Below, piece after piece: positions 1-64,000 of a DNA stretch of 64,000 nucleotides. Positions within the stretch are counted from its first letter, which is position 1. Each line of letters opens with the position of its first letter. Both the position numbers and the translations under genes were made by a program. Below the pieces are notes generated by a model. It saw only the letters and a list, made by a program, of their open reading frames with translations, searched no databases and was not told the origin of the DNA. The stretch spans positions 930,001 through 994,000 of the forward strand of contig NZ_CP025546.1 in NCBI RefSeq assembly GCF_003614435.1, read 5' to 3'. The stretch comes from Mycobacterium paragordonae (GTDB taxonomy: Bacteria > Actinomycetota > Actinomycetes > Mycobacteriales > Mycobacteriaceae).

Positions 1-260
1 CCGTCGACGATCAGCGAATAGCCGCCCGGTGCCGGCGGCGGCCACACCAGGGTGACGTTGCTGCGGTGCGCAAGGTTAGTGCGGGTGCCCCCGCCGATCA
101 GTCCGACGTCGAGCACCGCAAGGTCGCGCAGTACCGGCTCGACGGTCACCGTGTGTGCGCGGTAGTCGTCGTCGACGGTGATCAGGTAGGCGAACGGGTA
201 GCTCGGCAGGGTGTCGGCCAACCGCTGGAAGTCGACCGGTTTGCTGGTCTTTGCAGCCAT
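1..260 (-). CDS. Partial Rv0441c-like protein, probable FMN-binding split-barrel family
   Basis: The ATG is at 260 and the frame stays open to the left window edge, so only the first 86 residues are visible. The protein starts [19 protein letters not shown] and continues with a strand-rich stretch ([18 protein letters not shown], then [16 protein letters not shown]), which resembles small pyridoxamine 5'-phosphate oxidase-like flavin-binding proteins. In M. tuberculosis Rv0441c occupies this place next to PPE10, and the position supports orthology. The substrate is unknown. The C-terminal half is outside the window, so no cofactor residues can be checked. It lies 21 bp downstream of the PPE gene on the same strand and may be co-transcribed with it. 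Confidence 0.7.
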
Positions 261-281
261 GGGTCGAGGATAGGCGTGCGG

Positions 282-1778
282 CTACTCGGTGCGGATCGGG
301 AACTGGATGACCCGGCTCTGGTCGCCGGTGTCGCGATCGGCCGGCGGGTAGAAGTTCGACTTCGGGATGCCCGAGTTCGGCAGACTCGGGGCGCCGATGC
401 CGGATTCGCGACCGAGCGTGGTCCGCACTCCCGGGTCGCTGGAGCTGGGGTTGACGAAGCCTGTCACCGGGGTGCTGGCAGACGTCCGCAGGCCCGCGTT
501 GGCGGCCGCGCTGCTGGTCGGGTTCGCTGAGACGGATCCCTGGCCGGCGTCGATGGCGGCGGCCGGTGCGGATGCCGGGGCGACCACGGGTGTGCTGCTC
601 AGGCCCGAGTTCAGCGCTCCGGCCAGGCCGGAATGCAGTCCGCCGGTATTGGCCAGGGCCGAGCTGAGCAGCCCCGAACTGAGCGCGGCCGTTCCCAGCC
701 CGCCGGTGGCGTAGTGCGCCGAGTTGGCCAGTCCCGCCTCCAGGCCGGTTCCGCCCACGCCCGTGTTCTGCAAGCCCGAGCCCAGGTAGCCCATCGATCC
801 GCTGAAGCCGGTGTTCACGCTGCCCGAGTTGCCCAGGCCCGTGTTGAGGGACCCCGAGTTGCCCAGACCGAAGTTCCCGTTACCGGAGTTGAACAGGCCG
901 GTGTTGCCGGACCCGGAGTTACCGAACCCGGTATTGCCGGTGCCGGAGTTGAACCCGCCGAATCCGAACTGCTTGTCGCCGGTGAGGCCCATGCCCAGGA
1001 CGTCATTGCCGGTGTTGGCGATGCCCAGGTTGTTTGCGCCGAAGTTCCCCAGGCCCATGTTGTTGTTGCCGGTGTTGCCGATGCCCAGGTTGCCGCTGCC
1101 GCTGTTGCCGGCGCCGACGTTGCCGCTGCCGCTGTTGCCGATGCCGAAGTTGTAGTTACCGGCGTTGTTGTTGCCGATGTTGCCGCTGCCGGTGTTGCCG
1201 AAGCCGAAGTTGATGGTGCCGTTCTTGCCGATGTCGATGCCGAGGTTGCGCAGGACCTGCTGCCAGGGCGCCAGTTGAGCGGCCGCCGCCGACGCGTCGA
1301 AGTGGTAGTTCGCCATGGCTGCCACGTCCAGCGCCCACATTTGCTCGTAGGCGGATTCGGTGTCCATGATGGCCGGCCAGTTCATGCCGAAGAAGTTCGT
1401 CGAGGCCAGCATCTGCACCAGGCCGCGGTTGGCAGCCACGACCGCCGGCTGCACGGTGCTCGCCAGCGCCGTCTCGAATGCGGCAGCCGTCGCGGCGGCT
1501 TGGGTCGCCGCGCGGTCCGCTTCGACAGCCGCCGCACTGAGCCAGCTCATGTACTGGGTGGCGACGACCATCATGGCGGCAGCCGAAGCTCCCTGCCAGG
1601 ATCCGCTTGTCAATTCCTGGGTGACGGAGCTGAATGATGACACCGCTGAAGCGAGATCCTCTGCCAGACCACCCCATGCGGAGGCAGCAGAAAGTAGCGG
1701 TCCCGCACCGGGACCGGCAAGCATTAATGCCGAGTTGATCTCTGGCGGCAACCACGCGAAATGCGGGCTTGTCACCAC
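282..1778 (-). CDS. PPE10: PPE family protein, MPTR subfamily (PPE10-like)
   Basis: The 498-residue protein has an N-terminal PPE domain (residues 1-180; LPPEINSALM near residue 11, WxG-type turn GSWQGAS near residue 79) and then major polymorphic tandem repeats of the NxGxGN type from about residue 190 to 330. The tail is Ala/Ser/Pro-rich and ends VIQFPIRTE. Such proteins are secreted by the ESX-5 type VII system; PPE10 of M. marinum has been linked to capsule integrity. The start is one of two consecutive GTG codons (1778 or 1775). No PE partner gene is adjacent, which is usual for MPTR members. Position beside the Rv0441c-like gene and near sigK supports PPE10 (Rv0442c). Confidence 0.88.
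   Translation of the reverse strand: MVTSPHFAWLPPEINSALMLAGPGAGPLLSAASAWGGLAEDLASAVSSFSSVTQELTSGSWQGASAAAMMVVATQYMSWLSAAAVEADRAATQAAATAAAFETALASTVQPAVVAANRGLVQMLASTNFFGMNWPAIMDTESAYEQMWALDVAAMANYHFDASAAAAQLAPWQQVLRNLGIDIGKNGTINFGFGNTGSGNIGNNNAGNYNFGIGNSGSGNVGAGNSGSGNLGIGNTGNNNMGLGNFGANNLGIANTGNDVLGMGLTGDKQFGFGGFNSGTGNTGFGNSGSGNTGLFNSGNGNFGLGNSGSLNTGLGNSGSVNTGFSGSMGYLGSGLQNTGVGGTGLEAGLANSAHYATGGLGTAALSSGLLSSALANTGGLHSGLAGALNSGLSSTPVVAPASAPAAAIDAGQGSVSANPTSSAAANAGLRTSASTPVTGFVNPSSSDPGVRTTLGRESGIGAPSLPNSGIPKSNFYPPADRDTGDQSRVIQFPIRTE
788..1211 (-). repeat. MPTR-coding tandem repeats in the PPE gene
   Basis: About 420 bp encode repeated NxGxGN/NTGSGN pentapeptide-like units. At DNA level this appears as recurring ttgccg(g/c)tgccgctgttg-type blocks. 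The low complexity opens long spurious frames on the other strand. Confidence 0.8.
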
Positions 1779-1851
1779 CCAAACTTACCCGGCACAGCCT
1801 TTTACCGTGGGCGTATCGGGTAACCCGCTACCGTTAATTCGCAGCAGGCCG

Positions 1852-3579
1852 TCAGGCGGGAGCGGGCGCCGGTTGCCGGCCGCGGACCAGCCTCCCCGGG
1901 CGGGCCGAGGTGGGCACCCCGTTTTCGGCGATGACCTCACCCGAGACCACGGTGGCGACATAGCCCTGCGCGGTCTGATCCAGCCGGCGGCCGCCGGCGG
2001 GGAGGTCGTGGGCGATGACCGGCTTGTGCAGTCGCAGCCCGGCGTGATCGATGACGTTGAGATCGGCCTTGAAGCCGGCGGCGACGCGGCCACGGTCGGC
2101 CAGGCCGGCGATGCGGGCCGGCACCGATGTCAGTTCCCGGACCGCTTCGGCGACGCTGAACCGGCCCGATCTGCGATCGCGGGCCCAGTGGGTGAGGAAG
2201 TACGTGGAGTAGCTGGCGTCGCAGATCATCCCGTAATGAGCACCCCCGTCGCCCAGTCCGAGGACCACGTCGTCGCGGTGCAGAAGTTTGCCGACGGTGT
2301 CCAGCGAGTTGCCTTCCAGGTTGCTGGTGGCGACCAGCAGCATGGCCCGTCCGTCATCATCGAGGAGCCGGTCGTAGGCCTCCTCCATCGGGTTGACGCC
2401 GCGGGCGCGGGCCCGCGCACCGATGCTGTCGGACGGGTTCGGCTCGTAGTTCGGATTGTCGTCCAGCGGGAAGATCCAGTCCCACATCTGGGCCACGTAC
2501 AGGATCGGATGGCCCTGGCCCGGCTTGTCGGCCAGGATGCGGGCACGCACCTCGGGCTTGCGCATCTCGGCGACCCGCTCGGCCAGCGGCAGGTGCGCGA
2601 TCTCGCGGTAGCTCGGGTACAGCACGAACGGGTTGGCCGTGAGCTGGAGCCCGATGATCAGCCCGATCGGGCGCGGCAGCAGCTGCGCGGTGATATCTCC
2701 GCCGGCCGCGTTCGCCTTCTCCACCATCGTGATGGCGTCCGGCCAGGTCGGGTCCCCGGCATTGCCGACGACCAGGGTGAAGGTGACCGGCAGCCCGACG
2801 TCCTCGGCGACGTCGAACACCGTCTGCAACACGGGCTGGTAGCCCCCGGCCGGGATGTCGGGCACGAACTGCAGCAGTCCGCCGCCGCCGTCGACGACGC
2901 CCCGGGCGATCTCCTCGATCTCCTCCCGGGCCGCGTCGTAGCTGGGGATCGGTGCACCGCTCTCGGTCTTGTGGATGGTGAGCCGGGAGGAGGCGAACCC
3001 CAGCGCGCCCACCTCCATGGCTTCGGTGGCCAGTTCGCGCATCCTGGCCAGGTCGTCGGGGGTTGCGGGTTCGCGGTCGGCGCCGCGTTGGCCCATCACG
3101 TAGACGCGCAGCGGGGAATGGGGCAGGTAGGCCGCGACGTCGATGTCCCGTTTCCCGGACTCCAGCGCGTCAAGGTATTCCGGGAAGGTTTCCCAGGACC
3201 ACGGCAGGCCGTCGGTCATCACGACGCCCGGAATGTCCTCGACGCCGGCCATGACGTCGACGAGTACGTCGTGGTCCTCCTGGCGGCAGGGCGCGAAGCC
3301 GACGCCGCAGTTGCCCACGACCACCGTGGTCACCCCGTGCGCCGAGGACGGGGTCAACCGGTCCGACCAGATGGCCTGGCCGTCGTAGTGGGTGTGCAGG
3401 TCGACGAAGCCCGGAGTGACCAGCAGCCCGGTCGCGTCGATCTCCCTTGTCGCGGTCGCGCCGTTCACGGCGCCGACCGCCGCGATCAGCCCGTCTTTGA
3501 CGGCGACGTCGCCGACGTAAGGCTCACCTCCCAATCCGTCCACGATGGTGCCGTTGCGGATCAGAAGGTCGTAGGTCAT
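1852..3579 (-). CDS. N-acyl-D-amino acid deacylase-like amidohydrolase
   Basis: The 575-residue protein begins MTYDLLIRNGTIVDG and carries the metal-binding HTHYDGQ motif at about residue 62, as in the D-aminoacylase branch of the amidohydrolase superfamily. A later GDGGAHYG block near residue 445 supplies further active-site residues. The family hydrolyses N-acyl-D-amino acids or related cyclic amides in the cytoplasm; the substrate here is not predictable. It resembles Rv2913c by motif, but M. tuberculosis has no such gene at this place, so it is an extra gene relative to that genome. It is divergent from the VOC gene across 46 bp, which must hold both promoters. The ATG at 3579 fits the family N-terminus. 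Confidence 0.85.
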   Translation of the reverse strand: MTYDLLIRNGTIVDGLGGEPYVGDVAVKDGLIAAVGAVNGATATREIDATGLLVTPGFVDLHTHYDGQAIWSDRLTPSSAHGVTTVVVGNCGVGFAPCRQEDHDVLVDVMAGVEDIPGVVMTDGLPWSWETFPEYLDALESGKRDIDVAAYLPHSPLRVYVMGQRGADREPATPDDLARMRELATEAMEVGALGFASSRLTIHKTESGAPIPSYDAAREEIEEIARGVVDGGGGLLQFVPDIPAGGYQPVLQTVFDVAEDVGLPVTFTLVVGNAGDPTWPDAITMVEKANAAGGDITAQLLPRPIGLIIGLQLTANPFVLYPSYREIAHLPLAERVAEMRKPEVRARILADKPGQGHPILYVAQMWDWIFPLDDNPNYEPNPSDSIGARARARGVNPMEEAYDRLLDDDGRAMLLVATSNLEGNSLDTVGKLLHRDDVVLGLGDGGAHYGMICDASYSTYFLTHWARDRRSGRFSVAEAVRELTSVPARIAGLADRGRVAAGFKADLNVIDHAGLRLHKPVIAHDLPAGGRRLDQTAQGYVATVVSGEVIAENGVPTSARPGRLVRGRQPAPAPA

Positions 3580-3625
3580 CTAAATAATCTACGACCCTGT
3601 CGGTGGCTCGTGCCAGGATCGAGCC

Positions 3626-3997
3626 GTGATCGATCACTTCGGCATCAATTGCGCTGACTACGCGAGATCGTGGCAGTTCTACGACACCGTCCTGGGCGTG
3701 CTGGGTTACTCCCGGCAGATGGACTTCGGCGAGGCCATCGGGTACGGCCGGGACGGGCATCCGGCCTTCTGGATCGCCGACGGAACGGGCATGGGGCCGA
3801 ACCGGGAGGTTCACGTCGCGTTCCAGGCCGCCGACCAGGACGCCGTGCGTGCGTTTCACGATGCGGCCGTGGGCCTGGGCGCGGAGTCGCTGCATGCGCC
3901 GAGGCTGTGGCCCGAATACCACCCGGGCTATTTCGGCGCCTTCGTCCGCGACCCGGACGGCAACAACGTCGAAGCCGTGTTCCACGGCGCTGCGTAG
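3626..3997 (+). CDS. VOC (glyoxalase/bleomycin resistance) family protein
   Basis: This 123-residue protein has one vicinal-oxygen-chelate module: MIDHFGINCADYARSWQFY at the start, a central FWIADGTG strand and the closing FVRDPDGNNVEAV motif. The conserved His4 and the Glu in NNVEAV are candidate metal ligands. Such proteins act as small dioxygenase, isomerase or binding proteins, and the substrate cannot be inferred. The start is GTG at 3626. It is followed by the DinB gene after only 10 bp, so the two probably share a transcript. Confidence 0.8.
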   Translation: MIDHFGINCADYARSWQFYDTVLGVLGYSRQMDFGEAIGYGRDGHPAFWIADGTGMGPNREVHVAFQAADQDAVRAFHDAAVGLGAESLHAPRLWPEYHPGYFGAFVRDPDGNNVEAVFHGAA

Positions 3998-4007
3998 GGT
4001 CGAAAGC

Positions 4008-4526
4008 ATGGCAACTTCTGAAACCGCTGCCGTCCAAGAACTCCTGCGCGACGCGTTCACCCGCCTGATCGAACACGCCGGCGACGTATGCCACGGGCTG
4101 ACCGATGAGGTCGCCGACTACCGGCCGACCGCCGACGCCAACAGCATTGCCTGGCTGCTGTGGCACAGCGCGCGGGTCCAGGATCTGCAGCTGGCCGACG
4201 TGGCCGGCGTGGAACAGGTCTGGACCGGTGACGGCTGGGTGGACCGATTCAACCTGGATCTGCCGCGCAACGACACCGGTTACGGGCACGGCGCCGAACA
4301 GGTCGCCAAGGTCCGCGCCCCCGTCGACCTGCTGTTGGGCTACTACCACGCGGTGCACCTGCTCACGTTGGAGTACGTCGAGACGGTCACCCCCGACGAA
4401 CTCGCTCGCATCGTCGACACGCACTGGGATCCCCCGGTGACCGCGAGCGCGCGGCTGGTCAGCATCATCGACGACTGTGCCCAACATCTCGGCCAGGCGG
4501 CCTATCTGCGGGGGATCGCCCAGTAG
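4008..4526 (+). CDS. DinB-like (mycothiol-dependent enzyme type) protein, Rv0443-like
   Basis: The 172-residue protein is a DinB four-helix bundle. A histidine in the first helix (LIEHAGDVCHGLTDE), HSARVQ in the second and DDCAQHLGQAAYLRG near the C-terminus are spaced like the three metal-binding His of the DinB/MDMPI superfamily. Family members can bind a divalent metal and use low-molecular-weight thiols such as mycothiol. It lies at the place of Rv0443 in M. tuberculosis. The ATG at 4008 is preferred over earlier in-frame codons because those lie inside the VOC gene. Confidence 0.8.
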   Translation: MATSETAAVQELLRDAFTRLIEHAGDVCHGLTDEVADYRPTADANSIAWLLWHSARVQDLQLADVAGVEQVWTGDGWVDRFNLDLPRNDTGYGHGAEQVAKVRAPVDLLLGYYHAVHLLTLEYVETVTPDELARIVDTHWDPPVTASARLVSIIDDCAQHLGQAAYLRGIAQ

Positions 4527-4537
4527 GGTTCCAACCC

Positions 4538-5407
4538 GTGCGGTTCCTGACGACGGTGTTGTGCTGGCTGATCGCCACGGCCGGGCTGGCGGTGGCGCTG
4601 CCGGCGATGTGGGCCCAGGCGAACATCGTCGACGAGGACGGCTACAGCGAGCTGGCCGAGCAGGCGGCCCGGGATCCCGCGCTGCAGTCGGCGATGGCGT
4701 CGGAGCTCACCACCCGCGCCGTGGCGCTGATCAACGAACGCAGTGGGCGCCGCAACCCGGTCGACAGTTCGACGGTGCACGACGTGGCCGCGGCCTTCAC
4801 CGCCGGTCCGTCGTTTCCGCCGCTGTTCGCCCAGGTGAACCGGGCCGCGCACGGCTGGCTGTTCAGCGCGCCGCAGCCGGGCGGCAACGAACAGTGGGTG
4901 GTCGACGTGGCGCCGATGCTCAAGGACACCGGCATCCAGCAGCAGCTGGCCACCTATAACGTGCAGGTCCCCGCGACGCTGAAGGTCCCGCTGACGGTGC
5001 CGGTGGACCAGCCGCTACGACAGGGACAGTTTCACCGCGCCGCGGTGTGGGGACCGTGGGTCAGTATCGGTGTGGCCGCCCTGACGGCGCTTTTCGCGTT
5101 CCTGACCGTGGTTGCCGCGCGCAGCCGCGGCCGGGCGGTGACAGCTCTGGGTGTGTCGGCGCTGCTCGTCGGCGCGGCCGGCTGGGCGGGGATCGAGATG
5201 GGTGGGCGCTCCCTCAATGAGGCGCTGAACCGGACCACCGGCGACATCCGGCGGATGGCCGATGTGATGGTGGGCCATGCCGAGAGCAGCATGCACCTGT
5301 GGCTCAACCTGACGTTGCTCACCGGTGCGGCGCTGGTGGTGCTCGGTCTGCTCGCCGCCGTGCTGGGCGGTCTGTTCAAGAGAAAAAGCCGGGGCTCAGC
5401 TACTTGA
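4538..5407 (+). CDS. Membrane protein of unknown function
   Basis: This 289-residue protein has an N-terminal hydrophobic segment (about residues 4-26, possibly an uncleaved signal anchor) and an extracytoplasmic domain of about 140 residues. Three hydrophobic segments follow, near residues 170-195, 200-222 and 253-280, and the tail is basic (FKRKSRG). I do not recognise a family with a known function. It starts with GTG at 4538, 11 bp after the DinB gene. It converges on rskA with an 8-bp overlap of the two coding ends. Confidence 0.7.
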
Positions 5408-6098
5408 GGGGTAACTCGGCCAGGATCGCGCCGGTGGGTTTGGGCGATCCGGCGCCGGGCTCGACCGTGAAGGCCAGTGCCCGGCAGCTGCCGATCTCGT
5501 TGACCGTGGCCGTCGTCGTCGGCTGCACCGTCGCGGTGCCCATGGTGCCCGCGGATCTGGGGCCGTCGGCTCCGAGCAGCCACATCTGGTAGACGGTTCC
5601 ATTGGACGGTGGCGGGACATTGTTCATCACGAGCACCGCCGCGTTGCGGTCCCGTGAGAACATGACCGTGGCCTGTCCCGGGCCCAGTGGGCGGGAGACC
5701 GTCTTCATATCCGGAGCCGTGAGGACCTGCTCGGTGACCGTCGAACTCGGGTGCGGTTGTACCAGCACGCCGAGGCCGAAGCCCGCCAATCCGATTACCA
5801 CCGCCGCAGCGGCGGCGAAAACCTTTGTCCGCCAGAATGATTGACGCTGGCCGTCGCGGTGTTGCACCGCGGTGAGTACCGCGGTGCGCAGCTGGTCGGG
5901 CGGCTCGGCGACACTCGCCGAGGACAGCACTGCCAGCGTCTCGCGGACCGCGCGGACCTCATCGTGGAAGGCGGCCGCCAGGGGCGCGGGCGCGGCGGCG
6001 ACCCGTCGGTCGATCTCGACGCGCTCCGCGTCGGACACGGCGTGCAGGGCATACGGAGTCGCCAGTTCAAGGAGTTCGAAGTCGGTCGGTTCGGTCAT
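5400..6098 (-). CDS. rskA: Anti-sigma-K factor RskA
   Basis: The 232-residue length equals that of M. tuberculosis RskA (Rv0444c). The cytoplasmic N-terminal anti-sigma domain ([20 protein letters not shown], residues 1-90) should bind SigK. A single membrane segment (about residues 93-113, [20 protein letters not shown]) leads to an extracytoplasmic C-terminal RskA domain with the YQMWLLG strand. By analogy, regulated intramembrane proteolysis releases SigK. The start ATG overlaps the sigK stop (ATGA, 6095-6098), which couples their translation and keeps sigma and anti-sigma in balance. Confidence 0.95.
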
Positions 6099-6658
6099 GA
6101 GACACCCAGGCAGTTGCGCAGGCCGCGCAGCGCGTCACGCATACGCGATTTGATGGTCGACAGGTTCGCAGCCAGCCGCTGCGACACCTCGGCATAGGTG
6201 AGTCCGCCGTAGTAGGCGAGCTCGATGCACTGACGCTGGGTGTCGGTAAGCCCTTCCAGGCACTGCGCCACCCGGCGGCGTTCGTCGCCCGCTATCGCCG
6301 ACTCCGCGACGACGTCGCTGGCCGGCTCGAGGTTGGCCACGCCGTAGCGCGATTCGCGGTTGGTGCCCGCTTGCTCGCTGCGCACCCGGTCGATCGCCCG
6401 GCGGTGGGTCATGGTCAGCAGCCAGGCCAGCGCGGACCCTCTGGTCGAGTCGAACTCCGCGGCGGTCCGCCAGACTTCGAGATAGATCTCCTGGGTGGTC
6501 TCTTCGCTGTACCCGGCGTCGCGCAGCACCCGGGTCACCAGTCCGTACACCCGGGACTTCGTCTGGTCGTAGAACGCGGCGAAGGCAGCGTTGTCCCCAT
6601 GCGCGACCCGGCGCAGCAAGGCGTCCAGGTCGCTGCTGGGCTGCAGCGGTCCGGTCAT
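6095..6658 (-). CDS. sigK: ECF sigma factor SigK
   Basis: This 187-residue ECF sigma factor has region 2 (about 20-90, including [12 protein letters not shown] and the core-binding helix) and region 4 (about 130-180, [20 protein letters not shown]). It directs RNA polymerase to SigK promoters, which in M. tuberculosis drive mpt70/mpt83 and this operon itself. The start at 6658 ([15 protein letters not shown]) gives exactly the M. tuberculosis length, and in BCG strains loss of the corresponding AUG abolishes function. A longer in-frame ATG at 6706 overlaps the upstream stop as ATGA and would add 16 residues. It is the penultimate gene of the leftward SigK operon. Confidence 0.94.
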
Positions 6659-6702
6659 CGATCGGTAGCCTAAGTCAGCAACCGCCACACCCGGTACGCC
6701 GG

Positions 6703-7497
6703 TCATGACTGACGCACCTTTCTGGGTGGCCGCGGAACGAAGTAAGCGGTCCGCTCCCGGTATTCGGCGAATCCCGGCCGGCCCTTCATGTACTTCTCGG
6801 TCAGCCGCGCCCCGCTGACGTCCACCAGGAAGTAGGTCATCACCAGCGGCGAGACCGCCGTGGCCAGCGGCACCCAGCCATTGACCGTGACCAGCCACAA
6901 CCCCCACCACACGCAGGCGTCGCCGAAGTAGTTGGGGTGCCGGGTCCACGACCACAGCCCGCGGTCCATGATCACGCCGCGATGGGCGGGGTCGGATTTG
7001 AATTCGCGCAGTTGCCGGTCTCCGAGTGCTTCGAAGGTGAACCCGAGCAGCCATACCGCCACACCGAGTGCGGTGACGGCCAGCAACGGCGTGGGGGTGG
7101 GGCCGGTGACCGCCGACAGCTGCAGGGGAAAGGAGATGAACAGCGTCAGAAAGCCCTGCAGCAGGAAGACCTTGCGCACCACCTGACCTACCGACGCGCC
7201 CCGCAGCAGGTTGGCGTAGCGGCGATCTTCGCCCTGCCCGGCGGTCTTGCGGTGAATGTGCCAGCTCAGCCGCAGACCCCAGATCGAAACCAGCGCCAGC
7301 AACAGCCAGCGCCGGGACGGATCCCCGCGGCCCACCACCGCCGCCACCGCCGCCACCACGACGAAGCCGATGCCCCACGCGACGTCGACGACGTTGTAGC
7401 GGCCGATCTTGCGGCCGATCGCGAAGGTGACCGAATGCACCACGACCACCGCCAGGGTGCACGCGCCCGTCACCGCCAGGATGTTGCTCTCGTTCAC
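6703..7497 (-). CDS. DUF1295 membrane protein, Rv0446c-like
   Basis: This 264-residue polytopic protein has about seven hydrophobic segments and the DUF1295 signature WSWTRHPNYFGD near residue 195, related to steroid 5-alpha-reductase and isoprenylcysteine methyltransferase-type membrane enzymes. The reaction is not established. The GTG at 7497 is chosen because it overlaps the TGA of the preceding ufaA1 remnant (GTGA, 7494-7497), the same arrangement as at the neighbouring junctions. A slightly longer in-frame start at 7524 is less likely. The gene appears intact although its upstream neighbours are damaged. Confidence 0.85.
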   Translation of the reverse strand: MNESNILAVTGACTLAVVVVHSVTFAIGRKIGRYNVVDVAWGIGFVVVAAVAAVVGRGDPSRRWLLLALVSIWGLRLSWHIHRKTAGQGEDRRYANLLRGASVGQVVRKVFLLQGFLTLFISFPLQLSAVTGPTPTPLLAVTALGVAVWLLGFTFEALGDRQLREFKSDPAHRGVIMDRGLWSWTRHPNYFGDACVWWGLWLVTVNGWVPLATAVSPLVMTYFLVDVSGARLTEKYMKGRPGFAEYRERTAYFVPRPPRKVRQS

Positions 7498-7949
7498 CGC
7501 GGACCCCTGCGCTCGAACGCCCACCGGTCGGCGTGATGGCGACCGGACCGGAATCCCGGTTTCGGGTCAGCCGGATACGGTTGCCACATGCGCGCGGACA
7601 CCTCGTCGAATCCTAAGTGCGCCAATCGGTTACGACGCTGCAGGAAGCGCTCGCGGCACAGCCGCAGCGTCTGGGCGTAGTGCGGCCGCAGCGAGGCCGC
7701 GTCGACGGGGCGCAGGCTGTAGCGCTCGGTGATGTCGACGGTGGCCGCAGCAGACGGCAGCGGTCCGCCAGGGACAATGTACTTCCGAATCCGGGCGCGC
7801 GTATTGCGAGTGGCCGCTATCCGCTCACGCGAGGTGGTGACCGCCGGTATCGCCACTCGGTCACCGGGCCCGGACGGCACCTTCGCGGCCGCCGGCCGGC
7901 TGCCGGAACCGATTGGCGCGAAGCGTCTTTCGATGGTGCCGGCGCTCAT
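7494..7949 (-). pseudogene. ufaA1: ufaA1 remnant with large in-frame internal deletion
   Basis: UfaA1 (Rv0447c) of M. tuberculosis is a fatty acid methyltransferase/cyclopropane synthase-type enzyme of about 427 residues. Only 151 codons remain here. The first 28 (ending AAAKVPSGP) match the UfaA1 N-terminus, and from about residue 32 on (VAIPAVTTSRERIAATRN) the sequence matches the C-terminal quarter, including KYIVPGG, DAASLRPHYAQTLRL and HLGFDEV. The join is near 7854-7868, so the SAM-binding core is gone. The tail is also degraded: LCRERF replaces LWRERF, and the family-typical final motif around GFRSGYL is scrambled. The frame is open, and both ends keep 4-nt overlaps with the flanking genes, consistent with translational coupling. 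It cannot be an active methyltransferase. Confidence 0.85.
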
Positions 7950-8668
7950 TGCGCTGCCGCGGGAACTCGTCGTAACCACAGTTTGATCCCCTGAAGACGG
8001 ATGCGCGCGGCCTCCGCCAGGGGCGCCAGCGGTGACAGGAACTGCAATGCCGCGACGTGCCAGTTCGTCGCGGGAAGTCGCTCGCCGCGCAAGGTGGCGG
8101 TGAACGCGAGCCGGCGGTCCCGCAGCAGCGACACCATGACGTCGACATCGTGCTCCGGAGGTGGGGCCAGTACCAGGTAGTTCCCGTCGACCGGGTTGTA
8201 GGGCGAAACGTACAGCCGCTTGCTGACCAGCACCGGCGAATCGGCCGGCGGCAGCAGATAGACGTGGCGCCCGCCGTAGGTGTGTACTTCGGCGACTACG
8301 TGGCGTAACCGGCCGTCGCGGTCGTGGCACCAGAAGACGCTCAGCGGGTTGAAGGCGTACCCGAAAACGCGTGCCTGCAGCAACGCGGTGACCCGGCCGT
8401 CGGGCATGGCGGTGTCGTGCTGGGCGAAGAACCTTTCCAGCCGGCGGCGCAGCTGGTCGGAGGTGTCGAGTCGCGCGAAAGGCCTTAACCACCAGGGCAG
8501 TTCGGGGAGATGGTCGATGTCGACGTGCCAGCTACAGCTGCGGTAACGCAACGAATGCTGCTCGGGAACCTGCCGGCAGTGGCTGATCGTGGTGCGGTAG
8601 ATCGTCGGCGTCAGCGCGGCGACCCCGCCGCCGATGAGCGCTACCGATCCTCCGTGTTGTGCCTGCAC
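7946..8668 (-). CDS. DUF1365 protein (Rv0448c-like) with an apparent Rv0449c-derived N-terminus
   Basis: The 240-residue product is a DUF1365 protein from about residue 17 on (LTPTIYRTTISHCRQVPEQ, LPWWLRPFAR, RVFGYAFNPLSVFWCHD). The preceding residues GGSVALIGGGVAAL look instead like the dinucleotide-binding start of an FAD-dependent oxidoreductase. In M. tuberculosis that enzyme (Rv0449c) lies directly upstream of Rv0448c and is otherwise missing here. There is no ATG or GTG at the expected DUF1365 start, so translation must begin at the GTG at 8668. I infer an in-frame deletion that fused the two genes. Function is unknown; in M. tuberculosis the gene belongs to the SigK regulon. Confidence 0.8.
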   Translation of the reverse strand: MQAQHGGSVALIGGGVAALTPTIYRTTISHCRQVPEQHSLRYRSCSWHVDIDHLPELPWWLRPFARLDTSDQLRRRLERFFAQHDTAMPDGRVTALLQARVFGYAFNPLSVFWCHDRDGRLRHVVAEVHTYGGRHVYLLPPADSPVLVSKRLYVSPYNPVDGNYLVLAPPPEHDVDVMVSLLRDRRLAFTATLRGERLPATNWHVAALQFLSPLAPLAEAARIRLQGIKLWLRRVPAAAQ

Positions 8669-8675
8669 ATCTATT

Positions 8676-8702
8676 ATTCGGAGCGCCGTGCCGGACGGAT
8701 GG
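8676..8702 (-). promoter_or_regulatory. SigK-type promoter of the leftward operon
   Basis: On the minus strand CCATCC (8697-8702) and CCGAAT (8676-8681) are separated by 15 bp, resembling the -35/-10 pair described for mycobacterial SigK promoters. The GTG start at 8668 lies 7 nt past the -10 box, so the message would be leaderless. This is the expected place for the autoregulated promoter of the operon that ends in sigK-rskA. Confidence 0.65.
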
Positions 8703-8738
8703 CCCGCGCGGACTGCTATGCGGGATCGGCGCTCGGGA

Positions 8739-11645
8739 TCAGCGCTCGGCGCTCAGCGCCGGAGACCTGTCGGTGGCCGGCTCCTGGCGGGGGAGCCGGG
8801 GGCTGCGGCCCGGACGGGACCGCACCCGGATGGGCCACCAGAACCAGCGGCCCAGCAACGCCGCGATCGAGGGCGTCATGAACGCCCGCACGATCAGCGT
8901 GTCGAACAACAGACCGAGACCGATCGTGGTGCCCACCTGTCCGATCATCCGGGCGTCGCCGATGATCATGGACGCCATCGTGAAGGCGAAGACCAGGCCG
9001 GCGTTGGTCACGACCTTGCCGGTCCCGCCCATCGAACGGATGATGCCGGTATTGAGGCCGGCATAGATCTCCTGTTTGAACCGGGACACCAGCAGCAGGT
9101 TGTAGTCAGATCCCACGGCCAACAGCACGATCACGGACATCGCGAGCACCAGCCAGTGCAGCGGAACGCCGAAGATGTGCTGCCACACCAGGACTGACAG
9201 GCCGAACGAGGCGCCCAGCGACAGTGCGACCGTTCCGACGATCACCGCCGCCGCCACGAAAGCCCGGGTCAGGATCAGCATGATGATGAAGATCAGGCAC
9301 AGCGACGAGATGCCGGCGATCACCAGGTCCCACTTGGCGCCTTCGGAGATGTCCTTGACGATGGCGCCCATTCCGGAGACATAGATCTTGGAGTCTTCCA
9401 GCGGGGTGCCCTTGAGCGATTCCTCGGCCGCCGTCTGGATTTTGCCGATGCTCGCGATGCCCTCGGCGGAGGCCGGGTCCCCCCGATGCAGGATGATGAA
9501 CCGCGCCGCGTGCCCGTCGGCGGACAGGAAGTTCTTCATGGCGCGCTTGAAGTCGGAGTTCTTGAACACCTCCGGCGGCAGGTAGAACGAGTCGTCGTTC
9601 TTGGCGGCGTCGAAGGCGTGGCCCATCGCCGTCGCGTTGTCGCTCATCTCGTCCATCTGCTGGAAGATGCCGGACATGGTGCTGTGCATGCTCAGCATCA
9701 TCGTTCGCATGCTGACCATGGTTTCGATCATGGGCGGGAAGGTTGCGATCATCTGCGGCATCAGCACGTCGAGTTGCTTGATGTCGCCCACCAGGACGTC
9801 CAACTTCTCGTCGATCTGGTCAATACCGTCGAGCGCGTCGAACACCGACCGCAACGACCAACAGGCGGGGATGTCGTAGCAGTGTTTCTCCCAATAGAAA
9901 TAGGAGCGGATCGGCCGGAAGAAGTCGTCGAAGTTGGCGAGTTTGTCGCGCAGCTCGCGGGTGATCTGCTGCATCTCCTCGGTGTCGCCCACCATCTTGT
10001 GGGTGACCCCGACGAGCTGGGACATCAGGCCGTACATCCGCTGCATGAGCGCGATAGTCTTGCTCATCTCGTCGGCCTGCTTGAGCATGTCGTCCATCCG
10101 GTCGCGCTGGTACTTCATGGTCTGCATCTGACCGGCGCTCTGCATGCTCATCTGGAACGGAATCGACGTGTGGTCCATCGCGGTGCCGTCCGGCCGGGTG
10201 ATGGCCTGGACGCGGGATATCCCGGGCACCCGGAAGATGCCCTTGGCCAGCTTGTCCAGGATCAGGAAGTCAGCCGGATTCCGCATGTCGTGATCCGACT
10301 CGATCATCAGGATCTCCGGCTTCATCCGGGCCTGGGAGAAGTGCCGGTCCGCGACGACGAAGCCCTGGTTGGCCGGGATGAAGCTGGGCAGGTAGGCCCG
10401 GTCGTCATAGCTGGGCTTGTAGCCGGGCAGGGTGAGCAGGCCGATCAGGGCGATCACGCACGTGACGGCGAGGATCGGCAGCGGCCAGCGCACGACCGCC
10501 GTTCCGACCCGGCGCCACCCCCGCACCGACAGCACCCGCTTGGGGTCGAACACACCGAACCGGCTGCCGACGACGAGCACGGCCGGTCCCAGCGTCAGCG
10601 CGACCAGAACCGCCACCAGCATGCCGACCGCGCAGGGGATGCCCAGCGTCTGGAAGTACGGCATTCGGGCGAACCCGAGACACAGCGTCGCGCCCGCGAT
10701 CGTCAGACCGGATCCCAGAATGACGTGGGCGGTGCCGTGATACATCGTGTAGAAGGCGGACTCCCGGTCCTCCCCGGCCTGACGCGCCTCCTGATATCGG
10801 CCGATGATGAAGATCCCGTAGTCGGTTCCCGCCGCTATCGCGAGCGACGTGAGCAGGCTGACGGCGAAGGTCGACAACCCGATCAGCGCGTTGCTCCCGA
10901 GGATGGCGACGGCACCGCGTGCCGCACTCAGTTCGATCCCGACGGTGACCAGCAGCAGCAGCACCGTCAGCGGCGATCGATAGATGAACATCAGCATGCA
11001 CAGGATCACCACGATCGTGGTGATGGTGATCTTGGCCATCGATCTGTCGCCGCTGTGCTGCAGGTCTGCGGCCAGTGCCGAAGCCCCGGTGACGTAGGCC
11101 TTGAGCCCGGGCGGCGGTGGGGTGGCGTCCACGATCTTGCGGACGGCCTCGACGGATTCGTTGGCCAGCGGTTCACCCTGGTTGCCGGCGAGGTTCAACT
11201 GAACCGTGACGGCCTTGCCGTCGTTGCTCTGCGCGCCCGCCGCGGTCAGGGGGTCGCCCCAGAAATCCTGGATGCTCAGCACGTGCTTGTCGGCCCGCAG
11301 TTTGCGGATCAGGCCGTCGTAGTAACGATGCGCCGCGTCGCCGAGCGGCTGCTCGCTCTCCAGCACGATCATCGCGACGCTGTCGGTCTCCCCTTCCTTG
11401 AAGACCTGGCTGATCCGTTTGAGCGCGACGAACGACGGAGCGTCCTTGGGGCTCAGGGAAACCGAACGCTGCTGCCCGACGATCTCCAGGGACGGAACGA
11501 GCACGCTGAGCAGCACGACGACCAGCACCCAGAACAGGATGATCGGCACCGCGAAGGCATGGATCATCCGCGGGATGAACGGGCGGTGGGGTGCGGGCTC
11601 GACGGCGGGGCTGTCTCGGCGATCCTCGGTGTAGGTGGTACTCAC
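8739..11645 (-). CDS. mmpL4: RND-family transporter MmpL4
   Basis: The 968-residue protein has the MmpL layout of twelve membrane segments with two large periplasmic loops. The proton-relay Asp-Tyr pairs are visible in TDYGIF (about residue 272) and SDYNLL (about residue 845). The second loop holds coiled-coil-like helices rich in Met (about 470-590). In M. tuberculosis MmpL4 with MmpS4 exports mycobactin and carboxymycobactin. GTG at 11645 is chosen over an upstream codon because it overlaps the mmpS4 stop (GTGA, 11642-11645) and gives the M. tuberculosis length within one residue. It sits beside the SigK operon exactly as Rv0450c does. Confidence 0.93.
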
Positions 11646-12064
11646 GCGGACTTGACCAGACAGAAGGTAAAAGCGTTGACCTCGTTGGAGACTCGCTCCG
11701 ATTTGACCACGTCGTCGATCAGGATGCGGCACCCGATGCTGTCCCCGTCACCCTGGGCCATCAGGTTGCCGACCATCGCGGCCTTGTTCGTGCTGATGTG
11801 CAGCGACCAGGGCAGCGGGGCGTTGTCCACGCGCTGCGGATCGGCGTTGACGTCGAAGTAGCTGATGTCGGCAACCGTGCCCGCCGGACCGAACACCTCG
11901 TACGTGATTCGCTTGGGGTTGAACGGCTCTGGGTTCTTGAGGTTGCTGTCCGCGTACGATGCCCGCTTCTCCGAGCCGAAGTAGCCGTGGACCCGGTTCA
12001 CGATGAAAGCGCCGGTGACCAACACCGCCAGAATGACGAGTGGAATCCACACGCGCGACAGCAC
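11642..12064 (-). CDS. mmpS4: MmpS4, membrane accessory protein of MmpL4
   Basis: This 140-residue protein has one N-terminal membrane anchor (about residues 5-23) and a periplasmic beta-sandwich MmpS domain with [20 protein letters not shown] and the closing CLVKSA. The length equals M. tuberculosis MmpS4. It forms the accessory subunit of the siderophore exporter. It is first in a two-gene leftward operon, and an IdeR-like box lies 122 bp upstream, which fits iron-repressed expression. Confidence 0.93.
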
Positions 12065-12185
12065 CTTGAAAATCTCAGGTCCCTTTCACCGTTGGCATCG
12101 CTCAGGTCGGACGATACCCGCCCTAGGAGACGCTTGCGTCTTCATTCAACCGGCCGCACTGCGCAGATCGGCAGCGCATCACGAA

Positions 12186-12204
12186 CACAATTAGCCTTAC
12201 CTAA
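12186..12204 (-). promoter_or_regulatory. IdeR-like iron box upstream of mmpS4
   Basis: On the minus strand this 19-mer begins TTAGGTAAGGCTAA and matches the IdeR consensus TTAGGTTAGGCTAACCTAA at about 13 of 19 positions. The second half-site is weak. It lies in the 278-bp gap between divergent mmpS4 and the TetR gene. Confidence 0.5.
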
Positions 12205-12342
12205 GTAAAACACGGCCGTGTCGGGCGAGCGGCAGACTCCCTCCTCCACGGGTTTCTCTAGGGGCCCGATTCTAAGGCATATTGCGTGCGTAAAGTCCCG
12301 ATTTCCGCGCGCAAATCACGCCATGTGCGTTATCCTCAGCCG

Positions 12343-13011
12343 GTGGCGCAACTCAGTTTCCGGCGCGCCCGCACCGAGGAGAACAAGCGTCAGCGCGCTG
12401 CGGCGCTCGTGGAAGCAGCGCGCGCAATCGCATCGGAAACCGGTGTCGCGTCGGTGACCCTGACCGCGGTGGCCGGCCGAGCGGGCATCCACTACTCGGC
12501 GGTGCGCCGATACTTCACCTCCCACAAGGAGGTGCTGCTGCACCTGTCCGCCGAAGGCTGGCAGCGGTGGTCGGACACGGTCTGCGCGCAACTCGGCGAG
12601 CCGGGGCGCATGTCAGCGGCGCGGGTGGCCGAGACGATGGCCAACGGCTTGGCCGCCGATCCGCTGTTCTGCGACCTGCTCGCCAACCTGCACCTGCATC
12701 TCGAGCACGAGGTCGATGTCGACCGGGTCATCGAGATACGGCGGACCATATCCGCAGCCGCCATCGCCCTGGCCGGCGCGATCGAACGGAGTTTGCCCGA
12801 CCTCGGCCGGTCGGGCGCGTTCGACATGCTGATCGCCGCCTACTCCCTGGCCGCGGCGTTCTGGCAAATCGCCAACCCGCCGGAGCGGATCTCGGATGTG
12901 TACGAGGAGGAACCGGAGTTGCTGCCGCCCGAATGGAACATCGATTTCCCGTCCGCGCTCACCCGGGTGCTCACCGCCACCTGCATCGGCTCACTTGCGG
13001 GGTCCCGATGA
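12343..13011 (+). CDS. TetR-family regulator, Rv0452-like
   Basis: The 222-residue protein has an N-terminal TetR helix-turn-helix (RRARTEENKRQRAAALVEAA, then TLTAVAGRAGIHYSAVRRYF, residues 8-55) and an all-helical ligand-binding C-terminal domain. GTG at 12343 gives a sensible N-terminus, VAQLSFRRAR; an in-frame ATG at 12286 would add 19 residues. It lies between the two divergent mmpS-mmpL pairs and is the obvious local regulator, as for Rv0452 next to mmpS4. The ligand is unknown. Confidence 0.88.
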   Translation: MAQLSFRRARTEENKRQRAAALVEAARAIASETGVASVTLTAVAGRAGIHYSAVRRYFTSHKEVLLHLSAEGWQRWSDTVCAQLGEPGRMSAARVAETMANGLAADPLFCDLLANLHLHLEHEVDVDRVIEIRRTISAAAIALAGAIERSLPDLGRSGAFDMLIAAYSLAAAFWQIANPPERISDVYEEEPELLPPEWNIDFPSALTRVLTATCIGSLAGSR

Positions 13012-13080
13012 ACGTGTCGGCGAAGATCTTCATGCACAAGGCCTTTGCGCACCACGCCGAGATTTCCTACTGTTTGTGCA

Positions 13081-13099
13081 TTAGGTTAGAGAGACTAAG
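13081..13099 (+). promoter_or_regulatory. IdeR-like iron box upstream of the second mmpS
   Basis: The 19-mer starts with a perfect left half-site TTAGGTTAG; the right half is imperfect (12 of 19 matches in all). It lies 53 bp before the second mmpS start, a good place for iron-dependent repression. Confidence 0.5.
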
Positions 13100-13152
13100 T
13101 TGATATCCAGGCTGATTAGATGGCGGCTCTCGTCACTAAATAGGAAGCGCCC

Positions 13153-13710
13153 ATGACGACGACCGAGCCAAGGACCGAACCGTTGACGATTCCGGATTCT
13201 GCTGGCGGCGAAGGCAAGACGGCGGCGCGCCCACGGGCCAAACGCAAAGGTCTGATGAGCGTGGCCACCCGGTTCTGGCTCATCCTCACGGTGCTGGCCG
13301 TCGTCGCGCTGTCGGGGTTTGCGGTCTACCGGTTGCACGGCATCTTCGGCGTTCACAGCGGTTCGTTCGGTGGCGGCTCCTCCGGAGACGTCATCGACCA
13401 GTTCAATCCCAAGACCATCACCCTCGAGGTCTGGGGTTCGCCCGGCAGCACGGCGACCATCACCTACCTCGATGAGAACTCCCACCCGCAGCAGGCGCTG
13501 AATGTGCCCCTACCGTGGAAGACGGAATTGAAGTCAACGAAACCCGGGATCCCGGCCAACCTGATGGCACAAGGCAACGGCAGCTGGATCGCCTGCCGGT
13601 TCCTCGTCAACAACAACGACGGGAAGGGTGACATCGTCAAGGCGCCTAATCAGTCGCCGCCCAACGAGACCGTCAACGCCTTCGTCTACTGCCTGGACAA
13701 GTCCGCGTGA
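13153..13710 (+). CDS. Second MmpS protein with extended N-terminus
   Basis: This 185-residue MmpS protein has a cytoplasmic N-terminal extension of about 35 residues rich in Pro, Arg and Lys. A membrane anchor follows (about residues 41-62, [19 protein letters not shown]), then a periplasmic MmpS domain with [25 protein letters not shown] and CLDKSA at the end. The usual MmpS length is about 140, so the extension and a Gly/Ser-rich linker ([10 protein letters not shown]) are unusual. ATG 13153 follows a GGAAG ribosome-binding site; an internal ATG near 13255 would give a standard-size protein. The stop overlaps the mmpL start (GTGA, 13707-13710). Confidence 0.88.
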
Positions 13711-16646
13711 GTGAGACCACCGCGGCCGATCCTGCCCCGCCGCGCGTCGACCAGCCGCTGATCCCGCCGTTCCTACCGCGGATGATCCATCGGCTGGCTC
13801 TGCCCATTGTGCTGGTGTGGTTGGGCATAGTCGTGGTGACCAATACCGCTGCGCCGCAACTGGAGGCCGTCGCCAAAGAGCATTCGGTATCGCAGAGCCC
13901 CACCGATGCGGCGTCGTTTCAGTCGATGATGCGGGTCGGAAAGACGTTCAAGGAGTTCGATTCCGACAGCTCGGCGATGATCGTGCTGGAGGGTGACAAG
14001 CCGTTGGGGGCGGAGGCGCACCGCTACTACGACGAGATCGTCCGGCGAATCGAGCAGGACACGAAACACGTGCAGCACGTGCAGGACTTCTGGAGCGATC
14101 CGTTGACCGCCGCGGGGTCGCAGAGCCACGACCAGAAGGCCGCCTACGTCCAGGTCTACCTCGCCGGCAACATGGGCGGCGGCCTGTCCGCCGAGTCCGC
14201 CGATGCCGTCCGCAAGATCGTGAACTCGGTGCCCGCCCCGCAGGGAATCAAGGCTTACGTCACCGGCGCGGGTCCGCTGTTCGCCGACCAGTCCCACGCC
14301 GGCGAGAAAGGCGTCGCGATCGTCACCCTGGTCACGATCCTGGTGATCTTTGTGATGCTGCTCTTCGTCTACCGCTCGCTCGTCACCGTCCTGGCCGTGT
14401 TGTTCATGGTCTTCGTCGAATTGCTGGCAGCCCGGGGCGTGGTTGCCCTGCTGGCCAACTACGAAATCATCGGACTCTCCACGTTCGCCAACAATCTGCT
14501 GGTGTTGATGGCGATCGCTGCCGGAACGGACTACGCGATTTTCGTGGTCGGCCGCTATCACGAGGCCCGTGGCCTGGGGGAGAGTCGCGAACAAGCCTTC
14601 TACACCATGTTCCACAGCACCGCGCATGTCGTGCTCGGGTCGGGCCTGACCATCGCCGGCGCCATGTACTGCCTCAGCTTCTGCCGATTGCCGTATTTCG
14701 AGTCACTGGGCGCACCGTGCGCCATCGGCATGTTGGTGGCCGTGCTCGCGGCGTTGACCCTGGGACCTGCGGTGCTGACCGTGGCGTCATTCTTCAAACT
14801 CCTGGATCCGAAGCGAAAGCTGCAGACTCGGGGCTGGCGCCGCATCGGCACCGCGATCGTTCGTTGGCCCGCACCGGTTTTCGCGGTCACGATCGCGGTT
14901 GCCCTGGTCGGTCTGATCGCTCTGCCGGGCTACAAGACGGATTACGACACCCGTCACTTCCTGCCCGAGGACACCCCCGCCAACATCGGTTACGCGGCTG
15001 CCGACCGGCACTTTAACCAGGCTCGGCTCAATCCCGAGTTGTTGATGATCGAGACCGATCACGACCTGCGTAACTCGGCCGACTTCCTGGTGCTGGACAA
15101 GGTCGCCAAGGCGGTCTTTCACATCCCCGGCATCGGCCGGGTGCAGACCATTACCCGGCCGTTGGGCACGCCACTCGACCACAGCACCCTCGGTTTCCAG
15201 ATGGGCGCCCAAGCCGCCGGGCGGCAGCAGACCGAGCACTTCCAGGATGAGCAGGCCAAGAATCTGCTGAACCAAGCGGGCGAGTTGCGCAAGACGATGG
15301 CCACGTTGCGTGAGCAGATGCAGGTCACCCAGGACCTCAGCAACACGACGCACGAAACCACCAAGCTCACCAAGGAAACCGTGAAGATCACCGAGGCGCT
15401 GCGCGACGACATCGCCACCTTCGACGACTTCTTCCGACCGATTCGTAGCTACTTCTATTGGGAGAAGCACTGTTTCGACATCCCGATCTGCTGGGCGCTG
15501 CGGTCCATCTTCAATGCGCTCGACGGCATCGACCAGGTGGCGCAGAACATCCTGGCCCTCAGCCAGAACCTGGACAGGCTGGATGCGATTCAGCCCAAGC
15601 TCGTCGCGTTGATACCCCCGCAGATCGAAAGCCAGCAGCGCAATCTCGACACCATCATGTCGAACTATGCGACGACGACGGGTCTCAACGACCAGGCCAG
15701 GGCGCAGGCCGACAACGCCACCGCCCAGGGGGATGCGTTCGACAGGGCGAAGAACGACGACACGTTCTACCTTCCGCCGGAAGCGTTCCAGAGCCCGGAT
15801 TTCGCGCGGGGTCTCAAACAGTTCATCTCACCGGACGGGCACGCGGTCCGGTTGATCATCTCGCATGAAGGCGACCCGGCGTCTCCGGAAGGCATCAACC
15901 TCATCGAGCCGATCAAGCGGGCCGTGCACGAGGCGATCAAAGGCACGCCCTGGGAGGGAGCCAAGGTCTACCTCGGCGGTACCGCCGCGACGTACAAGGA
16001 CATGCACGACGGCTCGAACATCGACCTGCTGATCGCCGGAATATCAGCTGCCACACTGATTTTCATCATCATGCTGGTGATCACCCGAAGTGTCGTGGCG
16101 GCCGTCGTGATCGTCGGCACGGTGCTGTTGTCGCTGGGCGCCTCGTTCGGACTCTCCGTGCTCCTATGGCAGTACATCCTGGGCATGAAGTTGCACTGGA
16201 TGGTGCTGGCGATGGCGATCATCCTGCTGTTGGCGGTTGGCTCCGATTACAACCTGCTGCTGATATCGCGGTTCAAGGAGGAGATCCATGCCGGTCTCAA
16301 GACGGGGACGATCCGGGCGATGGCGGGTTCGGGCTCGGTGGTGACCGCCGCGGGTCTGGTGTTCGCCGCCACCATGGGCACATTCGCTTTCAGTCCTTTG
16401 AAAGTCATGGCCCAGGTGGGTACGACGATCGCGCTGGGTCTGCTGTTCGACACCTTGATCGTGAGATCGTTCATGACGCCCTCGCTGGCCACCCTGCTCG
16501 GGCGGTGGTTCTGGTGGCCGCAGCACGTACGCCCACGGCCGGCCAGCAGCATGCTCCGACCCTACGGACCTCGTCCGGCGGTGCGTGAACTCATCGGCAG
16601 CGACGTGGAAGAACAACCGGCCGGCGGAGTGGTGACACGGCGCTAG
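13707..16646 (+). CDS. Second MmpL transporter of the MmpL4/MmpL5 type
   Basis: The 979-residue RND transporter has the same architecture as the mmpL4 product on the other side of the TetR gene, with the Asp-Tyr relays TDYAIF (about 273) and SDYNLL (about 847). It shares the strongly conserved loop motif [18 protein letters not shown]. The second loop has a helical region without the Met-rich character of MmpL4, and the cytoplasmic tail is longer ([15 protein letters not shown], ending [12 protein letters not shown]). It is probably an exporter of a siderophore or an envelope lipid. GTG 13707 overlaps the mmpS stop. This pair has no counterpart at this place in M. tuberculosis. Confidence 0.88.
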
Positions 16647-16682
16647 CGCGGCCGGCGCCGGAGCACTACTCAGGGGTGGGAT

Positions 16683-17006
16683 CTAGAGCGCGACGACGTC
16701 GCGCATGATGTCGCTCAACTCCGAGACGGGGGCTCCGCACGTCAGGCAGTAGGCGCCCGACGAGCGCCTGAGCTGGCCCACCTGCACCAGGATCTCGGCC
16801 TCGGCCCGCCACAGACACGCGATGCAGACGATCTCGACGATGTTTCCGAACGGGTCGACATGGGAGTGGTTGCATTCATCCACCGCGTGCCGATGAACGA
16901 TGTGAGTTGCCCGGTTGGTGCAGCCGGCTTCGAATTGACAGGTGATGGTCTGCCAGTCCAGGGCCGCGAGCGTGCCAGGGATGCCGTTGCCAGTTGTTTG
17001 GCTCAT
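16683..17006 (-). CDS. Cysteine-rich, probable zinc-binding small protein
   Basis: The 107-residue protein has two CxxC pairs (CIAC at 61-64, CLTC at 87-90) plus Cys23, Cys29 and a His/Cys-rich stretch (HIVHRHAVDECNHSH, 35-49). This pattern suggests one or two structural zinc sites. There is no signal peptide, so it is probably cytoplasmic. ATG 17006 is preceded by a clear GGAGG ribosome-binding site, and the longer in-frame start at 17114 is rejected. It converges on the second mmpL (36 bp between stops). I do not recognise the family. Confidence 0.7.
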   Translation of the reverse strand: MSQTTGNGIPGTLAALDWQTITCQFEAGCTNRATHIVHRHAVDECNHSHVDPFGNIVEIVCIACLWRAEAEILVQVGQLRRSSGAYCLTCGAPVSELSDIMRDVVAL

Positions 17007-17323
17007 GCGATGTCCTCCAGCTTCCGGAACGCAGTCGCACTCATCCCCCGCAGCTCGAGCGGATGATTGGCTGGCCGGAGGTCCATTATGGGTTTGTTTG
17101 ACCCACCGCGGCAAGGGCCCGGACGATGTATTTATGTCCGGTCCGGCAGTTGCGGTCCCCCGACGAAACCGTACCTTGAGTGCTATCTAGCACTATTCCG
17201 CAGGTCATCGGGTTGGGACTATCCTCCGAACGGCCTCCGGAAGGATGAAATTTCTGTCCCCCAATCGGGGGACAGAACCGTAAAAGTCTGCTACGGCACC
17301 GAATGAAGGTTTGGGTGCGCTGC
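17007..17323. other. 317-bp intergenic region
   Basis: No convincing gene is seen. Open frames here are short and lack family features. The region holds the leader of the leftward Cys-rich gene and one perfect hairpin (17252-17277). A promoter for the Cys-rich gene must lie here, but I could not identify its boxes. Confidence 0.6.
17252..17277 (-). terminator. Perfect 11-bp hairpin behind the small secreted-protein gene
   Basis: TTCTGTCCCCC and GGGGGACAGAA pair perfectly around a 4-nt loop. On the minus strand the stem is followed by AAATTT rather than a T-tract, like many mycobacterial intrinsic terminators. It lies 47 bp beyond the stop of the 80-residue gene. Confidence 0.6.
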
Positions 17324-17566
17324 CTAGGGCTGGTTGACGCAGAACGCCACACACAGCGCTGAGACGGGGATGGAAACCCACTGCAGTTGGCCGTCCGCCT
17401 GGCGTTCGCAATAGATCGGGCCGGGCTTGCCCCAGACTTTCGCGCCTTCCGGTGAGCATTGCTTGCCGAGATCGGTGTCGGCGTGTGCCGGGCCAGTGCC
17501 GAAGGCGACCGCCATGGGAGCGAGCGCCGTCATCATCGCCGCGGCGACGAATTTCCGTGCGCGCAT
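17324..17566 (-). CDS. Small secreted protein of unknown function
   Basis: The 80-residue precursor has a Sec signal peptide (MRARKFVAAAMMTALAPMAV, probable cleavage after AHA at residue 29). The mature part has about 51 residues with four cysteines (KQCSPEG, YCERQ, ALCVAFC), likely two disulfides. I do not recognise the family. It starts 5 bp after the Rv0455c-like gene stop on the same strand, so it is very probably co-expressed with it. A role in the same export process is an inference from position only. Confidence 0.7.
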   Translation of the reverse strand: MRARKFVAAAMMTALAPMAVAFGTGPAHADTDLGKQCSPEGAKVWGKPGPIYCERQADGQLQWVSIPVSALCVAFCVNQP

Positions 17567-17571
17567 CTCGC

Positions 17572-18090
<519 letters not shown>

Positions 18091-18093
18091 TTA

Positions 18094-19038
18094 CTACCCA
18101 TCGCGATCAGGAACTATCACGTGTGACGGGTTCGGCCGCAGCTCCGGGGGAGCCTGGCTGTAGTCGCCGAACGGGCCGTCCCGGCGCTCCACCGCGGCCC
18201 GGACGCCCTGCGTCTCGGCGGTGCGGATGAAGTCGAGCGCATCGGGGGTGTTGCGCATCAGGCCGTCGAGGATGCCGCCCAGCAGCTGGGTGGACGCCAG
18301 GCCCATGTTCTCGTAAGCCTGGTTGACGATCAGCTTCTGCGCCCGCAGCTGCGACAACGGGATCTGCGCCAACTCGGCCGCGATCTCGGCGACCCGGGCC
18401 TCCAGCCGCTCGAACGGGACCGCTTCGTTGATCAGTTCGATCTCGGCGGCCTGCACACCCGTCAGCGGCCGGCCGGTCAAGGAGTGCCATTTCACTTTGG
18501 CCAGGCTGAGCCGGTACAGCCACATGCCGGTCAGGTAGGCGCCCCACATCCTGCTGTACGGGGTGCCGATCACCGCGTCCTCGCTGGCGATCACGATGTC
18601 GGCGCACAGGGCGTAGTCGCTGGCCCCGCCGACGCACCAGCCGTGCACCTGCGCGATCACCGGCTTGGACGCCCGCCAGATGGCCATGAACTTCTGCGTC
18701 GGCGCGGTCTCGCGTGCGCTGACCATCGCGAAATCCTTGCCCGGATCCCACCGGCCCTCAGTCATCATGTCCTCGCCCCAGTGCTGGAAGCCGCCGCCGA
18801 AGTCGAAGCCGCCGGAGAAGGCGCGCCCGGCGCCGCGCAGCACGATGACCTTGATGTCGTGGTCGCGCTCGGCCAGCCCGATGGCGGCTTCGATCTCGTC
18901 GGGCATGGGCGGCACGATCGTGTTCAGGTGCTCGGGACGGTTGAGGGTGATGGTGGCCACCGGGCCACTGCTGGAATACAGCAGCGTCTCGAATTCGGGC
19001 CCGGCAGAAGGGGCGGGAGAAGGCTCGGAAGAAGGCAT
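18094..19038 (-). CDS. echA2: Enoyl-CoA hydratase/isomerase family protein EchA2
   Basis: This 314-residue crotonase-fold protein has the oxyanion-hole segment GAGRAFSGGFDFGG (about residue 70) and the second one, VHGWCVGGASDYALCADI (about 131), typical of enoyl-CoA hydratases. An extra Ala/Ser/Pro-rich N-terminus of about 14 residues precedes the core. It would hydrate or isomerise an acyl-CoA; the chain specificity is unknown. Position between Rv0455c and the prolyl oligopeptidase gene matches Rv0456c. The mazEF1-type toxin-antitoxin genes found next to echA2 in M. tuberculosis are absent. Confidence 0.88.
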   Translation of the reverse strand: MPSSEPSPAPSAGPEFETLLYSSSGPVATITLNRPEHLNTIVPPMPDEIEAAIGLAERDHDIKVIVLRGAGRAFSGGFDFGGGFQHWGEDMMTEGRWDPGKDFAMVSARETAPTQKFMAIWRASKPVIAQVHGWCVGGASDYALCADIVIASEDAVIGTPYSRMWGAYLTGMWLYRLSLAKVKWHSLTGRPLTGVQAAEIELINEAVPFERLEARVAEIAAELAQIPLSQLRAQKLIVNQAYENMGLASTQLLGGILDGLMRNTPDALDFIRTAETQGVRAAVERRDGPFGDYSQAPPELRPNPSHVIVPDRDG

Positions 19039-19070
19039 GAACGCAAGCGAAGCCGCGTCGAATTATGGTG

Positions 19071-19691
19071 TCAAGCCTGCTGGCGGCGTCTCATCGCCAG
19101 CCCGGCCAACACGGCGAACGCGACGGCCGCGCACGTGGCCAGCAGGTAGATGCCGTAACGCTGGAATGCGGCATAGAGCGTCTCGATGTGATTGCCGGCC
19201 AGATATCCGGCGAGAACCCATACGGTGACCCATACCGCGGAGCCCAGCGCGTTGTAGGCCAGGTAGCGGCGCCAATTCATCCGGGCCAGCCCCGCCGCTA
19301 TGCCGCTGGCCTGGCGCAGCCCGTCGACGAAGCGCCCGATGGAGACCACGAGGTGGCCGCGCCTGGCGAAAAAGCGCTCCGTCCTGGCCAGCCGATCGGG
19401 CGTGAGCAGCACGTAGGGACCGAACCGCAGGACCAGCTCGCGGCCACCGTAGCGGCCGATGGCATAGCCGGCGTTGTCCCCGGCCACGGCTGCCAGCAAC
19501 CCCGCGACCAGCACCGGGATCAGGGCGAGATGGCCGCTGGCCGCGTAGATTCCGCCCGCGATCAGGATCAGCTGACCGGGCAGCGGTATCCCGATCCCTT
19601 CCAGCCCCACCAGAACCCCGATCGCCGCGTACCCGTACCTGTCGAGGCTGGGGGCAAGCGTGTCGAAGATTCCCGGCAGTTGCGCGGACAT
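19071..19691 (-). CDS. DedA/VTT-family membrane protein
   Basis: The 206-residue polytopic protein has the VTT (SNARE-associated) pattern: a re-entrant segment with LEGIGIPLPGQLILIAGG (about residues 30-47), GDNAGYAIGRYGG (about 71) and the conserved GRFVDGLRQASGIAAGLARM (about 117-136). DedA proteins act in envelope homeostasis and lipid-carrier recycling. No such gene lies at this place in M. tuberculosis as I recall it, so it is an accessory insertion between echA2 and the peptidase. It is followed by echA2 after 32 bp on the same strand. Confidence 0.85.
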   Translation of the reverse strand: MSAQLPGIFDTLAPSLDRYGYAAIGVLVGLEGIGIPLPGQLILIAGGIYAASGHLALIPVLVAGLLAAVAGDNAGYAIGRYGGRELVLRFGPYVLLTPDRLARTERFFARRGHLVVSIGRFVDGLRQASGIAAGLARMNWRRYLAYNALGSAVWVTVWVLAGYLAGNHIETLYAAFQRYGIYLLATCAAVAFAVLAGLAMRRRQQA

Positions 19692-19743
19692 GCGTTCCAG
19701 GGTGCCCGATGCTGCTCGCAGCTAGACGTTGTAACCGTCACAG

Positions 19744-21774
19744 CTACGTGTCGGTTGTCAGCACTTTCCACAGAAACGAGTAACTCAACGCCGTCTTGAA
19801 CGCGAGTTGTTCGTTGTCCGCCGCGCCGCCGTGGCCGCCCTCGATGTTCTCGTAGTACCAAACCCGATGACCGGTGGCCTCCAGCGCGGCGGTCATCTTG
19901 CGGGCATGACCGGGATGCACCCGGTCGTCGCGGGTGGATGTGGTCAGCAGGATCGGCGGGTACGCCCGGTCGGCTGAAATGTTCTGATACGGCGAGTATT
20001 CGGAGATGAACGCCCAGTCGTCCGGGTTGTCCGGGTCGCCGTATTCGGCCACCCAGGAGGCGCCGGCCAGCAGCAGGTGGTAGCGCTTCATGTCCAGCAG
20101 GGGCACGCTGCAGACCAGTGCGCCGAACTTCTCCGGATATCTGGTCAACATGATTCCCATCAGCAGTCCGCCATTGCTGCCGCCCTGGGCGCCGAGCTGA
20201 CCGACCGTGGTGATGCCGCGCCGGACGAGGTCGTCGGCGACGGCCACAAAGTCTTCGGCCACCTTGTGGCGGCCTTCGCGCATCGCCTGGGTGTGCCAGC
20301 CCGGCCCGTATTCCCCGCCGCCGCGGATGTTGGCCAGCACGTAGGTGCCGCCGCGCGCCAGCCACAACCGGCCCAGCACCCCGCTGTAGCTGGGAGTGAG
20401 CGACGTCTCGAACCCGCCGTAGCCGTAGAGCAGCGTGGGGGTCGGTCCGGTGGTGCCGACCGGGCGGACGACGAAGTACGGCACCGAGGTGCCGTCCTCG
20501 GATGTGACGAAATGCTGTTGCACCGAGAGGTTTTCCGAGTCGAAGAAGGACGGCGCGGATTTGATCGGCTCCAGGTCGCCGGGGCCGGTGCCGCGCAGAA
20601 GGCGCGACGGAGCGGTGAAGCCGCTGCAGTCCAGGAAGAACTCGTCGCCGGTGTCGTCGGCGGTCGTGATGACGGTGTTGGTCGCCTCGGGCAGGCCCGA
20701 CAGCGGCTCGCGCTGCCAGGTGCCCGGTGTGACCATCTCCACGCGGGTGGCGACGTCGGCCAGCGTGACGAGCAGCAGCCGGTCCCTGGTCCAGGCGTAG
20801 TAATAGAGGCAGGTGTGTTCGTCGGGCTCGAACACCACCGCGAAATCCCTTGCACCGCTGATGAATTGGTCGTATTCGGCGGCCAGTAGCGAACCGGCGC
20901 GATAGGTGGTGTCGTTGACGGTCCAGTCCGTGCGAAGTTCGACCAGTAGCCACTCGCGGTGCACCGACATGCTGCTGGCGTCGTCGGGCACGTCGATCAA
21001 GATCAGCTCTGTTCCGCGCAACTCGTAACGCTGCCGGTTCCAGAAGTCCAGGGAGCGGCCGATGAAGGTGCGTTCGAAGCCGGGCGTGCGGTCCTTCGAA
21101 CCGCCGGCGCTCACATCGGTGGGCTCACCCTCGAAGATCGTCTGGGCCTCGGCCAGCGGTGTGCCACGTCGCCACCGCTTAAGGATCCGCGGGTACCCGG
21201 ATTCGGTCATCGAGCCCGGGCCGAAGTCGGTGCCCACCAGGACGGTGTCCGGGTCATCCCAGCCGATCTGTGACTTCGCCTCCGGCAACTCGAACCCGTC
21301 GGCAACGAATTCTCTTGTCGCCATGTCGAATTCGCGCACAACTACGGCGTCCGAGCCGCCCGGGGAGAGGTTGATCAGGGCGCGGGTGAGCTCGGGCTCG
21401 ATCACGTCCGCGCCGGCCCACACCCAGTTCCGGTTGTCCGCGCGCCCCAACTCATCGACGTCGATCAGCACATCCCACTCGGGTGAGTCGGTGCGGTAGC
21501 TCTCCAGCGTGGTGCGCCGCCACAGCCCGCGGGGGTTGGTGGCGTCGCGCCAGAAGTCGTACAAATAGTCGCCGCGCCGGCGGACGTAAGGGATCCGGGC
21601 ATCGGTGTCGAGCACCTCGAGCGCCTCGGTGCGCATCGTCTCGAACTCTGCGTCGCAGAACTCCGTCTTGGTCGGCTCGTTGCGGGCGCGCACCCAATCC
21701 AGTGCTTCCTCACCGGTGACGTCTTCGAGCCAGAGGTAGGGGTCGTCGGCAGTGTCAGATGGCATGGAAGCCAT
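19744..21774 (-). CDS. Prolyl oligopeptidase family serine peptidase (Rv0457c-like)
   Basis: The 676-residue protein has an N-terminal beta-propeller (about 70-420) and a C-terminal alpha/beta-hydrolase domain. Catalytic Ser lies in GAQGGSNGGLLMG (about 532), Asp in TSTRDDRVHPGH (about 615) and His in EGGHGG (about 648). It hydrolyses short proline-containing or related peptides in the cytosol; no signal peptide is seen. The start at 21774 (MASMPSDTADDPYLWLED) is close to the typical peptidase S9A N-terminus. It lies 52 bp upstream of the DedA gene. Confidence 0.93.
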   Translation of the reverse strand: MASMPSDTADDPYLWLEDVTGEEALDWVRARNEPTKTEFCDAEFETMRTEALEVLDTDARIPYVRRRGDYLYDFWRDATNPRGLWRRTTLESYRTDSPEWDVLIDVDELGRADNRNWVWAGADVIEPELTRALINLSPGGSDAVVVREFDMATREFVADGFELPEAKSQIGWDDPDTVLVGTDFGPGSMTESGYPRILKRWRRGTPLAEAQTIFEGEPTDVSAGGSKDRTPGFERTFIGRSLDFWNRQRYELRGTELILIDVPDDASSMSVHREWLLVELRTDWTVNDTTYRAGSLLAAEYDQFISGARDFAVVFEPDEHTCLYYYAWTRDRLLLVTLADVATRVEMVTPGTWQREPLSGLPEATNTVITTADDTGDEFFLDCSGFTAPSRLLRGTGPGDLEPIKSAPSFFDSENLSVQQHFVTSEDGTSVPYFVVRPVGTTGPTPTLLYGYGGFETSLTPSYSGVLGRLWLARGGTYVLANIRGGGEYGPGWHTQAMREGRHKVAEDFVAVADDLVRRGITTVGQLGAQGGSNGGLLMGIMLTRYPEKFGALVCSVPLLDMKRYHLLLAGASWVAEYGDPDNPDDWAFISEYSPYQNISADRAYPPILLTTSTRDDRVHPGHARKMTAALEATGHRVWYYENIEGGHGGAADNEQLAFKTALSYSFLWKVLTTDT

Positions 21775-21829
21775 TCTGGCCCAGCGGTAGTGTGAGCTGT
21801 ATTACATGACCTAACGAGGAGCCGAGCAG

Positions 21830-23353
21830 ATGCCTGTCTTTGCACGTCCCGGGACTTCCGGGGCGCTGATGTCCTATGAGTCGCGGTACGGGAACTTCAT
21901 CGGCGGCGAGTGGGTCGCGCCCGCTGCCGGCCGCTACTTCGAGAACCCGTCGCCGGTGACCGGCCAGTCGTTCTGCGAGATCCCGCGGTCCGACGAGACC
22001 GATATCGAGAAGGCGCTGGACGCCGCACACGGCGCGGCACCGGCCTGGGGCAAGACATCGCCGGCCGAACGGGCCGCGATCCTGAACAAGATCGCCGACC
22101 GCATCGAGGAGAACACCGCCGCGCTGGCGGTGGCCGAAGTGTGGGACAACGGCAAGCCGATCCGCGAGGCGCTGGGCGCCGACATCCCGTTGGCCGCGGA
22201 CCATTTCCGGTACTTCGCGGCCGCGATCCGGGCCCAGGAAGGCGCGCTTTCCCAGATCGACGACGACACCGTCGCCTACCACTTCCACGAACCGCTCGGC
22301 GTTGTCGGGCAGATCATCCCGTGGAACTTCCCGATCCTGATGGGCGCCTGGAAGCTGGCGCCGGCGCTGGCGGCCGGCAATGCCATCGTGCTCAAGCCCG
22401 CCGAGCAGACCCCCGCCTCGATCCTGTACCTGATGTCGCTGATCGGTGACCTGCTGCCGCCGGGAGTGCTCAACGTCGTCAACGGCTTCGGCGCCGAGGC
22501 CGGCAAGCCGCTGGCCTCCAGCAACCGGATCGCCAAGGTCGCGTTCACCGGCGAGACCACCACCGGGCGACTGATCATGCAGTACGCCTCGCAGAACCTG
22601 ATCCCGGTCACCCTCGAACTCGGTGGCAAGAGCCCCAACATCTTCTTCTCCGACGTGATGGCCGCCGGGGACGATTTCCAGGACAAGGCGTTGGAAGGCT
22701 TCACGATGTTCGCGCTGAACCAGGGCGAAGTCTGCACCTGCCCGTCGCGCAGCCTGATCCAGTCCGACATTCACGACGAGTTCCTGGAGCTGGCCGCGAT
22801 TCGGACCAAGGCCGTCCGGCAGGGCGACCCGCTGGATTCCGAGACCATGCTGGGATCGCAGGCGTCCAACGACCAACTGGAAAAGATCCTGTCTTACATC
22901 GAGATTGGCAAAGGGGAAGGCGCCAAGATCATCACCGGCGGCGAACGCGCCGAGCTGGGCGGCGACCTGTCCGGCGGTTTCTACATGCAGCCGACGATCT
23001 TCAGCGGTAACAACAAGATGCGGGTCTTCCAGGAGGAGATCTTCGGGCCGGTTGTGACGGTGACATCGTTCGACAGCTATGACGACGCAATCGGTATCGC
23101 CAACGACACCCTCTACGGACTGGGGGCGGGGGTGTGGAGCCGCAACGGCAACACCGCCTACCGGGCCGGACGGGACATCAAGGCCGGACGGGTGTGGGTC
23201 AACTGCTACCACGTGTACCCGCCGCACTCGGCCTTCGGCGGTTACAAACAGTCCGGCTTCGGACGCGAGGGCCACCTGATGGCGCTCGAGCATTATCAGC
23301 AGACCAAGAACCTGCTGGTCTCCTACTCCGAAAAGGCACAGGGCTTCTTCTGA
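21830..23353 (+). CDS. NAD-dependent aldehyde dehydrogenase (Rv0458-like)
   Basis: The 507-residue length equals the M. tuberculosis protein at this place. The catalytic Cys is in [11 protein letters not shown] (about 302), the general-base Glu in [12 protein letters not shown] (about 263), and the NAD-binding FTGETTTG turn precedes it. The [20 protein letters not shown]-terminus places it among exaC/adhA-linked acetaldehyde dehydrogenases. It oxidises an aliphatic aldehyde to the acid. It overlaps the DUF779 gene by 1 nt (TGATG at 23351-23355). Family members of this type often occur with a DUF779 partner, which supports a shared function. Confidence 0.93.
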
Positions 23354-23826
23354 TGATCCCGGGGGCGCTCATCACCGCTCCCGCCGCCGAACTGCTGGAG
23401 CGGTTGCAGGACCGGCACGGGCCGGTGATGTTTCACCAGTCGGGCGGTTGCTGCGACGGATCCTCGCCGATGTGTTACCCGCGCGGCGACTTTCTGGTGG
23501 GGGACCGCGACGTACTGCTCGGTGTACTCGATGTCGGTCCCGACGGCGTGCCGGTGTGGATCTCCGGTCCGCAATACGAGACCTGGAAGCACACCCAGCT
23601 GGTCATCGATGTGGTGCCCGGCCGCGGCGGCGGCTTCAGCCTCGAAGCGCCGGAGGGGATGCGATTTCTCAGCCGTGGCCGGGTGTTCTCCGAGACCGAA
23701 AGTGCAACGCTGCGAGCCCAACCCGTGATCACCGGCGCCGCGTACGAGCGTGGCGAAAGGCCGTCAATACGAGGCCATCTTGTGACCGACAACGCGCCGG
23801 GGACCTGCCCGGCGCCGCCTCGGTAA
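23353..23826 (+). CDS. DUF779 protein, partner of the aldehyde dehydrogenase
   Basis: The 157-residue protein carries the DUF779 core: HQSGGCCDGSSPMCYP (residues 26-41, three cysteines) and the later VWISGPQYETWKHTQLVIDV. The cysteine cluster may bind metal or take part in redox chemistry; the function is not established. It corresponds to Rv0459. Its ATG overlaps the dehydrogenase stop, so translation is coupled. Confidence 0.88.
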   Translation: MIPGALITAPAAELLERLQDRHGPVMFHQSGGCCDGSSPMCYPRGDFLVGDRDVLLGVLDVGPDGVPVWISGPQYETWKHTQLVIDVVPGRGGGFSLEAPEGMRFLSRGRVFSETESATLRAQPVITGAAYERGERPSIRGHLVTDNAPGTCPAPPR

Positions 23827-23845
23827 TTCAGTAAGGTGCTCTACC

Positions 23846-24124
23846 GTGATCCCCCTCCCGCGTGCCTGGCTGCTGGCTAGCGCCATGCTTGTGGGCAGCG
23901 CGGTGGGACAGCTGCTGGCAGTGGCGTCCAGCCTCCTGATACATGCCCGGATCCGTCCGGACATCGCCATCGCGCTGGTGGTCGGGATACCCGCCGTGGT
24001 CGGACTGTCGGTCATCCTCTTTTCCGGGCGCCGATGGGTGACCATGCTCGGCGCGGCGATCCTGGCGCTGGGGCCTGGCTGGCTGGGCATGCTCGTCGCC
24101 CTGCAGGTGGTCTCGCATGGCTGA
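23846..24124 (+). CDS. Small membrane protein (Rv0460-like)
   Basis: This 92-residue hydrophobic protein has about three membrane segments (residues 8-32, 39-58, 64-88). The start is GTG at 23846, 19 bp after the DUF779 stop. Its end overlaps the next gene by 8 bp, so both are likely in the aldehyde dehydrogenase operon. No function is recognised. Confidence 0.7.
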   Translation: MIPLPRAWLLASAMLVGSAVGQLLAVASSLLIHARIRPDIAIALVVGIPAVVGLSVILFSGRRWVTMLGAAILALGPGWLGMLVALQVVSHG

Positions 24125-24758
24125 GAAGAAGGCCGAGCAGGACCGCGAGTCGAGCCCCGGCACCGAGCCGTTCGTGCCCGATTTCGACTCCGGCGAGGTG
24201 CCCGTCGCCCCGACGTACGACGCCGGTGAACCGTCGGTGCCGTTCGTCCCGGACTTCGACACCGACTCCCAACCGTTTCTGCCGCTGACCGGACTCGATG
24301 AAGAGCCGGTCAAGAAGTCCGAGCCGGCGCCGGCCGGGGAGGAGCTCGCGCCGGTGCCGCCGGCCGCGGTGACTCAGCCCGATGCCGCGACGGGGTCCGA
24401 GGCACCCGGGCCCATTGCCGTGCCCGGCCGCTACCTCTACCTGAAGTGGTGGAAGTTCGTTCTGGTGCTGTTCGGGGTGTGGTTCTTCGCCGCGGTCTTC
24501 GGGCTCAGCCTGTTCTATTGGTGGTACCACACCATCGACAAGACGCCGCCGGTGTTCGCGACGTTCGTGTACGTCGTGGCCTGCGTCGCGGCGGGCCTGA
24601 TTCTGGCAATGGTGGAATCCAAGCCGCTGGTCGCAGCTTTGGCCATCGCGGTGATGTCGGCGCCGTTCGCCTCCGTCGCTGCCGCGGCGCCCCTGTACGG
24701 GTCGTACTACTGCGAGCGCATCACGACACCGTGTGTGATGGGCGTACTGCCCGAATAA
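24117..24758 (+). CDS. Membrane protein with acidic Pro-rich N-terminus (Rv0461-like)
   Basis: The 213-residue protein starts with about 100 residues of acidic, Pro/Glu-rich disordered sequence, in which FVPDFD occurs twice. Three membrane segments follow (about 112-133, 146-165, 172-192) and a short tail with two Cys (YYCER, PCVMG). It overlaps the preceding small membrane protein gene by 8 bp. Position before lpdC matches Rv0461. Function unknown. Confidence 0.72.
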   Translation: MAEKKAEQDRESSPGTEPFVPDFDSGEVPVAPTYDAGEPSVPFVPDFDTDSQPFLPLTGLDEEPVKKSEPAPAGEELAPVPPAAVTQPDAATGSEAPGPIAVPGRYLYLKWWKFVLVLFGVWFFAAVFGLSLFYWWYHTIDKTPPVFATFVYVVACVAAGLILAMVESKPLVAALAIAVMSAPFASVAAAAPLYGSYYCERITTPCVMGVLPE

Positions 24759-24809
24759 CTGGCCGCGCCCCGCTTCGCGGCCCTTGCGGCCACCATTAGG
24801 GTTGAGGCC

Positions 24810-26207
24810 GTGACCCACTATGACGTCGTCGTTCTCGGAGCAGGTCCCGGCGGATACGTAGCAGCCATTCGTGCCGCACAGCTCGGGTTGAACACCGCAA
24901 TCATCGAACCGAAGTACTGGGGCGGCGTCTGCCTCAACGTCGGGTGCATCCCGTCGAAAGCGTTGCTGCGTAACGCCGAACTCGCCCACATCTTCACCAA
25001 GGAAGCCAAGGCCTTCGGCATCAGCGGAGAGGCAACCTTCGACTTCGGGGTCGCGTTCGACCGCAGCCGCAAAGTGGCCGAGGGCCGGGTGGCCGGTGTG
25101 CACTACCTGATGAAGAAGAACAAGATCACCGAGATCCACGGGTACGGCCGTTTCACCGACGCCAACACGATCTCCGTGGAGCTGAACGATGACGGTGGCA
25201 CCGAGGAGGTCACGTTCGATAACGCGATCATCGCCACCGGCAGCAGCACCCGCCTGGTCCCCGGCACCTCGCTGTCGGAGAACGTGGTCACCTACGAGAA
25301 GCTGATCCTGACACGGGAACTGCCGAAGTCGATCGTCATTGCGGGCGCCGGCGCCATCGGCATGGAGTTCGGTTACGTGATGAAGAACTACGGCGTCGAC
25401 GTCACGATCGTCGAGTTCCTGCCCCGGGCGCTGCCCAACGAGGACGCCGACTCATCCAAGGAGATCGAGAAGGCGTTCAAGAAACTGGGCATCAAGATCC
25501 TCACCGGCACCAAGGTGGAATCCATCACTGACAATGGTTCCGAGGTCACCGTGTCGGTGAGCAAGGACGGCAAGAGCGAGGACCTCAAAGCCGAAAAGGT
25601 GTTGCAGGCCATCGGCTTTGCGCCCAACGTCGAGGGCTACGGACTGGACAAGGCCGGAGTGGGGCTCACCGACCGCAAGGCGATCGGCATCACCGACTAC
25701 ATGCAGACTTCCGTGCCGCACATCTACGCCATCGGCGACGTCACCGGAAAGCTGATGCTGGCACACGTCGCCGAGGCCATGGGCGTGGTGGCGGCCGAAA
25801 CCATCGCCGGCGCAGAGACTTTGGCGCTGGGTGACTACCGGATGCTGCCGCGCGCCACGTTCTGTCAGCCCAATGTCGCCAGCTTCGGTCTCACCGAGGA
25901 GCAGGCCCGCGACGAAGGCTACGACGTGGTGGTCGCCAAGTTCCCGTTCACCGCCAACGCGAAAGCGCACGGCGTCGGCGACCCGAGCGGTTTCGTCAAG
26001 CTGATCGCCGACGCCAAGTACGGCGAGTTGATCGGCGGACACCTGGTGGGTCACGACGTGTCCGAACTGCTGCCGGAGCTCACGCTGGCGCAGAAGTGGG
26101 ACCTGACCGCTAACGAATTGGCCCGCAACGTACACACCCACCCGACCATGTCGGAGGCCCTGCAGGAGTGCTTCCACGGACTGATCGGTCACATGATCAA
26201 TTTCTGA
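24810..26207 (+). CDS. lpdC: Dihydrolipoamide dehydrogenase LpdC
   Basis: The 465-residue flavoprotein has the FAD-binding motif [12 protein letters not shown] (7-18), the redox-active disulfide in [13 protein letters not shown] (about Cys41 and Cys46), a second [13 protein letters not shown]-binding motif (about 178) and the active-site pair HTHPTMSE (about 442). It is E3 of pyruvate and branched-chain keto acid dehydrogenase complexes and, in M. tuberculosis, also part of a peroxynitrite reductase system. The start is GTG at 24810, giving the M. tuberculosis length within one residue. Confidence 0.96.
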
Positions 26208-26387
26208 AAACCGCTCGCGTTTCTATGAATACGCCCAGCGCCCGCCCGGCTTCATTGACGAAGAATTTTTCGTAATCTAGTTTTCGTATCAGGTGGGGCG
26301 GCGCGGGCGCGGCAGTGAGGAAACTCGCCAGCCGTAGACCGCCTCAACCGCCTCGCTGGTTGACCGATAACCAGAGGGCGGAAACAT

Positions 26388-26828
26388 ATGAGAATCAACG
26401 CTTTTCCCGCGACAGTCGCTCTTCTGTTCGGGCTGGGGCTGGGGGCGGCACCGCAGGCCGCGGCCGAAGTCCCATCGATGAACGGGATCTACCATTACGC
26501 CGACGAGGACGGCGCCGTCGGGACGTGGACCATCACGACCACCTGCAACCCGCGCTGCGTCGCCAATGTGACGACTTCACCGGGGCACGGTTTCGAAGCC
26601 CACCTCGAGAATGGCCGGTTCGTGACTACGCGGGTCGTTCCCGATGGTCTGGAATGCCCGCGCGTTTTCATGAATGAACTGTGGCTCGGCGGCGGAACCC
26701 ACGCGGTGGTCGCAACTCAGTGGTGGGACCCCGTAACACTGACCGGCGAAGTGCACTTCTCGCACAACTCGCCGCCATGCACGCTGGATGATCAGCATGA
26801 CCGGTTCACTCTCACCCGAATCGGCTGA
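26388..26828 (+). CDS. Secreted protein of unknown function
   Basis: This 146-residue precursor has a signal peptide (MRINAFPATVALLFGLGLGA, cleavage after AAA near residue 26). The mature part is strand-rich, with four cysteines (TTCNPRC, LECPR, PPCTLD) and several Trp. It resembles small secreted mycobacterial proteins but I cannot assign a family. It is preceded by a 180-bp AT-richer intergenic stretch after lpdC. As far as I recall it is not present at this place in M. tuberculosis. Confidence 0.7.
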   Translation: MRINAFPATVALLFGLGLGAAPQAAAEVPSMNGIYHYADEDGAVGTWTITTTCNPRCVANVTTSPGHGFEAHLENGRFVTTRVVPDGLECPRVFMNELWLGGGTHAVVATQWWDPVTLTGEVHFSHNSPPCTLDDQHDRFTLTRIG

Positions 26829-26881
26829 ACCAGCGCTCGGCAACCGCAGATGACCGTTGGGGATACGATCGCGGGGTGTTC

Positions 26882-27175
26882 ATGTCCCGCAACGAGGAAC
26901 CGCGACACGGTGCTGTCGTGATCGGCGCGATCGGCGGGCTATTGGCCGGTTATGTCTTCTGGCTGGCCGCCATCACCATCGGCGACGATCTCACCACGGT
27001 GAGCAAGTGGAGCCTGGCGGTGCTGCTGCTGTCGGGCGCGCTCGCGGTCGGTGCGGTGATCTGCGGCTTGCTGATGCGCTGGCGCCGCCGGTACGGATGG
27101 TCGGCGTTCGCCTTCGGCGTTCCGGTGCTTCCCGTGGCGTTGACGCTGGCCGTGCTGGCCAACCTCTATTTCTGA
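26882..27175 (+). CDS. Small membrane protein (Rv0463-like)
   Basis: The 97-residue protein has three hydrophobic segments (about 14-33, 43-65, 73-96). ATG 26882 gives the same length as Rv0463; a GTG two codons upstream is possible. It converges on the carboxymuconolactone decarboxylase-like gene with 2 bp between the coding ends. Function unknown. Confidence 0.72.
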   Translation: MSRNEEPRHGAVVIGAIGGLLAGYVFWLAAITIGDDLTTVSKWSLAVLLLSGALAVGAVICGLLMRWRRRYGWSAFAFGVPVLPVALTLAVLANLYF

Positions 27176-27177
27176 CG

Positions 27178-27744
27178 CTACCGCGGGTTGTCCAGCGGAA
27201 TCCTCAGCGCGGTGATCGTTGCCGCCAATCCGTCGTATTGCGTTGCGAGCATGCAGAATTCGATCAACCGAGCGCGGTTGAGATGGCCCGCCAGCTGCTG
27301 CCAGGTCTGTTCGCTGATCGTGCGGTCCTTGATCAACTCGTCGGTCGCGTTCAACAGCGCCTGTTGGCGGGCGCTGAGCACTTTGCGCGGCCCGTCTCCC
27401 GGCGGGGCCTCGGGCCAGGCGAAAATGGTGGCCTGGGTCTGAGCGTCCAACCCGGCCTTACGCGCCATCCCACGATGATGCTGAAGTTCGTATTCGCAGG
27501 ACCGCAGGTGGCCGACCCGCAGGATGACCAACTCGGTGTCGATGGTGGGTAGCCGTCCCCGCAGCAGGCGCCCGGAATAGATGGCCCACGTCCAGAACAG
27601 GCCCTGGCGGGAACCCAGTGTGGTGAACAGGTGCATCTCGGGTGCGCCCACTTTGCGCGCGGCGAGTTTCGCGACCACCCAGTTGACCGGCCCGAGTTGG
27701 CGAAGCCGGCCGGAGGGAATGCGGGCCACCTGGTTGCCGGTCAT
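27178..27744 (-). CDS. Carboxymuconolactone decarboxylase/AhpD-like protein (Rv0464c-like)
   Basis: The 188-residue all-helical protein carries the AhpD/CMD helix pair ELVILRVGHLRSCEYELQHH followed by RGMARKAGL (about residues 70-100). The Glu and His match the proton-relay positions of the family, but the CxxC of true AhpD peroxidases is absent, so a decarboxylase-like or unknown activity is more likely. Its ATG overlaps the ramB stop (ATGA, 27741-27744), making a two-gene operon with the acetate regulator. Confidence 0.85.
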   Translation of the reverse strand: MTGNQVARIPSGRLRQLGPVNWVVAKLAARKVGAPEMHLFTTLGSRQGLFWTWAIYSGRLLRGRLPTIDTELVILRVGHLRSCEYELQHHRGMARKAGLDAQTQATIFAWPEAPPGDGPRKVLSARQQALLNATDELIKDRTISEQTWQQLAGHLNRARLIEFCMLATQYDGLAATITALRIPLDNPR

Positions 27745-29168
27745 GCTTGCTTCACCAGGTACGGGGAAACGGTGCTGCGGTGCTCGTCGATATCGAGCGC
27801 GCGACCCAGCGCCGGGAACGCCCGTTGCGGACAGTTGTCGCGTTCACAGACCCGGCATCCCGCGCCGATCGGCGTGGCGGTTAATTCCAAATTCCCAGAC
27901 AAGCTGAGCCCCTCTGAGTAGACGAGTCGGTGCGCGTGGCGAAGTTCGCAGCCGAGCCCGATCGCGAAGGTTTTTCCGGGCTGACCATACCGGGCCGCGC
28001 GCCTCTCGACGGTACGGGCCACCCACATGTAGTTGCGCCCGTCGGGCATCTGAGCGATCTGCACCAGGATCTTGCCGGGATTGGCGAAGGTCTCGTAGAC
28101 GTTCCACAGCGGGCAGGTGCCCCCGGTGGAAGAGAAGTGAAAGCCGGTGGCGGACTGGCGTTTTGACATGTTGCCGGCCCGGTCGACCCGCACGAACGAC
28201 AGTGGCACGCCGCGCATCGAGGGCCGCTGCAGCGTGGAGAGTCGGTGTGCGATGGTCTCGTAGCTGACCTGATAGAAAGCCGACAGCCGTTCGACGTCAT
28301 AGCGGAAGTTCTCGGCGACGTCGTGAAACTGGCGGTAGGGCAGCACCGCGGCAGCAGCGAAGTAGTTCGCCAGCCCGAGCCGCGCCAGTTTCCGTGACTC
28401 CTCACTGGTGAACTTGCCGTCGGTGACCAGACCGTCGATCAGTTCGCCGTACTCGAGGTAGGCCAACTCGGCAGCCATCTTGAACACCTGCTGCCCGGAG
28501 GCGAGGTGGTTACTCATCTCCAGCGTTTTGGTCTGGGGGTCGAAGCGGTGCAGTACCGAGTCGCCGAGATCGATGCGCCGGGTGATGTGCACCCCGTGTA
28601 CCTCGGTGAGCCGCCGGGTCAACTCACGGGCCAGGTCTCCGTGGTGCATCCGCATTTCGAGGGTGAGCTCCTCGGCCGCCGTGTCCAGCTCGTGCAGATA
28701 GTTCTGGCGTTCATAGAAGTAGTCGCGGACTTCCTCGTGGGGCATGGTGATCGCCCCGCTGCCGCTGCTGCCGTCGAAATACCGCTCCTCAGTGGCGGCG
28801 GCCAGTTGGGCGGTGGTGATCCGGAAGCGGCGGTGCAGGTTGACGACCGCTCGCGCCAGGGCCGGGTGGGTGTTGACCATCTCGGCGATCTCGGTCGGGT
28901 CGACGTCGATGTCCAGGTCGCGGTCCGTGGTCACCTCGCGCAACTCGGCGACCAATCTGGTGTCGTCCTGGGAGGCGAAGAAGGTGGCGTCCACGCCGAA
29001 CACCTCGGTGATCCGCAGCAGGACCGCCACCGTCAGCGGGCGGACGTCGTGCTCGATCTGGTTGAGATAGCTCGGCGAGATATCCAACATCTGCGCCAAC
29101 GCGGCCTGGCTGAATCCGCGCTCGCTGCGAAGCTGCCGGACGCGCGCGCCGACGAACGTTTTAGACAC
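27741..29168 (-). CDS. ramB: Transcriptional regulator RamB (acetate/glyoxylate metabolism)
   Basis: The 475-residue protein has an N-terminal XRE helix-turn-helix (residues 5-62, GFSQAALAQMLDISPSYLNQ), a middle IrrE-like domain and a C-terminal DUF2083-type domain with a Cys cluster (CRVCERDNC, about 437-445) that could sense redox state or bind metal. RamB controls icl1 and itself in M. tuberculosis and represses acetate genes in corynebacteria. GTG 29168 gives the M. tuberculosis length within one residue; a far longer open frame upstream runs antisense through the thioesterase gene and is not real. A palindromic operator lies 22 bp upstream. Confidence 0.94.
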   Translation of the reverse strand: MSKTFVGARVRQLRSERGFSQAALAQMLDISPSYLNQIEHDVRPLTVAVLLRITEVFGVDATFFASQDDTRLVAELREVTTDRDLDIDVDPTEIAEMVNTHPALARAVVNLHRRFRITTAQLAAATEERYFDGSSGSGAITMPHEEVRDYFYERQNYLHELDTAAEELTLEMRMHHGDLARELTRRLTEVHGVHITRRIDLGDSVLHRFDPQTKTLEMSNHLASGQQVFKMAAELAYLEYGELIDGLVTDGKFTSEESRKLARLGLANYFAAAAVLPYRQFHDVAENFRYDVERLSAFYQVSYETIAHRLSTLQRPSMRGVPLSFVRVDRAGNMSKRQSATGFHFSSTGGTCPLWNVYETFANPGKILVQIAQMPDGRNYMWVARTVERRAARYGQPGKTFAIGLGCELRHAHRLVYSEGLSLSGNLELTATPIGAGCRVCERDNCPQRAFPALGRALDIDEHRSTVSPYLVKQA

Positions 29169-29189
29169 TCTGACCAGCGTAGTCCAGAT

Positions 29190-29208
29190 TGCGAAGATCT
29201 GCTTCGCA
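29190..29208. promoter_or_regulatory. RamB-type operator between ramB and the thioesterase gene
   Basis: TGCGAAG and CTTCGCA form a perfect inverted repeat around 5 bp (ATCTG). Each arm is close to half of the corynebacterial RamB motif AACTTTGCAAA, with C in place of T. The position fits ramB autoregulation and may also affect the rightward gene. Confidence 0.5.
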
Positions 29209-29333
29209 GACTTGGCAGACGGCGTTTCATCGGTTCGGCAATTGGTATTTCGACAACGTCGTTGGCATGATTCGCATCGACGTTCCCAGGGATAACCTGG
29301 TTTTCGCACGAGGAGGAAACGGGGAGCAGCGCC

Positions 29334-30128
29334 GTGAGCCTGGACAAAACTTTGATGCCGGTGCCCGACGGTAGCCCCGATGTTTTCGACCGCGAGTGGC
29401 CGCTGCGTGTCGGCGACATCGACCGGACCGGCCGGCTGCGGCTGGACGCGGCGTGCCGGCACATCCAGGACATCGGCCAGGACCAGCTGCGCGAAATGGG
29501 CTTCGAAGAAACGCACCCGCTGTGGATCGTGCGCCGGACCATGGTCGACCTGATTCGCCCCGTCGAATTCCAGGACCTGCTGCGCTGCCGTCGCTGGTGC
29601 TCGGGCACCTCGAACCGGTGGTGTGAGATGCGGGTCCGCATCGACGGGCGCAAGGGCGGCCTGATCGAGTCCGAGGCGTTCTGGATCCACGTCAACAAAG
29701 AAACCGAGATGCCGGCACGCATCGCCGACGACTTCCTCGCGGGTCTGCACAAGACGACCACCGTGGAGCGGCTGCGCTGGAAGGGTTACCTGAAGCCGGG
29801 CAGCCGCCAGGACGCCACCGAGATCCACGAATTTCCGGTGCGAGTGACCGACATCGACCTGTTCGACCACATGAACAACTCGGTGTACTGGAGCGTCGTC
29901 GAGGACTACCTGGCGGCCCACCCCGAGCTGATGACCCTGCCGCTGCGGGTGACCATCGAGCACGAGGCGCCGGTGGCGCTGGGCGACAAGCTGGAGATCA
30001 TCTCGCACGTGCACCCGCCCGGTTCGACCGAACAGTTCGGCGCCGGACTGACCAACCGGACTGTTACAACGCTCACATATGCGGTCGGCGACGAGACGAA
30101 AGCCGTCGCCGCGCTGTTCACTCTCTAA
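29334..30128 (+). CDS. Acyl-ACP thioesterase-like protein (Rv0466-like)
   Basis: The 264-residue protein is a double hotdog acyl-ACP thioesterase. The first module begins VGDIDRTGRLRLDAACRHIQ. The second holds the active-site segment VTDIDLFDHMNNSVYWSVVE (about residues 170-190), with the Asn/His pair used for thioester hydrolysis. It would release free fatty acids from acyl-ACP. GTG 29334 gives exactly the Rv0466 length. It is divergent from ramB, and its upstream region contains the RamB-like palindrome. Confidence 0.88.
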   Translation: MSLDKTLMPVPDGSPDVFDREWPLRVGDIDRTGRLRLDAACRHIQDIGQDQLREMGFEETHPLWIVRRTMVDLIRPVEFQDLLRCRRWCSGTSNRWCEMRVRIDGRKGGLIESEAFWIHVNKETEMPARIADDFLAGLHKTTTVERLRWKGYLKPGSRQDATEIHEFPVRVTDIDLFDHMNNSVYWSVVEDYLAAHPELMTLPLRVTIEHEAPVALGDKLEIISHVHPPGSTEQFGAGLTNRTVTTLTYAVGDETKAVAALFTL

Positions 30129-30212
30129 CCGGACAAGCGTCCCGGTAAATTGCCGATGACCTGCAGGTTTCGGTTACCGGCCGGTAGCTTCTGAACCGTT
30201 TCAGTAGTTCGC

Positions 30213-30266
30213 CAACTTCGCAAGCTTCGCAAAATGACCACAGGTCATAGCCGAAATTCGCAAGTG
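30213..30266 (+). promoter_or_regulatory. Cluster of RamB-like half-sites upstream of icl1
   Basis: Three copies of a CTTCGCAA-like element occur: AACTTCGCAAG (30214-30224), AGCTTCGCAAA (30223-30233, overlapping) and AATTCGCAAG (30255-30264). They lie 157-210 bp before icl1 and match the same core as the operator at ramB, fitting RamB control of icl1. The rest of the 294-bp gap between the thioesterase and icl1 shows no gene. Confidence 0.5.
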
Positions 30267-30422
30267 AAATGGGTGGACCTGCGGGAATGCACTGTGCCAT
30301 GGTCGAGTTAGCACATCAGTGAAGTCGGGGTGAAGTTGAGCCTTCAGCTTTCATCCGCACCGCGGTGCCCCGACTCATCGGAAGCAAATTTCAGTCAAAG
30401 AATGACCGTAAGGAGCAGCCCC

Positions 30423-31709
30423 ATGTCCGAAGTCGGCACCCCGAAGAGCGCTGAGCAGATTCAGCACGACTGGGACCACAACCCTCGCTGGAGCGGCGTC
30501 AAGCGCACCTACTCGCCGCAGGACGTCGTGGCGCTGCAGGGTCACGTCGTCGAGGAGCACACGCTGGCCCGCCGGGGCGCCGAGGTGCTCTGGGAGCAGT
30601 TGCACGAGATGGACTTCGTCAACGCGCTGGGCGCGCTGACCGGCAACATGGCGGTCCAGCAGGTCCGCGCCGGCCTGAAGGCGATCTACCTGTCCGGTTG
30701 GCAGGTCGCCGGTGACGCCAACCTCTCCGGCCACACCTACCCCGACCAGAGCCTCTACCCGGCCAACTCGGTTCCGCAGGTCGTGCGTCGCATCAACAAC
30801 GCACTGCTCCGCGCCGACGAGATCGCCAAGGTCGAGGGCGACCGCTCGGTCGACAACTGGCTGGCCCCGATCGTGGCCGACGGTGAGGCCGGCTTCGGCG
30901 GTGCGCTGAACGTCTACGAGCTGCAGAAGGCGATGATCGCCGCCGGTGTCGCCGGTTCGCACTGGGAAGACCAGCTGGCGTCGGAGAAGAAGTGTGGCCA
31001 CCTCGGTGGCAAGGTGCTCATCCCGACCCAGCAGCACATCCGCACCCTGACCTCGGCCCGCCTGGCGGCTGACGTCGCCGGTGTCCCGACGGTCGTGATC
31101 GCGCGCACCGACGCCGAGGCCGCCACCCTGATCACCTCCGACGTCGACGAGCGGGACCGCCCGTTCATCACCGGCGAGCGCACCAACGAGGGCTTCTACC
31201 GGATCAAGAACGGTCTCGAGCCCTGCATCGCCCGCGCCAAGGCCTACGCGCCCTACTCCGACCTGATCTGGATGGAGACCGGCACTCCGGACCTGGAGCT
31301 GGCCAAGAAGTTCGCCGAGGGCGTCAAGAGCGAGTTCCCGGACCAGCTGCTGGCCTACAACTGCTCGCCGTCGTTCAACTGGAAGCAGCATCTCGACGAC
31401 GACACCATCGCCAAGTTCCAGAAGGAGCTCGGTGCGATGGGCTTCAAGTTCCAGTTCATCACGCTGGCCGGCTTCCACGCCCTCAACTACTCGATGTTCG
31501 ATCTGGCCCACGGCTACGCCCGCAAGCAGATGAGCGCCTACGTCGAGCTGCAGGAGCGCGAGTTCGCTGCCGAGGAGCGCGGCTACACCGCCACCAAGCA
31601 CCAGCGCGAGGTGGGTGCCGGCTACTTCGACCGGATCGCCACCACGGTCGACCCGACCTCGTCGACGACCGCACTGGCGGGCTCCACGGAAGAGGGCCAG
31701 TTCCACTGA
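30423..31709 (+). CDS. icl1: Isocitrate lyase Icl1
   Basis: The 428-residue protein has the isocitrate lyase signature KKCGHLGGK with catalytic Cys at about 191, and substrate-binding blocks [19 protein letters not shown] and TLAGFHALN. It splits isocitrate into glyoxylate and succinate, and in mycobacteria also acts as methylisocitrate lyase, allowing growth on fatty acids and disposal of propionyl-CoA. ATG 30423 follows an AAGGAG ribosome-binding site and gives the M. tuberculosis length. RamB-like sites upstream and fadB2 downstream fit control by acetate and fatty acid supply. Confidence 0.97.
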
Positions 31710-31774
31710 GCCGAGCAGCATTGCTGCGAGGCGAGGTGAAACGGGACAGGTGAGGTAACTGAGCCGGACTGCGT

Positions 31775-31829
31775 CGAGCGTGACTGACGGCGAGTTTTCG
31801 GCCGAATCCTCGCCATGACGTCACGCTCG
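31775..31829. repeat. Long imperfect palindrome after icl1
   Basis: CGAGCGTGAC and GTCACGCTCG form outer perfect 10-bp arms. Inside them GGCGAG and CTCGCC form a second 6-bp stem. It could be a terminator-type hairpin for icl1 or a dispersed intergenic palindrome. Confidence 0.55.
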
Positions 31830-31852
31830 CGGTCCGCAGAGATGAAGTAGCG

Positions 31853-31885
31853 TAGGCCCCGCCCAGTGAACCTGGGCGGGGCCTA
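31853..31885 (+). terminator. Perfect 14-bp GC-rich hairpin between icl1 and fadB2
   Basis: TAGGCCCCGCCCAG pairs perfectly with CTGGGCGGGGCCTA around a 5-nt loop (TGAAC), followed by only two T. The strength suggests an icl1 terminator or attenuating structure 37 bp before fadB2. Confidence 0.65.
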
Positions 31886-31922
31886 TTGCGGTGCAACCAC
31901 AACAAACTCGGGAGAGACGACA

Positions 31923-32786
31923 GTGAGCGACGCAGCAATCCAGCGGGTAGGCGTGATCGGGGCCGGGCAGATGGGTTCCGGCATCGCCGAGGTGTCGGTG
32001 CGGGCCGGTGTCGCCGTGACGGTCTTCGAGACGACCGACGCGCTGATCACCGCGGGCCGTAACCGCATCATGAAGTCGCTGGAGCGTGGCGTCAGCGCGG
32101 GCAAGGTCACCGAGCGTGAGCGTGACCGCGCATTGAGCCTGCTGACATTCACCACGGATCTCGCCGACCTGGCCGACCGCCAGTTGGTGATCGAGGCCAT
32201 CGTCGAGGACGAGTCGGTTAAGGCCCAGGTTTTTGCAGAGTTGGACCGTGTCGTCACCGATCCGCAGGCCGTGCTGGCTTCGAACACCTCCAGCATCCCG
32301 ATCATGAAGATCGCCGCTGCCACGAAAAACCCTGAGCGCGTTCTGGGTTTGCACTTCTTCAACCCCGTTCCGGTGCTGCCGCTGGTCGAGTTGGTCAGCA
32401 CGCTGGTCACCGACGAAGCTGCGGCCGCCCGCACCGAGGAGTTCGCCAGTTCGGTCCTGGGCAAACAGGTCGTGCGCTGCTCGGACCGATCCGGCTTCGT
32501 GGTGAACGCCCTGCTGGTGCCCTACCTGCTCTCGGCCATCCGGATGGTCGAGGCGGGATTCGCGACCGTCGAAGACGTCGACAAGGCGGTGGTGGCCGGG
32601 TTGTCCCACCCGATGGGACCGTTGAAGCTGTCCGACCTGGTCGGTCTGGACACCCTGAAGCTGATCGCGGACAAGATGTACGAAGAATTCAAGGAACCGC
32701 TGTACGGCCCGCCGCCGCTATTGCAGCGGATGGTCGAGGCGGGTTTGTTGGGCAAAAAGTCTGGTCGCGGTTTCTACACCTACTGA
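31923..32786 (+). CDS. fadB2: 3-hydroxybutyryl-CoA dehydrogenase FadB2
   Basis: The 287-residue protein has an N-terminal Rossmann domain (VGVIGAGQMGSGIAEV, residues 8-23) and the C-terminal helical dimerisation domain. The catalytic His lies in GLHFFNPVPVLPLVE (about 140), and VDKAVVAGLSHPMGPL is typical of the family. It interconverts acetoacetyl-CoA and 3-hydroxybutyryl-CoA. GTG 31923 follows GGGAGAG and gives the family length; an earlier in-frame GTG at 31866 lies within the hairpin and is rejected. In M. tuberculosis umaA follows this gene, but it is missing here. Confidence 0.94.
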   Translation: MSDAAIQRVGVIGAGQMGSGIAEVSVRAGVAVTVFETTDALITAGRNRIMKSLERGVSAGKVTERERDRALSLLTFTTDLADLADRQLVIEAIVEDESVKAQVFAELDRVVTDPQAVLASNTSSIPIMKIAAATKNPERVLGLHFFNPVPVLPLVELVSTLVTDEAAAARTEEFASSVLGKQVVRCSDRSGFVVNALLVPYLLSAIRMVEAGFATVEDVDKAVVAGLSHPMGPLKLSDLVGLDTLKLIADKMYEEFKEPLYGPPPLLQRMVEAGLLGKKSGRGFYTY

Positions 32787-32888
32787 CACGCGCTGCCTTC
32801 CGTCTGGGCGCGTTCAGCACCGGCCCAAGGCGGCGGGTGGCCGGCCCGACTCAATGCGGCCGCGGCCCGAAAGCCGCAGCGGCGCAAT

Positions 32889-33752
32889 CTATTTCGCCAG
32901 GGTGAACTGGTCGACGTCGGTGTATCCCTCGCGGAACAATTTGGCGCAACCGGTCAGGTATTTCATGTAGCGGTTGTAGACCTTCTCCGATTGGATCGCG
33001 ATCGCCAGTTCCTTCTTGGCGCCAAGCGCGGCGGCCCAGGTCTCCAGCGTTCGCGCATAGTGCAGTTGCAGCGACTGGATCCGCTGCATCTTGAACCCGG
33101 CCGCCGCTGATTGCTCTTCAACGACGTCGACGGTCGGCAGATCTCCACCCGGGAAGATCTCGGCCAGGATGAACTGGCTGAAGTGAACGATCTCGTGGGT
33201 CAACGGAAGCCCCTTGGCCCTGGCCTCGCGCATCGTGGGCCGCACGATCGTGTGCAGCAACATGACGCCGTCGCTGGGCAGAACGTCATAGGCCATCTTG
33301 AAGAAGCGCTTATAGCGCTGGCGGCCGAAGTGCTCGAACGCACCGATCGACACGATCCGGTCGACGGGTTCGTGGAACTTCTCCCAGCCCTCCAACAGCA
33401 CTCGCCTGGTCCGGGGTGTGTCCAGTTCGTCGAACTTCTTCTGGACGTGGGCGGCCTGGTTCTCCGACAACGTCAGGCCCACCACGTTGACGTCGTACTT
33501 CTCGATGGCACGCCGCATCGTGGCACCCCAGCCACAGCCGATGTCCAGCAACGTCATGCCCGGCTCCAAGCCCAGCTTGCCCAGGGCCAGGTCGATCTTG
33601 GCGAGTTGCGCCTCTTCCAGCGTCATGTCGTCGCGCTCGAAGTACGCACAGCTGTACGTCTGGGTAGGGTCGAGGAACAGGCGGAAGAATTCATCGGACA
33701 GGTCGTAGTGCGCCTGCACGTTGCCGAAATGGGGCGTGAGCTGCACTGCCAT
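32889..33752 (-). CDS. pcaA: Mycolic acid cyclopropane synthase PcaA
   Basis: The 287-residue SAM-dependent methyltransferase begins MAVQLTPHFGNVQAHYDLSD and has the SAM-binding LLDIGCGWGATM motif (about 68-79) and the CFA-family IVSIGAFEHFG segment (about 135). It adds the proximal cyclopropane to alpha-mycolates, needed in M. tuberculosis for cording. ATG 33752 gives the PcaA length; an upstream in-frame ATG at 33794 would add 14 residues. The middle of the protein (about 150-200) differs more from M. tuberculosis PcaA than the ends do, so another methyltransferase of the family cannot be ruled out. It converges on fadB2 across 102 bp. Confidence 0.82.
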   Translation of the reverse strand: MAVQLTPHFGNVQAHYDLSDEFFRLFLDPTQTYSCAYFERDDMTLEEAQLAKIDLALGKLGLEPGMTLLDIGCGWGATMRRAIEKYDVNVVGLTLSENQAAHVQKKFDELDTPRTRRVLLEGWEKFHEPVDRIVSIGAFEHFGRQRYKRFFKMAYDVLPSDGVMLLHTIVRPTMREARAKGLPLTHEIVHFSQFILAEIFPGGDLPTVDVVEEQSAAAGFKMQRIQSLQLHYARTLETWAAALGAKKELAIAIQSEKVYNRYMKYLTGCAKLFREGYTDVDQFTLAK

Positions 33753-33915
33753 TGCGATGTCAGCCTTTCTGTTTGTCGGGGTGCTTCCGGACAAAATCGA
33801 TCAGTCGGACCTGCAGCGCCCCCGATGCATTCCCTGAATGCTAACCGCTGCTGAGGGGTGCAGTTGCATCCCTTATGTCACACTCGCGCCGGTGACGGCC
33901 CACGTGCGGGGGTTG

Positions 33916-34629
33916 TCAGCCCTGTTTCAGCTGCTCCTGTGAAGGCACGGTCGGCGACGGGTGGGGCTGTGCCCGGAACTTCTCCAGCGAGCCGCCTGCC
34001 TCGACGATTCCGCATAATGCGCTCCAGCTCAGCATCGTCAGATAGTCGATCAACTCGTCGCTGGTCATCCGTGGGTCCGACATCCAGGAATGTGTGGCCA
34101 ACTGCACACCGCCGACGATCAGGTAAGCCCACGGTTCGACCCCGCCGACATCCATCCCGATCTCGCGCATGCGCCGGCGCAGCATCACGGCGATCATGCG
34201 CGCGATGATCCGCTCCGAGTCGGCGATCACCTTGCTCTTACTGCCAGAGCTGTTCGCCATCACGAACCCGTACGGCTCCGGCTCGGCGGCCATGGTTTCG
34301 ACGTAGACCCTGATCACTTCGCGGGTCAACTCGTAGCCGTCCAGGTTGGACGACAGTGCAGCGGCCATGTTGGGAATCAAGGTGGTCTGCGCAAACCGCA
34401 TCATCACTGCGGTCGTGAGATCGTTCTTGTCGACGAAGTAGCGGTAGAGCACGGTCTTGGAGACCCCGATCTCCGCCGCGATCTCGTCCATGCTCAGAAA
34501 GCGGCTCTGCCGGCGAATCGCCTCGATGGTGCCGTCGACGAGCTCATTGCGGCGGTCAACCTTGTGTTGGTGCCAACGCCGCTTACGGCCGTCAGTCTTC
34601 ACGGTCCGTGCCGGGATGTGTTGTGCCAC
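33916..34629 (-). CDS. TetR-family regulator (Rv0472c-like)
   Basis: The 237-residue protein has a basic N-terminus (GRKRRWHQHKVDRR), a TetR helix-turn-helix (about 40-75, FLSMDEIAAEIGVSKTVLYR) and a helical C-terminal sensor domain. It lies divergent from the DUF445 membrane protein gene with 114 bp between, like Rv0472c. It follows pcaA in reading direction elsewhere in M. tuberculosis with small genes in between that are absent here. Ligand unknown. Confidence 0.88.
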   Translation of the reverse strand: MAQHIPARTVKTDGRKRRWHQHKVDRRNELVDGTIEAIRRQSRFLSMDEIAAEIGVSKTVLYRYFVDKNDLTTAVMMRFAQTTLIPNMAAALSSNLDGYELTREVIRVYVETMAAEPEPYGFVMANSSGSKSKVIADSERIIARMIAVMLRRRMREIGMDVGGVEPWAYLIVGGVQLATHSWMSDPRMTSDELIDYLTMLSWSALCGIVEAGGSLEKFRAQPHPSPTVPSQEQLKQG

Positions 34630-34723
34630 TGTCGCCGATTTCTATTCACTACCTGGACGCATCGATACTACGGCTTGCGGGCGTCCGGATGCCGGAGCGG
34701 CGGACTGCGTGAGGCTTCCGAAC

Positions 34724-34738
34724 AGTGTGGGTAACACT
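34724..34738. promoter_or_regulatory. Possible operator between TetR and DUF445 genes
   Basis: AGTGT and ACACT form a perfect inverted repeat around GGGTA, 5 bp before the DUF445 gene start at 34744. Short palindromes in such divergent gaps are often TetR operators. The arms are short, so this is weak. Confidence 0.3.
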
Positions 34739-34743
34739 AACCG

Positions 34744-36135
34744 GTGGTTTCGATAGCGGATGATGGTGTGGTGTCACACAGAGCCTTGCCGACAGCGGCA
34801 CCCCCGGCTTCTCGTCCGGGTCCGGGTCCGGGCGGGGGACAGGGGAACCGGACATCCTTCGCGGAGTCGTTCGCCGGCGCCGATCCTGACGCAGACGCCG
34901 AGCGGCGCGCGGCGCTGCGGCGGATGAAGGCGGTGGCGCTCGGTTTTCTGGTCGGCGCCACCGTGGTGTTCCTGGTGTGCCGGTGGGCCAACGCGCACGG
35001 CACCGCGCCGGTGTGGGTCGGTTACGTCGGCGCTGCGGCGGAGGCGGGCATGGTCGGCGCCCTGGCGGACTGGTTCGCGGTGACCGCGCTGTTCAAGCAC
35101 CCACTGGGGATCCCGATCCCGCACACCGCCATCATCAAGCGCAAGAAAGACCAGCTCGGCGAGGGTTTGGGCACCTTTGTGCGGGAGAACTTCCTGTCGG
35201 CGGAGGTCGTGGAAACCAAGCTGCGCGACGCCCAGGTGCCCAGCCGGCTGGGTAAGTGGCTCTCGGAGCCGACGCACGCGCAGCGGGTGGCCGGCGAGGT
35301 GGCGACGGTGCTGCGGGTGCTGGTCGAACTGCTGCGCGACGAGGACGTCCAGCAGGTGATCGACCGGATGATCGTGCGGCGCATCGCCGAACCGCAATGG
35401 GGCCCGCCGGTGGGCCGGGTGCTACAGACGCTGTTGGTCGAGAATCGTCAGGAAGCGCTGATCCAGCTGCTCGCCGACCGGGCATTCCAGTGGTCGTTGA
35501 ATGCCGGAGTGGTGATTCAGCGGGTGGTCGAACGTGACTCGCCGACCTGGTCACCCCGCTTCGTCGACCACCTGGTGGGCGACCGCATCCACCGCGAGCT
35601 GATGGACTTCACCGACAAGGTGCGCCGCAACCCCGACCACGAACTGCGTCGATCGGCGACTCGCTTCCTCTTCGAATTCGCCGACGACCTGCAGAACGAC
35701 GCCGACACCATCGCGCGCGCCGACGCCGTCAAAGAGCAGTTGATGGCCCGCGACGAAGTGGCCAAAGCCGCCGAGACGGCCTGGACGACGCTCAAGCGAC
35801 TGGTGCTCGAAGGAGTGGACGATCCGTCCAGCACACTGCGCACCCGCATCGCCGACACGGTGATCCGGATCGGGGCGTCGCTGCGGGATGACGCGGGGCT
35901 GCGCGACAAGGTCGACGGTTGGATGGTTCGGGCCGCTCAGCACCTGGTTTCGCAATATGGGGTAGAGATCACAGCGATCATTACCGAGACCATCGAGCGG
36001 TGGGACGCCCAGGAAGCCAGTCGTCGAATTGAGCTGCACGTGGGCCGTGACCTGCAATTTATCCGGATCAACGGTACAGTCGTGGGCGCGCTCGCCGGGC
36101 TCGCCATTTATGCCATCGCGCAGCTGCTCTTCTGA
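34744..36135 (+). CDS. DUF445 membrane protein (Rv0473-like)
   Basis: The 463-residue protein has a Pro/Gly-rich disordered N-terminus, two membrane segments (about 62-80 and 92-120, the second with GMVGALADWFAVTALF, the DUF445 hallmark), a long helical cytoplasmic or periplasmic domain (about 130-430) and a C-terminal membrane segment (GALAGLAIYAIAQLLF). The start may be GTG 34744 or an in-frame GTG near 34771. The function of DUF445 proteins is unknown. Confidence 0.83.
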   Translation: MVSIADDGVVSHRALPTAAPPASRPGPGPGGGQGNRTSFAESFAGADPDADAERRAALRRMKAVALGFLVGATVVFLVCRWANAHGTAPVWVGYVGAAAEAGMVGALADWFAVTALFKHPLGIPIPHTAIIKRKKDQLGEGLGTFVRENFLSAEVVETKLRDAQVPSRLGKWLSEPTHAQRVAGEVATVLRVLVELLRDEDVQQVIDRMIVRRIAEPQWGPPVGRVLQTLLVENRQEALIQLLADRAFQWSLNAGVVIQRVVERDSPTWSPRFVDHLVGDRIHRELMDFTDKVRRNPDHELRRSATRFLFEFADDLQNDADTIARADAVKEQLMARDEVAKAAETAWTTLKRLVLEGVDDPSSTLRTRIADTVIRIGASLRDDAGLRDKVDGWMVRAAQHLVSQYGVEITAIITETIERWDAQEASRRIELHVGRDLQFIRINGTVVGALAGLAIYAIAQLLF

Positions 36136-36150
36136 AAAGTGCTAACAGAC

Positions 36151-36168
36151 TGCTTGCAATAGCAAGCA
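36151..36168. promoter_or_regulatory. Palindrome upstream of the XRE regulator gene
   Basis: TGCTTGC and GCAAGCA form a perfect 7-bp inverted repeat around AATA, 56 bp before the regulator start. This is a plausible autoregulatory operator. Confidence 0.5.
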
Positions 36169-36223
36169 CTCCTCCGTACCCTGATGGGCGTAAGCAAACA
36201 AAAATTTGACGCAGGAGTAACTG

Positions 36224-36640
36224 ATGACGCCGGAGGAGAAGCTGGGCACCAAAGTGTCCACAAAAGCCTCTGACGTGGCCTCCGACATCGGCAGCTTCAT
36301 CCGGTCGCAGCGCGAGACGGCGCAGGTCTCGATGCGGCAACTTGCCGAGCGGTCAGGCGTCAGCAACCCTTATTTGAGTCAGGTCGAGCGTGGACTGCGT
36401 AAGCCGTCCGCCGACGTCCTGGCCCAGATCGCGAAGGCGCTGCGGGTTTCCGCTGAAGTTCTCTACGTACGGGCCGGGATTCTCGAGCCCAGTGAAGCAA
36501 GTCAGGTGCGGGACGCCATCGTCACCGACACGGCTATCACCGAGCGTCAGAAACAGGTTCTGCTGGATATCTACGCGTCCTTCACCCAGCAGAACGAGGC
36601 GAATCGGGAGGAGTGTCCGAGCGAATCCGACGACGACTGA
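36224..36640 (+). CDS. XRE-family regulator (Rv0474-like)
   Basis: This 138-residue protein has a Cro/C1 helix-turn-helix at about residues 25-80 (MRQLAERSGVSNPYLSQVER) and an acidic C-terminal tail (ECPSESDDD). It matches Rv0474, which has been described as a copper-responsive regulator affecting RNA polymerase genes; I cannot test this from sequence. It lies 119 bp upstream of hbhA on the same strand. A palindrome lies upstream of its start. Confidence 0.88.
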   Translation: MTPEEKLGTKVSTKASDVASDIGSFIRSQRETAQVSMRQLAERSGVSNPYLSQVERGLRKPSADVLAQIAKALRVSAEVLYVRAGILEPSEASQVRDAIVTDTAITERQKQVLLDIYASFTQQNEANREECPSESDDD

Positions 36641-36759
36641 CGTGCACTCAATGTCAATCCGCGGGGTCTTGACATTCACTGCCCAAAGGAGCCGAATTTG
36701 CGCCCATTTTTCAACGATTAGCACTAACCCCGATATTGAAATCGAAGAAAGGAAACATC

Positions 36760-37398
36760 ATGGCTGAGAACACGAACATTGAGGACCTGAAGGCGCCGCT
36801 GCTTGCTGCGCTCGGTGCGGCCGACCTGGCCCTGGCCACCGTCAACGACCTGATCGCGACCCTGCGTGACCGCGCCGAGGAGACTCGCTCCACCCTGCGC
36901 GAGCGCGCCGAGGAGACCCGCACCGACACCCGCAGCCGCGTCGAGGAGAGCCGTGCTCGCCTTACCAAGCTGCAGGAGGACCTCCCCGAGCAGCTCACCG
37001 AGTTGCGCGAGCGGTTCACCGCTGACGAGCTGCGCAAGGCTGCCGAGGGCTACGTCGAGGCTGCCACCAGCCGGTACAACGAGCTGGTCGAGCGCGGCGA
37101 GGCCGCCCTCGAGCGGCTGCGCAGCCAGTCGGCCTTCGAGGACGCCTCGGCGCGTGCCGAGGGTTACGTCGACCAGGCCGTGGAGCTGACCCAGGAGGCC
37201 CTGGGCACCGTTGCGACGCAGACCCGCGCCGTAGGTGAGCGTGCCGCCAAGCTGGTCGGCATCGAGCTGCCGAAGAAGGCGGAGGCTCCGGCCAAGAAGG
37301 CCGCCCCGGCCAAGAAGGCTGCTCCGGCCAAGAAGGCCGCTCCGGCCAAGAAGGCTCCGGCCAAGAAGGCTCCGGCCAAGAAGGTCACCCAGAAGTAA
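36760..37398 (+). CDS. hbhA: Heparin-binding haemagglutinin HbhA
   Basis: The 212-residue surface protein begins [20 protein letters not shown] and has a long coiled coil (about 40-115) with repeated RAEETR-like units, then a lysine/alanine/proline-rich C-terminus made of AAPAKK and APAKK repeats. This tail binds heparan sulfate and, in M. tuberculosis, is methylated on lysines. The M. tuberculosis protein has 199 residues, so the tail is somewhat longer here. ATG 36760 follows AAGAAAGGAAA. It is followed by two related hairpins, the second a strong terminator. Confidence 0.95.
37291..37383 (+). repeat. Tandem repeats coding the HbhA heparin-binding tail
   Basis: Three 18-bp units (GCCAAGAAGGCCGCCCCG type, coding AKKAAP) are followed by two 15-bp units (AKKAP) and a final GCCAAGAAG. 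Copy number in such runs is expected to vary among strains. Confidence 0.8.
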
Positions 37399-37422
37399 TC
37401 CGGTTCGCCGGACCACTCGGCT

Positions 37423-37451
37423 CCAAGTCGCCGCAGGATCGGGCGACATGG
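37423..37451 (+). repeat. Degenerate hairpin, first of a tandem pair behind hbhA
   Basis: CCAAGTCGCC pairs with GGCGACATGG with one mismatch around 9 nt. The left arm is a direct copy of part of the perfect terminator 51 bp downstream (CTCCAAGTCGCCGCA at 37421 and at 37472), so the pair looks like a duplicated terminator with one decayed copy. Confidence 0.6.
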
Positions 37452-37467
37452 ACCAGAGAAGCTCTAC

Positions 37468-37513
37468 TCGACTCCAAGTCGCCGCACGTCGGCGACTTGG
37501 AGTCGACGTTTTT
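37468..37513 (+). terminator. Strong intrinsic terminator behind hbhA
   Basis: TCGACTCCAAGTCGCCG pairs perfectly over 17 bp with its complement around loop CACGT, then CG and five T follow. It separates hbhA from the DUF2516 gene that starts 20 bp further on. Confidence 0.88.
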
Positions 37514-37533
37514 GCGGCGGCCCGCATAGTCTT

Positions 37534-37824
37534 ATGAGCGTGCAAGCCGTTGGGACCGTCATGTTCGTGCTGTGGGTCGCCGTGGGGTTGGCGACGGTGT
37601 ACGCGTTTGTGCACGCCGCCCTGCAGCGCTCCGACGCATACACCGCCGCCGACAAGCAGACCAAGCCGCTGTGGCTGGTGATCCTCGGCAGTGCGATGGC
37701 GCTGATCACCATCCTGTACGGCATCTTCGGTGTGATGGCGATTGCCGCAGCCGCGGTCGCGACCGGCGTATATCTGGTCGACGTTCGGCCGAAGCTTCTC
37801 GAAGTGCAGGGTAAGTCGCGCTAG
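37534..37824 (+). CDS. DUF2516 membrane protein (Rv0476-like)
   Basis: The 96-residue protein has two or three membrane segments (about 8-28, 46-66, 65-83) and a short basic tail ([13 protein letters not shown]). The start is ATG 37534, right after the hbhA terminator. It lies 3 bp before the secreted DUF2599 gene, so the two form an operon that continues into deoC. Function unknown. Confidence 0.78.
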
Positions 37825-37827
37825 CGG

Positions 37828-38259
37828 ATGAAGGTCGTGCTGGTTGCGCCGGCGGCGGCGCTCATTTCGCTGCTGGGTGCCGTCCCCGCGGCTGCCGATC
37901 CAGGTTCCGGGCCGTCGTACGCCCCGCCCTTCGTGGACCACACCGAATGGGTGTATTGGGGCGTACTGTCCAGCCTGCGTGTCTATCCAACCCCCTCGGG
38001 CCGTGCTGCGTCCCGGATGTCGGGAACGGCCGGTGCCGACCCGCAAGCGGCTGACGAAGCCTGGTCCGAGGTGCTGGCGCGGTCACCCGACGCCGACACA
38101 CCCGGCATGCGTGCACAGTTCGTCTGCCACTGGCAGTTCGCCGAGATCGGGCAGCCGGGCAAAACCAGCTGGAACCTGGAGCCGTGGCGTCCGGTCGTCG
38201 ACGACGCCCAGATGGTCGCCGCCCTCTGCAATCCGGGTGCCTCGGAAGAGCCCTTCTGA
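37828..38259 (+). CDS. Secreted DUF2599 protein (Rv0477-like)
   Basis: The 143-residue precursor has a signal peptide (cleavage after AAA near residue 23). The mature domain is rich in Trp ([34 protein letters not shown]) with two Cys (FVCHW, ALCNPG) that can pair. This is the DUF2599 fold; it is an exported protein of unknown function. It overlaps deoC by 1 nt (TGATG). Confidence 0.85.
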
Positions 38260-38942
38260 TGGGCGGCCCGCCGAGTCGCCGGCAGCTGGCCGCGCTGGTG
38301 GATCACACCCTGCTCAAGCCGGAGGCTACCGACGCCGACGTCACGGCTCTGGTTGCTGAAGGCATTGACCTCGGGGTTTACGCCGTATGCGTCTCGCCGT
38401 CGATGGTGCCGGTCGCCGCCCGAGAGGTCCAGGCGCCAGGTGTCCGCGTCGCCGCGGTGGCCGGCTTCCCGTCGGGCAAGCATCTGTCGGTGATCAAAGC
38501 GCAGGAGGCGGCGGCGGCGGTCGCCGACGGCGCCGTCGAGATCGACATGGTCATCGACGTCGGTGCGGCGTTAGCCGGACAATTCGACGCCGTGCACGCC
38601 GACATCGCCGCGGTGCGCGCCGCCGTACCCGGCGCCGTTCTGAAGGTGATCGTGGAGTCGGCGGCGCTGCTCGCTCTCGCCGACGAACAAACCCTGGCCG
38701 CCGTCTGCCGGGCAGCCGAAGGAGCCGGCGCCGACTTCGTCAAGACCTCGACCGGCTTCCATCCCGCCGGAGGCGCGTCAGCGCGCGCCGTCGAGGTGAT
38801 GGCCGCGACGGTGGGCGGGCGGTTGGGGGTCAAGGCCAGCGGGGGCATTCGCACGGCCGCTGACGCGCTCACCATGCTGGATGCCGGAGCGACGCGGCTG
38901 GGTCTGTCCGGCACCCGGGCCGTGCTCGACGGCCTGAGTTAA
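38259..38942 (+). CDS. deoC: Deoxyribose-phosphate aldolase DeoC
   Basis: The 227-residue TIM-barrel aldolase has [11 protein letters not shown] (about 10-20), [10 protein letters not shown] (about 93), the Schiff-base Lys in [10 protein letters not shown] (about 162) and VKASGGIRT (about 192). It cleaves 2-deoxyribose 5-phosphate into acetaldehyde and glyceraldehyde 3-phosphate. The ATG at 38259 overlaps the previous stop; an upstream in-frame codon lies within the DUF2599 gene. It converges on the DUF2993 gene with 1 bp between. Confidence 0.95.
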
Positions 38943-38943
38943 C

Positions 38944-39999
38944 TCAGAGATCGGCCAGGCAGGGGTCGGTGTTACCGGCCGGGATGGTGGCGTTGCGGGC
39001 GGCGAAACGCGCGACCACTCCGCTGTCGGTGACGTCGACGCTCTCCGCGCGAACGCCCAGCGGGTAGTTCTTGGTCAGGCTCGAGGTGTAGTCGTTGAGC
39101 GTCGACTGGACCGACTCTTTCGGCAGCGAGAAGCCGAGCGTGTTGAAGCTGACGATCTGCAGCTGGATGCCGCCACCGGACACCACCGGCTTGGCGACGA
39201 TGTCGTTCAGCATGCCCTTGAGCTCGACGGTGTTGTCCTTGGGATGCGTGACCACGCTGCTGGTGACGAACTCGCCCAGAATCGGGATGGCGTTCTGCAC
39301 CGACTCCTTGATCCCCTCGGTCGTCCAGGTGATGGTGGCGTCCAGTGCGCCTATCGTGCCCTTGGAGTCACCCTTGTTCTCGAGGTTGATGTCTTGGATG
39401 TTGAGCTGCAGCTTCATGCCCTTGGCGTCGCGGATCTGGTTGCCCGCGGTCTCGATCCTGATGTTGGTGTAGTGGTCGGTGGCCACCTGCCACAGCACCA
39501 GCGGCGTCACCCCGAAGGACGCGGTGGCCTGGTCTTTCACCACGCAGGCCGTCGCGGCGGCGAGCTTGTTGTTGGCTTCGTGCCGCACGTACAGTTCGGC
39601 GCCGATCAGGCCGGCGATCAGCAGCGAGAACACGATGATCAAGACCAGCAGGATGGCCAGCGGATCGCGCCGCGAGCGCCTCTTCTTCTTGACCTCGCCG
39701 GCTTCGTCCGGCGGCTGCGCGATCGGAGTGGTCCGGTCGGCGCCGGGCATCGGCGGCGGGGTGGGGTTGATTCGCCGGGTATCGGCACTGGCGGCGGCCA
39801 TGTGGTCCGTCTGCTCAGACTGCTGTGGTGGCGGCGGAGCGGTCGGGGGTTGCTGTCCGAGTCCGCCCGGCGGGGTACCGGGGTGCAGCCGTCCGGTCGC
39901 GGGATCCGCGGGACCCGGAGGTCGGCCGAGCGGTCCCTGATCGCCAGGACGCGCCCATCCCGATGGGCCTTCGTTGCGTGGTCCCTGCGGAGTCGTCAC
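38944..39999 (-). CDS. DUF2993 (LmeA-like) membrane-anchored protein (Rv0479c-like)
   Basis: The 351-residue protein has a long Pro/Gly-rich cytoplasmic N-terminus, a basic patch KKKRRSRRD, a single membrane anchor (about 113-133) and an extracytoplasmic DUF2993 domain with many beta strands. The DUF2993 relative LmeA takes part in lipoglycan assembly; the role here is only inferred from the domain. Its ATG overlaps the nitrilase-family stop (ATGA, 39996-39999). Confidence 0.85.
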   Translation of the reverse strand: MTTPQGPRNEGPSGWARPGDQGPLGRPPGPADPATGRLHPGTPPGGLGQQPPTAPPPPQQSEQTDHMAAASADTRRINPTPPPMPGADRTTPIAQPPDEAGEVKKKRRSRRDPLAILLVLIIVFSLLIAGLIGAELYVRHEANNKLAAATACVVKDQATASFGVTPLVLWQVATDHYTNIRIETAGNQIRDAKGMKLQLNIQDINLENKGDSKGTIGALDATITWTTEGIKESVQNAIPILGEFVTSSVVTHPKDNTVELKGMLNDIVAKPVVSGGGIQLQIVSFNTLGFSLPKESVQSTLNDYTSSLTKNYPLGVRAESVDVTDSGVVARFAARNATIPAGNTDPCLADL

Positions 40000-40826
40000 C
40001 TCCGAGATTCTGCCCTATCAACCTGAACGAAAGTTGATCGGTTGCGCAGCACCGCGATCTTGTCCCGGGCTTTCTCCACGTCGTCCAGGTCGAGGTCGGC
40101 GATCAGCAGTTCCGGCTGGGAGCCCGCGGAAGCCACGACATCCCCCAGCGGTGATGCCACCAGGCTGCCGCCCACGCCGGTGGGCGCGCCCGAACCGCTC
40201 AGTTCACCGCCCGGGTCGGCCTGACCGGCGGCGAGGACGAAGCACGTCGAATCCAGTGCGCGCGCCCGGGCCAGCAGCGTCCACTGCTCGAGTTTGCCGG
40301 GTCCGGAACCCCAGGACGCGCAGACAACGATCAGCTGCGCGCCACGGTCGGCCAGCTCTGTGTAGAGCGCGGGAAACCGGATGTCGTAGCACAGCGTCAG
40401 GCCCACCCCGACCCCGTCGACATCGATAACCACCGGTTGCCGGCCGGGCGCGACGGTGCGCGATTCGGTGAAGCCGAATGCGTCGTAGAGGTGGATCTTG
40501 TCGTAACGGGCATCGGGCTCATTGGGTGTGCCGGGGCCGGCCGCGATCAGCGTATTGGTGACCCGCCCGTCGTCCGTGGGGGCGAACATGCCCGCGACGA
40601 CGGTGATGCCGGCGTCCGCCGCGATCCGGCGAAGGCCGTTGGCCCACGGACCGTCGACCGGCTCGGCGATCGGCCCCAGCGGCACCCCGAACCGGCACAT
40701 GGTGGCTTCCGGGAACACCACCAGGACGGCGCCGGCGGCGGCGGCGCGCTCGGTGTACTCGCGCACCAGCTGCAGATTTGCGGCCGGGTCGGTGCCGCTG
40801 AGGATCTGGGCCAGTGCGATTCGCAT
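39996..40826 (-). CDS. Carbon-nitrogen hydrolase (nitrilase superfamily, Rv0480c-like)
   Basis: The 276-residue protein shows the nitrilase-superfamily catalytic triad: Glu40 (VVFPEATM), Lys110 (YDKIHLYD) and Cys146 (LTLCYDIRFP). Such enzymes hydrolyse amides, commonly omega-amides or deaminated glutathione-like compounds. The start at 40826 (MRIALAQILSG) is the family-typical N-terminus; an in-frame codon at 40844 adds six residues. It is in an operon with the DUF2505 gene upstream (28 bp) and the DUF2993 gene downstream (4-nt overlap). Confidence 0.92.
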   Translation of the reverse strand: MRIALAQILSGTDPAANLQLVREYTERAAAAGAVLVVFPEATMCRFGVPLGPIAEPVDGPWANGLRRIAADAGITVVAGMFAPTDDGRVTNTLIAAGPGTPNEPDARYDKIHLYDAFGFTESRTVAPGRQPVVIDVDGVGVGLTLCYDIRFPALYTELADRGAQLIVVCASWGSGPGKLEQWTLLARARALDSTCFVLAAGQADPGGELSGSGAPTGVGGSLVASPLGDVVASAGSQPELLIADLDLDDVEKARDKIAVLRNRSTFVQVDRAESRR

Positions 40827-40854
40827 GAATTCCAGCTTAGGCACGCGACTGCGA

Positions 40855-41406
40855 TCAGCCGGTTCCGTTTCGCGCCGCCGATCCGCCCCCGTTGTTGAGC
40901 CACCGTGTGGTGAAGCGCTGCTCGATCGTCACCAGCTGGCCGAGTTCGTTGCCGATGATCCGCTCCAACTTGCCGCCGATGAACGGCACCCGCACCTGGA
41001 TGGTGAGTTGCAGGGTCATCCTGGCGCAGTCCGATTCCCCGACCGGTTGCAGCAGCGCCGTGCCCCACAGGTTGACCGGCGCACCCACGATCGATCCGGC
41101 GACCGACGCGCTCGCGATGCCGTCTCGGATCGGGCCCCACGTCTCCTCGCGCCGTACGCAGAGGTCGCCCCGGTGCAGCTGTGTGACCAGCGCGGGCAGG
41201 TTCTGGCTCAGCATCGTCTGATGCGTGATCACCTCGATGGTGCCGTCATCGCCGGACTCGCCGCCGATGCGCATCGACTCCAGGCTGGCTACGTCGACCG
41301 GCGTTTCGGCGAGCCTGGCCTCCCAGTAAGCCAAGTCATGGAAGGCCTGGTGAACGTCTCTGACGGTGCCCTCGTAGTCGGCCGACATGTCGAATGAACG
41401 CGGCAT
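40855..41406 (-). CDS. DUF2505 protein (Rv0481c-like)
   Basis: The 183-residue protein begins [20 protein letters not shown], typical of DUF2505, a START/polyketide-cyclase-like fold that may bind a hydrophobic ligand. The beta-rich middle and the C-terminal helix ([20 protein letters not shown]) fit this. Longer upstream in-frame codons would run into murB on the other strand. It is divergent from murB across 40 bp. Function unknown. Confidence 0.85.
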
Positions 41407-41446
41407 AAGAGAAAACGCTACCGTTACGGGCCATGAAACGGAGCAC

Positions 41447-42541
41447 ATGAAACGGGAAGTCGGGTCGTTCTTTGCCGGCGCGCGCGTAGCCGAGTCGGTG
41501 CCGCTTGCACCGCTGACCACGCTGCGGGTAGGCCCGGTGGCGCGACGCGTAATCACCTGTGAGAGCGGCGATCAGGTGATCGCGGTGTTGCGGGCGCTGG
41601 ACGCCCAAGCCCACGGCTTCGACGGCGGCCCTGTCTTGGTGTTTGCTGGCGGCTCCAATCTGGTGATCGGTGACGGACTGCCGAACCTCACCGTGGTCCG
41701 GTTGGCCAACGCCCGCATCGTCGTCGACGGCAACCTGGTGCGTGCCGAGGCGGGCGCGGTGTGGGACGACGTGGTGATCCGGTCCATCGAGCACGGGCTG
41801 GGTGGGCTGGAGTGCCTGTCGGGAATCCCCGGTTCCGCGGGGGCCACGCCGGTGCAGAACGTCGGCGCGTACGGCGTGGAGGTGTCCGACACCATCACCC
41901 GAGTGAGGCTGCTGGACCGGCGCAGCGGCGAGGTGGGTTGGGTGCCCGCTGAGGATCTGCGGTTCGCGTATCGCAGCAGCATGCTCAAACGGGCCGATGG
42001 ACTCGATCTGCCCGCGATCGTCCTGGAAGTCGAGTTCGCGCTGGATGCCGGCGGACGCAGCGCGCCGCTGCGCTACGGAGAGCTGACCACGGCGCTGGGG
42101 GTGGCAACTGGGGAGCGTGGCGACCCGCGGGCGGTCCGCGCGGCGGTGCTGGCGTTGCGGGCCCGAAAGGGAATGGTGCTCGACGCCGGTGACCACGACA
42201 CCTGGAGCGTGGGCTCGTTTTTCACCAACCCGGTGGTCCCGCGGGAGGACTACGAGCGTCTGGCCGCGGCAACCGACGGGCCGGTGCCGAACTATCCGGC
42301 GCCGGACGGGGTCAAACTGGCCGCGGGCTGGCTGGTGGAGCGCGCCGGTTTCGGGAAAGGGTTCCCCGACGAGAAGGCCCCGTGCCGGCTGTCCACCAAG
42401 CACGCACTCGCCCTCACCAACCGGGGTAACGCCACCGCGGAGGACGTGATCGTACTGGCGCGGACCGTGCGTGACGGAGTTCGTGACGTGTTTGGTATCA
42501 CACTGAAACCCGAGCCTGTCCTGGTCGGATGCTCTTTATAG
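41447..42541 (+). CDS. murB: UDP-N-acetylenolpyruvoylglucosamine reductase MurB
   Basis: The 364-residue flavoenzyme has the FAD-binding blocks [23 protein letters not shown] and [19 protein letters not shown], the catalytic Ser in [12 protein letters not shown] and the C-terminal substrate motif [14 protein letters not shown]. It reduces the enolpyruvyl group to form UDP-MurNAc in peptidoglycan synthesis. ATG 41447 ([16 protein letters not shown]) matches the M. tuberculosis start; a longer open frame upstream overlaps the divergent promoter region. Confidence 0.96.
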
Positions 42542-42623
42542 CTGCTACTTTCGTGCGCGAGACGCTCCGCCGCGCCTCTTCGCAGTGGGGGAGAGGGCAT
42601 TTCGCCCGGTATCTTTGACGTTT

Positions 42624-43988
42624 GTGACCACCTCCCGCACCCCCTCGAGCCAAGGGCCGATCAATCGGCGCGCGGCTCTGGCGGCTATCGGCCTGGGCGT
42701 TTTCGCGCCGAGCGTCCTGGCCGCGTGTGCAGGCGGCAAGATCACCCCGCAATCCGAGAAGAAGCCGCCGGCCGCGCCCAAGCTGAGCTACCAGCCGGCG
42801 AACGCCACCGAAGACGTGGTGCCGATCGCGCCGATCAGCGTCAGCGTCACCGACGGCTGGTTCCAGAAGGTCGCGCTGACGAACTCGGCCGGCAAGCCCG
42901 TCGCCGGCACGTTCAACCAGGACCGCACCGTCTTCATGACCACCGAGCCGCTGGGCTACGACACCACCTACAACTGGAGCGGGTCGGCCGTCGGTCACGA
43001 CGGCAAGGCAGTTCCGGTGGCCGGCAAATTCATCACCGTTACGCCGAAGAAGAAGATCGATGGCGGGTTCCAACTGGCTGACGGTCAAACCGTAGGAATC
43101 GCGGCCCCGATCATCATCCAGTTCGACGCCCCGATCAGCGACAAAGCCGCGGTCGAGCGGGCGTTGACCATCAAGACCAACCCGCCCGTCGAGGGCAGCT
43201 GGGCATGGTTGCCTGACGAATCGCAGGGCGCCCGCATCCACTACCGGCCCAGGGAGTACTACCCGGCGGGCACCACCGTCAACGTCGACGCCAAGTTCTA
43301 CGGGCTGCCGTTCGGCGACGGGGCCTACGGTCTGCAGGACATGTCCCTGAACATCCAGATCGGCCGGCGGCAGGTCGTCAAGGCCGAGGTCTCCTCCCAC
43401 CGCATCCAAGTGGTCACCGACGCCGGTGTGATCATGGACTTCCCCTGCAGCTACGGCGAGGCCGATAAAGCCCGCAATGTGACGCGCAACGGCATTCACG
43501 TGGTCACCGAGAAATACGCCGACTTCTACATGTCCAACCCGGCCGCCGGCTACAGCAACGTGCACGAGCGGTGGGCGGTCCGGATCTCCAACAACGGCGA
43601 GTTCATCCACGCGAACCCGTCCAGCGCCGGCGCCCAGGGCAACAGCAACGTCACCAACGGCTGCATCAACCTGTCCACTTCCGACGCGGCCGAGTACTTC
43701 CCGACGGCGATGTACGGCGACCCGGTCGAGGTGACCGGCAGCTCTATCCAGCTCTCCTACTCCGACGGCGACATCTGGGACTGGGCGGTGGACTGGGACA
43801 CCTGGGTCGCGATGTCGGCGCTGCCCGCGCCGTCCGGGCGCCCCCCGGGCACTCAGATCCCGGTCACCGCACCGGCGACGCCGTCGAACGCACCCAGCCT
43901 GTCGGGCACTCCGACGACCACGACGACGACGACCACCGCCACGACGACCACCGCCACGACCGGGCCTAGTTCTGGGCCAGGTGGTTGA
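42624..43988 (+). CDS. lprQ: Lipoprotein L,D-transpeptidase LprQ (LdtMt5-like)
   Basis: The 454-residue protein has a twin-arginine-like signal ([18 protein letters not shown]) with lipobox LAAC, so Cys is probably lipidated after export. Immunoglobulin-like domains (about 50-250) precede the YkuD catalytic domain (about 250-385) with its active-site motif FIHANPSS and TNGCINLST (catalytic Cys about 352). It makes 3-3 cross-links in peptidoglycan. The tail is a Thr-rich low-complexity stretch. GTG 42624 is chosen for the signal peptide. Its end overlaps the convergent SDR gene by 23 bp. Confidence 0.93.
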
Positions 43989-44724
43989 ACTTCCGCGTCG
44001 CTGACGCCTGATCGCGGGGCCGGATGATGATCTGGTCCAGGTTCACGTGCGAGGGACGCGACGCGACGAACCCGATGACCTCAGCGACGTCGGCGGCCAC
44101 CAGCGGCGTCATCCCCGTGTAGACGGCGTCCGCACGTTGCTCATCGCCGTCGAACCGAACCAGCGAGAACTCGGTCTCCACCGCGCCGGGGGCTATCTCG
44201 GTCAAACGCACCGGCTTCCCCAGTAGTTCGCCGCGCAGCGTGCGGTGCAGTGCGCCCTGAGCGTGCTTGGCCGCCGTGTAGCCGGCGCCGCCGTCGTAAA
44301 TCTCAAGGGCCGCAATCGAAGTCACGGTGACGATCAGACCGTCGCCGGACTCGATCAGCTTGGGCAGCAATGCCCGGGTCACCCGCAGCGTGCCCAGCAC
44401 ATTGGTCTCCCACATCCAGCGCCAATGCTCCATGTCGGCATCCGCCACCGGCGCCAGGCCCTTCGCGCCGCCGGCGTTGTTGATCAGCACGTCGACCCGG
44501 TCCAGCCGGCGGGCCAGCGCGGCCACGTCCTCGTCTTTTGTGACGTCGGCCACAACCCCGGTGCCGCCGACCTCGGCGGCCAGCGCATTGATCCGATCGG
44601 CCCGCCGTGCCACTGCAACCACGTGAAATCCTTGTGCGGCAAGCACTTTCGTGGTCGCCTCGCCGATCCCGGAACTGGCTCCGGTCACCACGGCGACTGG
44701 CTTCTTCGGGTCGGGGGAACTCAT
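43966..44724 (-). CDS. Short-chain dehydrogenase/reductase (Rv0484c-like)
   Basis: This 252-residue classical SDR has the NAD(P) motif [11 protein letters not shown] (about 15-25), NNAGG (about 87), catalytic Ser in VTSIAALE (about 140) and YTAAK (about 155). It oxidises or reduces an alcohol/keto substrate that cannot be named. Arg39-Arg40 after the second strand (VARRADR) suggest NADP preference. ATG 44724 gives the length of Rv0484c within one residue; the longer open frame upstream is antisense to the ROK gene. Confidence 0.92.
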
Positions 44725-44905
44725 CGGGACAACTCTAATAAACGTGCTAAATTTTCGGTGTGTACTGCAGTGCCATGTTCCGCACGACGACCGCGTGTCT
44801 TTACGCGGGCGCGTGTTGTTGTCGCGCACTTTGCCGCGCCTGAACTGACGCAAGTCGCGGGTGTGGCCAGGGACCCGGCCATCGGAACTCGTAAAAGGAC
44901 TGCCA

Positions 44906-46222
44906 GTGCACTCGACTACTCTCACCCACCAATCGCACAGCCGCACCGGGCATAACGCACAGTTGCGGGCATACCGCCAGGTCGTGCCCCCGGCGTTGCA
45001 CCTGTCGGACTCCGCGGCGGCGTCGGTCTTCCGCGCCGTGCGGTTACGCGGCCCCGTGGGCCGCGACGTCATCGCCAGTGTCACCTCTTTGAGCATCGCC
45101 ACGGTGAACCGTCAGGTCATCGCGTTGCTCGATGCCGGACTGCTCCGTGAACGCGCCGACCTGGCGGTTTCCGGGGCGATCGGACGCCCGAGGGTTCCGG
45201 TGGAGGTCAACCACGAGCCCTTCGTCACGCTCGGCATCCACATCGGCGCCCGCACCACGAGCATCGTGGCTACCGACCTGTTCGGCCGCACGCTGGACAC
45301 GGTGGAGACCCCGACGCCGCTCAGCGCCGCGGGTCCCGCCCTGACGGCGCTGTCCCACAGCGCCAGCCGCTACCTGCGACGCTGGCACCGGCGGCGCGCG
45401 CTGTGGGCCGGCGTGGCGATCGGCGGCACCGTCGACAGCACAACCGGCCTGGTGGACCACCCCCGACTGGGTTGGCGGCAGGCTCCGGTCGGACCGGTGC
45501 TGGCCGACGCGCTGGGCTTGCCCGTTTCGGTGGCTTCGCACGTGGACGCGATGGCCGGGGCGGAACTGCTGCTGGGCATGCGGCGGTTCGCGCCCGGCAC
45601 CTCGACCAGCTTGTACGTGTATGCGCGCGAGACCGTGGGCTATGCCCTGGTGATCGGCGGGCGGGTGCACTGCCCGGCCAGCGGGCCGGGCACCATCGCA
45701 CCCCTGCCGGTGCAATCGGAGTTGCTCGGCGGGTCCGGGCAACTGGAATCCACCGTGAGTGACGAGGCCGTACTGGCGGCCGCCCGTCGGCTCCGGATCC
45801 TGCCCGGAGTGGCCCCCGCCACCCGTCCCGGTGCGTCGACGACCGCGATGACCGACCTGCTGCGAGTGGCACGGTCGGGCAACGAGCAGGCCAGAGAGCT
45901 GCTGTCGGAGCGGGCGCGGGTGCTCGGCGGGGCCGTCGCGCTGCTGCGCGACATGCTCAACCCAGACGAAGTAGTGGTCGGCGGCCAGGCGTTCACCGAG
46001 TATCCGGAAGGGATGGCGGACGTGGAGGCCGCCTTCGCCGAGCGTTCGGTGCTGGCTCCGCGCGACATCCGCGTCACCGCCTTCGGCAACCGCGTGCAGG
46101 AGGCCGGAGCCGGCATCGTGTCGCTGGACGGACTCTATGCCGACCCGTTGGGAGCGATGCGCCGATCGGGAGCACTGAGCGACCGCCTCGTCGACACCGA
46201 GCCCACTGCTATCGCCAAGTAG
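44906..46222 (+). CDS. ROK-family transcriptional regulator (Rv0485-like)
   Basis: The 438-residue protein has an N-terminal winged helix (about 45-90, SDSAAASVFRAVRLRGPVGR) and a ROK domain with the ATPase-like fold (GVAIGGTVDSTTGLVDHPRL). The sugar kinase signature is incomplete, as usual in ROK repressors. The length equals Rv0485, which regulates pe13/ppe18 in M. tuberculosis. GTG 44906 is chosen for that length. It is divergent from the SDR gene across 181 bp and followed by mshA. Confidence 0.9.
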   Translation: MHSTTLTHQSHSRTGHNAQLRAYRQVVPPALHLSDSAAASVFRAVRLRGPVGRDVIASVTSLSIATVNRQVIALLDAGLLRERADLAVSGAIGRPRVPVEVNHEPFVTLGIHIGARTTSIVATDLFGRTLDTVETPTPLSAAGPALTALSHSASRYLRRWHRRRALWAGVAIGGTVDSTTGLVDHPRLGWRQAPVGPVLADALGLPVSVASHVDAMAGAELLLGMRRFAPGTSTSLYVYARETVGYALVIGGRVHCPASGPGTIAPLPVQSELLGGSGQLESTVSDEAVLAAARRLRILPGVAPATRPGASTTAMTDLLRVARSGNEQARELLSERARVLGGAVALLRDMLNPDEVVVGGQAFTEYPEGMADVEAAFAERSVLAPRDIRVTAFGNRVQEAGAGIVSLDGLYADPLGAMRRSGALSDRLVDTEPTAIAK

Positions 46223-46254
46223 GGTTCTGACCTGCTCAGCCGTCGATCCAAGCC

Positions 46255-47619
46255 ATGCGCCCGGGCTTACGCTGCGGGGCGTCCTGTAAAGATGACAGTG
46301 TGCGTTACGACGACGAGCCACGCCGGGTAGCCCTGCTCGCGGTACACACGTCGCCGCTGGCACAGCCCGGCACCGGTGATGCCGGCGGCATGAACGTCTA
46401 TGTGCTGCAGAGCGCATTGCACCTGGCCAAGCGGGGCATCGAGGTGGAGATCTTCACCCGGGCCACCGCATCAGCCGACCCGCCGGTGGTGCGCGCCGCA
46501 CCCGGCGTGCTGGTTCGCAACGTGGTCGCCGGGCCGTTCGAGGGCCTCGACAAGTACGACCTGCCGACGCAGTTGTGCGCCTTCGCCGCCGGGGTGCTGC
46601 GCGCCGAAGCCGCGCACGAGCCGGGTTACTACGACATCGTGCACTCCCACTACTGGCTGTCCGGGCAGGTCGGCTGGCTGGCCCGCGATCGGTGGGCGGT
46701 GCCGTTGGTGCATACCGCGCACACGCTGGCCGCGGTGAAGAACGCGGCGCTGGCCGACGGTGACACCGCGGAGCCGCCGTTGCGCACGGTCGGCGAGCAG
46801 CAGGTCGTCGACGAGGCGGACCGGCTCATCGTCAACACCGAAGACGAAGCGCGACAATTAATTTTGTTGCACCACGCGGATCCGGCCCGCATCGATGTAG
46901 TGCACCCCGGTGTGGATTTGGAGGTTTTCCGGCCGGGCGACCGGGCGGCCGCGCGGGCAAAGTTGGGGCTGGCGCCCGACGAGCCGGTGGTGGCCTTCGT
47001 CGGGCGCATCCAGCCGCTCAAGGCGCCCGACATCGTGCTGCGGGCGGCGGCGCGACTGCCGGGTGTGCGCATCGTCGTGGCCGGTGGCCCCTCCGGAAGC
47101 GGCCTGGCATCCCCGGACGGCCTGTCCCGGCTTGCCGGTGAACTCGGCATCGCCTCGCGGGTGACCTTCCTGCCGCCGCAGTCCCGCGAAGATCTGGCCA
47201 CCTTGTTCCACGCCGCCGACCTGGTTGCGGTGCCGAGCTATTCGGAGTCGTTCGGCCTGGTCGCGGTGGAAGCACAGGCCTGCGGAACGCCGGTGGTGGC
47301 AGCTGCGGTGGGCGGGCTTCCGGTGGCGGTGCGCGACGGCATCACCGGCACGCTGGTCTCCGGGCACGAGGTCGGGCAGTGGGCCGACGCCATCGACCAC
47401 CTGTTGCGGGTCAACGCCGGCCCCCAGGGCTGGGCGATGAGCCGGGCCGCGGCCCAGCATGCCGCCACGTTCTCCTGGGAGAACACCACCGACGCGCTGC
47501 TGACCAGCTACCGTCGCGCGATCGACGACTTCAGCGCCGGACGCCAGCGCCGGGTGCGTGACCTGGTCGCCAAGCGCAAGCCGAGGCGCTGGTCGGCCCG
47601 GCGGGGGGTGGGCGCGTGA
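46255..47619 (+). CDS. mshA: D-inositol-3-phosphate glycosyltransferase MshA
   Basis: The 454-residue GT4 glycosyltransferase has [20 protein letters not shown] at the N-terminal domain start, [14 protein letters not shown], and the C-terminal UDP-sugar-binding block [19 protein letters not shown] (about 325). It transfers GlcNAc to inositol 3-phosphate, the first step of mycothiol synthesis. The M. tuberculosis protein has a longer poorly conserved N-terminus; ATG 46255 or GTG 46300 ([13 protein letters not shown]) are both possible starts. The stop overlaps the next gene (GTGA, 47616-47619). Confidence 0.95.
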
Positions 47620-48125
47620 GCGTGGAGCAGGTGATCGAGGATGCGCTGCGGGCCAGCGAGCTGAACTACTCCAAACACCCCGGCGCGCGCGGCGGGCTGG
47701 CGGGAATCATCGTCGAGCTGCCCGGCGAGCGCAGGCTCAAGACGAACACGATCCTGAGCGTCGGCGAGCATTCGGTGCGGGTCGAGGCGTTCGTGTGCCG
47801 CAAGCCCGACGAGAACCACGAGGGCGTGTACCGGTTCCTGCTCAAACGCAACCGCCGGCTTTACGGGGTCGCCTACACCCTGGACAAGGTCGGCGACATC
47901 TATCTCGTGGGGCGAATGTCGCTGGCCTCGGTCGACGCCGAGGAGATCGACCGCGTGCTGGGTCAGGTGCTCGAGGCGGTGGATTCGGACTTCAATACGT
48001 TGCTGGAGTTGGGTTTTCGCACTTCGATCCAGAAGGAATGGGAGTGGCGGGTCTCCCGCGGTGAGTCGCTGAAGAACCTGGAAGCGTTCGCGCACCTGAT
48101 AGACGAAGACGACGAGACTGCGTGA
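47616..48125 (+). CDS. YbjN-domain protein (Rv0487-like)
   Basis: The 169-residue protein has the YbjN/type III secretion chaperone-like fold, as in actinobacterial Rv0487 homologues: [18 protein letters not shown], then [20 protein letters not shown] and [20 protein letters not shown]. Function unknown; related proteins are linked to stress responses. Translation is coupled to mshA by the GTGA overlap. It is 13 bp before gpm1; the LysE-type gene Rv0488 that lies between them in M. tuberculosis is absent. Confidence 0.85.
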
Positions 48126-48138
48126 GAGACTGGCCGGC

Positions 48139-48894
48139 ATGGGAGACACTGCCACGCTGGTCCTGCTGCGCCACGGCGAGAGCGAATGGAACGCCCTCAA
48201 TCTCTTCACCGGCTGGGTCGACGTCGGACTGACCGAGAAGGGCCGCGCCGAGGCGGTGCGCGGCGGTGAGCTGTTGGCCGAGCAGGGTCTGCTGCCTGAC
48301 GTGCTCTACACCTCGTTGCTGCGGCGCGCGATCAGCACCGCCCATCTGGCCCTGGACGCCGCCGACCGGTTGTGGATTCCGGTGCACCGCAGCTGGCGAC
48401 TCAACGAGCGCCACTACGGCGCCTTGCAGGGCCTGGACAAGGCGGAGACGAAGGAACGCTACGGCGAAGAGCAGTTCATGGCCTGGCGGCGCAGCTATGA
48501 CACGCCGCCGCCGGCCATCGAGAAGGGCAGCGAGTTCAGCCAGGACGCCGACCCCCGGTACACCAACATCGACGGTGGCCCGCTCACCGAATGCCTGGCT
48601 GACGTGGTGGCGCGGTTCCTGCCGTACTACACCGACGTCATCGTCCCGGACCTGCGCACCGGGAAGACGGTGCTGATCGCGGCGCATGGCAACTCCCTGC
48701 GCGCGCTGGTGAAGTACCTGGACCAGATGTCCGACGACGACGTCGTGGGGCTGAACATTCCGACCGGCATTCCGCTGCGCTATGACCTGGACGCTGACCT
48801 GCGCCCGAAGGTCCCCGGCGGGACTTATCTGGACCCCGAGGCGGCTGCCGCGGGAGCCGCGGCCGTGGCCAGCCAGGGTGCGGCAAAAGGCTGA
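48139..48894 (+). CDS. gpm1: 2,3-bisphosphoglycerate-dependent phosphoglycerate mutase
   Basis: The 251-residue protein shows the histidine-phosphatase motif [10 protein letters not shown] (phospho-His about 12), substrate loops [15 protein letters not shown] and [15 protein letters not shown], and the second His in [14 protein letters not shown] (about 184). It interconverts 3- and 2-phosphoglycerate in glycolysis and gluconeogenesis. An Ala-rich C-terminus ends it. It lies 133 bp before senX3, as in M. tuberculosis. Confidence 0.95.
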
Positions 48895-49027
48895 TTGCGG
48901 CCCACGAAGGACCGTAGGCTGAACACCGCGTTAACGGCAGCGGAACACCTGTACCGCGGCGTGTGACTTGTCCGATTTTAGCCGCGCTCCGCTAGGGCAG
49001 CGTTCACCCGATTTGTAGGATTTTGTT

Positions 49028-50263
49028 GTGACTGTGTTCTCGGCACTGTTGCTGGCCGGGGTCTTATCCGGACTGGCACTGGCCGTAGGCATTGTGGTGG
49101 GCGCCCGGCTGTCGCGGCAGGCGGGCCAAAACCGCCAACGTGCCGCCACCGACTGGACGGGTATCACCGTCGCGCAGATGCTGCAACGAATCGTCGCCCT
49201 GATGCCCATGGGCGCCGCGGTCGTCGATACCCACCGTGACGTCGTCTATCTCAACGATCGCGCCAAGGAACTCGGCCTGGTGCGCGACCGGCAGCTTGAC
49301 GACGCCGCCTGGAGGGCCGCGCAGGCGGCGCTGGCCGGCGACGATGTGGAGTTCGACCTGGCACCGGTCAAGCGTCCGGGTGGTAGGACCGGACTGTCGG
49401 TGCACGGCCATGCCCGGTTGCTGAGCGAGGACGACCGCCGGTTCGCCGTGGTCTTCGTCCACGACCAGTCCGACTTCGCGCGCATGGAGGCGACCAGGCG
49501 TGACTTCGTGGCCAATGTCAGCCACGAGCTCAAGACGCCCGTCGGCGCCATGACCCTGCTCGCCGAGGCCCTGTTGGCCTCCGCCGATGACACCGAGACG
49601 GTGCGGCGTTTCGCCGAAAAGGTGCTGATCGAAGCCAACCGGCTGGGCGACATGGTCGCCGAGCTGATCGAACTGTCGCGCCTGCAGGGCGCCGAGCGGT
49701 TGTCCAACGTGACCGACGTCGACGTCGACGTCGTCGTGTCGGAAGCGATTGCACGCCACAAGGTGGCGGCGGAAAACGCCAACATCGAGATACGTACCGA
49801 CGCGCCCAGCGGTCTGCGGGTGCTCGGCGACCAGACACTGCTGGTGACGGCGCTGGCCAACCTGGTGTCCAACGCGATCGCCTATTCCCCGCGCGGGTCC
49901 CTGGTGTCGATCAGCCGGCGCCGGCGCGGCGACAACATCGAGATCGCGGTCACCGACCGGGGGATCGGCATCGCCCTGGAGGACCAGGAGCGGGTGTTCG
50001 AGCGCTTCTTCCGCGGTGACAAGGCGCGGTCGCGCGCCACCGGGGGCAGCGGGCTGGGCCTGGCCATCGTGAAGCACGTCGCGGCCAACCACGGCGGCAG
50101 TATCGGCGTGTGGAGCAAGCCGGGCACCGGATCGACGTTCACGTTGTCCATCCCGGCGTTCGGTTCGGCGTCTTCGCCGGATGACATCAACCAAGAACCT
50201 GAGCAATTGCTGGGCCGCGAAATCAGGCCCAGGCAACAACGAGAGGAAGAACTGAGTCGCTGA
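49028..50263 (+). CDS. senX3: Sensor histidine kinase SenX3
   Basis: The 411-residue kinase has an N-terminal membrane segment (about 2-26), a PAS-like domain (about 55-140), the H-box [12 protein letters not shown] with phospho-His about 167, an N-box ([10 protein letters not shown]), and G/F boxes ([22 protein letters not shown]). With RegX3 it responds to phosphate limitation, acting with the Pst system and PhoU. GTG 49028 gives the M. tuberculosis length within one residue. A single RegX3-like half-site GTTCACC lies upstream (49002-49008). Its stop overlaps the regX3 start by 1 nt. Confidence 0.96.
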
Positions 50264-50946
50264 TGACGAGCGTACTGATTGTGGAAGACGAGGAGTCGCT
50301 GGCCGATCCGCTGGCGTTTCTCCTGCGCAAGGAGGGCTTTGAGGCCACCGTGGTGACCGACGGCCCCTCGGCGCTGGCCGAGTTCGACCGGTCCGGCGCC
50401 GACATCGTGCTGCTGGATCTGATGCTGCCCGGCATGTCGGGAACCGACGTGTGCAAGCAGTTGCGTGCCCGCTCCGGCGTTCCGGTGATCATGGTCACCG
50501 CCCGGGACAGCGAGATCGACAAGGTCGTCGGCCTGGAGTTGGGCGCCGACGACTATGTGACCAAGCCGTATTCGGCCCGGGAGCTGATCGCCCGTATTCG
50601 GGCGGTGCTGCGCCGCGGCGGCGACGACGACTCCGAGATCAGCGACGGCGTTCTCGAGTCGGGTCCGGTGCGGATGGATGTCGAGCGGCACGTCGTCTCG
50701 GTGAACGGTGACGCAATCACGTTGCCGCTCAAGGAGTTCGACCTGCTCGAATATCTGATGCGCAACAGCGGGCGGGTGCTGACGCGGGGACAGCTGATCG
50801 ATCGGGTCTGGGGTGCGGACTACGTCGGCGACACCAAGACGCTCGACGTCCACGTCAAGCGCCTGCGCTCCAAGATTGAGGCGGACCCGGCCAACCCGGT
50901 GCACCTGGTGACGGTGCGGGGGCTGGGTTACAAGCTGGAGGGTTAG
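50263..50946 (+). CDS. regX3: Response regulator RegX3
   Basis: The 227-residue OmpR/PhoB-type regulator has a receiver domain with acidic pocket EDEES (8-12), phospho-acceptor Asp52 (LLDLMLPGMSG) and Lys about 101 (YVTKPYSAREL). A winged-helix output domain follows (about 130-225, LTRGQLIDRVWGADYVGDTK). It activates phosphate-starvation genes. Start TGATG overlaps senX3, so the short spacer with MIRU repeats found in the M. tuberculosis complex is absent. It converges on the GMC gene with a 4-bp overlap. Confidence 0.97.
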   Translation: MTSVLIVEDEESLADPLAFLLRKEGFEATVVTDGPSALAEFDRSGADIVLLDLMLPGMSGTDVCKQLRARSGVPVIMVTARDSEIDKVVGLELGADDYVTKPYSARELIARIRAVLRRGGDDDSEISDGVLESGPVRMDVERHVVSVNGDAITLPLKEFDLLEYLMRNSGRVLTRGQLIDRVWGADYVGDTKTLDVHVKRLRSKIEADPANPVHLVTVRGLGYKLEG

Positions 50947-52820
50947 CCCGCCGCGACCACCTCGTCGGCGACCGCGAGAGCCATGGCCATGATCGCGACC
51001 TGCGGGTTGACCTCCGGGCAGCTGGGCAGGATCGAAGCGTCGGCGACCCACACCCCGTCCACGCCGCGCAGGCGGCCGGCCGGATCGACGGGACATACCT
51101 GCTCGTCGCCGCCGGCGGCCGCCGTCCCGGTCGGGTGAAAGGCGGCCAGGTGCAGGCTCCGCGGGTTGGTGCGGGCCAGCACGTCCTGAAGTTCGGCCTC
51201 CGACTTCACCGTGGTCCCGCCGGGGAGACCGGTGAGCACCTCGACCGCACCGGCGGCGAACAACAACTTGCCCATGGCCGCCAGCGCGACCCGCAGCTTG
51301 GCGACGTCGGCCGGCGCGATGTCGTAGCGGACCACCGTCTCGCCGCGCACCGAATGCACCGACCCGACACCCTGATCGGCCACCATTGCGCCGAACGTCG
51401 CCACCTGCGGCGCCTGGTCGAGCCAGCGCAGCAACTCCGCGCCATAGCCCGGAAAAACCATCGACCCCATGCCCGGTGGCGTGGACGTCGCCTCGATCAG
51501 CACGCCGTCGGACTCGTGGAATTCGTGGACGGCCGCGCTCTGCAGCACGCCGCGCCACGCGTACACGTCCTCCTCGAACCGGCCCGCCAGGACCGAGGCC
51601 GGATGCAGCGCGAGGTTGCGGCCCAGTCGCGGATGCTGACCGATACCGCTGCGCCGCAACAACATCGGGGTCTCGGTCGCGCCGGCTGCGATGATCACCG
51701 TGCCGGCGAGGATGTCGATCGCGGTGCCGTCGGGCCGGCGGGCCCGGACGCCGCGGGCGCGACCGCCCTCCACCAGCACCCGCTGCACGCGTGCTTCGGA
51801 GATGATGCGCGCGCCGGCCGCGCACGCCTGCGGCAGTGCGTTGAGGTGCACCCCGAACTTGGCGTTGTGCGGGCAGCCGAGCGCGCATTGGCAACAGCCT
51901 TCGCAGCCCGGTGCGTTGCGCGGGATGGGTGCCGCCTGCCAGCCCAGCGAGCCGGCGGCGTCGAGCAGCAGATTGCCGTTGCGGCCCATCACATCCAGTG
52001 GCACCGGCGCGACCCGCAGTGTGCGCTCCACCTCGTCCAGGTGGGTTCGGAACCGGTCCGGGCCGGCGAAGTCCAGGCCGAATTCATCGCGCCAGCGGCG
52101 CTGCACGGCATCCGGCGGGCGGAAGCAGGTGCCCGAGTTCACGACTGTGGTGCCGCCGACGGCGCGGCCCATCGGCAGTACCACCGCCGGGCGGCCCAAG
52201 GCGACGGTCGCCCCGGCGCCCCGGTACAGACCGGCGTAGCGGTCGATGGGGTGGGTGGTGCGGAACTCCTGCACTGTCCACCGCCGCCCCTCCTCGAGCA
52301 CGACGGTATCGAGGCCGGCCCGGGCCAGAGTTCGGGCTGCCATCGCGCCGCCGGCACCGGAGCCGACGATCACCACGTCCGTGGTGATCACCGAGGCGCT
52401 CTCGGACGACGGGGTGACGTCGAGTGCCGCGTCCGGGCGCACCACGTCTTCGTCCTGGGCGCGCGAAAGTAGTTCCGCCGCAAAGGTATCGGCGCCGTTA
52501 GCCAATAGGCCGATCACCTTCATGCCTTCGACGGCAACGCCGGCGTCGACGTTGAGTGCCGCGATGCGGCGCAGCACCTGTTCGCGTTCGGCCGGGCCGA
52601 GCCGCGCCAGGGGCCGGCCCGTGGTGAGGTAGCTCGCCGCGGCCAGGGAGACCATGCCGGCCCGCACCGCCATCCGCGCGGTGGCGGGCATCCGCTTCAG
52701 GTACCGGTCGACGCGTTGGGTGAACTCCGTCGCGGTCGGGCCGCCGTGCTCCGGCGGGAGCAGGGCGGTGCCGAAGGAGGCTATCGAGGACCGGCCGACG
52801 CGGTCGGTCAGCCGGCTCAT
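50943..52820 (-). CDS. GMC-family oxidoreductase (Rv0492c-like)
   Basis: The 625-residue flavoprotein has an N-terminal helical region of about 140 residues, the FAD motif VVIVGSGAGGAMAARTLA (about 148), the VLPMGRAVGGTTVVNSGTCF segment, and the C-terminal FHPTGTAAAGG and NPQVAIMAMALAVADE blocks. A Cys-rich cluster CEGCCQCALGCPHNAKF (about 299-315) resembles an iron-sulfur or metal site, as in cholesterol oxidase/long-chain alcohol oxidase-like GMC proteins. The substrate is unknown, perhaps a steroid or fatty alcohol. Its ATG overlaps the small partner gene (ATGA, 52817-52820). Confidence 0.9.
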   Translation of the reverse strand: MSRLTDRVGRSSIASFGTALLPPEHGGPTATEFTQRVDRYLKRMPATARMAVRAGMVSLAAASYLTTGRPLARLGPAEREQVLRRIAALNVDAGVAVEGMKVIGLLANGADTFAAELLSRAQDEDVVRPDAALDVTPSSESASVITTDVVIVGSGAGGAMAARTLARAGLDTVVLEEGRRWTVQEFRTTHPIDRYAGLYRGAGATVALGRPAVVLPMGRAVGGTTVVNSGTCFRPPDAVQRRWRDEFGLDFAGPDRFRTHLDEVERTLRVAPVPLDVMGRNGNLLLDAAGSLGWQAAPIPRNAPGCEGCCQCALGCPHNAKFGVHLNALPQACAAGARIISEARVQRVLVEGGRARGVRARRPDGTAIDILAGTVIIAAGATETPMLLRRSGIGQHPRLGRNLALHPASVLAGRFEEDVYAWRGVLQSAAVHEFHESDGVLIEATSTPPGMGSMVFPGYGAELLRWLDQAPQVATFGAMVADQGVGSVHSVRGETVVRYDIAPADVAKLRVALAAMGKLLFAAGAVEVLTGLPGGTTVKSEAELQDVLARTNPRSLHLAAFHPTGTAAAGGDEQVCPVDPAGRLRGVDGVWVADASILPSCPEVNPQVAIMAMALAVADEVVAAG

Positions 52821-53158
52821 GAGCGTGCGGCCACTCGCCGGCCGAGTGCCCGTCCGAGCTTGAGAAAGAACGGGTAGGTGGCGAAGATGCCGCCGGCCGC
52901 GGCGTGCGCGGGCCAGTCCAGCTCAGCGGTGTCGAGGGCGAAAGCGCCTGAGTTCCACATGAAGTCGCGGCCGTTCTGGGCGCGGAACGGCCGCCACAGG
53001 AAGCCCAGTCCGGGCACGTTGTTGTACAGGCCGAACGACCCGGCGAAGAAGACGCCCAGGACCGCGGCCTCGGCGACATCGCGGCGCTCGGGCGGCAGGC
53101 GCCGCTCGATGAGCAACCCGGAAGCGAACAACAGTGGGGGGTCGAGGGCGAAACTCAT
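52817..53158 (-). CDS. Small partner protein of the GMC oxidoreductase (Rv0492A-like)
   Basis: The 113-residue protein has hydrophobic segments (about 30-50) and the motif LYNNVPGLGFLWRPFRAQNG. Its ATG overlaps the upstream stop (53155-53158) and its stop overlaps the GMC start, so all three are translated in a chain. It probably serves as a membrane or assembly partner of the GMC enzyme, which is inference from gene order. Confidence 0.8.
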   Translation of the reverse strand: MSFALDPPLLFASGLLIERRLPPERRDVAEAAVLGVFFAGSFGLYNNVPGLGFLWRPFRAQNGRDFMWNSGAFALDTAELDWPAHAAAGGIFATYPFFLKLGRALGRRVAARS

Positions 53159-54132
53159 GACGGGGTCCTTTCATTGACGGGCGGGGCCTGCTGTCCGCGC
53201 AGGCCCACTTCGGTGTGTCCGGTGCCGGTCACCGACCAGCTGCGCTCGACAACCCTGGCGCCGCCGACCCGGCGGCTGATCTCGATGTGGACGTCGGCCT
53301 GTTCGGTGTTGGTGCACACGCACTTGCCGCCGTCGGGATCGGTGTATTCCAGGCTCACGCAACGCTCGTTCGGCTGGTCGACCCGGATCAACACCTCGCG
53401 CCGGCCGATGCGGCCTTCCATCTGCCAGTGCTGCAGACCGAGCGTCGTCCGCATCCGCAGTGACGGCAGAATCGTTGCGGGCCAGTCCTTTCCGTCGATC
53501 CGGAACCGGATGAACGCCAGTGGCGCGAGCCGGTTGAGGCCGGGCTTGTGCGATACCGCGGTGACCGCCTCCAGCACGTCGCCGTCACCGAGGTCGGCGT
53601 GGATCCAGCCCCATTGCTTGGCGTTGCCGTGCCCGTAGATGTGGGCGACGTTGCCGCGCCAACGGTCGACGGGGATCTTGGTGCCGTCGACGGTCAATGT
53701 GCCGGTGAAGTCGGCCGTGGGGGCCAGCACCACCTGGGCGCCGGGCAGCACTTCGCGTTCCCAGGCCAGGCGGGGAAATGTCCACAGCGGAGCGCCGGTG
53801 TCCTTCCAGGACAGGTCCCAGGTCAGCGACCGGGCGCTGCCGGTCAGCCGTTCGGGACCCGCCACTGCGCCGGCCGCGTCGAACCACGTTGTGCCGGTTG
53901 CCGGTTGGACGGGTTCGGGGCCGAAGCGCTCGGTCCGGGGCGATCCCTGGGCTGGAAACCAGGTGACCCAGCCGTGCTCATAGGGTTCGCCGTCCGTCGG
54001 CGCCACCGTCTCGCAGTGCACCCAGAGGCCCGCGCGCGTGACCGGGTCGGAGAGCGTGGCGTACCAGACCTCCAGGCGTCCCGGGGCGCCCCGCCAGCGT
54101 GGGGCCGCGGCCGATCGCATCTCGTCGTCCAC
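53155..54132 (-). CDS. Lipocalin/CrtC-like protein (Rv0493c-like)
   Basis: The 325-residue beta-rich protein begins [20 protein letters not shown] and has repeated Trp-containing strands ([42 protein letters not shown]) like the two lipocalin-like domains of hydroxyneurosporene synthase/tocopherol cyclase-type proteins. I do not know the substrate. First gene of the three-gene leftward GMC operon, divergent from the GntR gene with a shared palindromic operator between. Confidence 0.75.
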
Positions 54133-54193
54133 TGCGTTACCTCCGTTGGGACATGCGCACGGGGTTGTGCCTGCTCAGTCGCCACCATACTAT

Positions 54194-54216
54194 ATTGGTT
54201 GAGCCAATGAACCAAT
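54194..54216. promoter_or_regulatory. GntR/FadR-type operator overlapping the GntR start codon
   Basis: ATTGGTT and AACCAAT form a perfect 7-bp inverted repeat around 9 bp; inside it ATTGG and CCAAT form a second one. The site covers the start ATG at 54207 and lies 62 bp from the divergent Rv0493c-like gene. Autoregulation and control of the GMC operon are likely. Rv0494 is known to bind its own promoter. Confidence 0.65.
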
Positions 54217-54974
54217 CACTTCCGATACCGCCGCCCGACCGACAGCGCGTCGATGAGCAGATCGCCGCGTCGATCGCCGACGCCATCCTCGACGGCGTGT
54301 TCCCGCCGGGATCGACGCTGCCGCCCGAGCGGGAACTGGCCGATCAGCTCGGCGTCAACCGCACCTCACTGCGCCAGGGCCTGGCGCGCCTGCAGCAGAT
54401 GGGGCTGATCGAGGTCCGGCAGGGCAGCGGCAGCGTGGTGCGTGATCCGGCGGGACTGACCCATCCGGCAGTGGTGGAAGCCCTGGTGCGCAAGTTGGGT
54501 CCGGAGTTCTTGGTCGAGTTGCTCGAGGTCCGGGCCGGATTGGGGCCGGTGATCGGCCGGCTGGCCGCGCAACGCGCTGAGCCGGAGGATCACGACGCGC
54601 TGGCGGCAGCGGTGGCCGAGTTGCGGGCCGCGGACACGGCGACCGCGCGGCAGGCGGCTGACCTGGCCTACTTCCACGTCCTCATTCACAGCACCCGCAA
54701 CCGAGCGCTGGGTTTGCTCTACCGCTGGGTGGAAGACGCCTTCGGCGGCCGGGAACACGAACTAACCCGCGCCTACGACGACGCGGCTCCCGTGGTGGCC
54801 GACCTGCAAGCGATCACCGATGCGGTGGCCGCCGGCGATCCGGCGGCAGCCGCAGCAGCTGTCGAGGCATACCTGAACGCCAGCGCGATGCGAATGGTGC
54901 TCGCCTACACCAACGTGCGGGACGAGGGCACCAACGTGCGGGACGAGGGCACCAACGTGCGGGACGAGGGCTAG
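54207..54974 (+). CDS. FadR-type GntR regulator (Rv0494-like) with tandem-repeat tail
   Basis: The 255-residue protein has an N-terminal winged helix (about 12-75, [20 protein letters not shown], then [20 protein letters not shown]) and a helical FadR C-terminal domain that binds an effector. In M. tuberculosis Rv0494 is starvation-induced and responds to long-chain acyl-CoA. The C-terminus ends with three identical TNVRDEG units. ATG 54207 is preferred; codons further upstream lie within the operator and the divergent promoter. Confidence 0.88.
54909..54971 (+). repeat. Three identical 21-bp tandem repeats at the GntR gene end
   Basis: A 21-bp unit coding TNVRDEG occurs three times without a single base change, ending at the stop codon TAG (54972-54974). 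The perfect identity suggests recent expansion. Confidence 0.9.
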
Positions 54975-54975
54975 A

Positions 54976-55854
54976 TCACTCGGCTGCCCGGGTGGCCGGA
55001 TGCACCGCGACCAGTCCTAATTGGCTGCGGCGCTTGCACATTGCGGCCAGCTCGGCATAGGCCTTCTCGCCGAGCAGTTCGGCGAGTTCGTCGGCGAGGC
55101 TCTGCCAGACTTGCTGCGCGCCGACATGGGCGGCCGGGTCGCCGGTGCAGTACCAGTGCAGGTCCGCACCACCGGAACCCCAACCGCGGCGGTCGTACTC
55201 GGTGACGGTGGTCTTGAGGATCTCCGTGCCATCGGGCCGGGTCACCCAGTCCTGACTGCGCCGGATCGGCAACTGCCAGCACACATCGGGTTTCATCGTC
55301 AGCGGCGGCACCTCCAGCTTGAGGGCTTTGCTGTGCAGCGCGCAGCCGACGCCGCCGGGAAAACCGGGGCGGTTCAGGAAGATGCAGGCGTTCTTGTGTT
55401 TGCGGGTGCGGTACTGCGGCTCACCGTCGTTCTCGTCGAGTTCAAGGTAGCCCTTGCGGCTCAGGCCCTTGTCGCGAAACTGCCAGTCGTCCTTGGTCAG
55501 TTTCTGCACCGCGTCGTCCAGCCGGGCACGGTCGTCGTCGTCGGACAGGAACGCGCCGTGGGAGCAGCAGCCGTCGTCCGGGCGGCCGGCCACGGTGCCC
55601 TGGCACGCCGGGGTGCCGAACACACAGGTCCACCGGGACAGCAGCCAGGTCATATCGGCCGCGATGAGGTGTTCGGGATTGTCGGGGTCGTAGAACTCCA
55701 CCCATTCGCGGGTGAAATCCATATCGACCTCTTGTCCGGGCCGCCAGTTCGCCACGGGTGCAACGTTAGTCCACGATTCCGGCGACCACCGGGACGCCGT
55801 CGGTGTCGTCGGCGGGGCGCTGCGCAGCGGGTCGCGATACGGGCGCGTCGTCAT
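54976..55854 (-). CDS. Conserved cysteine-rich protein (Rv0495c-like)
   Basis: The 292-residue protein has many Cys ([40 protein letters not shown]), the DUF3109 pattern of a probable iron-sulfur or metal protein. Start ATG 55854 ([12 protein letters not shown]) gives about the M. tuberculosis length; a later ATG at 55722 ([12 protein letters not shown]) is possible. It is convergent with the GntR gene (1 bp apart) and divergent from ppx1 with an 18-bp gap. Function unknown. Confidence 0.82.
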
Positions 55855-55872
55855 CCCGACTAGGTTGAATCC

Positions 55873-56889
55873 GTGCGATTGGGTGTGTTGGACGTGGGCA
55901 GTAACACCGTCCACTTGCTGGTGGTCGACGCGCACCGCGGTGGGCATCCGACCCCGATGAGCTCGACGAAGGCCACCCTGCGCCTGGCCGAGGCCACCGA
56001 CAGCTCGGGCAAGATCACCAAGCGCGGTGCCGACAAGCTGGTTTCCACCATCGATGAGTTCGCCAAGATCGGCGTCAGCTCCGGCTGCGCCGAGTTGATG
56101 GCCTTCGCGACGTCCGCGGTCCGGGATGCCGAGAACTCCGACGACGTGCTGGCCCGGGTACGCAAGGAGACCGGTGTCGAGCTGCAGGTGCTGCGCGGGG
56201 TCGACGAGTCGCGGCTGACCTTTCTGGCGGTGCGGCGCTGGTTCGGATGGAGCGCCGGACGCATCGTCAACCTCGACATCGGTGGCGGCTCGCTGGAGGT
56301 GTCCAGCGGGGTGGACGAGGAGCCCGAGGTCGCGATGTCGCTGCCGCTGGGTGCGGGACGGTTGACCCGCGAGTGGCTGCCCGATGATCCGCCCGGTCGG
56401 CGCCGGGTCGCGATGCTGCGCGACTGGCTGGACGCCGAGCTGTCCGAGGCCGGCGCCACCGTCCTTGACGCCGGCGCGCCCGACCTCGCCGTGGCGACTT
56501 CCAAGACGTTCCGGTCGCTGGCACGCCTCACCGGCGCCGCCCCGTCGGCGGCCGGCCCGCGGGTGAAGCGAACGCTCACAGCAAACGGCCTCAGACAACT
56601 CATATCTTTCATCTCTAGGATGACGACCGCTGACCGGGCAGAACTGGAAGGAGTCAGCGCCGAGCGGGCGCCGCAGATCGTCGCGGGTGCCCTGGTGGCG
56701 GAGGCGAGCATGCGAGCGCTGTCTATAGAACAGGTGGACATCTGCCCGTGGGCGCTACGGGAGGGTCTCATCTTGCGCAAACTCGACTCCGAAGCCGACG
56801 GAACGGCACTCGTGGAAACCTCGGTGCGGGATGCTGGACGTCAGTTAGTTGATCGGAACTCGCCTAACCGATCGAGAGGCAAGCCATGA
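55873..56889 (+). CDS. ppx1: Exopolyphosphatase Ppx1
   Basis: The 338-residue protein of the Ppx/GppA ASKHA family starts [20 protein letters not shown] and has the second phosphate-binding loop [13 protein letters not shown] (about 136). The short single-module architecture matches M. tuberculosis PPX1 (Rv0496), which removes terminal phosphates from short-chain polyphosphate. Its stop overlaps the next start (ATGA, 56886-56889). The nearby senX3-regX3 pair also belongs to phosphate physiology. Confidence 0.92.
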
Positions 56890-57920
56890 CCGAACCAGAC
56901 GCCGAGGACACCAAGCAGATCTCGGTGGCCGAACTGCTGGCCAGGAACGGGACCATCGGTGCTCCCGCGGTCACGCGCCGGCGCCGACGCCGGCGCGGTG
57001 ACGACTCGGTTACCGTCGCCGAGCTGACGGGTGAGATCCCGATCATCCGCGACGACCGGCCCGCGCCGCCCCCGGTGGCGCCGCCCGCGCCGCCCCGGGT
57101 CGAGCGGGAAGTCCAGGCCGCCGAACCGGCCCCGCCGCCTGAACCCGTCATTCAAAAGATTCCCGAACCGGCTCCCGAACCCGCTCCCGAACCGGCCCCG
57201 AAACAGGGCACAGTCACCGCCGCGGAGCCCGAACGCAAGACCCCGTACTGGGCCGAGCCCGAGCCGCGCTGGCCCAGGTCGGAACCGATAACCACCCGCA
57301 GCACCGGGCCCGAGCGCAGCGAATACCCGCGGCCCGTGCGCCACCTGGACGAGGTCAGCGAGTCCGGCGGACAGCAGTCCGGCGCCGACAGCATGAGCCC
57401 GGATCCGGTGGGTCACTACACCGACGCCTCCGTCGACGTCCTCGACAGCGAGATCAGCGAGGTGGAAGAGCCGGTCGAGGACTCCGCCTACGTGCGTTCG
57501 TACCTGCAGGAGTCGGACGGCGGCGCCGAGCACACGCTGTTCGGCGGACAGTCGATCGCCGACGAGGTAGCGCGGCGGCGCAGCGAGCGCCCGCCGGTCG
57601 ACGAGGACGACCTCGACTCCGATGTGCAAGCGCCGCAACGTCGCTCGGGAAGCACCGCGGCGGCACTGGGCCGTGCCGCGCTGACCGTGTTGCAGTCCAT
57701 CCTGGCCGTCGCGTTCGGCGCCGGCCTGTTCATCGCCTTCGACCAGCTGTGGCGCTGGAACTCCATCGTGGCGCTGGTGCTCTCGGTGCTGGTGATCCTC
57801 GGCCTGGTGGTCGGCGTCCGGGTGGTCCGCAAGACCGAGGACATCGCCAGCACGTTGATCGCGGTTGCGGTGGGTGCGCTGATCACCCTCGGACCGATGG
57901 CCCTGCTGCAAACCGGATAG
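56886..57920 (+). CDS. Membrane protein with long disordered N-terminus (Rv0497-like)
   Basis: The 344-residue protein has an acidic/basic Pro-rich N-terminal 260 residues ([23 protein letters not shown] repeats) and three membrane segments (about 262-283, 288-312, 320-342). It resembles a cytoplasmic-tail scaffold protein of the actinobacterial envelope; a function is not known. Translation is coupled to ppx1. Confidence 0.78.
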
Positions 57921-57936
57921 GCGCACCAGACCCCCA

Positions 57937-58779
57937 GTGCGCCCAGCAATCAAAGTCGGCTTGTCGACGGCCTCGGTATATCCCCTGCGAACCGAGGCCG
58001 CGTTCGAGTATGCGGCCCGACTCGGCTACGACGGCGTCGAGCTGATGGTCTGGGGTGAGGCGGTCAGCCAGGACATAGACGCCATCGGCCGGCTGTCCCG
58101 GCGCTACGGGGTGCCGGTGCTGTCCGTGCACGCGCCCTGCCTGCTGATCTCCCAGCGGGTGTGGGGCGCGAACCCGATCGTGAAGCTGGACCGCAGTGTG
58201 CGTGCCGCCGAACAGCTGGGTGCGCAGACCGTCGTCGTACACCCGCCGTTCCGGTGGCAGCGGCGCTATGCCGAGGGATTCGGCGAACAGGTCAAGGCCC
58301 TGGAAGAATCCGGCAGCGTCATGGTGGCCGTCGAAAACATGTTTCCGTTCCGCGCCGACCGGTTCTTCGGCAGCGATCAGAGCCGCGAGCGGATGCGCCG
58401 GCGCGGGGGCGGACCCGGCCCGGCGATCTCGGCGTTCGCGCCGTCCTACGACCCGCTGGACGGCAACCACGCGCACTACACGCTGGATCTTTCGCACACC
58501 TCCACCGCCGGCACCGACTCGTTGGAGATGGCGCGACGGATGGGGGCGGGGCTGACCCATCTGCACCTGTGTGACGGCAGCGGGTTGCCGGCCGATGAGC
58601 ACCTGGTGCCCGGCCGCGGCACCCAGCCCACGGCCGAGGTGTGCCAGATGCTTGCCGCGAGTGATTTCACCGGTCATGTGGTCCTCGAAGTGTCCACCTC
58701 GGGAGCGCGGTCGGCCGCGGAGCGCGAAGCCATGCTGGTCGAGTCCCTGCAGTTCGCCCGAACCAACTTGTTGCGGTGA
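57937..58779 (+). CDS. Sugar phosphate isomerase/epimerase-like TIM barrel (Rv0498-like)
   Basis: The 280-residue protein belongs to the xylose isomerase-like TIM-barrel (AP endonuclease 2) superfamily: KVGLSTASVYPLRTEAAFEY, then VSVHAPCLLIS-type strand, VVHPPFRWQ, VAVENMFPF (Glu metal ligand about 132), LDLSHTSTAGTDSLEM and VVLEVSTSGARS. Metal-binding Glu, Asp and His residues are present. The substrate is unknown. GTG 57937 starts the gene 16 bp after Rv0497. Confidence 0.85.
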   Translation: MRPAIKVGLSTASVYPLRTEAAFEYAARLGYDGVELMVWGEAVSQDIDAIGRLSRRYGVPVLSVHAPCLLISQRVWGANPIVKLDRSVRAAEQLGAQTVVVHPPFRWQRRYAEGFGEQVKALEESGSVMVAVENMFPFRADRFFGSDQSRERMRRRGGGPGPAISAFAPSYDPLDGNHAHYTLDLSHTSTAGTDSLEMARRMGAGLTHLHLCDGSGLPADEHLVPGRGTQPTAEVCQMLAASDFTGHVVLEVSTSGARSAAEREAMLVESLQFARTNLLR

Positions 58780-58780
58780 T

Positions 58781-59623
58781 ATGAGCGCACTGTTCACCGC
58801 GGCCATGGCGCTGCGCGAAGCCGGCTCGGGCCCCGATGGTCTGCTGTTCGAGGGTGCCCTGGACGAGCAGTGGACCATCGGGCCCAAGGTGCACGGTGGT
58901 GTCATGGTCGCGCTGTGCGCCAATGCCGCGCGGACCGCGTACGGCGGGGGCAACCTGCACCCGGTGGCGGTGTCCGCGAACTTCCTGTCGGCCCCCGATC
59001 CGGGCCCGGTGCAGCTGATCACCGCCGCACGCAAGCGCGGCCGCCGGATCACCGTGGCTGATGTGGAGCTGGTTCAGGGCGGGCGCACCGCGGTGCACGC
59101 CGTGGTGACACTGGGTGAGCCCGAACACCACCTGCCGGGTGAGAGCGAGCCGCTGCTGTCGGCGAACCCGGTGCTGGATCTGATGCCTCCCGAACCGCCG
59201 GACGATCTGGCGCCGATCGGGCCCGGCCACCGGCTGGCCGGGTTGGTGCATCTCGGCGCGGGCTGCGACATCCGCCCCGTGCTGTCGACGATGGAGCCGA
59301 CCGGTGACGGGCGGCCGCCGCTGCTGCAGATGTGGGCGCGTCCGCGTGACGTAGCCCCCGACGGGCTGTTCGCGCTCATGTGCGGCGACCTGTCGGCACC
59401 CGTGACCTTCGCCGTGGACCGGACGGGCTGGGCTCCCACCGTTCAGCTCACCGCGCTGCTCCGGTCCCTGCCCGCCGACGGCTGGCTGCGCATCGTCGCC
59501 ACCTGCCTCGAGATCGGGCACGACTGGTTCGACGAGGACCACATCGTCGTCGACCGGCTGGGCCGCCTGGTGGTGCAGGCCCGCCAACTGGCCCTCGTAC
59601 CCCCCCGGCCGCCTGCCCGGTAA
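58781..59623 (+). CDS. Thioesterase-like hotdog protein (Rv0499-like)
   Basis: The 280-residue protein has the double-hotdog acyl-CoA thioesterase layout with PKVHGGVMVALCANAARTA (about 34-52), VAVSANFLSAPDPG, and a second half with LQMWARPRD and FAVDRTGW. It would hydrolyse an acyl-CoA; the chain length is unknown. ATG 58781 follows the previous stop by 1 bp, so it is part of the ppx1-Rv0499 operon. Confidence 0.8.
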   Translation: MSALFTAAMALREAGSGPDGLLFEGALDEQWTIGPKVHGGVMVALCANAARTAYGGGNLHPVAVSANFLSAPDPGPVQLITAARKRGRRITVADVELVQGGRTAVHAVVTLGEPEHHLPGESEPLLSANPVLDLMPPEPPDDLAPIGPGHRLAGLVHLGAGCDIRPVLSTMEPTGDGRPPLLQMWARPRDVAPDGLFALMCGDLSAPVTFAVDRTGWAPTVQLTALLRSLPADGWLRIVATCLEIGHDWFDEDHIVVDRLGRLVVQARQLALVPPRPPAR

Positions 59624-59642
59624 CGCGGGGGCTGTGTCTGGA

Positions 59643-60533
59643 ATGCTCTCCGGCATGGCAAGAATCGCGATCATCGGCGGCGGCAGCATCGGTGAGGCCC
59701 TGTTGTCCGGGCTGTTGCGGGCAGGCCGCCAGGTCAAAGACCTGGTGGTGGCCGAACGGATGCCCGATCGGGCCAAGTACCTGTCGAATACCTACGGCGT
59801 GCTGGTGGTGCCGTCGGTCAAGGATGCGGCCGAGAACGCGACGTTCGTGGTGGTCGCGGTCAAGCCCGCGGACGTCGAGGCGGTGATCGACGATCTCGCC
59901 GGCGCGGCGGCCGCGGCCGAGCACGACAGCGCCGAGCAGGTGTTCGTGACGGTGGCCGCAGGCGTCACCATCACCTATTTCGAGTCCAAGCTGCCGGCCG
60001 GGACACCGGTGATCCGGGCGATGCCCAACGCGGCGGCGCTGGTCGGAGCCGGGGTGACCGCGCTGGCGAAGGGCCGGTTCGTCAGTTCCGGGCAAATGGA
60101 CGAGGTGTCCGAGCTCTTCGACGCGGTGGGCGGGGTGCTCACGGTGTCCGAGCAACACCTCGACGCGGTGACCGCGGTCTCCGGATCGGGTCCGGCGTAC
60201 TTCCTCCTGCTGGTCGAGGCCCTGGTGGACGCCGGTGTGGCGGTGGGGTTGAGCCGACAGGTGGCCACCGAGCTGGCCGCGCAGACGATGGCCGGATCGG
60301 CGGCCATGCTGCTGGAGCGGATGGACGAAGGTCGCCGGCCGGCCGACGGCGAGCCGATCGGCCTGCGGGTCGATACCTCGCCGGCCCAGCTGCGGGCGTC
60401 GGTCACCTCGCCCGGGGGCACCACCGCGGCCGGGCTGCGCGCGCTGGAACGAGGCGGATTCCGGGTTGCCGTCGACGCGGCGGTGCAAGCCGCGAAAAGC
60501 CGCTCTGAGCAGCTGAGAATTACATCGGAATAA
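59643..60533 (+). CDS. proC: Pyrroline-5-carboxylate reductase ProC
   Basis: The 296-residue enzyme has the NADP-binding motif IAIIGGGSIGEALLSGLL (about 7-24), VAVKPADVEAV, RAMPNAAALVGAG (about 122) and the C-terminal signature AVSGSGPAYFLLLVEALVDA with TSPGGTTAAGL. It makes proline from pyrroline-5-carboxylate. ATG 59643 (MLSGMARIAIIGG) matches the M. tuberculosis N-terminus; GTG 59634 would add three residues. Confidence 0.96.
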   Translation: MLSGMARIAIIGGGSIGEALLSGLLRAGRQVKDLVVAERMPDRAKYLSNTYGVLVVPSVKDAAENATFVVVAVKPADVEAVIDDLAGAAAAAEHDSAEQVFVTVAAGVTITYFESKLPAGTPVIRAMPNAAALVGAGVTALAKGRFVSSGQMDEVSELFDAVGGVLTVSEQHLDAVTAVSGSGPAYFLLLVEALVDAGVAVGLSRQVATELAAQTMAGSAAMLLERMDEGRRPADGEPIGLRVDTSPAQLRASVTSPGGTTAAGLRALERGGFRVAVDAAVQAAKSRSEQLRITSE

Positions 60534-60673
60534 TTCAAGAAATTTGGACTGATTGTCTCTCACCAGTACCAGTAACCCCACTAGTCCCGCTATTCTCCTC
60601 TTTGTATGCACGTGTGGGTGCCAGCGGAGGGGAAGCCGCTGGCATTGCGCGGGCCTGACACGATTGGGTTGCG

Positions 60674-60925
60674 ATGACGTCAACGAATGGGCCGTCGGCA
60701 CGGGATTCTGCAGGTAAGGCGGCCGGATCGGCCGACGCCGCGCAGTCCCGGACACAATTCCTCACCGTCGCCGAGGTGGCGGCTTTGATGCGGGTGTCCA
60801 AGATGACGGTGTACCGGTTGGTGCACAACGGCGAGTTGCCCGCGGTTCGGGTCGGCCGGTCCTTCCGGGTTCACGCCAAGGCGGTCCACGACATGCTGGA
60901 GACGTCGTACTTCGACGCCGGTTAA
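60674..60925 (+). CDS. Excisionase-type helix-turn-helix protein (Rv0500A-like)
   Basis: The 83-residue protein has a disordered N-terminus of about 28 residues and a MerR/excisionase HTH_17 domain (FLTVAEVAALMRVSKMTVYR, then GELPAVRVGRSFRVHA). It binds DNA; a known target is lacking. It is a conserved actinobacterial chromosomal gene and not evidence of a phage here. It lies 140 bp after proC. Confidence 0.87.
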   Translation: MTSTNGPSARDSAGKAAGSADAAQSRTQFLTVAEVAALMRVSKMTVYRLVHNGELPAVRVGRSFRVHAKAVHDMLETSYFDAG

Positions 60926-61174
60926 GACGCCGGGTAAGAACGCTGGGTAGGCGGCCCGGGCCAGGCGTCCCGGCGACTCGCCTCTCGATGACGGCGTGGC
61001 GCCGCCCAGCCTGTTTCCTGCAGCGGAAATGTACGTAGGCCCCTGCCGTTTCGCAGGCTCGACGGGCTGCGCCGGGCGCGGGCCACCCAGCCGGTTTGGT
61101 GTTGCGGGTGCCGGGTTCGGTAAGGTGGCGGGGTCCTTTTGGGGTCTTAGACGGCCGGTGAGATAGCGGAGTTC

Positions 61175-61276
61175 ATGGGTTCAGTAATCAAGAAGCGGCG
61201 CAAGCGTATGTCGAAGAAGAAGCACCGCAAGCTGCTGCGTCGCACCCGGGTGCAGCGCAGAAAACTTGGCAAGTAA
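61175..61276 (+). CDS. Ribosomal protein bS22 (Rv0500B-like, AURKAIP1/Cox24 family)
   Basis: This 33-residue protein ([20 protein letters not shown] and a similar tail) has 18 Lys/Arg among 33 residues. It matches Rv0500B; the corresponding protein was seen in mycobacterial 30S ribosome structures as bS22, bound to 16S rRNA. ATG 61175 is preceded by GGAG (61167-61170 region, AGCGGAGTTC). It lies alone between the excisionase-type gene and galE2, with a 249-bp upstream gap in which I see no other gene. Confidence 0.92.
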
Positions 61277-61343
61277 GTCGAGCCCGCGGGTACCGTCACC
61301 CGTCCGTAACGCCTCCGTTTCTCCTCGTCGCTAGGCTGTCAAG

Positions 61344-62477
61344 GTGGATTCGTCGAACGGCCAGGACGGTGGGGGACCCGGCGGCCAGCAGCCGAACGCA
61401 GACCCGGTGCACTACCCGAAAGTGGTGTTGGTCACCGGCGCCTGCCGGTTCCTGGGCGGCTATCTGACCGCTCGTCTGGTGCAGAACCCGCTGATCAACC
61501 GCGTCATCGCGGTGGACGCGATCGCGCCGAGCAAGGACATGCTGCGCCGCATGGGCCGCGCCGAGTTCGTCCGCGCCGACATCCGGAACCCCTTCATTGC
61601 GAAGGTCATCCGGAACGGCGACGTCGACACGGTGGTGCACGCGGCGGCCGCGTCGTACGCGCCGCGCTCGGGCGGCACCGCCGCGTTGAAGGAACTCAAC
61701 GTGATGGGCGGGATGCAGCTGTTCGCCGCGTGCCAGAAGGCGCCGTCGGTTCGCCGCGTCGTGTTGAAGTCGACGTCGGAGGTGTACGGGTCCAGCCCGC
61801 ACGACCCGGTGATGTTCACCGAGGACAGCAGCAGCCGCCGGCCCTTCCGCGACGGGTTTGCCAAGGACAGTCTGGACATCGAGGGCTACGTGCGGGGGCT
61901 GGGCCGGCGGCGCCCCGATATCTCGGTGACCATCCTGCGGCTGGCCAACATGATCGGCCCCGCGATGGACACCTCGCTGTCGCGCTATCTGGCGGGGCCT
62001 CTGGTGCCGACGATGTTCGGCCGCGACGCGCGGCTGCAGCTGCTGCACGAGCAGGATGCGCTTGGCGCGCTGGAACGCGCCGCGATGGCCGGCCGGGCCG
62101 GCACCTTCAACATCGGCGCCGACGGAATCATCATGTTGTCCCAGGCAATTCGTCGTTCCGGACGAATTCCCTTGCCTGTCCCCGGATTTGGGGTGTGGGC
62201 CCTCGATTCGCTGCGCCGTGCCAACCGTTATAACGAGATCAGCCGCGATCAGTTCGCGTACCTCAGCTATGGCCGCGTAATGGATACCACCAGAATGCGT
62301 TCGGAGCTCGGCTACCAGCCGAAATGGTCCACCGCAGAGGCTTTCGACGACTACGTCCGCGGGCGCAACCTGACTCCCATAATCGACCCACATCGGGTAC
62401 GCTCCTGGGAGGGTCGTGCCATAGCGGTGGCGCAGCGCTGGGGTAGCCGAAATCCCATTCCGTGGGCGGGGTCGTAG
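61344..62477 (+). CDS. galE2: Atypical SDR of the GalE2 type (Rv0501-like)
   Basis: The 377-residue extended SDR has a Rossmann start VVLVTGACRFLGGYLTARLV (about 27-46) and DIRNPFIAKVI. The usual TGxxGxxG is altered to TGACRFLGG. At the catalytic YxxxK position the sequence reads RRPFRDGFAKDS, so the Tyr is lost. It may bind a nucleotide sugar or act as a non-classical reductase, and the name galE2 implies no proven epimerase activity. GTG 61344 is the start. It is followed after 19 bp by the acyltransferase gene. Confidence 0.85.
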   Translation: MDSSNGQDGGGPGGQQPNADPVHYPKVVLVTGACRFLGGYLTARLVQNPLINRVIAVDAIAPSKDMLRRMGRAEFVRADIRNPFIAKVIRNGDVDTVVHAAAASYAPRSGGTAALKELNVMGGMQLFAACQKAPSVRRVVLKSTSEVYGSSPHDPVMFTEDSSSRRPFRDGFAKDSLDIEGYVRGLGRRRPDISVTILRLANMIGPAMDTSLSRYLAGPLVPTMFGRDARLQLLHEQDALGALERAAMAGRAGTFNIGADGIIMLSQAIRRSGRIPLPVPGFGVWALDSLRRANRYNEISRDQFAYLSYGRVMDTTRMRSELGYQPKWSTAEAFDDYVRGRNLTPIIDPHRVRSWEGRAIAVAQRWGSRNPIPWAGS

Positions 62478-62496
62478 ATAGATTTGGGTAGATAAC

Positions 62497-63564
62497 GTGG
62501 CGGGTGAAACCAGAGCGAATGTTATTCCACTGCACAGTAATCGGGGTCGCGTAGCGGCGCGCCGCCGTGCCGATCAACGCACGGACGCCTCGCGTCAGCA
62601 CCCCTCGCTCCTCTCCGATCCGAGCGGCCGCGCGTCGGCCGAAGAGATCGCCGCCGTCGTCCGCGAGATCGACGAGCACCGCCGCGCGGCCGGCGGGTCG
62701 TCCACCGGTGAAGCGCCACTCAACGATGTCGCGCAGCGCGTCGCCGCTGTCGCCGGATTTTTCCGCCAAAGACTGCTCGGTGATTACAGCGTCGACGAAT
62801 TCGGATTCGATCCGCACTTCAACGACGCGATCGTTCGGCCTTTGCTGAGATTCTTCTTCAACTCCTGGTTCCGGGTCGAAGTCAGCGGCATCGAGAACAT
62901 CCCCAGCGATGGCGCGGCCCTGGTCGTGGCCAATCACGCCGGTGTGCTGCCGTTCGACGGTTTGATGCTCTCGGTCGCCGTGCACGACGAGCACCCCGCG
63001 GAGCGCGACCTGCGCCTGCTGGCCGCCGACATGGTCTTCGACCTGCCGGTGGTGGGGTCGGCGGCCCGCAAAGCGGGACACACCATGGCCTGCACGACCG
63101 ACGCGCACCGGTTGCTCGCTTCCGGCGAGCTCACCGCGGTGTTCCCGGAAGGCTACAAGGGTCTGGGTAAGCGCTTCGAGGATCGCTACCGGCTGCAGCG
63201 GTTCGGGCGGGGTGGCTTCGTCTCTGCCGCGCTGCGCACCAAGGCGCCGATCGTGCCCTGCTCGATCATCGGCTCCGAAGAGATCTACCCGATGCTGACC
63301 GACGTGAAGTTGCTGGCGCGGCTGTTCGGGCTGCCCTACTTCCCGGTGACGCCACTGTTCCCGTTGGCCGGTCCCGCGGGCCTGGTGCCGCTGCCGTCCA
63401 AGTGGCGGATCGCGTTCGGCGAGCCGATCCAGACCGCCGACTACGCGCCCAGCGACGCCGAGGACCCGATGGTCACCTTCGAGTTGACCGATCAGGTGCG
63501 CGAGACGATCCAGCAGACGCTGTACCGGCTGCTGGCCGGCCGGCGCAACATCTTCTTCGGCTAG
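62497..63564 (+). CDS. PlsC-type acyltransferase (Rv0502-like)
   Basis: The 355-residue protein has a basic/polar N-terminus and the LPLAT acyltransferase motifs NHAGVLPFD (catalytic His-Asp, about 146-154) and VFPEGYKG (about 214). It transfers an acyl group to a glycerol-phosphate or other lipid acceptor at the membrane. It is probably an operon partner of galE2. A strong bidirectional hairpin follows before the convergent cmaA2. Confidence 0.9.
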   Translation: MAGETRANVIPLHSNRGRVAARRRADQRTDASRQHPSLLSDPSGRASAEEIAAVVREIDEHRRAAGGSSTGEAPLNDVAQRVAAVAGFFRQRLLGDYSVDEFGFDPHFNDAIVRPLLRFFFNSWFRVEVSGIENIPSDGAALVVANHAGVLPFDGLMLSVAVHDEHPAERDLRLLAADMVFDLPVVGSAARKAGHTMACTTDAHRLLASGELTAVFPEGYKGLGKRFEDRYRLQRFGRGGFVSAALRTKAPIVPCSIIGSEEIYPMLTDVKLLARLFGLPYFPVTPLFPLAGPAGLVPLPSKWRIAFGEPIQTADYAPSDAEDPMVTFELTDQVRETIQQTLYRLLAGRRNIFFG

Positions 63565-63587
63565 ATCTTTTCGGCCGGGCTCAGCGA

Positions 63588-63620
63588 AAAGCCCCGATTT
63601 CCTTGTGAAATCGGGGCTTT
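63588..63620. terminator. Bidirectional terminator between the acyltransferase gene and cmaA2
   Basis: AAAGCCCCGATTTC pairs perfectly over 14 bp with GAAATCGGGGCTTT around CTTGT. Its ends are A-rich on the left and T-rich on the right, suiting termination from both convergent genes. Confidence 0.88.
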
Positions 63621-63632
63621 CGCGTCCGCTGG

Positions 63633-64000
63633 TTATTTGACCAGGGTGAACTGACACACGTTGGTGTAGCCGTCGCGGAACAGGTCCGAGCAGCCGCGCA
63701 GGTACTTGATGAAGGTCTCGTACTCCTGCTCGCCCTTGAGCTCGATGGCCTTCTCCTTGTTGGCTTCCAGCGCGTCGGCCCAGGTGTTCAGGGTGGGCAC
63801 GTAGTTCTTGCCGATGAAGTGGTGGCGCTCGATCTTGAAACCGGCCTCGGTCGAGTAACGGTCGACCTGCTCCACCTGCGGCAACTTACCGCCGGGGTAG
63901 ATCTCCCGGAGGATGAAGCTGATGAAGCGCAGCAGGGTCATCGTCGTCTTCAGCCCCATCGCCCTGCCCTCTTCGGCGGTGGGCACCACGATGGAGTGCA
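63633..64000 (-). CDS. cmaA2: Cyclopropane mycolic acid synthase CmaA2 (C-terminal part)
   Basis: The 122 visible codons are the C-terminal part of a mycolic acid methyltransferase: [20 protein letters not shown], the helix SYVP-like [17 protein letters not shown] and the closing [19 protein letters not shown]. The ending CQFTLVK is the CmaA2-type one. CmaA2 makes trans-cyclopropane rings in keto- and methoxymycolates. The 5' part, with the SAM-binding site, lies beyond the right window edge. Position after the Rv0502-like gene matches Rv0503c. Confidence 0.88.

Follow-up and report, generated by a model that had tools for sequence, protein, structure and literature searches.

In-frame fusion of the Rv0449c start to a DUF1365 gene behind a SigK-type promoter in Mycobacterium paragordonae

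Layout of the operon and the fused reading frame

In the window, the whole 64,000-nucleotide stretch of DNA analysed here, we found a 240-aa open reading frame (8668–7946, minus strand) in which a GTG start and the first 19 codons of an Rv0449c-type gene run in frame into a complete DUF1365 gene. The four nearest relatives (L046, in genome G006, and L047, L048 and L049) carry an intact Rv0449c of 429–431 aa between the same promoter boxes and DUF1365, indicating that a deletion kept the promoter and start of Rv0449c. We consider it likely that this fusion is one case of a repeated pruning: in an autoregulated SigK operon with overlapping genes and a probably leaderless message, deletions survive if they keep promoter, start and frame.

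The window comes from Mycobacterium paragordonae (genome G000, NCBI RefSeq GCF_003614435.1), rated 100% complete in 5 contigs. Its minus strand reads, in order, mmpL, SigK-type boxes, the 240-aa frame, a ufaA1 remnant, DUF1295, sigK and rskA, such that a SigK-type box heads an operon that ends in sigK-rskA:

8739..11732, minus strand: mmpL, the intact flank upstream of the deletion (Pfam MMPL; 96% identical to the L046 MmpL)
8676..8702, minus strand: SigK-type promoter, CCATCC-N15-CCGAAT, assigned by sequence; equal spacing in intact relatives where found
8612..8668, minus strand: opening 19 codons of the former Rv0449c gene (UfaD-like FAD oxidoreductase), beginning with GTG; predicted leaderless start
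8610..8615, minus strand: GCTGAC, the 6-bp repeat on which the join lies, found in both parent genes of L046
7946..8611, minus strand: DUF1365 body (UfaO-type, Rv0448c orthologue; Pfam PF07103), native start codon lost and native stop kept
7494..7949, minus strand: ufaA1 (Rv0447c) remnant, 151 aa, with native start and stop and an in-frame internal deletion that took most of the methyltransferase (Pfam CMAS, partial)
6703..7497, minus strand: DUF1295 gene (Rv0446c orthologue; Pfam PF06966), its GTG overlapping the ufaA1 stop
6095..6706, minus strand: sigK, 203 aa, with an ATGA overlap with the DUF1295 stop (98% identical to the L046 SigK)
5400..6098, minus strand: rskA, anti-sigma factor, 232 aa (Pfam RskA_N and RskA_C)

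The reading frames of DUF1295 (whose program-listed frame begins further upstream, at 7524), sigK and rskA are open. Stop and start share 4 nt, as ATGA or GTGA, at the DUF1365/ufaA1, ufaA1/DUF1295, DUF1295/sigK and sigK/rskA junctions.

Residues 23–237 of the fused protein match Pfam DUF1365 (PF07103; E = 3.2e-51, 174.7 bits against a cut-off of 25, profile positions 1–229 of 235), and its DUF1365 is 81% identical to that of L046. Residues 1–19, VQAQHGGSVALIGGGVAAL, align to the N-terminus of the intact L046 Rv0449c orthologue, VQAPDGRSVAVIGSGVAGL, with a score reached by none of 20,000 peptide shuffles; at the DNA level, 53 of 59 nt of this start are identical. The GTG at 8668 lies 7 nt behind the boxes (CCATCC at 8702–8697, CCGAAT at 8681–8676, spacer 15). 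At the protein and DNA levels, and by its place relative to the promoter, the segment thus agrees with what a preliminary description had proposed, namely that a dinucleotide-binding segment from the start of Rv0449c precedes a DUF1365 gene lacking its usual start codon, in a frame that begins just behind these boxes. The DUF1365 genes of L046–L049 all begin with MLTPAIYRT, a start missing in the window, and none opens with the GGSVALIGGG residues of the fusion. The reading of fusion, promoter and deletion holds. To it we add the repeat common to both parent genes, copies of the join from independent sources, the ufaA1 deletions that keep the frame and a broader pattern of pruning, all described below.

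The remainder of Rv0449c is gone from this genome. A search of G000 found no orthologue elsewhere (the best of 3 matches has E = 4.9e-5 and 27% identity), and we therefore rejected a second copy. Across 396 genomes of the genus, with four candidates scored per genome, 137 had an Rv0449c match at E = 1e-20, and G000 was not among them. Pfam at E = 0.001 reported DUF1365 alone in the window protein, with Amino_oxidase and NAD_binding_8 absent; the L046 Rv0449c carries both. The predicted model of the fused protein has a mean pLDDT of 80.8 and a pTM of 0.79, with pLDDT below 50 for residues 1–15. We also rejected the idea that the Rossmann-motif remnant is a working FAD site, as it comprises 19 residues without a Pfam match, the first 15 of them predicted to be disordered, and that DUF1365 uses an alternative native start, as the next in-frame start triplet is a TTG at residue 40.

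A short repeat offers a route to this arrangement. In L046, GCTGAC occurs at nt 54–59 of Rv0449c and again at nt 3–8 of DUF1365, and loss of one copy with the intervening DNA from an L046-like locus yields the arrangement of the window. Such a deletion (about 1.24 kb; 1,238 bp as measured on L046) would have removed the DUF1365 start codon and Rv0449c from about codon 20 to its end, and thereby placed DUF1365 in frame behind the retained SigK promoter and Rv0449c start. Comparing the Rv0449c start (150 nt) with the DUF1365 start region (120 nt), we counted 13 repeats of at least 6 bp, five of them frame-matched.

Other copies of the join and their origin

The same join, on GCTGAC, is present in M. 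gordonae CTRI 14-8773 (L031), whose mmpL, DUF1295, sigK and rskA share 97–99% DNA identity with the intact L046. Among the best 120 of 1306 protein matches, the fused start also appears in three database proteins, two flagged by a motif script and one, P0005, with a variant motif recognised by eye. P0002 and P0005 derive from other sources than the window genome; P0001, representing 26 members of a cluster without a source label, is 98% identical to the window protein yet a different sequence. Within the 396 genus genomes, a set to which the L031 genome does not belong, a degenerate join pattern (at most 3 mismatches) occurs in G000 only. That the join is an assembly or sequencing artefact is very unlikely, indeed close to negligible, given its presence in the independent L031 genome and in P0001, P0002 and P0005, as well as the completeness rating of G000.

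Whether these copies descend from one event or two is less clear-cut, and we lean towards two. A single fusion, arising in an ancestor or in a lineage outside the sample and passed to M. gordonae CTRI 14-8773 through recombination, would account for the identical GCTGAC site in the window and L031, and the protein tree is compatible with the five fused rows as one clade (p-AU 0.37) while weakly disfavouring a clade of just L046 and the L031 group (p-AU 0.043). In line with such an exchange, the L031–L046 dS is 0.26 in DUF1365 versus 0.035–0.086 in the flanking genes, an excess from which we conclude that recombination probably touched the L031 DUF1365. However, the DUF1365 DNA tree pairs L031 with L046 (97/95) and rejects window plus L031 (p-AU 0.012), the same dS of 0.26 is exceeded by that between L031 and the window (0.51), and up to the join L031 matches L046 at 57 of 59 nt and the window at 51. 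Informative DNA sites in DUF1365 number 17 for L031+L046, 6 for window+L031 and 5 for window+L046, and the protein tree with the five fused rows requires two changes. We thus regard a single origin as unlikely, though deserving some weight. Within L031, positions 5058–5850, which cover DUF1365 and the beginning of the ufaA1 remnant, differ from L046 much more than their flanks do and seem to be a tract exchanged by recombination.

Tests for constraint on DUF1365 and the ufaA1 remnant

Deletions within ufaA1 accompany the fusion in both genomes. Among six gordonae-group loci (window, L031 and L046–L049), three carry an internal ufaA1 deletion, and all three deletions are in frame, running from native start to native stop with different end points (151 aa in the window, 80 aa in L031, 125 aa in L049). 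L046–L048 have a full ufaA1, and L049 retains Rv0449c despite its ufaA1 deletion. In the window remnant, Pfam finds positions 161–267 of the 273 of CMAS and no complete CMAS or methyltransferase domain, compared with positions 4–273 plus Methyltransf domains in L046. The preliminary description had stated that the operon lost both of its recognisable enzymes and kept sigK-rskA, DUF1295 and DUF1365. This is correct for Rv0449c, for the greater part of ufaA1 and for the four genes kept; it needs amending in that the C-terminal part of ufaA1 persists in frame and that DUF1365 itself belongs to an enzyme family, UfaO, according to one study (PMC7380195). As a separate observation, L049 (G047; 4880–5257, minus strand), where ufaA1 has its in-frame deletion and Rv0449c and DUF1365 are open, shows raised nonsynonymous change in DUF1365.

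The DUF1365 gene and the ufaA1 remnant of the window differ in how they have changed. Between window and L046, dN/dS is 0.165 for DUF1365 versus 0.82 for the ufaA1 part. Private changes in the window DUF1365 (23 nonsynonymous, 22 synonymous) lie below what neutral simulation gives in each of six settings (P 0.0005–0.044), and those in the ufaA1 remnant fit neutrality (P 0.19–0.79, six settings), although the remnant is free of stops, an outcome with a chance of 0.04–0.10. The window DUF1365 thus shows mild amino-acid constraint, with none detectable on its ufaA1 remnant. The private ratio is 0.36 in the window and 0.54 in L031, and 0.10, 0.12, 0.30 and 0.40 in L047, L048, L046 and L049, respectively; L046 and L049, both with an intact Rv0449c, lie close to the window. 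Part of the window branch may be older than the fusion.

These values bear on a reading in which the operon became useless after losing Rv0449c and ufaA1, and the fused DUF1365 is a decaying relic whose open frame reflects luck or youth. The private changes of the L031 DUF1365 (22 nonsynonymous, 14 synonymous) are indeed consistent with neutral simulation in six settings (P 0.075–0.46), the chances of finding no stop in the window and L031 genes, at 0.15–0.32, are not small, and nonsynonymous private changes in window plus L031 exceed those in L046–L048 (p 0.002; less clear with L049 included, p 0.04). Of 46 near-invariant columns, 6 are changed in the window, 3 in L031 and 12–17 in L104, L106, L109 and L110. 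These columns were set by 34 other rows after the degraded locus L146 was dropped, and the worst of these rows changes 5 and keeps 41, against 40 kept by the window; outside them, the window has lost the N of EVHNTYGG. Two of the defining rows, L158 and L161, change 0 and 1 of the 46. The relic reading has against it the contrast between DUF1365 and the ufaA1 remnant on the window branch and the ratios within two further genome pairs, G108–G211 (dN/dS 0.20) and G010–G367 (0.42), both of which reject neutrality and bear on fused genes on the assumption that each pair inherited its fusion. We judge decay to be rather improbable.

Probable leaderless start and proposed pruning of the SigK operon

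Among the 40 rows with a start 6–8 nt from the -10 box, the distance from box to start codon is 7 nt in 39, and L157 is the exception with 8 nt. Offsets were tried in the order 7, 8 and 6 nt; L040, L148 and L154 have box matches without a start, and the L155 box is probably a chance match, since its frame runs past the sigK start. A distance of 7 nt suits a leaderless transcript, and the window transcript is probably leaderless, with its predicted start at the GTG at 8668. Leaderless initiation in mycobacteria requires an ATG or GTG at the 5′ end of the message, and such a codon is enough for it (PMC4633059).

From this layout we infer that the window promoter depends on SigK, which would transcribe a leaderless message beginning at the GTG. 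With such a message, the Rv0449c start would be the ribosome entry point to the operon. Its product would be DUF1365 bearing a short tail for which disorder is predicted, and translation would continue, coupled across the 4-nt stop/start overlaps, into the ufaA1 remnant, DUF1295, sigK and rskA. In M. tuberculosis, sigK controls its own expression through the Rv0449c promoter, Rv0449cp (PMC7509140). The same paper mentions a putative further promoter immediately upstream of sigK, which would weaken the argument for coupling. A deletion sparing promoter, start and frame would keep both DUF1365 and the sigK-rskA feedback loop, and the selective reason would be that such deletions keep the autoregulated operon working, which would explain joins in several lineages.

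Similar joins in relatives suggest that a stress-controlled operon can lose enzymes yet keep its ribosome entry point. An RskA match is present in 312 of the 396 genus genomes; from the upper part of this match list, taken in order rather than at random and passing over G005, we surveyed 60 regions with rskA and without an Rv0449c match; the counts are small. In each of the 14 loci that have a box and DUF1365 and lack Rv0449c, a single frame stays open from the start that follows the box to the end of DUF1365. Six of them, in four groups, begin like Rv0449c: the window, L031, L104, L106, L109 and L110, the likeness in the last four consisting of 3–6 residues and position. Genomes G108/G211 and G010/G367 share with the window a frame that starts 7 nt after the box and continues into DUF1365. 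In them sigK-rskA come next, and MQQT/MQQS begins like the Rv0449c of L054/L057. Unlike in the window, only about 5 or 25 residues precede DUF1365. From position and these 3–6 residues, the starts may derive from Rv0449c; ufaA1 and DUF1295 were not found in the regions retrieved from these genomes. In G007, the leading frame has shrunk to 30 aa through two deletions relative to G108 (360 and 222 nt, summing to a multiple of 3); its start and stop are unchanged, as is the spacing to sigK. A further eight, more distant loci (L147, L149, L151, L157–L159, L161 and L162) resemble the window in having a SigK-type box, DUF1365 as the first gene behind it and then sigK-rskA; they differ in that nothing of an Rv0449c start can be seen at their N-termini, and the 137 genomes with an Rv0449c match include none of theirs.

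Not every locus has kept its frame. The frame from the box is a non-fused stub in L072, L105, L135 and L139 and enters sigK out of frame in L111; L119, L121, L126 and L146 have broken genes and no detected SigK box. Keeping the DUF1365 frame could also reflect only the need for the DUF1365 protein. A stronger proposal than pruning is that the operon is selected as a translational relay: with a leaderless message and overlapping genes, no break in the frame can be tolerated between the first codon and sigK, enzymes being deletable only in frame, down to the 30-codon leader of G007, and DUF1365 has a SigK-linked role without UfaD or UfaM. We put this forward tentatively, as a possibility that is on balance somewhat doubtful.

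Several other arrangements came to light in these searches. At L073 (G163, 4482–6082), Rv0449c changes frame near residue 115 and runs in frame into rskA; sigK was not found at this locus, and as the genome is a draft of about 450 contigs, this is possibly an assembly fault. A DipZ-like gene starts 7 nt behind a SigK-type box, before sigK or DUF1295, in L112, L113, L114, L137 and L140; the L113 protein (561 aa) has DsbD_TM and thioredoxin-like domains, and the others were assigned by a similar N-terminus. In L115, L116, L118, L120, L122–L125, L128, L129, L131–L133 and L136, no SigK-type box was detected before sigK, and one lies shortly downstream of rskA. Elsewhere in the window genome, G000:C1:2298464-2301749 holds two fasciclin genes, presumably of MPT83/MPT70 type, and one exact SigK-type box; the matching place in G006 and G396 has two.

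We found no description of the fusion in the literature searched; an earlier one may exist in work on the evolution of the SigK regulon, on which the key paper is that of Veyrier from 2008. The M. tuberculosis SigK operon has the order Rv0449c-Rv0448c-ufaA1-Rv0446c-sigK-rskA. The window resembles it in gene order, promoter type, DUF1295, sigK and rskA, and departs from it in that Rv0449c is cut to 19 codons fused to DUF1365 and ufaA1 is internally deleted. Pruning of this kind offers a testable rule for the shrinkage of operons with a leaderless, overlapping message, and examples from nature in which DUF1365 occurs apart from the enzymes presumed to be its partners in a pathway. In Rhodobacter, as PMC7380195 describes, the DUF1365 protein UfaO belongs to the furan fatty acid pathway UfaM-UfaD-UfaO and works on what is made by UfaM and UfaD, enzymes of the same types as ufaA1 and Rv0449c, respectively. 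In contrast to that pathway, the window operon has lost both the UfaD and UfaM partners, and the persistence of DUF1365 without these counterparts suggests that it may have another substrate or role.
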